NCBI RefSeq assembly: GCF_001645765.1
Contig: NZ_LWUJ01000013.1
Span: 1 to 53,959 of the forward strand
Source: Candidatus Mycoplasma haematobovis
Lineage (GTDB): Bacteria > Bacillota_I > Bacilli_A > Mycoplasmatales > Mycoplasmoidaceae
Direction of reading: 5' to 3'
DNA length: 53,959 bases
Under the pieces are notes generated by a model. The model was not told where the DNA came from, searched no databases, and saw nothing but the letters and a program-made list of their open reading frames with translations. Of this stretch, positions 1 to 53,959 are shown piece after piece. How positions within the stretch are numbered: position 1 is the first letter of the stretch; each line of letters opens with the position of its first letter. The translations under genes were made by a program, and so were the position numbers.

Positions 1-782
1 TTCCTGCATTAGATATTGATAGATTAAAGAAAATCAAAATATCTCTACCTGATTTAGCTACTCAAGCAAAAATAGCTAACAAACTAAATCAATTCTGAAA
101 ACTATCTGGGGAGCTCTGTGGGGAGCTAAATTTAAGAAAAAAACAATATGAGTACTATAGGGATGAGTTACTGTCATTCAAACAAGATAACAAGATTGAA
201 TGGTTAACTTTAGGAGAAATAGCAACTGATATTTATAGAGGCAGTTTCTTTCCTAAAAATTCAATTGAGGAATCAGGAGAACCTTGCATAAGATATGCAC
301 AACTATATGAAGAAGATAAATTACAATTGGATGGTTGCACTTTATTTACAGATAAATCAAAGATTCAAAGCCCCAAATATTGCGAGTATGGAGATGTTTT
401 GATAACTGCCACAAGCAATATTGGAAAAAATATAGCTAAAGCTTGTGCTTATTTAGGAAGGGGAAAAGCGTTAATTGACAACATATGCGTGGTAATTAAA
501 CACAATCAAAATCCTAAATATTTAGCTTATGCGTTATCAACTACAAATATTCAAAAACAAAAAATAAAGTTAAGCATTTCTTCTGGACTATTTAATATTA
601 CTTTTGATTCAATTAAAAAAATCAAAATTCCTTTACTTTCTTTAGAAAAACAAAAAGAAATTGTTGATTTATTAGATAAATTTTGAGAATTGTCTAACAA
701 TATTAAAGAAGGATTGCCTACAGAGATATTAATGAGGAAGCAACAGTATGAGTACTATAGGGATGAATTATTAAAATTATAA
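1..782 (+). CDS. hsdS: Type I restriction-modification specificity subunit HsdS (5' end outside window)
   Basis: C-terminal ~260 residues of a type I R-M specificity subunit, which chooses the DNA target and bridges two HsdM and two HsdR subunits. Visible are the end of the central conserved helix (PDLATQAKIANKLNQFW), the motif RKKQYEYYRDELL, a second target-recognition domain (about nt 200-640) and the distal conserved helix LEKQKEIVDLLDKFWELS, closing with another QYEYYRDELL and TAA. TGA codons within it must be Trp. Its last 131 bp are identical to the end of the hsdS at 1563-2738. No hsdM or hsdR lies in the window. The family call is firm; the target sequence cannot be predicted. Confidence 0.9.
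645..775. repeat. 131-bp direct repeat, copy A (3' end of first hsdS)
   Basis: Identical base for base to 2601-2731 in the second hsdS and in the same orientation. It encodes the distal conserved helix and the EYYRDELL end of HsdS. It lies downstream of the second recognition domain, so homologous exchange here and at the similar central block (143-212 versus 2099-2168) could swap recognition domains. Confidence 0.9.
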
Positions 783-806
783 GACCTAATAATTTAATTT
801 ATTAAT

Positions 807-1226
807 TTGGCTATCAACAAAAAGTTAATCGGTAGTTTATTAGGGGGGGCTACGATTTTAATTGCTTCTTTTGGGGGTCTTAAAATAAATGACACAATAG
901 CTTACAATAAAAAAATGACTCGTTATTCAAAAATACCGAGTCAGTTTTGGCTATCTGGATTAACAAGCACCGGAGGAGAAGGGGTTTGATATTTACCAGA
1001 TTACAAAGATGATGAAATTTGAAAATATTGATATGAAAATAAAGATACAAATGATCAAACCAAAAGAAATGGCTTTGTAAAAGAACATACAAATTGAGAA
1101 GCATTTAGAGATTATTGTTATGCTAAAGCTGATGAAGGATATCAAGAGTGTAGCGATTCGAGAGGATGATGTATGGAATGCGCTAGAGATAATTCTTGAG
1201 ATTTTGAACAAAAACGAAAAAAATAA
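807..1226 (+). CDS. Haemoplasma-type small anchored protein, Trp/Cys-rich
   Basis: 139 aa from TTG at 807, the first usable start after an in-frame TAA at 795; ends at TAA. It opens with a short lysine-containing head and a Gly-rich hydrophobic stretch (about residues 6-24), so a membrane anchor or uncleaved signal is likely. The remainder is hydrophilic with many Trp (six encoded by TGA) and Cys, including CYAKADEGYQEC and GWCMEC. It lies 24 bp after the first hsdS. The motif LKINDT is echoed in the decayed copy at 3460-3656. No known family or function recognised. Confidence 0.65.
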
Positions 1227-1354
1227 AAAAACTCAAATTATCTACTATTAATAATCACAATCTGTTATCATCTCCTCTTAATATCAAAATAATAAATTGA
1301 AGAAGCGTAACTTGCGCTTCTGTATATATTGCAGTTTCAGCCACCGCAATTACT

Positions 1355-1549
1355 TTGTCAGCCTTAAACCAATCTTCTTCAATTGCTATTCACGAAAAAA
1401 AAGTTGAAATAATTCCAGTTAAACCTTTCGTAGCTCCAGATAAAGTTGCTCAAAAAACAGTGAACGAATTTGATGCATACAATAGCTGTAGAAGTAAATG
1501 GCTTCCTTCTTATTGCAGAAAGTTTGGTAATGGTAAATATACTTGATAA
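1355..1549 (+). CDS. Short hypothetical protein, start uncertain
   Basis: 64 aa from TTG 1355 to TAA 1547-1549, with a TGA-encoded Trp as last residue. The same frame is open upstream to about 1262 and codes for a hydrophobic stretch (VYIAVSATAITLSA). The real protein may therefore begin further upstream at a non-standard codon and carry an N-terminal anchor like its neighbours. Two Cys near the C-terminus (YNSCRSKW, SYCRKF). It sits just upstream of the second hsdS. Region 1227-1354 holds no other gene that I can see. Confidence 0.4.
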
Positions 1550-1562
1550 TTAAATTTTTCGC

Positions 1563-2738
1563 GTGTCTGATATTCAATATTTAACTATCAAAGATATATG
1601 CGATTTACAAGCTGGTTATGGCTTTGAAAGTCATAAATATAAAGAAAACGGGGAACCTATTTTACGAGTTACGAGTTTAAAAAATAACAAAATAGATGAT
1701 ACTCAACTTAAATTTTTCTACCCTTCAGATTATTCCAAAAATTTAGGAAAACATATACTATACCCTAATGAAATAGTTATTTCAAAAGATGGAACTATAG
1801 GAAAAGTTGCTTTCAACAATAAAAATTGCAATTTTTATTTAAGTTCTCAGTTAATTAAAGTAATACCCAAAAATAACATTCACACTAGGTACTTGTTTCA
1901 CTTTCTTATTTCAAAAACTAAAGAAATTGAACAAATGACAACAGGTAAATCTGCAATACTACACTTAAATTTAAATAAATTCAAAGAACTCAAAATCCCT
2001 GTTCCGCCTCTAGAAAAACAAAAAGAAGTTGCTAATTTACTAGATAAGTTTTGAAAATTATCAGAAGAGCTTGAAGAAGAGCTAAGTTTAAGAAAACAAC
2101 AATATGAGTACTATAGGGATGAGCTACTTTCATTCAAACAAGATAACAAGATCAAATGATTAACTTTAAGAGAAATAACTACAGATCATTACAGGGGTAA
2201 GAGGTTCTTAAAAAATTCTATTTTAGAATCTGGAGACCCTTGCATAAGATATGCGCAATTATTTGAAGAGAATAGACTACATTTTGATATTTGTACTTTA
2301 TTTACAGATAAATCAAAGATTCAAAACCCTAAATATTGCGAATATGGAGATGTTTTGATAGCTGCTACAAGCCAAAGCAAAAATGGAATAGGTAAAGCTT
2401 GCGCTTACCTAGGAAAAGAGCAAGCATTAATTGATGATGTATGCATTGTAATAAAGCATAATCAAAATCCTAAATATCTATCTTATGCTCTATCTACTAC
2501 TAATGCTCAAAAACAAAAAACAAAATCGAGTATGTGAGCTTGTTTATTCAATATTACTTTTGATTCCATTAAAGGGCTTAAGATTCCTGTACCTTCACTA
2601 GAAAAACAAAAAGAAATTGTTGATTTATTAGATAAATTTTGAGAATTGTCTAACAATATTAAAGAAGGATTGCCTACAGAGATATTAATGAGGAAGCAAC
2701 AGTATGAGTACTATAGGGATGAATTATTAAATCAATAA
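1563..2738 (+). CDS. hsdS: Type I restriction-modification specificity subunit HsdS
   Basis: 391 aa from GTG 1563, normal length for HsdS. Order: first target-recognition domain (~1-140, starting SDIQYLTIKDICDLQAGYGF), central conserved helix PLEKQKEVANLLDKFWKLSEEL, RKQQYEYYRDELLSF, second recognition domain (~190-345), distal helix LEKQKEIVDLLDKFW, and terminal EYYRDELLNQ. Its second recognition domain is homologous to but clearly diverged from that of the first hsdS (for example TSQSKNGIG against TSNIGKNIA), whereas the conserved spacers are near-identical. This is the pattern expected of an HsdS set that shuffles specificity. Three in-frame TGA codons encode Trp. Confidence 0.9.
2601..2731. 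repeat. 131-bp direct repeat, copy B (3' end of second hsdS)
   Basis: Identical to 645-775 in the same orientation. Recombination between the copies would delete 1956 bp (the intervening small genes and most of the second hsdS) or, with another copy elsewhere, exchange specificity domains. Confidence 0.9.
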
Positions 2739-2764
2739 TGATCAAGTTAAAGATTCCATTCCTG

Positions 2765-2992
2765 TTAATTAAATTTCAATTCTTTAGGTCTTAAAGACTC
2801 GCACTTAGTAGAGTAACTTAAACATCTATTGTATTTTTCTCAAGTATTAAATATTCTTTCAACTGTCTTATTGAGAGGAGCAGAAACTTTTAAACTTAGG
2901 AGATCTAATAGACTTTACTGGTTTAGATTAACCAAGCCACCCACAACACCGGATGCTATTCCAACAATAACTAATATTCCTAATAATATTTT
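2765..2992 (-). pseudogene. Remnant of a small anchored paralog
   Basis: Reading minus from 2992, one frame gives a hydrophobic anchor (KILLGILVIVGIASGVVGGL), then an internal TAA, then in the same frame a hydrophilic part with TWEKYNRC and TKCESLRP ending at TAA 2765-2767. A TAG stands directly before it and no start codon is present. The layout (anchor, then Cys-containing tail) matches the intact small proteins nearby, so I read it as a decayed member. The 2739-3082 gap contains nothing else recognisable. Confidence 0.4.
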
Positions 2993-3082
2993 CTAAATAT
3001 CTTCATTCATTACCACAAATTCTTTAACTTTATTCCTGCTTTAAGTTATATAAGGCTGAAAAGATATTTCAGGAATTAGACA

Positions 3083-3325
3083 ATGAAATTAATTAACAAA
3101 GTGAAAACTGTTTTAATAGGTAGTTTAGTGGCGGGCAGTGGCGGTGCTTTATATGGTTATATTACAAAAGATAACGGATTATCAAAACCAGTAGTAAATC
3201 CTAGACCTAAACCAACCAATCAAGCATACAAAGATTGTATACAAGGAAAGGGAAATATTAAAGCAAAATCTGAAAGTGTTTGTGGATGGCTATATAGAGG
3301 CTTAAAAGGAGTAAAAAACAGGTAA
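3083..3325 (+). CDS. Small anchored hypothetical protein
   Basis: 80 aa, ATG to TAA. N-terminal Lys-rich head, then a Gly-rich hydrophobic segment (about residues 10-27, IGSLVAGSGGALYGY) typical of the anchors in this block, a Pro-rich linker, and a tail with two Cys (AYKDC, ESVCGW). Its head resembles that of the protein at 807-1226. No TGA codons. Function unknown; probably membrane-anchored with the tail outside. Confidence 0.6.
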   Translation: MKLINKVKTVLIGSLVAGSGGALYGYITKDNGLSKPVVNPRPKPTNQAYKDCIQGKGNIKAKSESVCGWLYRGLKGVKNR

Positions 3326-3459
3326 TTATAGGTCTTTAATATTTATTTCAAGAATTACTTTTCTTAATAAACGTTTTGGATCCATCCAAAAATAATTTAA
3401 TTTTTGCAGAACAATAAAAGATTGTTTTTCATAACGGTTAATAAAATTTAAATATTAGA

Positions 3460-3656
3460 AAAAGGTAATTGATGGATTGCTGGAGGAGTAGTTTTCTATA
3501 TCCTCATTTGATGTTAAATTAAATGATACTTTAAGTTGAAACCAAAAAGTTGGTTATTACAGGAATATCAATAATCAATTTTCCAAAAAAACTCCACCAG
3601 AAATATTGAAAGAAAATTACTTACCAGCTTGAGACGATGATGCACTTTTAAGATAA
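3460..3656 (+). pseudogene. Frameshifted remnant of a small anchored protein
   Basis: One frame gives a hydrophobic start (WWIAGGVVFYILIW) up to about 3516. The reading then continues in another frame with VKLNDTLSWNQKVGYYRN and PAWDDDALLR to TAA 3654-3656. The second part resembles LKINDTIAYNKKMTRYSK of the protein at 807-1226. One frameshift separates anchor from body, so this copy is probably dead. The rest of 3326-3686 shows no gene. Confidence 0.4.
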
Positions 3657-3686
3657 GCATTCTCTAAGAGAAGTAGTTAAAAAAGA

Positions 3687-4268
3687 TTAAATTAAACACC
3701 TAGTTTGAACTAATTCTTTAATTGAAACATCGTCTTTTTTGAATGGTCTTGTTTTGCATCAATTAATTCAAGCTTTGTAATTATCTACTAATTCATTTTT
3801 TCATTCCAGTCTCTGATCTTTAAATAAGTCTTTGTATATTAATTCCTTTTCAAAGAAAGAAACTCCAGAAATATACATAGCATCTTCATTCGCCACTTCT
3901 CTGTCTTGTTCCTTTAATTGTCCATCTTTCAAATAATCTACCACACTCATTACACAGTACTTTTTGTAATTATCTACACTAACTAAGAATTTCCTATTAC
4001 TTGTTTCTTTATCGCATCAAAAACTTAAAGCTACTCATTTCTTATTCTCTCCAACTAAGAATTCATCTAACTTAATATCCTTATCAATCTGATTCTTGTG
4101 TCTCACTAATATTCTCTTGTAAATCTCTTCTTTATCCTTAGCGCTTGATACTAATTTGAAGCCTTCACTCTCTAATGAATTAGAGATAATTGGTGAGCCT
4201 CTATAAATTCCATAAAGTACTGCTAATGCTACTATTCCTAGAGAAAATATAGTCTTCTTATGCTTCAT
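3687..4268 (-). CDS. Haemoplasma paralog with WC motifs
   Basis: 193 aa, ATG 4268 to TAA 3687-3689, containing four TGA-Trp. Residues ~5-22 (IFSLGIVALAVLYGIYRG) form an N-terminal anchor, with basic residues before it and a hydrophilic tail after. The tail has two similar cysteine modules: SFWCDKETSN through YKKYCV, and AWINWCKTRP through VQTRCLI. Last gene of a minus-strand set (4258-6346); its start overlaps the end of the preceding gene by 11 bp. No function recognised. Confidence 0.65.
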
Positions 4269-4905
4269 TTCTTCTTGGCGAATCTAAAGTTACACACCAA
4301 GACCTAGCATATTTCTTATCTAAATAGTTTTCTTTAGTAGAGTGTTGATTTAATCTATAGCCACATCAATCTTGAAGTAATGCTATAGCCCTATCTGCAT
4401 TATTCTCTCTTTCATTAAATTCATTAATTACTCCTGCTCTTGCAATATTTCCCCTTAATTCCTTAAAGACTTTATTCCATTCTTTTTCTCTAAGTTCTTC
4501 ATCTAATTCTTCTACTAAATGAACTCCATCCTCTTCAAGAAACTCAATTGCCCATGTAGCTGTACAATATCTCCTAGTTCTTCATAAAGTTAAACTATCT
4601 CAATCTGTACTATTAAATGCTTCTCTACATCACCTATTTAAATAATAAGCTCCTTCTGCATCTGAAGCTTTATTAGTTAAATAAGGAATAAAATTTTCTC
4701 TAAATAAGTCTGCTCTATTAGTAACAAAAATTCTCTTTCACTTATTAAATGGTTCTTTCTTAATTTCTAGAAGAGTTTTAAATCCTTGTGATCTTACTAC
4801 TAAATAAAGAAGTGGTTTTCTATAAAGACTAGAGAAAATTTCAAAGACAATTAACCCAGTTGCACCAGCAAAAGATAAAGTAGTAAGAAATTTCTTAATA
4901 TCCAA
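4258..4905 (-). CDS. Haemoplasma paralog with WC motifs
   Basis: 215 aa from TTG 4905, preceded at 5 nt by AGGAG, a fair ribosome-binding site. Residues ~5-25 are a hydrophobic anchor (FLTTLSFAGATGLIVFEIF). The hydrophilic body has paired Trp-Cys motifs: LNRWCREAF, RRYCTATW, LLQDWCGYR, ARSWCVTLD. Same architecture as its neighbours at 3687 and 4993 but little sequence identity outside the WC sites. Function unknown; likely extracellular, anchored at the N-terminus. Confidence 0.65.
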
Positions 4906-4992
4906 GAACTCCTAAAAAGGATAATTCTTGTTGAGAATAATAATTTAAATTTATTGAGAATTTCGAAAAATTTTTAAATTGCTTGGAAGAAT

Positions 4993-5661
4993 CTACTCTT
5001 CTGTGCATCATTGCTCAGCTTTCTTGATTTTTTGTTCTAAATCATCTTCAAAACTTTTTGCATCTAAAGCATTTAAACAAGCTCCTTTAAATGTCTCTAA
5101 ATCTTTATCAAAATTCTCTTCAGTAATAGTTAATAAATTGGTATTATTTCAAGCAGTTGCCATTTTCAAGTTGTCCACTTTATTTTGCATATATTGTCTT
5201 GCTAGATTTCTAGTTTTTTCATTATCTCAAACCTCTATCTCGTGTTCCAAAGTATAAATATACTTCCTGCCTCGGCCCTTCAAAATATCACCAACTTTTC
5301 TTGGATTAACACATCATCTTTTTGCTTCCACTTCTTCTTCAGAACTTAAAGAATCTTTTTTCTCAAAAGAATTACACAACTTTCTTAATTCTTCTCCCTC
5401 TTTACCATCCTCAAGATTCCTCGCTTTCTTAAAAGTCTCTAAAAGTCGTGGATGTTCTTCAAAGGGCGTACTTAAATCTACAGGAATATAACCCTGTTTA
5501 GTTAAAGCTATTTTCCAAGATGCATTACTCCTTTTAATTTCTGACGAAGGTTTAAGACCGCTTTCAGTAGTTTCAACGGTCGCAAAAGGAATTAGTAAAT
5601 AAGCAACTACAGAAGTTCCGGACGACAAGACTAAACCAAGTAATTTATATGCTAGTTTCAA
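4993..5661 (-). CDS. Haemoplasma paralog, two-module WC protein
   Basis: 222 aa from TTG 5659-5661 to TAG 4993-4995. N-terminal anchor (~3-25, YKLLGLVLSSGTSVVAYLL), then two related modules. The first ends LCNSFEKK...AKRWCVNPR (about residue 118), the second ACLNALDAKSF...KKAEQWC near the C-terminus, both of the form C-x(~20)-W-C. The protein at 5666-6346 is a clear sister, and its stop lies 4 bp upstream of this start. Function unknown. Confidence 0.7.
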
Positions 5662-5665
5662 TTTA

Positions 5666-6346
5666 TTAATCTACACACCACTTTTCAGCTTTTTCCATTC
5701 TTCTTTCTAAATCTTTATCAAAACTCTTAACGGCTAACAAATCTAAACATGCATTTTGAAAATTCTCTTTATCTTTTGGTGAAAAGGATGAACCTATATT
5801 AAGTTTACTATTATTCTCTCAACTAACTTCCAACTTTAATTTTTCATCCTGATTCTTTGAATAATCTTCTATTTTTTTATTTACCTTAGCACTATCTCAT
5901 ACAAAGCCTCTTTCTTCTGCTTGATAAAGTAATTTCTTTCCTTTCTGTTGCAATAATGAATCTAGTGTTCTTGGTTGTACACATCATCTTTTTGTCTCTT
6001 TTTGTTCCTCTGGGCTTAATTGTTCTTGTTCTCTAAACTTATCACACAATTCACTTAATTTATTATCTGCTTCTCCGAATGGTATAGTCTTCTCTTCACT
6101 ATATGCTTCAGCCAAACCTGGAAACGTTTGCCAACTATCATTCTTAGATACAAGTGTATATCCTTCTTTAACTAATTCTTGTTGTCAAGTAGGAGTGGTA
6201 CGATCTTTTGATAATTCCGATTTATCTTCAACTTTAATATCGCTACTATTAATATCATTATTATTAAACTTTGAAACTAATAAATAAGTTGCTGTTGATG
6301 ACCCTGCTAAGAAAAGTAAACTTAATACTTTTGTAACTAACCTCAA
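5666..6346 (-). CDS. Haemoplasma paralog, two-module WC protein
   Basis: 226 aa from TTG 6346 to TAA 5666-5668. Anchor at ~4-24 (TKVLSLLFLAGSSTATYLL), a short linker, then the same two C-x(~20)-W-C modules as its sister at 4993-5661: LCDKFREQ...KRWCVQPR and ACLDLLAVKSF...KKAEKWCVD (in order; middle residues omitted). Between the modules both sisters share KGRK or KGKK and VWD. Tandem duplication is the simplest origin. First gene of this minus-strand set, divergent from the gene at 6410. Confidence 0.7.
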
Positions 6347-6409
6347 ATTTTAATTATTTAACTTATACAACAACTAAAGATATTTAAAATTCATTAGTTA
6401 AGCCAATAG
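6347..6409. promoter_or_regulatory. Divergent intergenic gap, probable promoter region
   Basis: 63 bp of AT-rich DNA between two genes that face away from each other (minus gene starting at 6346, plus gene at 6410). TATTTAAAAT at 6381-6390 could serve as a -10 box for the plus gene. No clear -35 and no operator symmetry seen. Confidence 0.3.
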
Positions 6410-6904
6410 ATGTTTGATGATCTACTAAAGAAATCGGAAGAACTCATTAAATGATGAAAACTAGAACTTGGTGTTACCTTAATATCTTTTTCATTCTTAA
6501 CGGTTATTGTAGGAGTCTCTACAGAATGATCAATTCCTTCTCTTGAAGAACCTATCAATACTTCAAAAATGTTTGAAGAAATACCGTTATTAGTTGTTGT
6601 AGTTGTAACTCTCATAGTTCTTATTGTCTTAATAGCAGTAAGTGTATTTAAGAGTTTCAAAGTCTTAAATTCCTTTAATCAAATACTTAGAGTAATAAAT
6701 GAAGAGAGAATAAAGAATGTATTAAAGAAATCAAAAATATTACTAAGTAGTATTATCTGTTTAACAATATTCCCATTACTAATGCTTCTTCCTCAATTAT
6801 CAGGAGTATTAGCTTTCGGTATCATCGTCTGTAAATTTTTGTTCTACAAAAACAATAAAGAGATCTACAATCTAATAAACAAAACAACAAACCAAGCCCA
6901 ATAA
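6410..6904 (+). CDS. Multi-pass membrane protein of unknown function
   Basis: 164 aa from ATG 6410 to TAA. Three TGA codons in the first 50 residues are Trp (IKWWKLEL, STEWSIP). Predicted membrane segments: ~22-38, ~59-80 (a very Val/Leu/Ile-rich stretch), ~112-128 and ~132-146. No family motif recognised. It stands at the head of the plus-strand paralog array but is not a member: it lacks the WC, LC and GWLF motifs. The larger hydrophobic content suggests an integral membrane protein. Confidence 0.65.
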
Positions 6905-6927
6905 ACATATAAGCAAAAACAAAGTAA

Positions 6928-7326
6928 ATGACATTCTTACTTAAAGGTGTTACAGTAGTAGCAACAACTGTTGGAATAGGTGGTGTTGGTTTGGTTGGCT
7001 CCAATTATGCTTTTCCGAAATCCGAAATCGTAGCTATTGAACCAACTGACAATAAAGAATGAGAAAATAAACTGCTTGAATTAGCAGACGAATTGAAAAA
7101 AACTAGTAATAATGGTTTAGCAGCAAAGATAGATAGCGCTCATCACAGTACTACATTGTCTTTTGTGGAAACTCCAGCAAATTCAAAAGAATTCAAAAAT
7201 AAAACAAGTGCTAGAGATGCTCTTAAAGCTTGATGTATAAGGACTGATGCACAAGAAGCAGAACTAAAAGATAAGTTATGCAAAAAAGAAGTAAAAAAAG
7301 GATGATTATTTGGAAATGATGTCTAA
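6928..7326 (+). CDS. WC/GWLF-family paralog 1
   Basis: 132 aa, ATG to TAA. The family pattern is complete here: short head MTFLLKG, Gly-rich anchor ending VGLVGSNYAF (~6-27), a charged ~70-residue middle with WENKLLEL, then the C-terminal signature ALKAWC, DKLC and KKGWLFGN. All the Trp are TGA-coded. The next gene starts within its last codons. Predicted to sit in the membrane by the anchor with the rest outside; no biochemical role recognised. Confidence 0.7.
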
Positions 7327-7636
7327 GTTAATTAAATTTCTTTATTTTGGAGCTGGTTGTGTTGGAACAGTAGTAGCAGGATCAATATCTTTATTAGCTA
7401 ACCAAAGAACAGAAGCTATTGACTTGCTACTTAAAGAATTAGTAAATGTTAAGAACCAAAGTGGTAGACAAGCGGGAATAGTGAACCAAATTAAACAAGA
7501 TGGAATGGATAATGAATTCAAAATTGAAAACAATCAATTTATAGATAGAGAAAAAGCTAAACAAACTTTAAATGATTGATGTGTTACTGGTGTTAATAAC
7601 AAAGATAAATACCTATTCAATAAGTTCTGTCACTAA
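7319..7636 (+). CDS. WC-family paralog 2, short form
   Basis: 105 aa from ATG 7319 (head MSKLIKF, like its relatives); an earlier in-frame TTG at 7310 is less likely. Overlaps paralog 1 by 8 bp. Anchor ~8-27 (YFGAGCVGTVVAGSISLL). Carries QTLNDWC and a last Cys (NKFCH) but lacks the GWLF ending, so it is a shortened or diverged member. Confidence 0.65.
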
Positions 7637-7639
7637 TTA

Positions 7640-8008
7640 ATGTCTTTACTTCTTAAAGTAGGATTGCCTTGTGTTATTGGAACTGCTGGTGCAGGTGTAG
7701 TTGGGTCTAATTGAATATTTACAACAAAAAGAATAGTTACTCTTACAAAACCTGAAGATGAAAGATGAAACGAAAAATTAGAATTATTACTTACTAAATT
7801 AAATCAAAATAGTGGATTAGATGCAAAAATAGATAAACAAACTAGTAGCCAAACGCTAGTAAGAACCACAAACCCCGCTAAATTTACTCACATCGATAAA
7901 GCCAAAAAAGCCTTGCAAGACTGGTGCAAAAGTAGTGACAAAAGTGACACAGCTACCCATGAAAAAGATTTATGTCAAGTAGAGGAAACTAAAGGCTGAA
8001 TGTTTTAG
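7640..8008 (+). CDS. WC/GWLF-family paralog 3
   Basis: 122 aa, ATG 7640 to TAG. Head MSLLLKVGLPC, anchor ending GAGVVGSNWIF, then RWNEKLELLL in the middle and ALQDWC, EKDLC and KGWMF at the end. The anchor-coding DNA (GCAGGTGTAGTTGG followed by TCTAATTGAATATTT) recurs at 8925 and 9771, which suggests recent duplication or conversion. Starts 3 bp after paralog 2. Confidence 0.7.
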
Positions 8009-8014
8009 GGCGGT

Positions 8015-8386
8015 GTGAGCTTCCCAATAAAAACCACAGTTGGATGCTTAGGTGGTTTAACAGTATGTGGTTGTTTATTAGGAAGTAATTACGTATTTAC
8101 AAAAGAAAAATTAGTAGATATTAAAGACAAAAATAGTAAAGCTTGAGACACCAAAATTACATTATTACTAAACAAAATTATTAGTACTGTTAACAATAGA
8201 GAAATAATAGACAAAATTTCCCAAAACAATCCTGGAATTTTGATAACTACTTCTGGAAAATTCTCTAATAGTGCTAAAGCTAAAGAAGCTTTACAAAACT
8301 GATGTAAAAAAAATAACAAATATGATCAAAAATTAGTTGAAGAATTATGTAAAGTTAAAGATCAAGTAGGTTGAATGTCAAAATAA
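8015..8386 (+). CDS. WC-family paralog 4
   Basis: 123 aa from GTG 8015 (another GTG two bases earlier is out of frame) to TAA. Head VSFPIKTTVGC, anchor through GCLLGSNYVF, AWDTKITLLL in the middle, and ALQNWC, EELC and VGWMSK at the end; the final LF is replaced by SK. Stop overlaps the next ATG by 1 bp. Confidence 0.68.
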
Positions 8387-8745
8387 TGTCAGTATCTTTA
8401 ATAAAGTGAGTTGCTTTAGGAATAGGAGGGGTCAGTGCCGCAACAGCAAGCACCGTAGCAATAATAAATCATAAAGCTAATATTGCTGAAGACGCACTAT
8501 GAACAGCAAGAACTGATGAACTGGCTAAGAAAATAAAAGCCGAAAGCAATAATTGAAAAAAGCTAGTTGCGGTTATTACTGGTAAAGAAGAGGAAGAAAG
8601 CATTTTTAAAATCGAAAACGACAAATTTAAAGATCCAAAAAAAGCAAAGGAAGAATTAAAAGAATGATGCCAAAATAGTGAAATAAAGGAAAGAACATAT
8701 AACAATATCAATCTTGATACTACTGTTTGTAAATTTAAAAAATAA
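8386..8745 (+). CDS. WC-family paralog 5, divergent
   Basis: 119 aa, ATG 8386 to TAA. Head MSVSLIKWVALG, Gly/Ala-rich anchor without the GSN motif, a charged middle, and ELKEWC then a lone Cys (TTVCKF) at the end; no GWLF. It resembles paralog 10 (11239-11595) in the anchor (GIGGVSAATAS against GISGIGAISGG) and in its ending, so the array seems to hold two subfamilies. Confidence 0.62.
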
Positions 8746-8924
8746 CAATTCCTTGCATAAACTACATACTACTTAGTAGTAATTAATGTATTTAAAAAAT
8801 ATCTTTAGGGTTAATTATTACTTTCGTTAAAGGTCTAGTTATTTTGAGCAGAAATTTAAAAATAATGAAATATTACTAAAAATCAACTAATTATTTAAAA
8901 GTAAGTAAAAGTTAGTTTTTTCAC
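8746..8924. other. Intergenic gap in paralog array
   Basis: 179 bp, very AT-rich. An 8-bp palindrome-like ACTACTTAGTAGT is seen near 8770-8782. No complete family member is readable; a promoter for paralog 6 may lie here, but I cannot place its boxes. Confidence 0.3.
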
Positions 8925-9314
8925 ATGTTAAGTTTAGTTAAATTTGGAATGCCTTGTTTTTTGGGAGTTGGGAGTGCAGGTGTAGTTGGATCTAATTGAA
9001 TATTTAAAAAAGAAGAGGTGTTACTAATAGATAGCGAAGACAAAGAGGATTGAGACCAAAAGGTTAAAGACTTGTTTAAAAAAATTAAAAATGGAGATAC
9101 TAATTTAAAATCACAAATTGCTGGAACTAGTGAACATGCGAAAAGCCTAGAAATAGAAGATAGTAATAATAATAACTTTAAAGAACCAGCAAAAGCAAGG
9201 GATTCTTTAATAGCTTGATGCCAAAGTAAAAGGGATTCAAACGAGGATATAGTTACAGAACTATGCAAAGAGAAACAATGAACTGGCTGATTGTTTGGTA
9301 ATCGAATGGGATAG
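8925..9314 (+). CDS. WC/GWLF-family paralog 6
   Basis: 129 aa, ATG to TAG. Head MLSLVKFGMPC, anchor ending AGVVGSNWIFKK, DWDQKVKDL in the middle, LIAWC, TELC and TGWLFGNR at the end. Its 5' ~70 bp is very close to that of paralogs 7 (9771) and 11 (11768), whereas the middle is unrelated. That mosaic suits a conserved anchor with a variable exposed part. Confidence 0.7.
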
Positions 9315-9389
9315 TTGCATTATTTTTAGATACTGTTAACATTATTAATTTTTAAGAATATCGTAATAGATAATTAAGGGGACGTTTTT

Positions 9390-9767
9390 ATGATCAAACT
9401 GTTGATTTTACCTATTTTAGGATTAACAACAGTAAGTGGTAGATTAATTGGTAGTAATTATTTATTTAAAAAAATCATAAATGTGGATTTGGAATAAAAT
9501 GGTGGTAATTAACAATGAGATTTAAAACTTAAATTATTAATACCAAAATTAACTTCAAATACTCAGTTAAGTGTAAAAATAAATTCAGGAGGTGAAAGTG
9601 TTAATAATTTAGCTATTAACAGCTCCGCTCCTGAGGATTTTGCCCAAAAAGATAATGCAAGAAATGATTTAAAGAAATGGTGTTTAAAAAGAGAAAAAGA
9701 GGAGTATGAAAAATTGCATGAGAATGAATTGTGTAAAATATCAAAAGAGATAGGTTGGTTATTTTAA
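9390..9767 (+). pseudogene. WC/GWLF-family copy with two internal stops
   Basis: Reads as a full-length member in one frame from ATG 9390 (MIKLLILPILG, RLIGSNYLFKK) to TAA 9765-9767 (DLKKWC, NELC, IGWLF). It is interrupted by TAA after NVDLE (codon 36) and again five codons later. The frame is kept across both stops, so decay is recent or the copy serves as a conversion donor. Confidence 0.75.
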
Positions 9768-9770
9768 ATT

Positions 9771-10139
9771 ATGACAGGTTTTTGAAAAATGACTATTCCT
9801 TGCTTTTTGGTGGCAGGTGGCACAGGTGTAGTTGGATCTAATTGAATATTTAAAAAGAAATATCTAATAAAAGTAAAAGATTCAGAAGAAGGAGTTTGGG
9901 ACCAAAAGCTAGAAGAGCTTAAAAAAATGTTAACACCTTCAAATACTAGAGATGAAATTGCACAAAGCATTGGCGGAGGAGAAAAAACTAATCTTGCTTT
10001 AAATTCCAATAATAGCGGATTCACTGATGTAGCTAATGCTAAGGTTACTTTAAAAAAATGATGTAATGGAAAAAATCACGAAAAAGAATACTTTGACAAA
10101 CTGTGTAAAAAAGTTGAATATAAAAATTTAATCTTTTAA
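9771..10139 (+). CDS. WC-family paralog 7
   Basis: 122 aa, ATG 9771 to TAA. Head MTGFWKMTIPC, anchor GGTGVVGSNWIFKK, VWDQKLEEL in the middle, TLKKWC and DKLC near the end, final NLIF in place of GWLF. It begins 3 bp after the pseudogene stop. Two TGA-Trp in the first 25 codons. Confidence 0.7.
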
Positions 10140-10140
10140 G

Positions 10141-10533
10141 CTCGGGTTATTATTCCCAATTAAGGTTTTGGTTGCGGGTATTTGTTATGCAGCTGCTGGC
10201 GGAAGTTTAGTGGGGAGTAATTATATATTTAAAATAGAGCGACTTGTAGATATTCCTCAAGACGGAGCAGAAAATAAATGAGAAGAAAAATTACCTATAT
10301 TACTTAAAAAAATTATTGCAAATAGCGGTTTAAGTGTCAAGATTGATCCGCAAAAGCATTCTAGCAATTTAGCTAAAACAGGCGCTTCTGGAAGTGAAGA
10401 ATTTAGCAATAAAAATGATGCAAAAGCTTCTTTAAAAGCTTGGTGCAAAAAAGAAAATAAACAAACAGGAGAAAAAGAGCATGAAGAAGAATTATGTAAA
10501 GAATCTGTTAAAAAAGAGTGATTGTTTGGTTAA
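10141..10533 (+). CDS. WC/GWLF-family paralog 8, start codon missing or unusual
   Basis: Family alignment places the N-terminus at about 10141 (LGLLFPIKVLVAG, then GGSLVGSNYIF), but no ATG, GTG or TTG is available there. The frame is closed by TAA at 10129, and the first standard start is TTG 10168, which would cut the head to MVAGICYAAAGG. The remainder is intact: KWEEKLPILL, SLKAWC, EELC, KKEWLFG, TAA 10531-10533. Either a non-standard start is used or expression is lost. Confidence 0.55.
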
Positions 10534-10542
10534 TTAAAAATT

Positions 10543-10905
10543 GTGTCATTATTTTTAAAAATGGTACTACCAAGTACATTGTTTGTTTCTGGTGGGAGTT
10601 TGGTGGGTAGTAATTACTTATTTAAGAGAATGAGGTGGATTGATATTCCGAGCAAAGTTGACGAGAGATGAAATGAAAAATTAAATGAACTTTTGAAAAA
10701 GATAGAGAAAGATTTTCATTTGGCAAGAAAGATAGACAAGACATTGAATGCAAGAAGATTAGCAAAAAATGGAAATGATTTTACTAACCGTGACGAAGCT
10801 AAAGAAGCATTGCAAGAATGATGTGCAAAAAAAGATAAAACAGAAGCAAAAGAACACTCAAGATCTTTGTGTCACGTACAAGAACAAAAAGGCTGGTTGT
10901 TTTAG
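10543..10905 (+). CDS. WC/GWLF-family paralog 9
   Basis: 120 aa from GTG 10543 to TAG. Head VSLFLKMVLPS, anchor ending GGSLVGSNYLF, RWNEKLNELL in the middle, ALQEWC, RSLC and KGWLF at the end. More basic middle part than its neighbours. Starts 9 bp after the stop of paralog 8. Confidence 0.68.
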
Positions 10906-11236
10906 TAGAACTTAGCAAACGAAGTTATTATTAATTTAAAGAAATAAAAATTAGGAATTATGGTTAGTCTATCATTTAATAGTGCAAATGTAAAATATTT
11001 TGCTTAACAATTCCAAATTAACGTTTCTTTCAAAAACCTATTATTAAAAGTCGATAATTCATTGTTTATTAAAGTTAAGCTATTTGTCGAATAATAAAGT
11101 AATAGACACAAATAAAATTGATATTAGAGGAACCAAAAACTAAAAAGCACCACAAACTTGATGAAACAAAGATTTAGAGATAAAAAAATTAATTAATGAA
11201 TTTTGTAAAAACGAAAAAAAAGATTGATTATTTTAA
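10906..11236 (+). pseudogene. Heavily decayed WC-family copy
   Basis: The last ~30 codons are readable (TWWNKDLEIKK, INEFC, KKDWLF, TAA 11234-11236) and match the C-terminal signature, without the WC. Upstream there are stops in all frames and no anchor. Nothing else is seen in this 331-bp stretch. Confidence 0.5.
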
Positions 11237-11238
11237 TA

Positions 11239-11595
11239 ATGTCAACTGTAAATTACAAATTACTGATTTTAGGAGGAATTTCAGGAATTGGTGCCATATC
11301 TGGGGGAGTTGTTGCATTAAATAGACACCTTTCAAATGCCAAAGAAGAAGCTTGAAACACAAACACAAAAAAGCTAGAAGAGAAGGTGGTTTTTGTGCAT
11401 GGAAAAGTAGATGCCTCACTCAATGATTTAAAAGATTCTATTCGAGAGATAGATGTTGATTTAGCTTTAGAATTAAATAGAAATAATGATGGATTTAAGT
11501 ATTTTGATAAAGCAAAACAAGCTTTAAAAAATTGATGTTCTGACGAGTCCAAAAAAAGCAAAGAAGCGTTGTCTAAAGAAATGTATTGTGTGTAA
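11239..11595 (+). CDS. WC-family paralog 10, divergent subfamily
   Basis: 118 aa, ATG to TAA. Anchor ~9-28 (LILGGISGIGAISGGVVAL), AWNTNTKKLEEK in the middle with a coiled-coil-like heptad look, ALKNWC then a terminal YCV. Like paralog 5 it lacks GSN and GWLF. It starts 2 bp after the decayed copy. Confidence 0.62.
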
Positions 11596-11757
11596 AGGAG
11601 ACTTAATAAAATAAAGCCTTAAAATCAAAAATAAGCACTAACGCTTATGATTTATAAAAGAGCTTTGTAGACTTGATTTAATAAAGATCCTTAAGGTAAG
11701 GAAAAGTTAATTCAGGAGTTGTGCCAAAGAACTAAAAATCAAGAATATTCTTTTTAA
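11596..11757 (+). pseudogene. Decayed WC-family copy
   Basis: From about 11620 one frame reads fragments of the family end: TWFNKDP, stop, KEKLIQELC, EYSF, TAA 11755-11757. Internal TAG and TAA and no start codon. Counted as a relic of another tandem member. Confidence 0.45.
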
Positions 11758-11767
11758 AAGTCATTTT

Positions 11768-12145
11768 ATGTCTTATTTATCAAAAATAGTTATTCCTTGT
11801 ATTTTGGGAGTTGGGAGTGCAAGTTTGATTGGGTCTAATTGAGCATTTAAGAGGGAGAAATTAATAAAAATTGAAAATGAAGAGATTAATTCTGGCATAT
11901 GAGATGAAAAAATAAATATTCTTAAAAATAAATTTGAAAATTCACCTAAAAGGAGTCAACTAGAAATTGATTTAAGTGGTAGGAATCCTGCGTCTTTTAA
12001 TCTTAATGCGGAAAGAACAGATTTTGCAGATAGAGAAAGAGCAAAAGAAAAATTAAAGGCTTGATGTAAAAAACCTGTTGATCACGAGGAATTATATGAT
12101 GAACTTTGTAAAAAATCTCAAAAAAAGGGATGATTGTTTGGATAA
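11768..12145 (+). CDS. WC/GWLF-family paralog 11
   Basis: 125 aa, ATG 11768 to TAA. Head MSYLSKIVIPC, anchor GSASLIGSNWAFKR, IWDEKINILK in the middle, KLKAWC, DELC and KKGWLFG at the end. The last complete member of the array. Confidence 0.7.
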
Positions 12146-12412
12146 TGAAATACTAGGCTATACTATTTAAAATATCAATTCCTGTTGTTGGTTGTTTAAT
12201 GAAAAATAATCTCAATCAAAGTACTTTTATTTCACAAAAATAAATCCTAGCAAAATTACTTTGCACCTTGTGGTATTTATTGAATTGGGACAAATATTTC
12301 TTTTGTAAGCCTCGCAAATATCTTTGTCATAATTAATAAACCTTTTTCTAAATAGCTTAATCAAATTTCGGAATAAATTTATTTTAACTTTGTAAAAAAC
12401 GGCAAAAAATTG
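12146..12412 (+). pseudogene. Truncated family start, then intergenic DNA up to polC
   Basis: ATG at 12147 followed by TAG after three codons, then in frame the family-like head ILFKISIPVVGCL, ending at TAA about 12243. Only the anchor part survives. From 12244 to 12412 I see no gene. It lies downstream of polC on the other strand, where a terminator would be expected, but no clear hairpin was found. Confidence 0.35.
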
Positions 12413-15400
12413 TTAAGAATAAAGTCATTCTTCTGGTATTATTTTTGAATCCTTTAATTTCTGAATAACAGTCTTATTTAACTTAGTTCTCTTAATTAAA
12501 TCCTCTAAAGAAGTATACTCTCCCCCTTCTTCCCTCTCCTTAGTTAAGGCCTGTGCTTTAATAGCTCCTAATCCCTCAATAACTATAAATGGCACTAATA
12601 ACTCCTTCCCTAAAGGCTTAAAGTCAGAATAATCAGACTCATTTATACTAATGGTTCTAAACTTAAATCCCCTTTTTAAAAATTCCAAAGCCGCCTCATA
12701 AACATAAAAAGCAGTCTTTTCTTTGTTTTTAACAGAGCTCTTTACTGCAAACTTATTAGACTTCATTCTCTCAAAAATATCATGATATTTACTCCTCACT
12801 TCATCAATATTATTATTAATTAATAAAGAATAATCAAAGTCCTCTGCCCTTAATGTAAACCATACAGCATAAAAATGCAAAGGATAATAATACTTGTAGT
12901 AAGCTATCCTTCAACTCATTAATACATAAGCTGTAGCGTGTGCCTTAGGAAAAATATAACTAATCTTCTTAGCAGAAGAAATATACCAATCCGGTATATT
13001 ATGATTCTTTAATATTTTCTCTGCTTTAGCGCTAACCCCATGCCCTTTCCTAATAGACTCAGTAATATTAAAGGCATCTTCTCTCTCTAGCCCCATAGAT
13101 AACAAATAAAGCATAATATCATCCCTACAAGTAATTACCTCATTAAGCTTATGTGTCCCATCCTTAATAAACTTATCTATATTCCCTTTCCACACCCCAG
13201 TACCATGTGAAAACCCGGAAATTCTTATTAAATCTGCAAAACTCTTAGGCTTACAAGTCTTAAGTATCTTTCTAGTAAGCAAAGTCCCAAACTCTGGTAG
13301 TCCTATAGCCCCTGTATTATCCCCATCAACATAATCTCCTTCTTCCACTCCCAACACTTGACAAGAACTATAAAGTGCTAATACATTAGGATCGCTAATT
13401 GGTACATTTAAAGGATCAAAGCCAGTTAATTTCTTTAACCTTGCTAAAGTAGTAGGATCATCATGTCCTAAGATATCAAACTTAAGTAAAGCATCATGCA
13501 AATCATTGAACTCTAAATGTGTAGTTAACCAATCACTAGTAATATCATTGGCTGGATAATTAATAGGAGAAAAATCGTAAATAGTGTAATCATTAGGCAC
13601 TATCAATATCCCTCCCGGATGTTGCCCAGTAGTTCTCTTAACATCAATTATTTGCTTAACTAATCAATTAATTCTTCCCTGACTATAATTTTTCCCAGTC
13701 TCCTCTAAATAATCCCTTACAATAGCAAAAGCAGTCTTTTCTGCCATAGCACTAATAGTGCCGGCCCTATACACCCTTTCCTTCCCAAAATAATTCCTTA
13801 AGAAATTATGTGCTTTATTCTGATATTCCCCAGAAAAATTTAAATCGATATCCGGCACTTTATTCCCCCCAAATCCCAAGAATGTTTCAAAAGGTATATT
13901 ATGCCCATCCCTAGCTAGCTCCTTACCACACCCTTCACATATCTTCGTAGGCAAATCAAATCCAGACTCAGGAAAATCCTCTAATATCTCAAAATAAGAA
14001 CAATTAGCACACCTATAATGAGGAGGCAAAGGATTTACCTCACTAATATTTAATAAGAAAGCTACAAAAGAAGAGCCTACAGATCCCCTAGACCCAACTA
14101 AGAAACCATTATTAATAGACTCAGTAACTAATAAATGAGATACTCAATATATTACTGTGTAATTATTATTAACAATACTATTAAGTTCAAATTCAAACTT
14201 ATTCTTAATGTAACTATTTAATTCCTTGCCGTAAAGCTCCTTTAACTTCTTCTTACACTGCTTCTTCAATAAAGACTCACATCCCTCAATAGAAGGCGGA
14301 TGTAACTTCTTCTTAGTTACCTCTAAATTATCCTCTATTTCAGCCAAAAAAGTCTCTTGATTATTAAATGCTAACTCCCCTAAATCCTCTCTTCCCAAAA
14401 AAGCATATTCATTAAGTAATTCCTCAGTATTCCTATAGAAAAACAAAGGAAAGACATCATTCTTCTCTCTCCCATCAAATAAATAATGCCTCTTACCAGA
14501 AATAGCTTTAGTATGTATTAATACTAAATATTGCTCGCTCTCTCTACTATTCAAATACCTAACAGCTGTATTAAATAGTAACTTGTTACTATTCAGTAAT
14601 TCAAATAATCTCTTTAAGGCCTTTACTAACTCTTGCTCCTCTATTATTTCCCGATCTATATCATGAACAAAGTGAGAAACAGGAGGCAGTATTAAATAAT
14701 CATAAAATTTAGCAACCTCAAGCAACTCTTTCTCATTATTCTTAAAAAGTAATCCAATTATTTCTGAGTTTAAAGGCGGAGAAACAATTAATAAATTTTC
14801 TCTATATTTATTCAAAGTGCTCTTACTAATCATAGCTCTATCATGAAATGAAGTAGTATGAGCTATAGAAAGTATTTCGTAAAGATCTCTTATTCCCTCT
14901 TTATTCTTTGCATAAATTAATACATTATGTCCATGTACATATTTAAATATATTAGGATTAATTAATCTCTCATTTAATCCCTCCCAAGAATCCTCTATAT
15001 CAATTCCTACTCTCTCTAATTGAGGTATTAATAATCTAGAAAATACTTCTCATAATATAGTAACATCATAACCAGCAGAGTGAGCTTCAGTAGGAGAATA
15101 ATCACCCCCATTCCTCTTAGAAATGGCCTCTAAAGAGTGTGATTTATATTTCTCTTCAAAGAATAATATTTGTGATAATCTCATAGTATCAATAAATGGC
15201 ACATTAAATCCTTCCAAATTATTCTGTGCATACTTAGCATTAAGAAAAGGCAAATCAAACTCAATACCATTATGTGCTACTAATATCCCATCTCCCACAA
15301 AATCCTTTATTTCTCTAAGTACTAAAGGTAACTCTCTCCCGTACTGCTCTAACTTCTCATCAGTAATCCTAGTTAAATTAATAATTCTTTCCCTTAAAGT

Positions 15401-16522
15401 TTTCTTAATCTTGATATATGAGTGATATTCATCCACTTTCTGTAAATCAATATATTTATGAATGGCTATCTCAGTAATCTCATCAAATAAAGGATTTAAC
15501 CCAGTAGTCTCAATATCAAATACACAATAAGTATTACTTGTCTTTAACTCAGTATTAAGAAAAGCATAATAATTCTCATCATAAAGCTCTAATTCTGTAC
15601 CATATATAGGCTTTATTCCTAACTCTTTAGAAACAGACTCTACTTCTGCAAAAGACTGTACAGAAGCTAAATCCGCAACGCCTAAAGCGCTATGTCCATA
15701 TTCTTTAGCTTTCTGTGCAAAGTCCTTAAATTTATATAGCCCATCAAAAGCCGAATACTTAGTATGTATACATAAAGGCACTAACTTCTTTTCACATAAA
15801 TCTCTTTTTGGCTCTTCCTGTACATCAGCTAAAGTTAATGAAGTAATATTCCCGTCTGAGAAGTTTGAATATATAGAGCCCTCTGCAAATAAACTATAAC
15901 TACACCCATACCACTTCCCAATCTCTAATTTTCCCTTAAAATCAGCCTTTAAAGCAAGTCAATAAAATACTTCTCAATCAGTAAGCCCTAGCTTGTACTT
16001 CTTATTTCCCTTTAAATCTGACTTTTCTTCAATATGAAATAAATAAAGCTGATGTTGATCCTTCTTTGGCGCAGGTAACTCAATTTCAAAAGCTTTGTTA
16101 ATAGCAAATCTAAGAAATAGTTGTAAATTATCTTTATGTGGAACGATTAAATTAGCCTTTCTTATCTCTAACCTGTAATCCATCAAGTCCGTTTGTTCCG
16201 GACTTAAAGTAATAGGTACCTCAATTAAATTAAAGTATTGATTAATTAAATTAACCGCTTGCTCTTTAGACTCAATACTATTAATTACTACTAACCTAAT
16301 AGCTCCTTCGTGCTTCTCATCTGTCCTATCCTTACTAAAATCCCATAAATTCTTTAAGAAAGAAGCATTAATGTAAGGCTCTTTGAACTTAAAAGTAACT
16401 GTTATTTCACGCTCATTTGCATTTACATCATAGTTACAGACTAATTTAGCACTTACATCTCGCCACTCTTTTGGGGAAAAAAGCTTAAAGTAATCAACAA
16501 ATATTTTTCTATAGGTTTCCAT
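12413..16522 (-). CDS. polC: DNA polymerase III alpha subunit, PolC type
   Basis: Replicative DNA polymerase of low-G+C Gram-positives and mollicutes, 1369 aa, ATG 16522 to TAA 12413-12415, one open frame once TGA is Trp. Order: N-terminal OB/nucleic-acid part; PHP domain (HTKYSAFDG at ~253) interrupted by a DnaQ-like proofreading exonuclease (FDIETTGL ~335, [10 protein letters not shown] ~417, [10 protein letters not shown] near 490); polymerase domain with [10 protein letters not shown] (~804), a Cys4 zinc site in its usual place ([16 protein letters not shown]) and the catalytic PDIDLNFS (~886); then [24 protein letters not shown] and a helix-hairpin-helix-like end. Its start overlaps cdsA by 14 bp. 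Identification is secure. Confidence 0.97.
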
Positions 16523-17330
16523 TAACTACAAAGAAAAATAAGAAAAAAAAAGTAGTATTTAATGCAAATGTATGAGAATCAAATCTATCTCAAAAACCTC
16601 CGTGTGCCCCTAATAAAGCACTGTAATCCTTAATATTAAAATAACGTTTATATTTACTAAAGACTAAATCTCCCATATTCGCCATCAATAAAATTACAGG
16701 CATAAGAAGAGTGATTCATACTGTAGAGAAAGCTCCCTTAACACTTCACCTTCCTATTAAAGTCACTACTAAAGTCAAAAAAGTAACTGGCGCTATAGGA
16801 AAAAGAAATCCCTCCAGAGTTTTATTAGGAGACCACTCAAACACTCTCCTTTGCCCATACTTACTCCCAAACCAATAAGCCAAAGTATCATTAATCATTA
16901 CTGCCCCTAGTAATAACGCCATTAAATAAATATCAACTAAAGACAAGAAAATAAAGGCATTCCAAAAGCAATAAGCTAATGCATTCAATTGAAGAAATAC
17001 TCACTTATCTTTTTTAAAATAACGCCAAGAAGCTACCCCTATTACATAAAGAAAAAGTAATCAATATAAGTAATATATTAAATATCCCTCAGGAGCTATC
17101 ACTAACCATAAAAAAGGTGCTAAAGTAATAAATGAAAAAATAATTGCTTTGTAGTTATCTGTAGACTCTAAAGCATTTATTTCTTTAAAGCTAATAAATA
17201 CTAAAGAAGAAAGAGCAAGCAATTCAAAGGGAAGTACTAAAGTCTTAGGAAGAATCGCATTTAAAAGAATAAATAACGAGAGGGAAGCTACTACAAGAAG
17301 CGCTGTAGCGGCTCTTGACTGCAACTGCAA
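16509..17330 (-). CDS. cdsA: Phosphatidate cytidylyltransferase
   Basis: Makes CDP-diacylglycerol from phosphatidate and CTP at the membrane. 273 aa from TTG 17330. Several membrane helices, the SPNKTLEGF motif (family SPxKTxEG), and the C-terminal signature KRYFNIKDYSALLGAHGGFWDRFDS, here cut short: its key parts are KDYSALLGAHGG and DRFDS. The order pyrH-frr-cdsA-polC is common in mollicutes and supports the call. It overlaps polC at the 3' end and starts directly after frr. Confidence 0.93.
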
Positions 17331-17331
17331 C

Positions 17332-17874
17332 TTATATGGTCATCAACTCTTTCTCTTTTTTTGAATAAATTTCCTCTAATCTCCCATTCATTACTTTAAT
17401 TTTTGAATCCAACTCATTCATATTTTTTTTCTCTAAATCCTCAGAAAGCTCTTCTTTTTTAATAAGCACCTGAAAATCCTTCCTCACTACTCTCAAAGCT
17501 ACTTTTGCCTTCTCTAAATACTCCTTAGCTTCTTTAACTGACCTCTTCCTAGTTTCCTCAGTAGGGGGCAATAAAGATATTCTTATTAAATCAGACTGTA
17601 CTATAGGACTAAACTCTGGCTTATGTTTCTGAATGGCTTTATTTATTTCTTGAATTAAAGAAATATCATAAGGTTTAATTTCAATAGTCCTAGCAGAAGG
17701 AATAGTAATATTAGCTAACTCATTAAGCTTCATTTCTGAGCCATAAGCCACGACTAATACATTAGCTACTAAATCAGGATGCACTCTAGAAACATACAAC
17801 TTCTTAAAGTTATTCTCTAATCTCTCAAAAATCTCCCCAAACTCCTTATCTAAAGAGCTTCAAATAGCACTCAT
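17332..17874 (-). CDS. frr: Ribosome recycling factor
   Basis: Splits post-termination ribosomes together with EF-G. 180 aa, normal length. ATG 17874 is chosen because it overlaps the pyrH stop (TAATG) and the frame needs a TGA-Trp (MSAIWSSLDKEF). Family features: VSRVHPDLV, YGSEMKLNELANITIPSART, IKPYD, RISLLPPTEETRK, and a helical C-terminal part. Ends in TAA 3 bp before the cdsA start. Confidence 0.95.
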
Positions 17875-18581
17875 TAATTGATAGAGGTATACTCTATATC
17901 GCCCTTTAAAGCCTTAACAAAAGAATCCTTAGTATCTTGATTAAATACTAATAACTCTACTTTGTAAGGAGCTAATAATGCTAAAGCTGTATGATCCATT
18001 ACTTTAAGCTTTCTAAATAATATTTCATCATATGAAAGTTTTGGTAAGAATACTGCATCTTTATATTTATTTGGATCTTTATCATATACACCCTTAACAC
18101 TATTCTTGCCTATTAATACTTTAGTAGCCCCTATCTCAATAGCTCTAATGGCAGCACAAGTATCAGTACTTACAAAAGGCATCCCAGTTCCAGCTCCAAA
18201 TATTACTACTTCATGAGCATCTAAAGCTCTAGAGATATTTTCTTGATTTAACTCTTCTGCCACTCTTGGACATGAAAGAGCAGAATAAATTCTGCTCTTA
18301 ATATTCTTTTTTTTCAAGTAATTCTGTATAGTAATACTATTCATTAAAGTGGCTAACATTCCTATATAGTGTGAAGACTGATCTTCAAGAGCATCTAACT
18401 TATTCTCGCTCCCCCTTCATATATTCCCCCCTCCCACTACTAAAGCTAAATCGTATTTTTGTAATAACTCTTCTATTTGATCTACTAAATTACTAATAAT
18501 TTCATTATTAAAAAAAAAGGTTTCATTAAGTTTTTTTAAATTTCCACCACTTAACTTCAAAAGGATACGCTCCCTACTCAT
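17874..18581 (-). CDS. pyrH: UMP kinase
   Basis: Phosphorylates UMP to UDP with ATP; amino-acid-kinase fold. 235 aa, ATG 18581. Motifs: LLKLSGGNL near the start, VVGGGNIWRG, SHYIGMLATLMNS, FGAGTGMPFVSTDTCA, and GVYDKDPNKY. The initiating ATG lies inside the end of the preceding gene (8-bp overlap), and its own stop overlaps the frr start by one base. Confidence 0.96.
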
Positions 18582-19029
18582 TTAAACTACTAAAGTATTT
18601 TTCAAGTATAAAAAGTAAAGGATAGTTCTGCGTACCACACTCAAAAGACCTGTAATCCTTTCGGATAGTATAGCTCTCTCGACCTAAAGAACTAATACTA
18701 TTAGCTCCTATGTATAAAGGTTCTAAATCCCCCTTATAACCTAAAATAGCAACGCCTGCTCTAGGTACAAAAGTAAAAAAAGAAGCTTCCTTAGCTACTT
18801 CTTGTATGGAATTTAAATGAATAGCTTTAACTTTATTATGCTCTAATAATTTATTAGCGTAATACAAATTAGGAAGCAAAGCTATTTCCCCATCTCACTT
18901 AAAATGCTTCTTAATTAGCTCTCTTAAAGAACTAATTCTTTGTAATAACTCTTCTCTTCAAAGCGCATTAGAATTATTTAAATTTATTATTTCCTTTAAG
19001 TAATATTTCTTTACTACTTCTTTAAACAA
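18574..19029 (-). CDS. Reduced NifS/class-V aminotransferase-like protein, probably non-catalytic
   Basis: 151 aa from TTG 19029, directly after the atpD TAG and in the same frame. The N-terminal NNSNALWREELLQRI then RELIKKHF resembles the NPSS.H...A...R..I helix of cysteine desulfurases. FVPRAGVAIL, LEPLYIGANS and FECGTQNYPLL resemble their GPKGVGxLY, LEPLxxGGGQ and RxGTxN parts. The large PLP-binding middle is absent and the lysine position (SxHKxxGPxG) reads SFFTFVPRAG. This is where atpC (epsilon) normally sits, but I see no epsilon signature. A weak, by-eye family call; it may be a relic or a repurposed protein. Confidence 0.4.
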
Positions 19030-20460
<1,431 letters not shown>

Positions 20461-20463
20461 TTA

Positions 20464-21330
20464 CTACTTCTTCTTAGATTGTACAGCCACCACAATCTCA
20501 GTAATTTCCTGAGTAATGTTAGCTTGTCTAAGTTTATTAAATGTTAATGTATATTCATCTAATAATTCGTTAGCATTTTTAGTTGCATTATGCATTAAAT
20601 CTCTTCTACTACTGTGCTCAGAAATTTTAGATGTCATAACTCCACCTAACACAATACACTCTAAATACTTAGGAAATAAATCTATTATTACTTGAGGATA
20701 TGCTAATGCAGTGTTAAGTGTTTTCACATATATCTTTTTTTTATTAGCAAAATACTTTTCTGTAAACGGCAATATATTAACTTTTTCTATTATTCCCTCT
20801 TTAGGATCTTTCAAATATACAAAAGTTAATTTTTTGTAATGCTTAGTAAAAAAGATATCAAATATCTTTCCTGTAATATCCCTTAATTCTTGAGATAATA
20901 TATTTACATTAATTTCAGAATTCCTAAAATACTCTAAATATCCTTCATAAGCTACTAAAGAAGCTCTTAACTTCTTGCCCAGTACTATTATTCCGTCAGT
21001 AGATGGAATAAATACACTGTCTAAATATCTCTTGACTTTATCATTAAAGTCCCCGCACATTCCAATATCAGTACCTAAAACTACTCATAACTCTGATTTA
21101 TCTCTAGAGTACTTAATTAACTCTTTATTGGTAGATCTAATATCGTGATCTGGATTATTGTACAGTTCAAAAAATAGCTTGTATACACCCTTTAAATAAG
21201 GGGAAGACTTCTTTAATAGCTCTTTGTATAAATTAGACTGGTTTGAAGAAACTACTTTAAGTGCATTAGTTATCTTGGCTGTAGTCTTAGTGGAAGTAAT
21301 CTTTCGCTTAATTTGGGGAAGATTAGCCAC
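20464..21330 (-). CDS. atpG: F1 ATP synthase gamma subunit
   Basis: Rotor shaft of F1. 288 aa from GTG 21330, which overlaps the end of atpA by 8 bp. N-terminal helix IKRKITSTKTTAKITNALKVVSS fits the family (IkxRIxSvxxTxkITxAMkmVa). Central VVLGTDIGMCGDFN corresponds to the SDKGLCGxxN motif. C-terminal helix: EHSSRRDLMHNATKNANELL then LTFNKLRQANITQEITEI. One TGA-Trp at the junction of the two open parts. Confidence 0.95.
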
Positions 21331-22840
21331 TATTTCTAAAGTCTGCTAGTAATTTCTGAGCAAACTCTAATAGCTTTTCACTAAGTTCTGGAGAAACCTT
21401 CTCATTCAAATCTACTTCCTCTAATAAAGGTGAAGCATTTCATTCTTCAAGTGCAAATCTAACAAAAGGAATTATTTTCTCTACATCCTCTATAGACATA
21501 ATAACTCTATTCCTAATTAAGAATAATAAGAATAGCTCATCTGTAGGCGACCTAGTCTCTCCCAAATTCTGAATTAAACACTTAAGTATTCTTGAACCTA
21601 AATTTAAATTAAATTTAGTAGACTCATTAAGTTCTGAGCCAAATCTAGCAAACTCTAATAATTCAAAATATTGAGCTAACTCCAACTTCAAAGTACTACT
21701 CATATCTTTAATAGCCTTCTTTTGCGCAGCACCACCAACCCTTGAAACAGAAAGAGTAACATCAATAGCTGGTCTTTGTCCTTGGTTAAATAAGAGTGTC
21801 TTTAAGAATATTTGACCATCAGTAATAGAAATAACATTAGTTGGAATGTAAGCAGAAATATCATCTGCTTGTGTTTGAATAATAGGTAAAGCTGTTATAG
21901 ATCCTCCGCCATACTCTTCACTAAGTCTCCCAGAACGCTCTAATAATCTAGAGTGTAAATAGAAAATATCCCCTGGGAAAGCTTCCCTACCTGGAGAGAA
22001 GTTAAGTAACAAAGAAAGTGTTCTATAAGCAATAGCGTGCTGTGTCAAGTCATCATACACTATTAATACATCCTTCCCTTTCTTCATTCAATACTCAGCA
22101 ATAGTAATACCTACAAAAGGAGCTAAGAATTTAAGTGAAGGTAAGTCAGAAGCTGAAGCATTAACAATAACTGTATAATCCATAGCTTCTTTTTCTTTAA
22201 GACGCTTAACAATCTGGAATAAAGTTGAATTCTTTTGTCCAATAGAAACATAAACACAATAACAATCCTTCCCTTTTTGATTAATAATAGCATCTAAAGC
22301 TAAAGAAGTCTTACCTGTCTGCCTATCTCCAATAATTAGCTCTCTTTGCCCCTTGCCAATAGGAATAAGAGCATCTACAGCTAATACCCCAGTATACAAA
22401 GGCTGATCAACAGACTGCCTTTCCATAACCCCAGGGGCTATTCTCTCAACTTGCTCCCACTCAACATTTTGAATATCTAATTCTTCATCCTGTGCTTTCC
22501 CCAATACATTAATAACTCTTCCCGCTAATGAATTCCCTACAGGAGCAGAGAAAGTCTTATTAGTTCTCTTTACTTCATCCCCCTCTTGCACACTAGAATA
22601 TTCACTAAGCATAACTGCCCCTACTAAATCAGAGCTTAGTGAAAGTACTAATGCATAAAGAGAATCATTAATTATTAATACCTCATTAAGTTGCGCATTC
22701 TTAAGTCCAGAAATATTAAGAATACCATCAGAGTTAGTAATTACTTTTCCATATTCAGTAGATACTGAACAAGCTTTGTAATTTTTAATTAAGCTCCTAA
22801 GAGTTTCTGTGTATTGATCTAACTTAATATCCTCCGCCAT
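21323..22840 (-). CDS. atpA: F1 ATP synthase alpha subunit
   Basis: Non-catalytic nucleotide-binding subunit of F1. 505 aa, ATG 22840. Walker A GDRQTGKT at 171-178, [22 protein letters not shown] around the TGA-Trp, [39 protein letters not shown], and [13 protein letters not shown] with the arginine-finger-type Ser-Arg. Usual length and domain order. Confidence 0.98.
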
Positions 22841-22842
22841 AA

Positions 22843-23394
22843 TTAACCAAAGACAGAATCTAATTGTAGTTTTAATCTAGCCATATTTGAGCTTAATGAA
22901 AACTCCTCTATGTAAGTATCCATTTGCACTTTAAGTCCTAATCCCAATGATTCATCAATTAAATAATGAAATAAACACTTCCTATACACTTTCTTAGACC
23001 ACAGCTTCTCTAGTCTATCTTTTTGTTCTTGAATTATAGGAAAACTAGAATAAACAAATACATTTTGAACATTAAGTACTTTATTAATAGTTGATTTAAT
23101 AGTAGAAAGAAATAAAGATAAATGAAAGATTAAATTCTTATCTATCAATATATTTAAAGTATTACTAAATAATTCATCAATGCTAAATTTTTCACACATA
23201 ACTTTCAATGCTTCTTTTTTATGATCTCTATCTAAACCATATTCAGCAAAAAAAGCCAATATATCCTCTTCTTTTTCTAAGAATTCAATAAGCTTTTCTG
23301 TTTGATCTAATAGAGATTGTTTTTCTTGATTTTCGCTATAAAAACTTAATAATGCTTCTGAGATTTTATTAATTGCTACTAAAGCACTAGCCAT
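22843..23394 (-). CDS. atpH: F1 ATP synthase delta subunit
   Basis: 183 aa, ATG 23394 to TAA. Links F1 to the peripheral stalk. Placed between atpF and atpA as in most atp operons. All-helical N-terminal half (ALVAINKISEALLSFY, LEKEEDILAF) and a C-terminal part ending SLGLGLKVQMDTYIEEFSLS, which corresponds to the family ending (iiGGlxixigdxxiDxSvxxxL) in weakened form. Sequence is fast-evolving; the call leans on context and length. Confidence 0.88.
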   Translation of the reverse strand: MASALVAINKISEALLSFYSENQEKQSLLDQTEKLIEFLEKEEDILAFFAEYGLDRDHKKEALKVMCEKFSIDELFSNTLNILIDKNLIFHLSLFLSTIKSTINKVLNVQNVFVYSSFPIIQEQKDRLEKLWSKKVYRKCLFHYLIDESLGLGLKVQMDTYIEEFSLSSNMARLKLQLDSVFG

Positions 23395-23396
23395 AA

Positions 23397-24014
23397 CTAA
23401 TTAAGTTTAGAAGTAATTTTTTTATCCTCTAAATCTTTAAGATAGGCATCAATAACATGTCTTGAATTTTCTTCATTAATATGCGCTCCAATTAGCTTCT
23501 GAGTTAATTCCATAGACAATCTTACTACTGAACCCTTAATCTCATCTTTAGCTTTTTGCTCTATTATTTTTATTCTATGATCTACTTCTGCCTTAGCAGA
23601 GGCGGTAATCTTATCTGCATTACGATTAGCTTCTGTAAGAATTCTAGAGGCTTCATGTCTAGCAGCCTCTTCTGTATTACGTCTTAAATTAAATAAATAA
23701 TTCCTTTCTTTCTTAAGTAAGTTCAAGAAGTATTTAGTTTCTCTTGAGCTTACTATTAAATCTTGTTTAGTCTTATCCAATAATTTCTTATTCTTATCTA
23801 TAAAATCATTAGTTGGTTTTCACACCCATACAGTAATACAAGCAATTATTACTATAGCACACAAAACGTGTATTAATAAAGTTCAAAAATTCACGCTTAA
23901 ATGATCATTTAAAAATTTTTTAACTTCTTGTGAAAATGATATACCATCCTCATTGAGGACAAAACCATCAATCCAGAATATCTTATTAAATCATTCTCAA
24001 AAGTCAACTTCCAT
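23397..24014 (-). CDS. atpF: Fo ATP synthase b subunit
   Basis: Peripheral-stalk subunit, 205 aa from ATG 24014. One membrane helix at ~44-64 (WTLLIHVLCAIVIIACITVWVW) followed by KPTNDFIDKNKKLLDKTKQ and a long charged helix (EEAARHEASRILTEANRNADKI), typical of b. Unlike the b subunits of several other mollicutes there is no lipoprotein signal; a ~40-residue polar N-terminus with three Trp precedes the helix instead. Lies 15 bp downstream of the c-subunit cluster. Confidence 0.9.
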
Positions 24015-24029
24015 AATTGGCTCATATCT

Positions 24030-24323
<294 letters not shown>

Positions 24324-24328
24324 AATCA

Positions 24329-24643
<315 letters not shown>

Positions 24644-24646
24644 CTA

Positions 24647-24937
<291 letters not shown>

Positions 24938-24955
24938 AGCTATTGAACGGTAAAT

Positions 24956-25249
<294 letters not shown>

Positions 25250-25250
25250 A

Positions 25251-25508
25251 TTAAACTCCTGCCGCTAACAAAGCCAAGAATATACCAAGAATAGGAGAGA
25301 AGAAAACTGAATAATCACAAATAGTTGAGATAATCATATACTTTTTGAATACTAAATCTTCACTCCTTGGATTTCTAGCCAAAGTTGCTATTCCTTTTCC
25401 TCTAATATATCCAGAACTTATCGCAAAAACAAAAGAAAGTATGAAAACAAATACTATTCCAACTCACTTTCACTCTTCTGAACTGCTTAGAAGAACTATT
25501 GAAAACAT
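25251..25508 (-). CDS. Divergent fifth c-subunit-like proteolipid with Asp at the carboxylate site
   Basis: 85 aa, ATG 25508 to TAA. Aligns with the four atpE products without a gap across SSGYIRGKGIATLARNPRSE and KKYMIISTICDYSVFFS: the loop ARNP is kept, and the proton-carrier Glu of the others is Asp65 here (CES against CDY). The second helix is otherwise quite different (FSPILGIFLALLAAG). It lies between atpB and the four atpE genes. It may be a minor ring subunit or an assembly or anchoring paralog. Family membership is fairly sure; function is inferred. Confidence 0.7.
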
Positions 25509-25514
25509 TTTATA

Positions 25515-26306
25515 CTACTCTACAAAATCCTCACCTTCAGGTAGCTTCTCATCCGGTGGCGCTCCTTCTGCCCGCTGGGCAAGAGCCCAATAACACATCG
25601 TTAATAACATAAATATCATTGGCTGTATAGTTCCATCTACTAAATCAAAATATATATGAAAAGGAAATAGGAATAGAGGAGCCAAATACAACCCTAAATA
25701 TTCAACATTACCATGTTTAAATAATCCCTGTGTAGCATGATAAATACAGAACAATATTAAAGAACCAGCCAAAGTATTCCCCCATAATCTACAAGCCAAA
25801 GAAACTACTTTACTTAATTCACCAAGAATCTTTAGTGGATCAGGAATACCAAATATTTTTTTCTTTTTGTATTTAATTCAAAATAAGTAATCACCAAAAT
25901 ATCTAAATCCTCTGTTAATTATTCCAATTACTACAGTACCTAAAAAAACTACTATAGCAATCGAAGTTGGTACTACTAATGAATTACCAATAGAGTCAAA
26001 TCCTATTATCGAAATAATATTTGAAAACCAAAACAGTGCCATTATGTATATGAAAAATGGCACTGCCTTATGATAGGATTTCCCTACTATTTGATAAGCA
26101 TTACGCTTAATTCATTGAATTACTAAAAATATCAAGAAAGCTAACCTAGGTAAATCTCCATAGTCTTTTGCGGCTCTAATAGCGTCATAGTAATAGTTTG
26201 CAGTGAGTACTAATAGAATAGTTAGTACCAAAAGTGTAACAGCGTGCCCAGTAAAACTTCAATTGGTCTTAAAAAAATCACTACTTAGAACAGAAATTAA
26301 GTTCAT
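25515..26306 (-). CDS. atpB: Fo ATP synthase a subunit
   Basis: 263 aa, ATG 26306 to TAG. Proton-channel stator facing the c-ring. Five or six membrane helices; the essential arginine is in LACRLWGNTLAG (family LxxRLxGNxxAG), preceded by GELSKVVS. The C-terminal part has PLFLFPFHIYFDLVDGTIQPMIF with key residues PFHxxFDLxxGxxQ. An acidic C-tail (PPDEKLPEGEDFVE) follows. Its start overlaps the preceding gene by 3 bp. Confidence 0.95.
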
Positions 26307-26854
26307 TAGATCACCATTTTTAACCTTTGCCTTCTAGGGAAGAGGAATAGATGCGCAATAATCATCGTAGGGTACCAAGCTGCATAACGCAATACAGTTG
26401 CTATACTAAAAAAATACTTATCTATGTATGAGCCATTTGAGCCATTGCATCATGAACTAGCTGAACTACCAATTAACATACATATGGCAACTGCAGTTAC
26501 CGGAATTAGATTAACAAAATTTGAAAAAAAATGACTCAAAAATAAAGTAATCTTTACAGATGACTTAACTTTTCTCTTCTTTTTCTTACTCTTGCTAGGT
26601 TTAGTATATTTTGCTAATCATCCTTTAGTTTCTGTATTTAAATAATCAACATTAACTGCTCTAGTAGTTAATTTGTGATGTATTCATAAAGATAATGTAC
26701 TACATGCAAAACACATTAAACATGAAATAAATCTAGTAAATTTTTTACCACTACCACTACTTATAGAATCTCCTATTATGGCCGCAAACATCAATGCAAA
26801 AAAACTATAAAAAAATACCCACAAATACAATCTGTAATAACTACCTAATACCAT
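26306..26854 (-). CDS. Membrane protein of unknown function upstream of atpB
   Basis: 182 aa, ATG 26854 to TAA. Hydrophobic segments at ~7-28, ~40-58, ~108-128 and ~150-175, with a very basic cytoplasmic-type loop (KPSKSKKKKRKVK) in the middle, so an even number of helices is likely. In other mollicutes a variable atpI-like gene often precedes atpB; position fits but I see no atpI motif. Overlaps its neighbours on both sides by 1-3 bp, so translation is probably coupled. Confidence 0.7.
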
Positions 26855-27420
26855 TACTCTATGGCTGCTCTATTTCTCACCATTTCTAAATTCCTTCTTC
26901 TTTTTTCAAATTCTTTATGAGCAAAAAGAATGATATTAGTCCAGTAATAAGCCACTGTCTTAATTACTACTAATACAAATACATGTACTATTCACAATAC
27001 AAGTCCTAATATCTTAGTAGTAAATGTATCTGTATGCACTAGAGATGCTTTGCCATCTCTAGTAGGAAATTGAAAGCCGAAACCATTTGTAGATCCGATA
27101 AGTATTAAAGTAAACCAACAGGCCATTAAATAATAATTAAAGGTTCATAATAACCATACAACAAGCTCATTTCTTGTAGTAATAAATGCATCATAGCTTA
27201 AGTTTTTTAAAATCTTCTGATACTTATTTAAATATTGCTTGTAGGAAATAGCAAAAGCTATTCCTCCAAAAGCCAAAAATAAACAAAACTGGTTATAGAG
27301 AGCGCTAAGAAATACCATAGATAAAGATAAGAATATTAGGAATAAAGTTAAGAAACATCCAATTAAAGAAATGAATACAGCATCTGCTATAGATTTAAAA
27401 AAATGAAAAGGCTTATTCAT
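26854..27420 (-). CDS. Membrane protein of unknown function
   Basis: 188 aa, ATG 27420, TAA overlapping the next start by one base. Helices at ~12-38, ~42-60, ~95-115 and ~140-160; a basic C-terminus (KEFEKRRRNLEMVRNR). The 3' neighbour is also a small membrane protein and the pair precedes atpB. No family recognised. Confidence 0.7.
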
Positions 27421-28006
27421 TTCTTAATAAATAAGTGAGCGGAATAGTAGCAAGTATAATTTTCACACTTTCTTTAGCCATCCTAACGCTTAATAGTGTA
27501 GAGTATGGCACTAAAGAATATTGTGAAGCACAGTAAGTACCATATATTAAAGATACTATTACTGCATTAAGTAATAGTACATTGAAAGCTTCTTTGTATT
27601 TAATAGCTAATAAAGAACTTATTAGTAAACTAATTAAGACAAAGAAAGGATTAAAAAAATAAATTGCTATGCAGTGTAATAACACATTAAGTCAAGCTAA
27701 AGAAGCATAATGAAAATATTTCATTATGCCCCCTAATGAACCAATTAAAGCAGGCTGTAATAAAAATAATCAAGAAAAGGAGCTTTCTCAGCTCAAAGAA
27801 ATAAGATCTACTACTAACCCAGATAAGAACCCTATAGGAGTTCCATATATTCATCCTATTGCTATTAGGGGAATACTTACAAAAGATAATTTCATTTCAA
27901 ATATAGGTAAATAAACGTAAAGGCAATCTAAAGCTATAGCTGAGAATAATAAGAAAACTAAGTGTTTCTGCAGAGGAAAGTGCAGATATAGCTTCCTCTG
28001 CAACAT
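27413..28006 (-). CDS. ECF transporter substrate-binding (S) component-like protein
   Basis: 197 aa, ATG 28006, which overlaps the previous stop (TAATG). Six hydrophobic segments. The opening is of S-component type: a first helix (FLLFSAIALDCLYVYLP), a phase with IFEMKLSFVSIPLIAIGWIYG, then GTPIGFLSGLVVDLISL and QPALIGSLGGIMKYF (family FGPxxGxxvGaxxDxl and PxxxxxGxxxG). It would partner the EcfA1-EcfA2-EcfT energising module encoded at 44914-47759. Substrate (folate-like, riboflavin or other) cannot be told from the sequence. Confidence 0.6.
27969..28002. promoter_or_regulatory. 10-bp inverted repeat at the start of the S-component gene
   Basis: TGCAGAGGAA at 27969-27978 and its perfect complement TTCCTCTGCA at 27993-28002, with a 14-nt loop. 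On the mRNA it starts directly after the ATG and would form a hairpin covering codons 2-12. Such a structure could restrain translation of this gene relative to its operon; no regulator or riboswitch core is recognised. Confidence 0.45.
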
Positions 28007-29025
28007 TAACTATTTAAAGTAGAAGTCTTAGAAATATCAGCTAAATGTTTTTCAAGAGTACTTTCCATTAATTTCTTATCCTCTTCTGGTTGAAAATAAA
28101 GGTAAGAAACTAAGTATATTAAACCAATAAGAATAATGATAGTTATTAGACCTATTCATAGACCTTTGTTCCATCCATCTAAATTCTTAGTAATTATTTG
28201 AGAGCCTACTCCCCCCTCTGAATTAGTAGATAAAGCAAAAGTGAAGAATAATGAAAAGAAGAATGTGTAATAGAACTCAGTTCTCTGGAAAGAATACTTT
28301 AAATTATCATTAGCAAAAGTCTTCCTAGAATAGTGCAATCCAAATAAGAAATAAATTACTGCCAAAGAAGACACAATTATTAATTGTGCTTTATCTTGTG
28401 CTCCTGTAAGAGCGCAAGATACTAATAAAGTTAAAGCAGTAATAGCTCCAAAAAATAATAAATAACTAAGTATTATTTTGATTATTACATTCCTCTTCGG
28501 CTTTGTTTTGTATATGTAAATAGCTCCACTCCTAATATCCTCCTTTAATCTCTCTCAAGCATGACTTCTTAGTATTAAATCATCTACTACTTTACCTACT
28601 GGAGCATTAACATCTAAAGTATTAAAGAAGTTTTTGTATACTACTGTAGCATTAGGCTTCTCTTCATAAGGCTCTTTAGCTAACTCTTCTTCAGAAAGAT
28701 TATCTAAATCAAGATCACATACATTCTGTACACATATTCTTAAATAATTAACATAGTCATTTAACTCTTCATCACTATTAATTTCATACTTCTCATTAAC
28801 TATCTTTGCTTCGTTAGCAAAGTAATTCTCTTTGTACTTATCAAATAGTGCATAAACCTCTGAACTACTCTTATTACTCTTATTAGCTATTCAAATTAAT
28901 AGTGAAAAAGAACTCTCTATTGCATCTTTAAGAGCTGCTCTAGTACTTTCACTTGCAAAGAATTTACGTCCAAGTACTAATTGATCTAAATATTTAAATA
29001 AACGAACATATGCTCTAGCGTACAT
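28006..29025 (-). CDS. Large hypothetical protein with C-terminal membrane helices
   Basis: 339 aa, ATG 29025 to TAA. Residues 1-~190 are soluble and acidic; the rest carries four membrane helices (~190-215, ~220-238, ~255-275 and ~292-315) followed by a short charged tail. ATG overlaps the holA stop. No domain recognised. Lies between holA and the ECF S component. Confidence 0.7.
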
Positions 29026-29939
29026 TATTCCTCCAGTTCTAAATTCTTTTTAATTAAAAAAAATTTAAGCAAACTTAGATTAGTATTGAAAGAATACTTA
29101 AGACTTATGAGTAAAGAATATAGCTCAATAATAAAGTCCTTATACCACTCTAAGATCTTACTGCCTCTCATATCATAAATTCTTTCATAAGTCTTTAAGA
29201 AATATTCTTTAGTTCCTAATTTAAGTGCTATTTCTTCCAAACTATATCCCTTTATTTTCAATTCTAAATAAGACTTAAAATCAAGTAATTTATGTGCAAA
29301 TGGATGAATAAACTTCTTAATTTCATCATCTTGTAATTTATTTAAGAATAGCATTCACTCATAATCTTTACCACTTAAATAAACAGCAAAGAAATTGTAG
29401 TAATTTAAATCTTCTCTAGGATCTTTCAATAAAGTCTCTATATTCTCTTGATTTATTTCTCCTAATAAAGAAAGATTAAATACAAAATCTCTTATTACTG
29501 AAGCGCTAGGAGGCAACTTATCTTTAATATATTTAAGTTGCTCTTTAGGCAACTTAACTAAATGCTTCTTTAACTTACTATCTATATATCCTCTCTTAGT
29601 TTTCTCAGTTAATTTAACTACTTTGAAGTCTTTATTATGAAATAACTCTTTAAATGAATTGTTTAAATAGATTTCTGTATCTACTTTATGAAGAAATAAT
29701 ACATTTAAATTCTCGTGCTTTATAGAGCGCAAAAAGTTCTCTAATTTAATACAAGACTCAACAAAATCTTCGATAATATAATTCTGATCATCATTAAATA
29801 AATCTACTTGTAATAAGAATATATTTAATTCTTCAATAGTAGGTCTCCTAATACTTCTTGCTTTAGGAAATACTTTCTTAAACTCTTCTGCTTTATCATC
29901 TAATAAGCCTAAATCTGAAGAGTAATAGAACTGTAACAC
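29025..29939 (-). CDS. holA: DNA polymerase III delta subunit
   Basis: Clamp-loader delta subunit, which opens the beta clamp. 304 aa from GTG 29939, joined through one TGA-Trp (GKDYEWMLFLNKL). Features: FLLQVDLFNDDQNYIIEDF (position of the family sLF..kklvvi.n), LPKEQLKYIKDKLPPSASVIRDFVFNLSLLG (key part SVIRDFVFNLSLL) and the C-terminal helical collar GYSLEEIALKLGTKEYFLKT. Next to comEC, as in many Firmicutes. Diverged, but pattern and context agree. Confidence 0.82.
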
Positions 29940-30967
29940 TATTTATTTCTCCTTAAGTTTATTACTATAGCAGTAGTAAATAATAAGAGAGCTATAGTAC
30001 TTGCTTCATAACTTCAAGAAATGTTAAGAGAAGCTTTATTTAAATAAGAATGCTTTAATAAGAAATAAAATAGGTCAATTAATTTACTATTTAAAGTAGC
30101 AAGAAATAGTAAAGGAAAAGTTAAGAAGAAATAAATAAAGAATAATGTTACTATAGGCGAGAAAATAATTAAGTTAATAAAGGATAATAAATAAAGCTTA
30201 TTAGTTCAAGGAAGAGTTATTAAAGAGCTGTAAATAAAGATAAGAATAAAGCATTTTTGTGCTTTATGTTTACCCTCTACTAGCATTAATAATAGAGTAA
30301 TAATAAAGCTTAATAAGAAAGAATAATTTGTATATATTCCAAAATTAAAGAGAGGAACTAATATAGTAGCTAAACTTCAATTCTTTAATTTTGATTTAGT
30401 ATTAAGAAAAGTAGTAAGTATTACTCTTAAACAAGGAATAGAAAAATTAGTGAAACACCATCAAATAATAAGTACTATAGGCGTTACTATTTTAGAAGCT
30501 TTTTCCTTCTTAAATAGTAAGTAATAAAGTACTTTCTTAATTAATACAAAGTGTAATCCACTTATGCAAATTAAGTGGGCTATACCTAATTCTTTAAAAC
30601 TTTCATATGTATCTGACTCTTTCTTACCTGAATTAAAGAGTAGTAGGGCTATAAAAGAAGCATCTCTTTCTGAATAATATTTTCTTAAGAAATTATTTAA
30701 AGGCTTATGAAAGTCAAATAAATAATTAAAGTAAGTGTTAGGACACTTTAATGGCTGTAAATAAGCTAATGCAGTACCTATTAAAGTAGCTCATAATATT
30801 ACTTCCCCTTTAATTTTGAATAAATGTATATAGAGAACTAAAGGAATTAAGAATATTAAAGAGTAATAAGAATTAAAGCATCAAACAATGAAAATTAAAT
30901 TTAAAGCAAAGAATAAATAAGACTTGTCTTGCTCTCACTCCTTCTGCCTTTCTTCATAACTAAGCAC
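29939..30967 (-). CDS. comEC: ComEC/Rec2-family DNA uptake channel, reduced
   Basis: 342 aa from GTG 30967 to TAG. Multi-pass membrane protein; the core motif LGIAHLICISGLHFVLIKK matches the ComEC competence domain (G..HL.AISGLH). Helices before and after; many TGA-Trp, which is why no long standard-code frame is visible. Full ComEC proteins are ~700-800 aa with a DUF4131 part and a metallo-beta-lactamase part; both seem lacking here. It sits just upstream of holA, the usual arrangement. Confidence 0.8.
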
Positions 30968-30988
30968 ATAGCTTTAATTATGAAAAAA

Positions 30989-31585
30989 TTAAGTAATGGC
31001 TACTAACTTAGCTGTTTGCGAAATTTGCGAAAGATCAAAAAATCATTTATGAATAAAGCTATATAGTTTTGGTCTTTTGCTCTCTAATTTAGTAAATAAT
31101 TTCTTCCTAGAAAGTCTTGGTATATTAGCCCTTCACTTTTCTCCGAAGTAAGAATCAGTTCTATATAGATTATGGTAAATATAGACAAAGAAAGCTATGC
31201 TATGAAAAATATAGCTTGGAAGTGTAATAGCTTTAAAGAAATTCATTTTTTGTTCTTCGTCTGTAGTGGCTGGTATTCTTCATAGTCAGCTATAGAAATG
31301 CTCTAGCTTTAATATGAAAGTATCAAAGATAGAGTAAATAAAGAAACAAGTATTAAAGAACATAGCTCCCATAAAGAATATGAATAAACAGTTATGAAAG
31401 AAATAGCTGTATTCTCTAAAGTCCTTTAAGAACCTGTAAGTAATAATTACTGCTCTTTCTTTGAAGGAATCTCTTAAGAAAATAAAGATACATGTAAATA
31501 AGCAAGGAAATATTAAGAATCAAAGAACTACAAAAAATCTAATTCAATATATATCTGAGTTGTAAGGAACAGTATTATTGGCCAT
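30989..31585 (-). CDS. Membrane protein of unknown function
   Basis: 198 aa, ATG 31585 to TAA. Hydrophobic segments at ~13-38, ~65-92 and ~130-150, with a basic tail (RRLSRKKLF-like: IPRLSRKKLFTKLESKRPK). Starts inside the last codons of valS (11-bp overlap) and ends 22 bp before comEC, so co-transcribed. No family recognised. Confidence 0.7.
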
Positions 31586-33908
31586 AAAGGGTAGTGTAAG
31601 AAGTAAGTTCATTTTCATATTTAGTAATCTTTTCTTGTACTTCTTTTCTTAAATGTTCAGGAGCTTTAGCTAAAGTAATAAGTCTATTTTTTAAGAACTT
31701 TAATTCTTCATTAAGTTTAGCTTTGACTTGAACTATATATTTCTCATATTTAAGTACTTTTTCTTCTGGTAAAAAAAGTTCCACCATTACATCCTCAATA
31801 AAAAAAGTTAAAGTTCTTTCTTTACTTCTCTCTTTAGCTACTTCAATAAGCTCATGATTAAGTAGCTTTAAGTAATCTAGTAACTCTTCACTATATTCCT
31901 TTTCTGTAACTAATCTAGTATTTATTCTTAAATCTCAATCCAACTCTAACTGCTTCTTAATAGAAATGTAAGTATTTAAATATTTAAAAAATCACTCCAT
32001 ATTTAGAGGCTTCTTAGTGGGAGTAATTACAGGTAGCTTAATAGGAATGTTAAAGCTGGGAATTAAAGGATTTAGTAATAATAGGAGTCTATTTCAAGCA
32101 TAAAATAAAAAGCCCTTAGTATTTTCAAAGCTATTGCTTTTCTTAATTAATTTAAATAGCTCTAAATACTTATTACAGAACTCATCTCAAGCAAAAGAAA
32201 TAACTCTTTCTGTTAAGAAAGCAAAATTTAGATTATTGTAATGCCGCTTTATTTCTTGCTCTACTTCTTGAAGTTTAAAGAGTAATCACTCTTCTGCTGA
32301 ATTTAATGCTTTAAAGGCTTCTTGAGTACTCTCAGAAGCTACAAAAATACTAGCATTCTTTAATTTGTGCACGAATTTAGAGTAGTAATCTAATTTATTC
32401 TTAGAAAAAGCTATATTGTTTTCCTGATGTGTATTTCCTAAAAAAAAGAGTCTTATTGCTTCCAATCCATATTCTTTCTTAAGCTCTAAAGGATCAATAC
32501 CATTATTAAGAGATTTAGACATTTTTCTATGTTGAGAATCGAGTACTAAACCATGTAAATAAATATTCTTAAAGGGTAGTTTGTGCTCTAAGTAATAAGT
32601 CATAAAGACCATTCTTGATATTCAGAAGAGTAAGATATCTCTTCCTGAAACTAAGAGAGAAATAGGGAATAACTCTTCTTTTTTTGCAAATACTATTAAA
32701 GGTCAAAGGGAAGAAGAAAATCAAGTATCTAATACATCTTCTGAAGGAAGAGCATCTTTAAATCTATCTAAAGAATGCTCTTCATCTTTAATTCAAACAG
32801 GTATCTTTATTCCTCAATCTAACTGTCTAGAAATACATCAATCTTCCATATTTTCTAAATACTCAACTAATCTCTCCTCACTACTAACTTTCATCTCTTC
32901 TTTGTGCTTTTTTCAATAAATAAGAGCTTCTTTTGCTAAGGGAGCTGCTTTAAGAAATCATTGCTTAGAGAGTAAGGGCTCTATTTTGGCCCCACTCCTC
33001 TCTGAATAAGAAATATTAGTTGTATACTCTTCCCACTCTACTTCCTTCTCTATTACTTTCCTTACTTCTTCTTTTCTTAGCCCTTCATATCTCCCTAATA
33101 ATAGTATTCCTTCTTCTCCATAAGCTTTAATTAAAGGCAAAGAATATTTCTTTCCTAATTTTCAATCATTAAAGTCATGAGCCGGAGTACATTTCATTGC
33201 TCCAGTACCAAACTCTTTATCTACATAGAAGTCGCTTAATATAGGGATATATCTTTCTGTAAAGGGTACTTTAACTCTCTTTCCTATTAAATCTTGATAT
33301 CTCTCATCATCAGGGTGTACAAAAAGCGCTACATCTGCAAATATAGTTTCAGGTCTAGTAGTAGCTACAGTAAGGTAATTACTAGTACCCTCTATTAAGT
33401 ATTTAAGACTATATAGCTTTGCTTTTTCACTCTTGTAAATTACTTCAATATCTGAAATAGCTGTCTTTAATACAGGATCTCAATTAACTAATCTCTCATC
33501 TCTATAAATAAAGCCCTCTTGATAAAGCTTCTTAAATACTTCAAGAACTAATTTTTTTGATTCTGCATCTAAAGTAAATCTTTCATCTTCAAAAGGTAAA
33601 TCAAACTCTAATTCTCTATATTGCTCTCTTATTTTTTGAGCATGTATCTCTTTCCATTCTCATAGCTTAGTTTGAAATTCCTCTTTAGTAAGACTACTTT
33701 TTTGAATACCCTGTTTCTTTAATTCTGATTCTACTTTAGTTTGCAAAGAAATACCAGCATGATCTAAACCATAACCCCAATATACTTCTTTACCTTCCTG
33801 TTTATTAAATCGTACTAATACATCTTGAAGAATAGCATTTCACATATGTCCTAAATGTAAAATGCCTGTTAAATTAGGGGGGGGAAGTAGTGCCGAAAAA
33901 TATTTCAT
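31575..33908 (-). CDS. valS: Valyl-tRNA synthetase, N-terminally short
   Basis: Charges tRNA-Val; class I synthetase. 777 aa, ATG 33908. HIGH-type motif in [17 protein letters not shown] begins only ~8 residues from the start, whereas other ValS carry ~40 residues before it. Editing domain with [43 protein letters not shown]; and [13 protein letters not shown]. Anticodon-binding part and a C-terminal coiled coil ([17 protein letters not shown]) complete it. Overlaps the next gene by 11 bp. Confidence 0.95.
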
Positions 33909-33913
33909 TAAAT

Positions 33914-34459
33914 TCAACTCTTTATTTTCTTAAGCAGCTGTAATACATTGACTCCTTTCTTGCCGCTAACTAATAAGAGCTTATCTTCAGGTAAATTGGT
34001 TGCCTTTAAGACATCTGCTTTAATTTTTTCTCTCTGAGCATTGGATAACTTATCTACTTTATTAAGTAGTAATAAATAGTTATCAAAACGGGTGGATAAA
34101 TAATTCTTAATTTCTAAATCTTGTTCCGATAAGCCATGCGGAGAACATAAATGTAATACGCCTATTAAATTGGGTCTTTCTATTAAATAATCATTAATTA
34201 TCTTTAAGAGCTTATCTTCTTTACTATGCTTATCATAACCATAACCAGGCGTATCAGTTAAGTAAAAAGAATTAAAGTCATAGAAATTAATTGTTCTTGT
34301 TTTTCCTTGTTGTTTTGAAGTTTTTGCTATTTTCTCTTTAGCTAATGCATTAATTAAAGTAGATTTACCTGCATTTGAAGCCCCTGCCAATGAGAATTCT
34401 GGTAAATTGGAGGGGGGGTAATGCTTAGGATTAATAGCACTAGTAATAAATCTAGCCAT
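33914..34459 (-). CDS. engB: Ribosome-biogenesis GTPase EngB (YsxC)
   Basis: GTPase needed for large-subunit maturation. 181 aa, ATG 34459. G1 GASNAGKST (26-34), G2 region KQQGKTRTINFYDF, G3 DTPGYG, G4 NKVDKL, G5 VSGKKGVN. Its start overlaps the UPF0154 stop by 8 bp and it ends 5 bp before valS. Confidence 0.96.
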   Translation of the reverse strand: MARFITSAINPKHYPPSNLPEFSLAGASNAGKSTLINALAKEKIAKTSKQQGKTRTINFYDFNSFYLTDTPGYGYDKHSKEDKLLKIINDYLIERPNLIGVLHLCSPHGLSEQDLEIKNYLSTRFDNYLLLLNKVDKLSNAQREKIKADVLKATNLPEDKLLLVSGKKGVNVLQLLKKIKS

Positions 34460-34661
34460 TACGCCTCAAGTTATTCATAATTTGAAGCATTTGCTTTTCG
34501 GATAATGTTCTTCCTGCTTGCCTATATAATTCTCTTATTTGATGTTCACTAATGGGTGGATTATCAGTCATTTGCTTACGACAATATTTAATAGCTAATA
34601 TTCAACCAGCTAAAAAACCAATTACTAAACAAAAAGGTATTACAATGGCTAAGTACCACAT
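34452..34661 (-). CDS. UPF0154 (YneF-like) small membrane protein
   Basis: 69 aa, ATG 34661 to TAG. One N-terminal membrane helix (~3-24), then KYCRKQMTDNPPISEHQIRELY and QAGRTLSEKQMLQIM. The key family pattern is NPPI.E..IR...Q.GR..SEK. Widespread in Firmicutes and mollicutes; molecular role not established. Lies between tRNA-Trp and engB. Confidence 0.85.
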
Positions 34662-34669
34662 TTTAAAAA

Positions 34670-34745
34670 TGGCAGGAGTGGCAGGACTCGAACCCGCAGC
34701 ATATAGTTTTGGAGACTATCGTTCTGCCAATTGAACTACACTCCT
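34670..34745 (-). tRNA. trnW: tRNA-Trp (anticodon CCA)
   Basis: Complete cloverleaf on the minus strand. Acceptor AGGAGTG pairs with CACTCCT, D-arm TAGTTCAATTGGCAGAAC, anticodon stem ATAGT/ACTAT with loop CTCCAAA (anticodon CCA, reads UGG), T-arm with GGTTCGAGTCC, discriminator G, and a genome-encoded CCA (34670-34672). A separate tRNA-Trp with anticodon UCA is needed to read the abundant UGA codons; it is not in the window. Confidence 0.96.
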
Positions 34746-34771
34746 AGAATAAAATTGTATTTTTTATTGCC
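34746..34771. promoter_or_regulatory. Divergent promoter gap between tRNA-Trp and argS
   Basis: Only 26 bp separate the tRNA 5' end from the argS start. On the minus strand TACAAT at 34754-34759 is a good -10 box placed about 8 bp upstream of the tRNA. A candidate -35 (TTGGCA, 34773-34778) lies inside argS but the 13-bp spacing is short. This would be the head promoter of the long minus-strand train. Confidence 0.4.
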
Positions 34772-36433
34772 TTGCCAAAAATAAATAATTATTTAATTGA
34801 AGAATTTAAGAAAGCATTAAAGGCTTTAGATTATCAAGAAGAAGAGAATATATTTTTTGAATTTCCTAAGAATATCTCTTTTGGCGACTTATCTACTAAT
34901 ATAGCTTGTCAAATTAGTTCTAAAGTAAAAAAAGCTCCTAAAGAAATAGCAGAAATAATAGTAAAGAAATTAGGAAAGCTTAAATACATCCAAGAAATAA
35001 GAGCAGAAAAAAATGGATTTATTAATTTATTTTTTAATACTGAAGCCTTTAAAGAATACTATGCAGAAGTATTAAGTAACAAAGAACATCTTTACAAAAA
35101 AGAACCAAACAATATTTGATGTTTTGTTGAAATTGTTTCTGCTAATCCTACTGGATTATTACATATAGGACATGCAAGAAATGGTATTTTTTGTGATACT
35201 TTAGCTAATTTATTAGAGTATGGTGGCTACTATGTTCATAGAGAATACTTGATTAATGATATGGGAAATCAAATTAAAGAACTTATTTCATCCGTTTGAA
35301 ATAAGTACAAAGCAAAGATTATTGGTACTTATTATTCTGTTGAAAATATGAATCTCAAATATGATTCTCCTGAAATAGATGAATGTGCAACTTATTTAAT
35401 CTCTAAACATCAAAATAAATGACTTCAAGATAATGATATCTTTAAATCTAAACTATATTCAGAACTAGAGTCAGAAGTAATTAAGTACTTCTTAAATGAA
35501 ATAGAGAAAGATTTAAATGCTTATCAAATAGGTGTTAATGTTTGGAAATCAGAGCGTAGTTTTGTTAATGATAGTACTATAGATGATTTGTTAAATTCTC
35601 TAAGAGAACACATAAATCTTAAAGATGGGGCTGTTTGATTTAGGGCAGGAGACTTCTTAGAGAACTGTAAAGATGAAGTATTAGTTAAGAAAGATGGTTT
35701 ACATACTTATTTCTGTCAAGACTTAATTTATCACTTACATAAATTAAGAATGATTGGTGAAAAAGGAAAAATAATTAATGTATTAGGGGCAGATCATTAT
35801 GGACATGTGGATAGACTTAAATCTTTTCTTGTATTTCTAGAGAGAGAAGAACAAGTTAAATTCATATGTATGCAATTAGTTAAATTAATTGAGCATAGTA
35901 CTGCAGTAAAGATATCAAAAAGAGATTCAAAAATTATTTATTTAAGAAGTCTTTCTGAATTTATGAGTTATGAAGAAGTAAGATGATTCTTAATATCTCA
36001 GCATACTGATAGTCCTTTAGAGATAGAACTAAAAAAATTAAAAATGCAGGACTACAATAATCCTGCTTATTATGTACTTTATGCTTATTCTAGAATATCT
36101 CAGCTATTAAGAAAGCATGGTGTTCCCAAAGATTATTCTGAAAATATAACTTTTGATACTATTAAAGAAGGAAAAGAGAAAGAGTTGCTAAATACGTTGC
36201 TAGCATGAGAAATGACTTTAAATAGCGCTATAGAGACGCTTTCTCCTCACAAAATTCCTCAATATCTTTACAAATTAGCTAAAGAATTTCACTCTTATTA
36301 TGAAGAAACTCAATTATTAAATAAAGAAAAAGGTACTTGACTAAATGATAGATTAGCTATTCTGAATGCTGTTCAGTACACCATTAAAAGCGGCTTAAGC
36401 ATCATGAAAATAACTCCAAAAAGTGTCCTCTAG
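34772..36433 (+). CDS. argS: Arginyl-tRNA synthetase
   Basis: 553 aa from TTG 34772 to TAG. Class I synthetase charging tRNA-Arg. N-terminal Add-1 type domain ([16 protein letters not shown]), HIGH motif in [42 protein letters not shown], the KMSKS-equivalent [13 protein letters not shown], and the C-terminal anticodon-binding helices ([17 protein letters not shown]). Its end overlaps the next gene by 11 bp. Confidence 0.96.
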
Positions 36434-37367
36434 TTGGGAAAAATCTTGTTATGCTTCTGATGAATCAGGTAAAGGAGACTTTTATGGAGGGCCAGTAGTA
36501 GCTGTTGTTTATTTAAATAAAGAGATACTAAAGAAATTAGAGAAAGAAGAGTTTTTTGATCAAATAAGAGATTCAAAGAAGTGTACAGATAATTGAATTT
36601 ACAAATGTACACCTCAAATAATGAATGTATTAGGTCAAAACTTTGAATACTCTATTACTAATCCTAAAGAATACAACGAACTATATTCCAAATACCAAAA
36701 TATGAATGTAATCTTTAGCTTACTACATAATGATGTTCATTTGAAGCTTAAGAATAAATTAAAGGAAGAAGAATTTAGAGTTATGGATGGATGAACTACT
36801 TTAGATAAGCATTACGAATATTTAAAGAATTTAAATATTGAACCACTTAAAGTAGATGATATGTGTTGCAGAGCTGAAGAAAAATATTTAGCTTGTGCTT
36901 TAGCCTCCATAATTGCTAGATATTATTACTTAAAACAAATGGATGAAATGAGTGTTAAATACTCCACAAGAATTCCTTTAGGTAATGCTTATTCTGGTAG
37001 ACATTCAGTAATAACTGCCTTTAAAGCATTAAGAAAGAGAGATAATCCAGAAGAGTTTTGCAAAACTAATTTCAAGACTATTGAAATAATAGGTGAATTT
37101 ATTGGAGAGAATAATGTTGGAAGAAAATGTGAATTGTGTAACAGAGAGTTAATATATAGACTATCCAAAAAAACAGGAAAGCAATTTATTGGTTGTTCTG
37201 GCTTTCCTCTTTGTAAATATGCTGAAAATATAATTAATAAAGGAGATTTGTTAGAAGAGAAGTGTCCTGAATGCTCTTCTCAACTAACTAAGAAATTTAA
37301 TAGTAAGAATGAACCATTTATCGGTTGTTCTGCCTATCCTAAGTGTAAGTACATAAAAAACTCTTAA
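36423..37367 (+). CDS. rnhC: RNase HIII-like ribonuclease fused to two topoisomerase-type zinc ribbons
   Basis: 314 aa from GTG 36423. Residues ~1-225 are a type 2 RNase H: DESGKGDFYGGPVVA (13-27, catalytic Asp-Glu), IRDSKKCTD, VMDGW, and RAEEKYLACALASIIAR; these cut the RNA of RNA-DNA hybrids. The N-terminal TBP-like domain of classical RNase HIII is absent. Residues ~235-314 hold two C4 zinc ribbons of the topoisomerase IA C-terminal kind: CELC...GCSGFPLCKY and CPEC...GCSAYPKCKY. The fusion is in one frame with no stop. These ribbons usually bind single-stranded nucleic acid and may replace the lost domain. Confidence 0.88.
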
Positions 37368-37381
37368 TAAAATTAATAATA

Positions 37382-37777
37382 GTGTCCAAAATATTTAAAT
37401 TATTCTACAATTCAGAAGATAATTGAAAGAAAGCGTCTAAGAGAGTAATTTGGCTTTGATTAGGTCAAATAGCTTTTTGAATAGCTGCCGTTACTTGTTT
37501 AAGTACAACAGCGTCAAATGGAGGTACTGAAAAAGCTGGTTTTATATCTACTGCTACTGTTTCTGTTATCTTAAAGGTATTTCTTATAGTTGCTAATATA
37601 CTTATTAACTTTAACTACTTTAAATGTGTTAAGAAAGAGAAATCTTTAGGTATAACGCAAACAGTACAGGGCCAAAAACAATTACTATGAATTGATTTAT
37701 TCTGTTGCTTTACTCCATTAGCAATATTAACTAAGTTCTTTTTCTGAAAAACTTACAGAAAAATGCCAAGAAAATAA
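37382..37777 (+). CDS. Small four-helix membrane protein
   Basis: 131 aa from GTG 37382 to TAA, with several TGA-Trp. Hydrophobic segments at ~25-45, ~55-75 (about), ~70-85 and ~110-125 with basic loops (KKASKR, KCVKKEK, KTYRKMPRK). It follows the RNase gene by 14 bp. No family recognised; it shares only overall composition with the following frame. Confidence 0.55.
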
Positions 37778-37800
37778 ATTTAAATGCATAACTTAAAAAA

Positions 37801-38283
37801 TCGTACTGGACAGTACTGGACAAGGCCGTTAGTGTTTGTTCCCGTATAGTAAAGTTCTGAGTTTTTCAGGCTTTATTAATTATTGTTGCAATAGTTATTG
37901 CTGGTTCTGGTGGAATTCTACTAATAATACCAATGATAATAATATGTTTTATCATTAATGTCTGCTTATCTTTGAGTTTATTATTAAATGGTGGAGAAGA
38001 TTATTTTGTTCGAAGACAAAGGAGAATATTGCTTGCTGTTTGAGCTATAGAATTTTTTTTAGGTATTACGTTAATTATTCCTTTAATTGCTAAATACTTT
38101 TTTTACAAAGGATACAAAGAGTTATCAGAGGTAGTAGTAACAAGAAATCATGAAATATTACAGAATAATGGTCGAAAATCTAAAGGTGGTAGTTTAATAA
38201 TGGCAATTATCTTAATAATATTAGCTTTTTTATTTTTTATAATATTATTGGCAGGAGTGGGGGCTGGTTATTATTTAAGATAA
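37801..38283 (+). CDS. Membrane protein, start not evident
   Basis: An open frame from 37792 to TAA 38281-38283 coding for hydrophobic segments (VFQALLIIVAIVIAGSGG, CFIINVCLSLSLLL, GITLIIPLIAKYF and a last helix before GAGYYLR). No ATG, GTG or TTG lies before the first helix; CTG 37816 or ATA 37846 are the only candidates. A short direct repeat (TACTGGACAG, TACTGGACAA, 37804-37823) lies just there. Either a non-standard start or a gene that lost its 5' end. Confidence 0.45.
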
Positions 38284-38301
38284 TTAAAATTTTTGCGATC
38301 T

Positions 38302-38898
38302 TTAATTAAGTCTAGCTTTAACATTACCTTTTCTAATAATCTCAACCATATCAACACAGTACCTAGGATCTATTTCAAGTAGTTCAATAGTTTTTTCAAC
38401 AAACTCATCAATAGCTCCTAATTTCTTTAAACTCTTCTTAAGATTTTCTCTTTTTTCATACAACATTTCTTTACTCTTGACATAATTATCAACCATTTCT
38501 AGACTTCTTATTATTTCTTGAACAAGAGCAATAGTTCTTAGAATTCTAATTAATTTAGGGCGTTCTTCAGGCTTAAATGCACTAAGCTTCCAATACTTAA
38601 TAAACTCTATTGAAAACATCTTTGGTCTCTTATTTGCGTTCGTTGGCTTAACTTCAAAAGTCTTTACCATAATTGTTGAAAACTTAACGCTCTTTTTAAG
38701 TAATTTAAATGTGGAATTAATAAATGCATCAGTAGCTCCTATTTCTCTTAATTTATTCTTCAATTCTTCTTGTTGTGCTAATAATTTTGAATATTCTTCG
38801 TGATTTCTATTCTTTTCACATTCATTTAAAGCTTTCTGAATTTCAGCAGCCTTCTTAATATACTGAATAACTCTAGAACGATCTTTAGCTTTAATCAT
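38302..38898 (-). CDS. Tandem-repeat helical protein of unknown function
   Basis: 198 aa, ATG 38898 to TAA. Two similar halves: residues ~9-93 (ELKNKLREIGATDAFINSTF then LLKKSVKFSTIMVKTFEVK) and ~114-198 (NLKKSLKKLGAIDEFVEKTI then LLEIDPRYCVDMVEIIRKG), i.e. an internal duplication. Each half is rich in charged helices and contains LG/IGA-D-F-x-T. No membrane segment and no signal. Last gene of the minus-strand block; starts 1 bp after the preceding stop. Confidence 0.7.
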   Translation of the reverse strand: MIKAKDRSRVIQYIKKAAEIQKALNECEKNRNHEEYSKLLAQQEELKNKLREIGATDAFINSTFKLLKKSVKFSTIMVKTFEVKPTNANKRPKMFSIEFIKYWKLSAFKPEERPKLIRILRTIALVQEIIRSLEMVDNYVKSKEMLYEKRENLKKSLKKLGAIDEFVEKTIELLEIDPRYCVDMVEIIRKGNVKARLN

Positions 38899-38899
38899 A

Positions 38900-40363
38900 C
38901 TACCAAATAGTTAAGTTATTTACTATAGTTTTAGTTACTCTATTATAGAAAGGATTATTTGATGACTTCTTAATTAGGAATAATAAGAATTTGTAACTTA
39001 CTCGTTTAACTTGAGGAATATCTAAAAAGCTTATAGGTAATCTATATTTCTTAATATGTAGAATAAGTTTGTATACAAAACCTTCTACCGAATGAGAACC
39101 ATAAAGACTATTTCCTAACTCTATAGCTCTTTCTCTAAATTCAACATTACTTTGAGATAATACCTCTAAGAAATTAGGTAAAAATAGAGCTAATCCATCA
39201 CACTTTTTAGAATTAACTAAATAAGAGAGAGAGGCCTCTAATTTATATCAAATTCAAATATCTGGTATATCTACAAAGCTACTACCATCCATAGTAGAAG
39301 CTATTATTTCAAGTATTTTAAATTTATCATAAGTATTTAGTTTATTTCCAAAATCAAAATAAGCTAAATATCAATCAATAGTCTTAATATTATGTACTAT
39401 AGAGGCTTTAACTTTAGCATCAATAGAAAAATCAAAGAAATTAAGTATTAATCTAAAGAATGTTTCATGAAGTATTTCTCATACTTTAGTATTATCTAAT
39501 TCTTCAAATAAATCTACACAGTAAAATACAGCATCTGCGTCCTCTATTGGATTATTTAAGAAAATAGTATCTCCAAAGTAATCTAAATTAGGGAATAATA
39601 TATTATTTTTAAGGGCAGACTTAGAATTTATTTTAGGATCTGGCACTACTAGAGTAGGAATACTTATTAGTAAGTAATTAGGAGCTAAGAAAGATTTGAA
39701 TAATCTTGTCTTATGTAGTCTTATTAAGTGAGGTTTAACTAATTTAGGAAGTACTATCTTAGCTAAATCTACAGTAGATAAAGAGCCTACCGTAATAATA
39801 GCATTAACTTCATGATCATTAGCATATTCAGAAATTCTAAATACTAATTTACGATCTAAATTAGGCTGTACATTAGTGTACTCTATGAATGGTATATTAT
39901 GCTTCTTTAGTATTTCAATTACCCTTCTGTAGAATTGTAAATTTCTAGTGTAAGCTCCATCTGTAATTAATAATACACATCTAATATTAGATTTAATTAT
40001 TAAGTCTTCGAAGTCTCCATCTGTAATTGAATTTTGAATAAATACATTATTTAGTTTTGTTCTTTCTAGACTTGCTGGTTTATCTTGGTTAAACTCTTTA
40101 AGAGCTTGTTCTAATCTACTTTTCTTATTCTCAGGAGTACTTAATACTTTTTTTAAATCAAGATTATTTAAATCTATTGGATCATTAATATGCAAATGAG
40201 AACCTGGGCTTACAATTATATTTCTTAATAAAGAGGGATGTAAATTACTATCTACTGTAATATCTGTTCTTATGTCTGTATAGTGCTTTAAGATCTCCTT
40301 ATTATCCTTAAGATTTTCATCAGAAATCTTAGTTAAATCTTCAAGTGTAAATTTCTTATTCAT
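38900..40363 (-). CDS. Divergent iron-containing alcohol dehydrogenase-like protein
   Basis: 487 aa, ATG 40363 to TAG. Residues ~125-200 resemble the nucleotide-binding half of the Fe-ADH/glycerol dehydrogenase fold: CVLLITDGAYTRNLQFYRRV, IPFIEYTNVQPN, and AIITVGSLSTVDLAKIVLP at the GGGSxxDxAK site. Further on, IEDADAVFYCVDLFEEL sits where the family has the metal ligands (GxDAxxHxxE), with His replaced. With the Gly-rich loop altered and the His gone, activity is doubtful. About 120 extra residues stand at the N-terminus. By-eye call of moderate strength. Confidence 0.45.
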
Positions 40364-41012
40364 GTATTATGGATTCAGATTTAAGATAATTAATTGTAGC
40401 TGTTTCTATATTTGATCTATATTTAGCTGGTATATTAAGTATTCTAGAAGCTCTAAATCTTCAATACTTTTCGAATAGCGGTATTTGGTTTTCTCTGAAG
40501 GATAGCTTTCCAAAAATTAATTCTTCTTCTGAATAGTGATCCATATTAATTTCTCTAGAGAGCAAAAGAGTTAAGTATTGTAACTCTCCATCATCTATAT
40601 ATTTTTCTTTCTCTATATTAAAAAAGTGAGCTACAGCTCATTTTCTTAAAGAGTAATAATCAGTATGACTTAAGAATATTAATTTGGTAATATTATCTGG
40701 TAAATTCTCTAATATTTTTAGTATTTGAGCAGAACCCATTCCTGCTATTACAGCCACTGCATCGTGAGGTATATTATTTAAGTTCTTAAAGCCATCATTA
40801 TTTGCAAAAGTAGCATGCTCTTCTAGACCAAAACGCCCATATATTTTCTTACTATTCTCTAATGCTTCTTTAGATAAATCAATATTTAGTACTTTATTAA
40901 TTTTTTGCTGCTTAAGAAGTTCAAGCCCTAAATAGCCATGGTCTGAACCTACATCTATTAAATAATTTGAAGTAGGAAAGATAGATACTATGCCCGATAT
41001 ACGTGCATGCAT
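40356..41012 (-). CDS. trmK: tRNA (adenine-N1)-methyltransferase TrmK-like
   Basis: 218 aa, ATG 41012 (overlaps the rpsD stop as TAATG). SAM-binding motif YLIDVGSDHGYLGLELL, then NIDLSKEALENS, NNDGFKNL and the typical VAVIAGMGSAQILKIL, followed by LIFLSHTDYYSLRKW. These match TrmK, which methylates A22 of bacterial tRNAs. Its 3' end overlaps the next gene by 8 bp. Confidence 0.88.
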
Positions 41013-41626
41013 TAAACTAATTTCTTAAATCATTCAACTACATAAACTTCATTAATTTGTTGATTTAATTCCTTTCTTTCTGGATATCTTAAATATACTC
41101 CTTTCTTATTCTCTACATCTACTGAAACAAAAGGCAAAACATCATCATCTTTAAGAGCATTGACTATAGGTAAGTGGTGACATTTAGGCTTTATTGATAT
41201 TTCATCATTGATATTTACTAAAGCTGAAGGAATATTTACTTTCTTACCATTAACTAATACATGTCCATGAGATACCAATTGCCTTGCTGCTCTTCTTGTA
41301 GGAGCAAAGTTCATTCTATACACAACATTATCTAGTCTTCTCTCTAGAAGAATTAACAAATTGTAAGCCAAAGAACCCTCTATTTTTCTTGCTTGTTTAA
41401 AGAATCTTCGTAACTGAGTATCATGTATTCCATACATAAATACTATTTTTTGCTTCTCTCTTAACTGCTCACCATAAATGGACAGTTTCCTTCTGTCTGC
41501 TGTAGCTCCATGTTGACCAGGGGGAGTAGTTCTTTGCTTTCACTTATTAAACTCTCTATTATTTTCAAGTAAAGAAATACCTAATTTTCTTGATTTCTTA
41601 AAAATTGAACCAGTAAAGCGTGACAC
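41012..41626 (-). CDS. rpsD: 30S ribosomal protein S4
   Basis: 204 aa from GTG 41626 (TAGTG overlap with rpmB). Primary 16S rRNA-binding protein. Features: SRFTGSIFKKSRKLG, TPPGQHGA, KLSIYGEQLREKQK, MYGIHDTQLRRFFKQARK, then the S4 RNA-binding domain LERRLDNVVYRMNFAPTRR and RQLVSHGHVLVNGKKVNIPS. Ends YVVEWFKKLV with a TGA-Trp. Confidence 0.97.
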
Positions 41627-41823
41627 TATCTAATTAATCCTTTTTTCTTCAAAGTTCTTAATTGTTTTACTGAAGCAGTTATTTTTACTTTTTTTCCTTC
41701 TTTATTTATTACACTAACAGTTTGAACATTAAAGTGTCAATCTCTTTTAGTAATATTAAGAGCCTTTGACCTACTATTACCTGTTCTAGAAACTTTACCT
41801 GTAAATCTATCTTTTCTTGACAT
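41626..41823 (-). CDS. rpmB: 50S ribosomal protein L28
   Basis: 65 aa, ATG 41823 to TAG. SRKDRFTGKVSRTGNSRSKA and TKRDWHFNVQTVSV match L28 (GKxpxxGNxvSHaxxkTkRxfxpNlqxv); ends LRTLKKKGLI. The Cys pairs of the zinc-binding L28 form are absent. Followed with 1-bp overlap by rpsD. Confidence 0.93.
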
Positions 41824-41845
41824 TATTTTATTAATTTTATTTAAA

Positions 41846-44800
41846 TCATTTATCAAAGAATGAAGTAGTTGGTTTTGAAGGTGTTTTTTCTTCTACTTCT
41901 TTGTAAAGATGTTTATCAATTTCTGCAAAACTAATATTTAATTCATTTTCTAAGTTAACAAAAATCTTTTCCATCTCTTCCTCTTTACCTTTCAAGAAAA
42001 GTTTAATTTCTTCTAAGTCTTTTTGAATTGAATCAAATATCTCTACTCTATCTTCAACTAATTTCTCTAAATGCTCTTCTTGTGTTGCGTGGAATGAAGA
42101 AAGACGTTCCACTTCTTCATTAAGAATGGACATCTTTTCTTTCAGTGAATCTATTTCATAATTCTTTCTCTGTTCTCGATATTTTTTTATGCTTATTTGA
42201 GCTAATTCTTCTAAAGTAGGTATATTTCTTGGTCTTTTTGGGGGTTCTTTTTCTTCTGGATATTCAATATTAGCCATAATATCAAGTAGTTCTTCATCTG
42301 GCTCTTGATGAATATCAGTATCTTCAAGTCTTGGATCTGCTGCAAAAGTAGGATCATCAAAGTCATAAGTATCTGGAGCCTTAATAAAGTAATCTTTTTC
42401 TGAGAATATTTCTGTGTATCCGTCCTCTACAAAACCATCATCACTAAATACAATTTCTGAATTTACTACTCTTACTGACTTATTCTTAAAGAGCCTTCTG
42501 GAAAGATTAAATAAAGTATCTTTAAATTCTCCTTCTGCATTGGAAATAGTAAAGTTTTCATCTTTTCAAAGTTGTAACTCTTGATCCTCAACTGTTCTAT
42601 ATCTCTCTCTTCTTTCTTCATAAGTTAAAGCTCTAGTGTATTGTTCAAAAGGCTCAAATTGTGTTTCATACTTACTACTAATGGCATCTAATTGGTTTTC
42701 TTTTAAATCTTTAAGAGCAACTTCTTCGCCCTTCTTTCTCTCTATAGCTTCTTCTCTATCTCTTCTGCTCTTTAGTAATGCATTTTGTTCAGGAGTTAAT
42801 TTAGATCATACTTGGTCAATAATTTCAAATTGATCATCATCTAGAGTCTTAGGATCTAATCCAATTAAATTATCTTTTTCACCAGATAAAGCAAAAGATT
42901 CTTTAGGTATGAATAAAACTCTTTGGCTATGTTCAGAAAGCTTTAATTTTGAAGTATCTAATTGCTTAATATATTTTCCCTCTAATTCAGAAGCCTTAGG
43001 AATGGCTAATTCATAACCTAACTTCTTAAATTCCTCTTGAATATCCCCAAATATTCTTTCTCACTCTTTCTGTCTCTTATTAGCTTGTCCTAGGAGTTTC
43101 TTAGCCTGCAAATAAATCTTGGCTACACATGTGCTAGGTATAGAAGAAAAAGCTTCAACTACTTCTCTTTGTCTAGTAAATAACTTATCTATTACTGGTA
43201 AAGCTTCATTATTTCATCTATCTCATCAAATTTGAACACATTCTTGCAAAAGAATGTCATTTCTTGAATAAGCTTGCGATACTTCATTTTGAAATTCATT
43301 TAAAGTAGTCCTAATTCAATCAAAGAAATCATTAAACTTCCTCTCTTTTTCATTAACTAAATTCTTTAATTTGAAGAAATATCTATTAAATTCAAGTTTT
43401 CTTCTCCTAAAGTCCTCTCTATCTTGCTTATGATCAATTAACGTTTGTTTGTAATTGTCATAAAGTGGAATACTCTTTAAGTTATCAATATATTCTTGAG
43501 CTCTTCTTTTTTCTGCCTCTATTTGTTCTTGAACATTAGCTGAAGCTTCATGTAAGTCGCCTATATGCATCAAAGCCTCTTTACGCTTAGAGGCTTGAAT
43601 AGCATCGAAGAAAGCATTAGTTTCTTCTTGCTGTTGTTCTATTAATTCTTGTTGTTCAAGAAACTGTATTTCTGCCTTAGCAAACTTGGCATTATTTAAA
43701 TTAGTTAAATGTCTAATTAAAGTGCTCTCTAACTCTAAATGTTTGTCATGTAAAGAATTAACTTCAAGATTTAAATCAATTAATTTAGCTGTAACTTCTT
43801 CATCAATCTTAGCTATTAAGCTTTCACTACCATGGATATCTAAATAAGCTCTTTGTTTAATATCTCCATGTTTCTCATCTAACTCTTTAATCCTATAACT
43901 AAAGTTATCTAATGTATTCTTGGCTCTATTAAGAGCTTTCTCTAATTCATTCTTTTCTTTGGCTTTCTTTTGATATTGAGGATCATCAACAGGAACTAAA
44001 CCTTTATCTAATAGTTCTTCTTCTAAATTTTTTAGATTTGAAATACTTTCTTCAAATCTTCCTCTCAAAGTCTCTATTTTTTTACTAATCTTTACATCAA
44101 AAGTTTCATGAAGAGCTTCAAGATTTAAAGACTCTTCTTTCCTAGTAAAAACTGGTGGTTTTTGAGGAGAGAGTATCTTTAATTTCTTATTTAAGTCCTT
44201 GACATTAGTAAATCAATATTCCCTTAAGTCAGATCAAAAAAGGTCAGTATCTTTAAAACTACTATTAAGTGTAAATCAAAAAGTAGGAGTTCTTGAATAA
44301 TCCGTAGGCCTTTGGAATATAGCTTCATTAGGATTATTTTCATATATTAATGTCTCTTCTCCTACAGACTCTTTAGAAGAAGAAATCACATTTTCAGTAA
44401 CTGAAGGAATATCTGATAAGTCTTTTGTTTGTATCTCTACTACTTCCAAGTCCTTCTTAGGAGCAGTAATAGGTTCAAATATCTCTTTTTCTTGAGCAGG
44501 AGGAACTTTAACTGTTGTTTGGACAGAACTAAGAGCGCTAAATCTTTGTTCTTCTCTCTCTAAGAATAATTCATGTTCTTTCTGTGCTACCTTTAATTCT
44601 TTATCAGTAGCTTCTTTTGAGGCTTTAGGAGAAGGAACTCTTAATTCTCATTCAATACCATTAATTCTTACTGTAGTAGGCTCATTTCCTTCATACTCTA
44701 TTGTTGGATCATCGTAGTCATATTCAACCTTTACTAATAAATGTTTTTTCTCAGCTCAAGGACAATCAAATATTTGATATTTATGACCACCAATATTAGT

Positions 44801-44914
44801 TACAGATTTCTTAATTCTTAATGCCTTTACTTCTTTTTCTGCAATTAAGAAAACGTATTTAGAGGAATATAAATAAAGCTCTTTACGTAACGAGGAGGTA
44901 AAGGTTTTTGGCAT
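41846..44914 (-). CDS. 1022-aa coiled-coil protein of unknown function
   Basis: One frame from ATG 44914 to stop 41846-41848 with no TAA/TAG inside (checked codon by codon over 42278-43315). Residues 1-~120 are a small globular head (AEKEVKALRIKKSVTNIGGH, WELRVPSPK); ~120-280 an acidic linker; ~280-930 almost continuous charged heptad-like helix (LKNLEEELLDKGLVPVDD, EKNELEKALNRAKNTLDNF); ~880-1022 a second coiled coil. No signal peptide or membrane helix, so cytoplasmic; a cytoskeletal or scaffold role like other mollicute coiled-coil proteins is a guess. ATG overlaps the ecfT stop. Confidence 0.75.

Positions 44915-53959: not shown

Follow-up and report, generated by a model that had tools for sequence, protein, structure and literature searches.

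Putatively anchored, Cys-paired domains shared by the paralogous proteins of a gene island in Candidatus Mycoplasma haematobovis

Introduction

As many as about 70% of all genes in unculturable blood mycoplasmas are called uncharacterised paralogues and have been assumed to serve antigenic variation. Whether such genes have a common design, even where neighbours differ in size and sequence, is the question raised by a stretch of 53,959 nucleotides from Candidatus Mycoplasma haematobovis (contig NZ_LWUJ01000013.1 of assembly GCF_001645765.1), here called the window. The source genome (935,638 bp in 18 contigs, about 30% GC) shares its genus with M. haemofelis. The reading favoured here, which as a whole is considered probable, is that the one-module array and the minus-strand proteins of the window are members of one haemoplasma superfamily, made up of N-terminally anchored extracellular domains predicted to hold one disulfide each.

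Gene content of the island

The minus strand carries four genes for two-module proteins of 193 aa (3687..4268; Cys pairs at about 3954-4028 and 3696-3770, both WC-19-C), 215 aa (4258..4905; about 4564-4641, WC-20-C, and 4294-4377, WC-22-WC), 222 aa (4993..5661; about 5311-5388, C-20-WC, and 5005-5091, C-23-WC) and 226 aa (5666..6346; about 5981-6058, C101/C122, and 5675-5761, C200/C224), the last of which was modelled. The plus-strand array is headed by a multi-pass membrane protein (6410..6904) that has neither a Pfam match nor a Cys-pair module. The first array member (6928..7326) has one module (WC-14-C at about 7222-7281) and a GWLF tail. Three members belong to a short-tail subtype, namely 7316..7636 (WC-15-C at about 7568-7630), 8386..8745 (WC-19-C at about 8656-8730) and 11239..11595 (WC-16-C at about 11524-11589), and two have GTG starts, at 8015..8386 (WC-14-C at about 8291-8350) and 10543..10905 (WC-15-C at about 10810-10872). 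The remaining intact members are 7640..8008 (WC-15-C at about 7913-7975), which was also modelled, 8925..9314 (WC-14-C at about 9207-9266), 9771..10139 (WC-13-C at about 10050-10106), 10168..10533 (WC-16-C at about 10432-10497, with an uncertain start codon) and 11768..12145 (WC-13-C at about 12053-12109). Among them lie a broken copy (9378..9767), with two in-frame TAA codons in the interval between anchor and module, and the 3' remnant of a member (11144..11236), with a KDWLF tail and one Cys. Type I restriction-modification genes adjoin the island, with two genes matching Pfam PF01420 (HsdS) at 327-782 and 1563-2738.

The Trp-Cys motif and the repeated module

A first-pass annotation had proposed that nearly all of these proteins carry W-C followed by a second Cys. 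All 11 intact array ORFs (6928-12145) and all four long minus-strand ORFs (3687-6346) were found to have paired Cys separated by 13-24 residues, at least one of them directly following a Trp. The literal motif, WC with a Cys 8-25 residues on, is present in 13 of 19 inspected ORFs, where residue shuffles would give 0.4, and the motif in either order in 15 (0.56 expected). In about 503 kb of the source genome the dipeptide WC occurs 622 times against 43 expected, while CW occurs merely 10 times. The proposed order fails in the proteins at 4993-5661 and 5666-6346, which have C-20-WC and C-23-WC, so that Trp belongs to the second Cys. What stays constant is the Cys pair rather than W-C, and the second Cys can be preceded by Trp, Tyr or Phe; in the array the invariant residues are L, F, A, L, W, C and C.

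The suggestion that the long proteins contain the module twice was borne out, as repeats 1 and 2 of the two-module family are homologous (hhalign probability 98.8%, E 1e-16), and the existence of proteins with one, two and three modules agrees with multiplication by duplication. The arrays would have arisen by whole-gene tandem duplication, and the two- and three-module proteins by internal duplication.

Extent of the superfamily

A profile search over haemoplasma proteins, as had been advised, recovered the superfamily in the source genome, M. haemofelis and M. haemocanis. With a once-iterated profile at E<=1e-6, 1,203 of 1,823 ORFs were recruited, these counts being lower bounds per genome as the genomes were read in stretches picked partly around paralogue hits; the reversed-sequence control gave zero hits. 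Homology of the long proteins to paralogues of M. haemofelis and M. haemocanis was detected at the sequence level, and a locus search with a closer alignment set gave five named loci of these species. The one-module array was found only in the source genome in the searches of this analysis, and its tails (about 80-100 aa) are short of the approximately 200 aa tail of M. haemofelis-type paralogues.

The uncharacterised paralogues of M. haemofelis and M. haemocanis (PMC3146833, PMC3196708, PMC3496576) are direct sequence homologues of the window proteins and resemble them in the N-terminal anchor, the long non-cytoplasmic tail, the hundreds of copies and the location of islands near type I restriction genes. 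An N-terminal signal or transmembrane segment with a non-cytoplasmic tail is predicted for them, and they were detected by mass spectrometry, one being immunogenic (PMC3146833). The passages retrieved from the three papers contain no description of a shared module, paired Cys, an internal repeat or a fold. Searches of Pfam and NCBIfam with the window proteins and 100 homologues gave scattered sub-threshold matches only, and a profile search of PDB sequences had no match below E 0.14.

Selection and antigenic variation

The arrays could be a reservoir for antigenic variation, in which variable parts are rapidly shuffled or switched against antibodies under diversifying selection, as earlier authors proposed (PMC3196708 and PMC3146833). 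Chronic blood-borne infection with cyclic bacteraemia, the huge paralogue numbers and the one to seven positively selected codons reported in many families (PMC3958358) speak for this. However, 250 reciprocal best pairs link M. haemofelis and M. haemocanis one to one across species (median identity 75%), with an ectodomain dN/dS of 0.126 and a whole-protein value above 1 in no pair; these values describe selection between species rather than short-term selection within the host, and the non-family comparison set of 11 pairs is too small to serve as a housekeeping baseline. Systems of the VlsE/Msp2 type, in turn, combine promoterless partial cassettes and one expression site with high-identity recombination tracts, and show diversifying selection on the exposed part. 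Each intact copy here, by contrast, has its own start and anchor, and the best match in the array reaches only about 75% over 56 nt, with no high-identity conversion tracts. The search for tandem repeats as phase-variation switches gave one weak match, and a promoter and terminator scan gave sites no more frequent than in shuffles. A fast-varying reservoir appears unlikely, though it keeps some weight. The purifying selection seen in sister-species orthologues argues for an old, maintained repertoire over fast hypervariation. On the favoured reading, a fixed scaffold whose remainder has diverged to about 19% identity would give the cell a large standing set of distinct proteins that face the host, the role of which would most likely be to bind host components and to show many different surfaces to antibodies.

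Relationship of the array to the long proteins

Convergence, that is, two unrelated families each using a Trp-Cys pair, would fit the weak direct hhalign scores between the array and the long family, as well as the different spacing (13-19) and the Leu ahead of the second Cys in the array. Nevertheless, the array profile reaches the paralogue pool at large (with a best E of 2.7e-9 outside the array against 0.03 for the best reversed-sequence control), including M. haemofelis and M. haemocanis members at E of about 5e-7 to 1e-5, and W-C type paralogues of all three genomes are recovered at E 1e-9 to 1e-5, beyond the reversed control. Both groups share the pattern A(-5) L(-4) K(-3) W(-1) C, and the order of elements is identical in two structure models. 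It is quite improbable, then, that the likeness is convergent, and by sequence comparison a shared superfamily is indicated.

Predicted fold and anchor

The confident AlphaFold2 model of the 5666-6346 protein (pLDDT 83.9; at least 90 in 157 of 226 residues) displays a helix-Cys-turn-helix-Cys arrangement in both repeats, plus small strands. The first Cys lies about four residues ahead of the helix end and the second just past the end of the next helix, hence the pair is not symmetric across the turn. The array-member model (7640..8008) is weak (pLDDT 68.6) and has its elements in the same order. The disulfide-linked helical hairpin of the first-pass annotation agrees with the model in having two helices per Cys pair, and the Cys statistics given below fit a disulfide, but the domain as modelled is mixed alpha/beta. 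Trp would lie near the first helix, the Cys of the two terminal helices would form one disulfide, and an aromatic residue would usually pack ahead of the second Cys. Foldseek with the model gave a best E of 3.1 in PDB and 2.6 in BFVD, and the VIA structural second look a best Z of 2.5, neither convincing.

The predicted short N-terminal anchor is supported by sequence features: K/R occurs within residues 1-8 in 94% of N-termini, and residues 9-26 are rich in Gly, Ala, Leu and Val. In the long proteins (193-226 aa) the hydrophobic segment is at the N-terminus only. An uncleaved Gly-rich helix is predicted to hold the protein in the membrane, with its short, positively charged N-terminus inside and one, two or three domains of about 80-100 residues exposed on the blood side. 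Signal peptidase I was sought and none was found. Inspected by eye, most N-termini lack a lipobox ([LVI][ASTVI][GAS]C) after the signal helix; several array members have Cys11 preceded by Pro, and the VCGC of 8015-8386 is ambiguous.

Cys pairing and the disulfide

In the two-module alignment, whose mean pairwise identity is 18.8%, the four Cys columns are 99.8% C, the next-best columns being W (86% and 85%), and all four Cys are present in 1,031 of 1,037 rows. Exactly four ectodomain Cys occur in 95.8% of proteins (19% expected), and the number is 2, 4 or 6 for one, two or three modules, tracking length. When recruitment was repeated with C and W masked, and hence free of circularity, 805 of 813 two-module proteins still had exactly four Cys. 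Between sister species C is retained at 99.9% and W at 98.7%; since Cys is almost never lost, Cys-loss covariation gave no pairing test. Pairing of Cys and avoidance of unpaired Cys are as for disulfide-bonded extracellular domains, which suggests that each module's pair forms one disulfide.

Intermolecular disulfides joining the anchored proteins into a surface lattice would be compatible with the asymmetry of the Cys across the predicted turn, and dense co-oriented gene arrays would provide many subunits. Yet the pairs have fixed spacing per module and are strictly proportional to module number, for which intramolecular pairing is the simplest explanation, and a lattice is accordingly rated very unlikely. 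Least probable is that the pairs hold metal, heme or another cofactor in tails that are perhaps even cytoplasmic: Cys and Trp are indeed the most conserved residues and no thiol oxidase was found, but single-module proteins, with only two Cys and lacking a conserved His, offer fewer ligands than a usual Zn site takes, the avoidance of unpaired Cys is what an oxidising compartment imposes, and the charge pattern predicts the tail outside.

Against the favoured reading, no oxidant was recognised, given that DsbA (PF01323) and VKOR (PF07884) were matched in none of the three genomes, with positive controls included, and that each has only one thioredoxin. Oxidation by host plasma is possible; exposed on the surface, the domains would oxidise spontaneously in blood and interact with the host.

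Comparison with other surface proteins

Paralogues of Mycoplasma suis and Ca. M. haemolamae also have a short Gly-rich N-terminal anchor and many have two Cys pairs, but their Cys are spaced otherwise (C-12..28-C and C-9..18-C), Trp-Cys hardly occurs and there is no clear homology to the superfamily (hhalign probability 0.4-12.7%). Trypanosome VSG and Plasmodium PIR are likewise numerous, anchored, disulfide-held and highly divergent surface proteins of blood parasites. The superfamily differs in being bacterial, in having orthologues under purifying selection and in that no PDB entry matched its model structurally; no sequence relation is claimed.

Hundreds of very different unexplained proteins, including most in the window, would thus be built on one repeated domain with a near-invariant Cys pair, which gives a long-known, uncharacterised pool a common, testable design, such that a single structure, a disulfide map and a few binding screens could apply to hundreds of genes. 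The sister-species selection also questions the standard antigenic-variation view. It is tentatively proposed, as a possibility nearly in balance, that the bulk of the hypothetical proteome in the haemofelis clade consists of an undescribed extracellular disulfide domain, which may have a new fold. This domain would fold with no known thiol oxidase, and purifying selection would maintain it in a stable set of hundreds of distinct host-facing proteins and not a fast-varying antigen pool.

Small Cys-containing proteins near the island

Two small proteins first counted as sharing the module fall outside the family. The one at 3083-3325 has no WC, and carries C followed by CGW. The other, at 807-1226, belongs to a distinct four-Cys family (C-10/14-C-6-WC-2-C) with nine copies in the portion of the source genome that was read.

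Paralogous genes in the window and their Cys-Trp motif

In the genome of Candidatus Mycoplasma haematobovis (935,638 bp in 18 contigs, genetic code 4), the window, which is contig 13, carries four minus-strand ORFs (3687-6346) for long proteins with two modules, each module being a repeated domain with one Cys pair behind an N-terminal anchor, and a plus-strand array of 11 intact ORFs (6928-12145) for one-module proteins. The array also includes a copy broken by two TAA codons in frame (9378-9767, plus strand) and the 3' remnant of a member (11144-11236, plus strand). Its only invariant residues are L52, F89, A95, L99, W102, C103 and C118 (numbering of 6928-7326). The long proteins, named here by ORF start, have exactly four Cys each, arranged as WC-19-C two times in 3687, as WC-20-C and WC-22-WC in 4258, and as C-20-WC ... 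C-23-WC in 4993 and 5666.

The first-pass annotation had proposed a module in which WC is followed 8-25 residues later by a second Cys. This literal order was present in 13 of the 19 ORFs examined (0.4 expected from shuffles) but did not hold for 4993 and 5666, where the order is C...WC; either order was found in 15 of the 19, with 0.56 expected. Of two small proteins counted among the carriers, that at 807 is assigned to another, four-Cys family (C-10/14-C-6-WC-2-C; nine copies among the stretches read from this genome) and that at 3083 lacks WC. The 807-1226 gene and the gene for a 117 aa protein at 1196-1549 recur together in another stretch of the genome (L073, 10527-11068), with a nearly identical 117 aa copy, as if a two-gene unit was copied.

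Extent of the superfamily

Two relatives, the closest among the genomes compared, were included: M. haemofelis Langford 1 (1,147,259 bp) and M. haemocanis Illinois (919,992 bp). WC dipeptides numbered 622 versus 43 expected in ~503 kb of the window's genome (CW, 10), 572 versus 40 in 295 kb of M. haemocanis (CW, 1) and 914 versus 62 in 460 kb of M. haemofelis (CW, 8), although the stretches read were picked partly around paralogue matches and whole-genome density is thus overstated. In A5, an alignment of 100 two-module paralogues, the four Cys are the sole invariant columns at a mean column identity of 23%. With one iteration its profile recruited 1,203 of 1,823 ORFs from the stretches of the three genomes at E <= 1e-6, and the iterated profile recruited none of the reversed sequences used as negative control. 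Strong family matches were confined to this genus in a search of 95 genomes.

The array, found as such in the window's genome only, belongs by its profile matches to the same superfamily. Outside the window its profile matched best small one-module proteins of the same genome (E 2.7e-9), followed by two-module proteins of all three species (E about 5e-7 to 1e-5), the best reversed sequence being at 0.03. Direct profile-profile scores between the array and the long proteins were weak. Array members have a Cys spacing of 13-19, shorter than in the long proteins, and usually Leu in place of an aromatic residue before the second Cys.

Module anatomy and probable disulfide formation

The first Cys is preceded by L at -4, K at -3 and often A at -5, with W or another residue at -1, while the second has Y/F/L at -7, A/V at -4 and W/Y/F at -1. 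In two-module proteins one upstream Trp per repeat is conserved (86% and 85%), and Cys fills 99.8% of the four Cys columns despite a mean pairwise identity of 18.8%. The suspicion that the long proteins contain the module twice was borne out, as profiles of repeats 1 and 2 aligned with a probability of 98.8% (E 1e-16), which identifies these proteins as internal duplications.

In the ectodomain, the part after the anchor, four Cys were counted in 971 of 985 proteins of 185-245 aa, six in 37 of 39 of 280-340 aa, and two in most of those of 115-150 aa. Three-module proteins (~280-327 aa, six Cys) occurred in all three genomes (L117, L131, L070, L065 and L138 among the stretches read), and some single-module proteins had Gly/Ser/Pro-rich C-terminal tails extending 30-57 residues past the module (L060 C1:20001-40000, L061, L133, L137). 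Because one-, two- and three-module proteins carry two, four and six Cys, we infer that C1 pairs with C2 within each module.

As the profile rewards Cys, recruited sequences could carry it through selection by the profile. Masking every C and W in both the profile and its targets left 934 recruited ORFs (E 7.1 for the best reversed sequence). Of the 813 in the two-module length class, 805 had exactly four ectodomain Cys, whereas only ~19% would be without extra Cys if they followed the Cys content seen in other ORFs. It is chiefly this degree of avoidance of unpaired Cys that argues for disulfides formed outside the cytoplasm. DsbA and VKOR were absent from the three genomes searched, each of which had one thioredoxin, so that oxidation would depend on the oxidising plasma of the host or on an unrecognised enzyme.

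K or R occurs within residues 1-8 in 94% of two-module proteins, followed by a Gly/Ala/Leu/Val-rich stretch with few charges, and on this basis an N-in, C-out topology is predicted. The signal peptidase I profile (PF10502) found no match in the three genomes although it was positive in 14 of 14 controls, and the anchor probably escapes cleavage by this enzyme.

Earlier reports describe hundreds of uncharacterised paralogues with an N-terminal signal or transmembrane segment and a non-cytoplasmic tail, of which some were confirmed as expressed and one as immunogenic, and propose a role in immune evasion (PMC3146833, PMC3196708, PMC3496576, PMC3958358). No description of the module was found in an incomplete coverage of the literature on cysteine or disulfide in haemoplasma paralogues. 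Added here are the shared module, the rule of Cys pairs, the internal duplication, the predicted fold and purifying selection.

Predicted structure

The AlphaFold2 model of the 5666-6346 protein, computed with A5, had a mean pLDDT of 83.9 and a pTM of 0.73, with residues ~52-226 mostly above 90 and the anchor below 50. Repeat 1 has helices at 90-105 (holding C101) and 112-121 (directly followed by C122), and repeat 2 at 190-204 (C200) and 213-223 (C224 directly after). The model has two helices per Cys pair in both repeats and, beyond the helical hairpin suggested for each module, short strands, mainly in repeat 2. The model of array protein 7640 was less certain (68.6); in it a strand, the Trp helix, small strands, a helix that ends near C96, another that ends at C112 and a final strand follow one another in the order of the 5666-6346 model. 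Neither the PDB (E 3.1 at best with Foldseek, Z 2.5 at best with VIA) nor BFVD (E 2.6 at best) yielded a fold match, and the models may represent a new fold as judged against these two collections.

Evolution and relatives

M. haemofelis and M. haemocanis shared 250 reciprocal best pairs with a median identity of 75%. The median whole-protein dN/dS was 0.14, no pair exceeding 1, and the ectodomain value was 0.126; with dS near 1, the ratio is approximate. The Cys proved conserved in these orthologues (99.9% retention), as did Trp (98.7%). Together with the lack of high-identity conversion tracts in the array, these values speak for old duplications with each member maintained by selection, a reading of the sequences with which expression switching remains compatible.

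Paralogues of M. suis and Ca. M. haemolamae likewise often have two Cys pairs after a similar anchor, but their Cys spacing differs and homology to the superfamily is undetectable. Stretches of M. suis Illinois, M. parvum and Ca. M. haemolamae (L142-L146) encode paralogues with Gly-rich anchors and two Cys pairs, without WC, spaced for example as C-25-C ... C-14-C or C-18-C-23-C-11-C; these possibly reflect an older common theme or convergence.

Other genes in the window

Two plus-strand genes for HsdS, the specificity subunit of type I restriction systems (327-782 and 1563-2738), of which one is a fragment, border the paralogue island, the same as reported for M. haemofelis islands. Four diverged tandem genes for ATP synthase c-subunits are on the minus strand at 24030-25249 (PF00137, E about 1e-18 each), their products of 96-99 aa each having a Gln-rich stretch close to the N-terminus. 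The product of a minus-strand gene at 47752-53898 has an FtsX-like permease domain (PF02687) and, at 2,048 aa, is very large for a genome of this kind.

Follow-up and report, generated by a model that had tools for sequence, protein, structure and literature searches.

A 151-codon open reading frame located immediately behind atpD in a blood-parasitic mycoplasma that reads TGA as Trp, a congener of Mycoplasma haemofelis and Mycoplasma haemocanis, is judged from sequence comparison to encode a degenerate and catalytically dead form of SufS, a type II cysteine desulfurase. The product probably acts as the subunit without catalytic residues in a type II (SufS-like) cysteine desulfurase that is a heterodimer, the partner being a 329-aa SufS encoded elsewhere in the same genome. 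A broader proposal, favored with slightly less confidence, is that the hemoplasmas and one sister lineage possess an obligate heterodimeric desulfurase in which a single active site is built from two reciprocally degenerate paralogs, the one of approximately 151 aa contributing only the loops that cross the dimer.

A Degenerate SufS Gene Behind atpD

Within the 53,959-nucleotide stretch of DNA analyzed here (the window), the frame is open under genetic code 4 and begins with a TTG codon directly behind the TAG of atpD, in the same frame and with no spacer, a placement that a preliminary description of this DNA had observed (Table 1). Homologs are found in ten related genomes, giving 11 in total with that of the window, and those at the equivalent locus of M. 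haemocanis and M. haemofelis match the window protein with E-values of 5e-36 and 8e-35, at approximately 45% identity. The proteins of these two species are 186 aa long; the remaining hemoplasma genomes encode forms of 241-277 aa, and the sister lineage, designated G003, one of 304 aa. The frame is a genuine protein-coding gene subject to purifying selection, because dN/dS between M. haemocanis and M. haemofelis is 0.124 (dS 0.94, dN 0.12, 186 codons); for the same species pair, the ratios are 0.076 for the catalytic SufS gene and 0.035 for pyrH. The start codon is TTG in nine of the ten hemoplasma genes examined, that of the window included, and GTG in the tenth.

Table 1. Location of the degenerate sufS gene, its neighbors and its retained motifs within the window.
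Feature	Position	Strand	Remarks
Degenerate SufS (proposed partner subunit), 151 aa	18574..19029	-	Lacks the PLP Lys, the Cys and the C-terminal domain
atpD (F1 beta)	19030..20457	-	Upstream neighbor at the end of the atp operon; its TAG abuts the TTG of the degenerate gene
pyrH (UMP kinase)	17874..18581	-	Downstream neighbor; its start (ATG) and the 3' end of the 151-codon frame overlap by 8 nt
AAGGAG	19042..19047	-	Possible ribosome-binding site within the 3' end of atpD, 12 nt upstream of the TTG; from reading of the sequence
Codons N16-L17-N18-N19	18973..18984	-	Corresponds to NPHN, the motif of the alpha3-alpha4 loop in mycoplasma SufS; the catalytic copy has a deletion here
Codons 104-135	18625..18720	-	Gly-rich loop (P104..G108), counterpart of the beta-latch hairpin, and E130-C-GTQN135 motif

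The NifS-like relationship noted in the preliminary description is weak when the window protein is considered alone, with a match to Aminotran_5 (PF00266) that falls below the cut-off (E 0.23), but becomes clear when the family is considered together. Specifically, hhalign aligns the 11-member family to mycoplasma SufS with a probability of 97.6% (E 4e-12, 223 columns), the three-member haemofelis-type group falling on columns 222-294 of the SufS profile, and this alignment supports homology to class V PLP enzymes of the SufS type. A profile of the family was also used to search 320 genomes of the order, and the hits ranking below the 11 true members were SufS; all 19 of the next-match loci examined are complete SufS frames with the lysine, and a GTxN-type motif was recognized in 18 of them. 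Searches with the window protein alone of NCBIfam, the PDB and the genome contigs returned nothing useful, and a PDB search with the family profile yielded only a spurious repeat match and weak desulfurase matches. The structure prediction and fold search proposed in the preliminary description were completed and gave no significant match: AlphaFold models reached mean pLDDT values of 55 and 36, a low confidence that reflects the fact that only four sequences were usable, and the best Foldseek hit to the pLDDT-55 model had an E-value of 0.78, IscS/cysteine desulfurase and C-S lyases being among the best rows.

The residues retained and lost are consistent with a protein devoid of catalysis. 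The columns of the PLP-binding lysine and the stacking histidine hold a gap or another residue in the window protein, so that the missing lysine reported previously is confirmed, and the column of the catalytic Cys (RxGxxC, C-terminal domain) is empty in all 11 family members. The G, T, and N of GTxN are invariant in the same 11 proteins; that of the window carries Tyr126 where its relatives have Pro before the GT motif. The earlier view that the protein resembles the two ends of a cysteine desulfurase requires correction, as the match comprises an N-terminal portion of the large domain together with the residues that immediately follow the lysine; the middle of this domain is also lost and the true C-terminal end is absent.

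Reciprocal Loss of Active Site Residues

The only other class V protein in the genome is the 329-aa SufS (G000:C1, about 196475-197461), for which the closest solved structure is 8ztp. Two tandem gapA-like genes adjoin its gene (L153 2394-4439, G000:C1). This protein keeps the residues of its own site, including Lys, His, Asp, Gln, Cys, and Arg (12/12 in the genome of the window), while the alpha3-alpha4 loop, the Gly-rich loop with the beta-latch hairpin, and the GTxN motif have been deleted or replaced. GTxN and the alpha3-alpha4 loop are gone from the catalytic copies of all 11 genomes, and the segment corresponding to codons 104-135 of the degenerate gene is exchanged for a shorter stretch ending in Leu-Asp, a dipeptide invariant in the ten copies compared.

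The pattern was quantified in an alignment of 73 intact SufS proteins from other genomes of the family, the 11 catalytic copies, and the 11 degenerate paralogs. Twelve cis positions were defined (Asp of DNA(A/S), Thr and His around PLP, Asn, Asp, Gln, Ser-His-Lys, Arg, Cys, and Arg), together with nine trans positions in the elements that cross the dimer (alpha3-alpha4 loop, Gly-rich loop/beta-latch, and GTxN). The consensus residue occupies 130 of 132 cis cells in the catalytic copies versus 7 of 132 in the degenerate paralogs, and 6 of 99 trans cells versus 72 of 99, respectively; these counts are descriptive and do not represent independent trials, as the positions were picked after the alignment had been seen and the sequences are related. 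In all 73 of the SufS proteins from elsewhere in the family, both sets of sites are intact.

Pfam coverage reveals the same complementarity genome by genome, the catalytic copies matching profile positions of approximately 1-217 and 257/274-371 and the degenerate paralogs approximately 210-279; for the 329-aa SufS, the match skips 218-256, the very stretch matched by its paralog. The complementary pattern extends across genera g1 and g5, and in G003 (genus g2) a catalytic copy with the same losses is accompanied by the 304-aa partner. Altogether, the reciprocal pattern is present in 11 of 11 genomes of a single clade, composed of the hemoplasmas and G003. Nearly all other genomes of the family carry one SufS matching the whole Pfam profile, and the degenerate paralog was found as a separate gene in none of those searched. 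At the level of sequence, homology, reciprocal loss, strict co-occurrence, purifying selection, and a single origin are established for this gene pair.

A Putative Heterodimeric Cysteine Desulfurase

The structural logic of the proposal derives from the reference type II SufS enzymes (PF00266, class V) of Escherichia coli (1i29/6mr2) and Bacillus subtilis (5xt5). In an ordinary SufS homodimer, each site is composed of the Lys, His, Asp, Gln, Cys, and Arg of one subunit and the loops of the other; the Thr of GTxN comes from the other subunit and acts across the dimer. The segments lost by the catalytic copy are those that a partner would supply, since such elements of SufS reach into the site of the neighboring subunit. 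Consistent with this, SufE bound at one site is contacted by the alpha3-alpha4 loop, that of Arg56, from the neighboring monomer, and Arg56 is able to make contact with the sulfur of the substrate (PMC11408855); in an archaeal enzyme, a Thr has been described that bonds the PLP phosphate (PMC5426080). The hemoplasma pair would therefore retain one functional active site per dimer. That the two proteins physically associate, are active together, and deliver sulfur to the acceptor suggested below is considered probable.

Comparison with known systems highlights both similarities and differences. The degenerate paralog shares with SufS the homology of the large domain, the N of the alpha3-alpha4 loop, the position of the Gly-rich loop, and GTxN, and the catalytic copy keeps all residues of its own site; known SufS enzymes, however, are homodimers with two complete sites, whereas here the two sets of residues are distributed over two genes, neither product of which is complete. 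Among fold type I PLP enzymes, the eukaryotic serine palmitoyltransferase LCB1/LCB2 is a heterodimer of full-size subunits with the lysine on one subunit only, an arrangement like that proposed here, although it belongs to another family and its partner has not been cut to 151 aa. Glycine decarboxylase GcvPA/GcvPB likewise pairs fold type I subunits that are duplicates of each other, only one of them active, but differs in family and in the larger size of its subunits. The term heterodimeric cysteine desulfurase has been applied to NFS1-ISD11-ACP and SufS-SufE (PMC11021402, PMC12192291), which share with the proposed pair the need of a cysteine desulfurase for an accessory protein; in those systems, however, the accessory proteins are not relatives of the enzyme, and NFS1 and SufS remain homodimers with complete sites. 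No description of a divided desulfurase was encountered in the open-access papers searched.

If the proposal is true, the pair constitutes a clear example from nature of a single active site split between duplicated genes along a dimer interface, with intermediates of the split preserved in living species, and confirmation would make it an unusual instance of an active site divided between two genes. The pair also offers a testable route to determining which SufS residues work across the dimer. A partner gene that is likely essential would be overlooked if hemoplasma genomes were annotated as containing an ordinary NifS/SufS and a hypothetical protein.

Alternative Interpretations

Several other explanations for the 151-aa protein deserve consideration. 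It may be a pseudoenzyme with a regulatory or scaffolding role toward the catalytic SufS (or SufU/MnmA) but no part in completing the active site of SufS, in the manner of ISD11 for NFS1; retention by selection of a non-catalytic homolog fits such a role, as does the loss of much of the large domain from the 151-aa form. This reading is nonetheless considered unlikely, as it leaves unexplained why, within one set of 11 genomes, it is precisely the cross-dimer segments that the degenerate paralog has kept and the enzyme has lost. Far less probable still is that both SufS copies are decaying relics of a desulfurase function on its way out. Divergence is indeed fast, as seen in long branches and in an identity of only approximately 45% between the window protein and those of its congeners, but dN/dS values of 0.12 and 0.08 for the degenerate and catalytic copies, respectively, catalytic residues that are almost invariant in the 11 genomes, and the intactness of both genes in every one of them all speak against decay.

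The remaining explanations arise from the position of the gene. As no epsilon subunit had been recognized in or near the operon, the preliminary description suggested that epsilon is dispensable or that the 151-aa protein, which lies where atpC would be expected, took its place. The absence of epsilon holds within the window but not genome-wide, since the whole-genome HMM search that the same description had called for recovers an 86-aa atpC (G000:C11:53467-53694, PF02823 E 5e-11) adjoining a tatD-like gene, a result which that description had itself regarded as contradicting its suggestion. An epsilon gene is likewise found elsewhere in all 11 genomes carrying the degenerate paralog, no PF02823 match was found in the 151-aa protein, which is homologous to SufS and not to epsilon, and the G003 paralog lies away from atpD; substitution for, or dispensing with, epsilon is thus scarcely credible, and the placement where atpC would be expected is put down to gene rearrangement. 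Hardly any weight can be given, either, to the suggestion that stop readthrough appends the protein to beta as a C-terminal extension. The common frame and lack of a spacer in the window genome invite this reading, but the arrangement is not conserved: in the nine genomes with the paralog directly behind atpD, the gaps are 0, 0, 1, 1, 1, 2, 2, 3, and 3 nt, the paralog is out of frame with atpD in five, and a TTG or GTG start is present at the boundary in every case. Because the gap varies from 0 to 3 nt among relatives, the shared frame in the window is attributed to chance. As a separate observation, the relocated atpC (L002 5441-5701) matches the beta-sandwich domain only, and its 86 aa leave little room for C-terminal helices.

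Origin of the Pair and Sulfur Metabolism

Returning to the heterodimeric desulfurase, one duplication and division is the simplest account of its origin. In an EF-Tu tree, the 11 host genomes group as a single clade (support 98/96), and the eight longer degenerate paralogs themselves form one clade (support 100/99). SufS may thus have been duplicated in the common ancestor of the hemoplasmas and G003, after which one copy would have retained its own-site residues and lost the loops, while the other would have retained the loops and lost the rest. Duplication with reciprocal loss is preferred over gene fission, in which the missing piece of SufS would have been cut out, because the two copies overlap along the large domain; fission was rejected on this ground.

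Subsequently, the degenerate gene would have been relocated behind atpD in the hemoplasmas and trimmed in steps, from 304 to about 241-277, then 186, and finally 151 aa. In G003, it lies directly before a SufU-like frame, which is followed by nfo, a position equivalent to that of sufS directly before sufU in six intact genomes examined; the SufU-like frame has no Pfam match and was named by eye from its sequence and position, making this a weaker assignment. In Mycoplasma haemominutum, another frame separates atpD from the degenerate gene. The degenerate and catalytic genes are unlinked in all 11 genomes, which counts against the proposed pairing, as do the losses from the window protein of the Pro before the GT motif and of the middle of the large domain.

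With respect to sulfur use, IscS/NifS and/or SufU have been proposed as the sulfur donor for MnmA in mollicutes (PMC4014445). MnmA is encoded in 11 of the 11 split genomes and SufBD in none, and therefore tRNA thiolation is likely the main use of sulfur in these organisms; SufU is detected by Pfam in 6 of the 11. The pair would produce a cysteine-derived persulfide, most likely for tRNA thiolation by MnmA and perhaps by way of SufU.

Other Features of the Window

Repeated frames of the restriction-modification specificity type (HsdS-like), identified by eye only, lie at 233-2738, and an array of paralogous frames of approximately 120 aa, which have in common a segment at the N terminus and a conserved Trp-Cys motif at the C terminus, extends over 6928-12145 on the plus strand. 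Five tandem atpE-like (c subunit) frames are located at 24030-25508 on the minus strand; four share a near-identical core with a variable N-terminal segment of approximately 30 aa, the fifth is diverged, and a c-ring of mixed subunits is possible.
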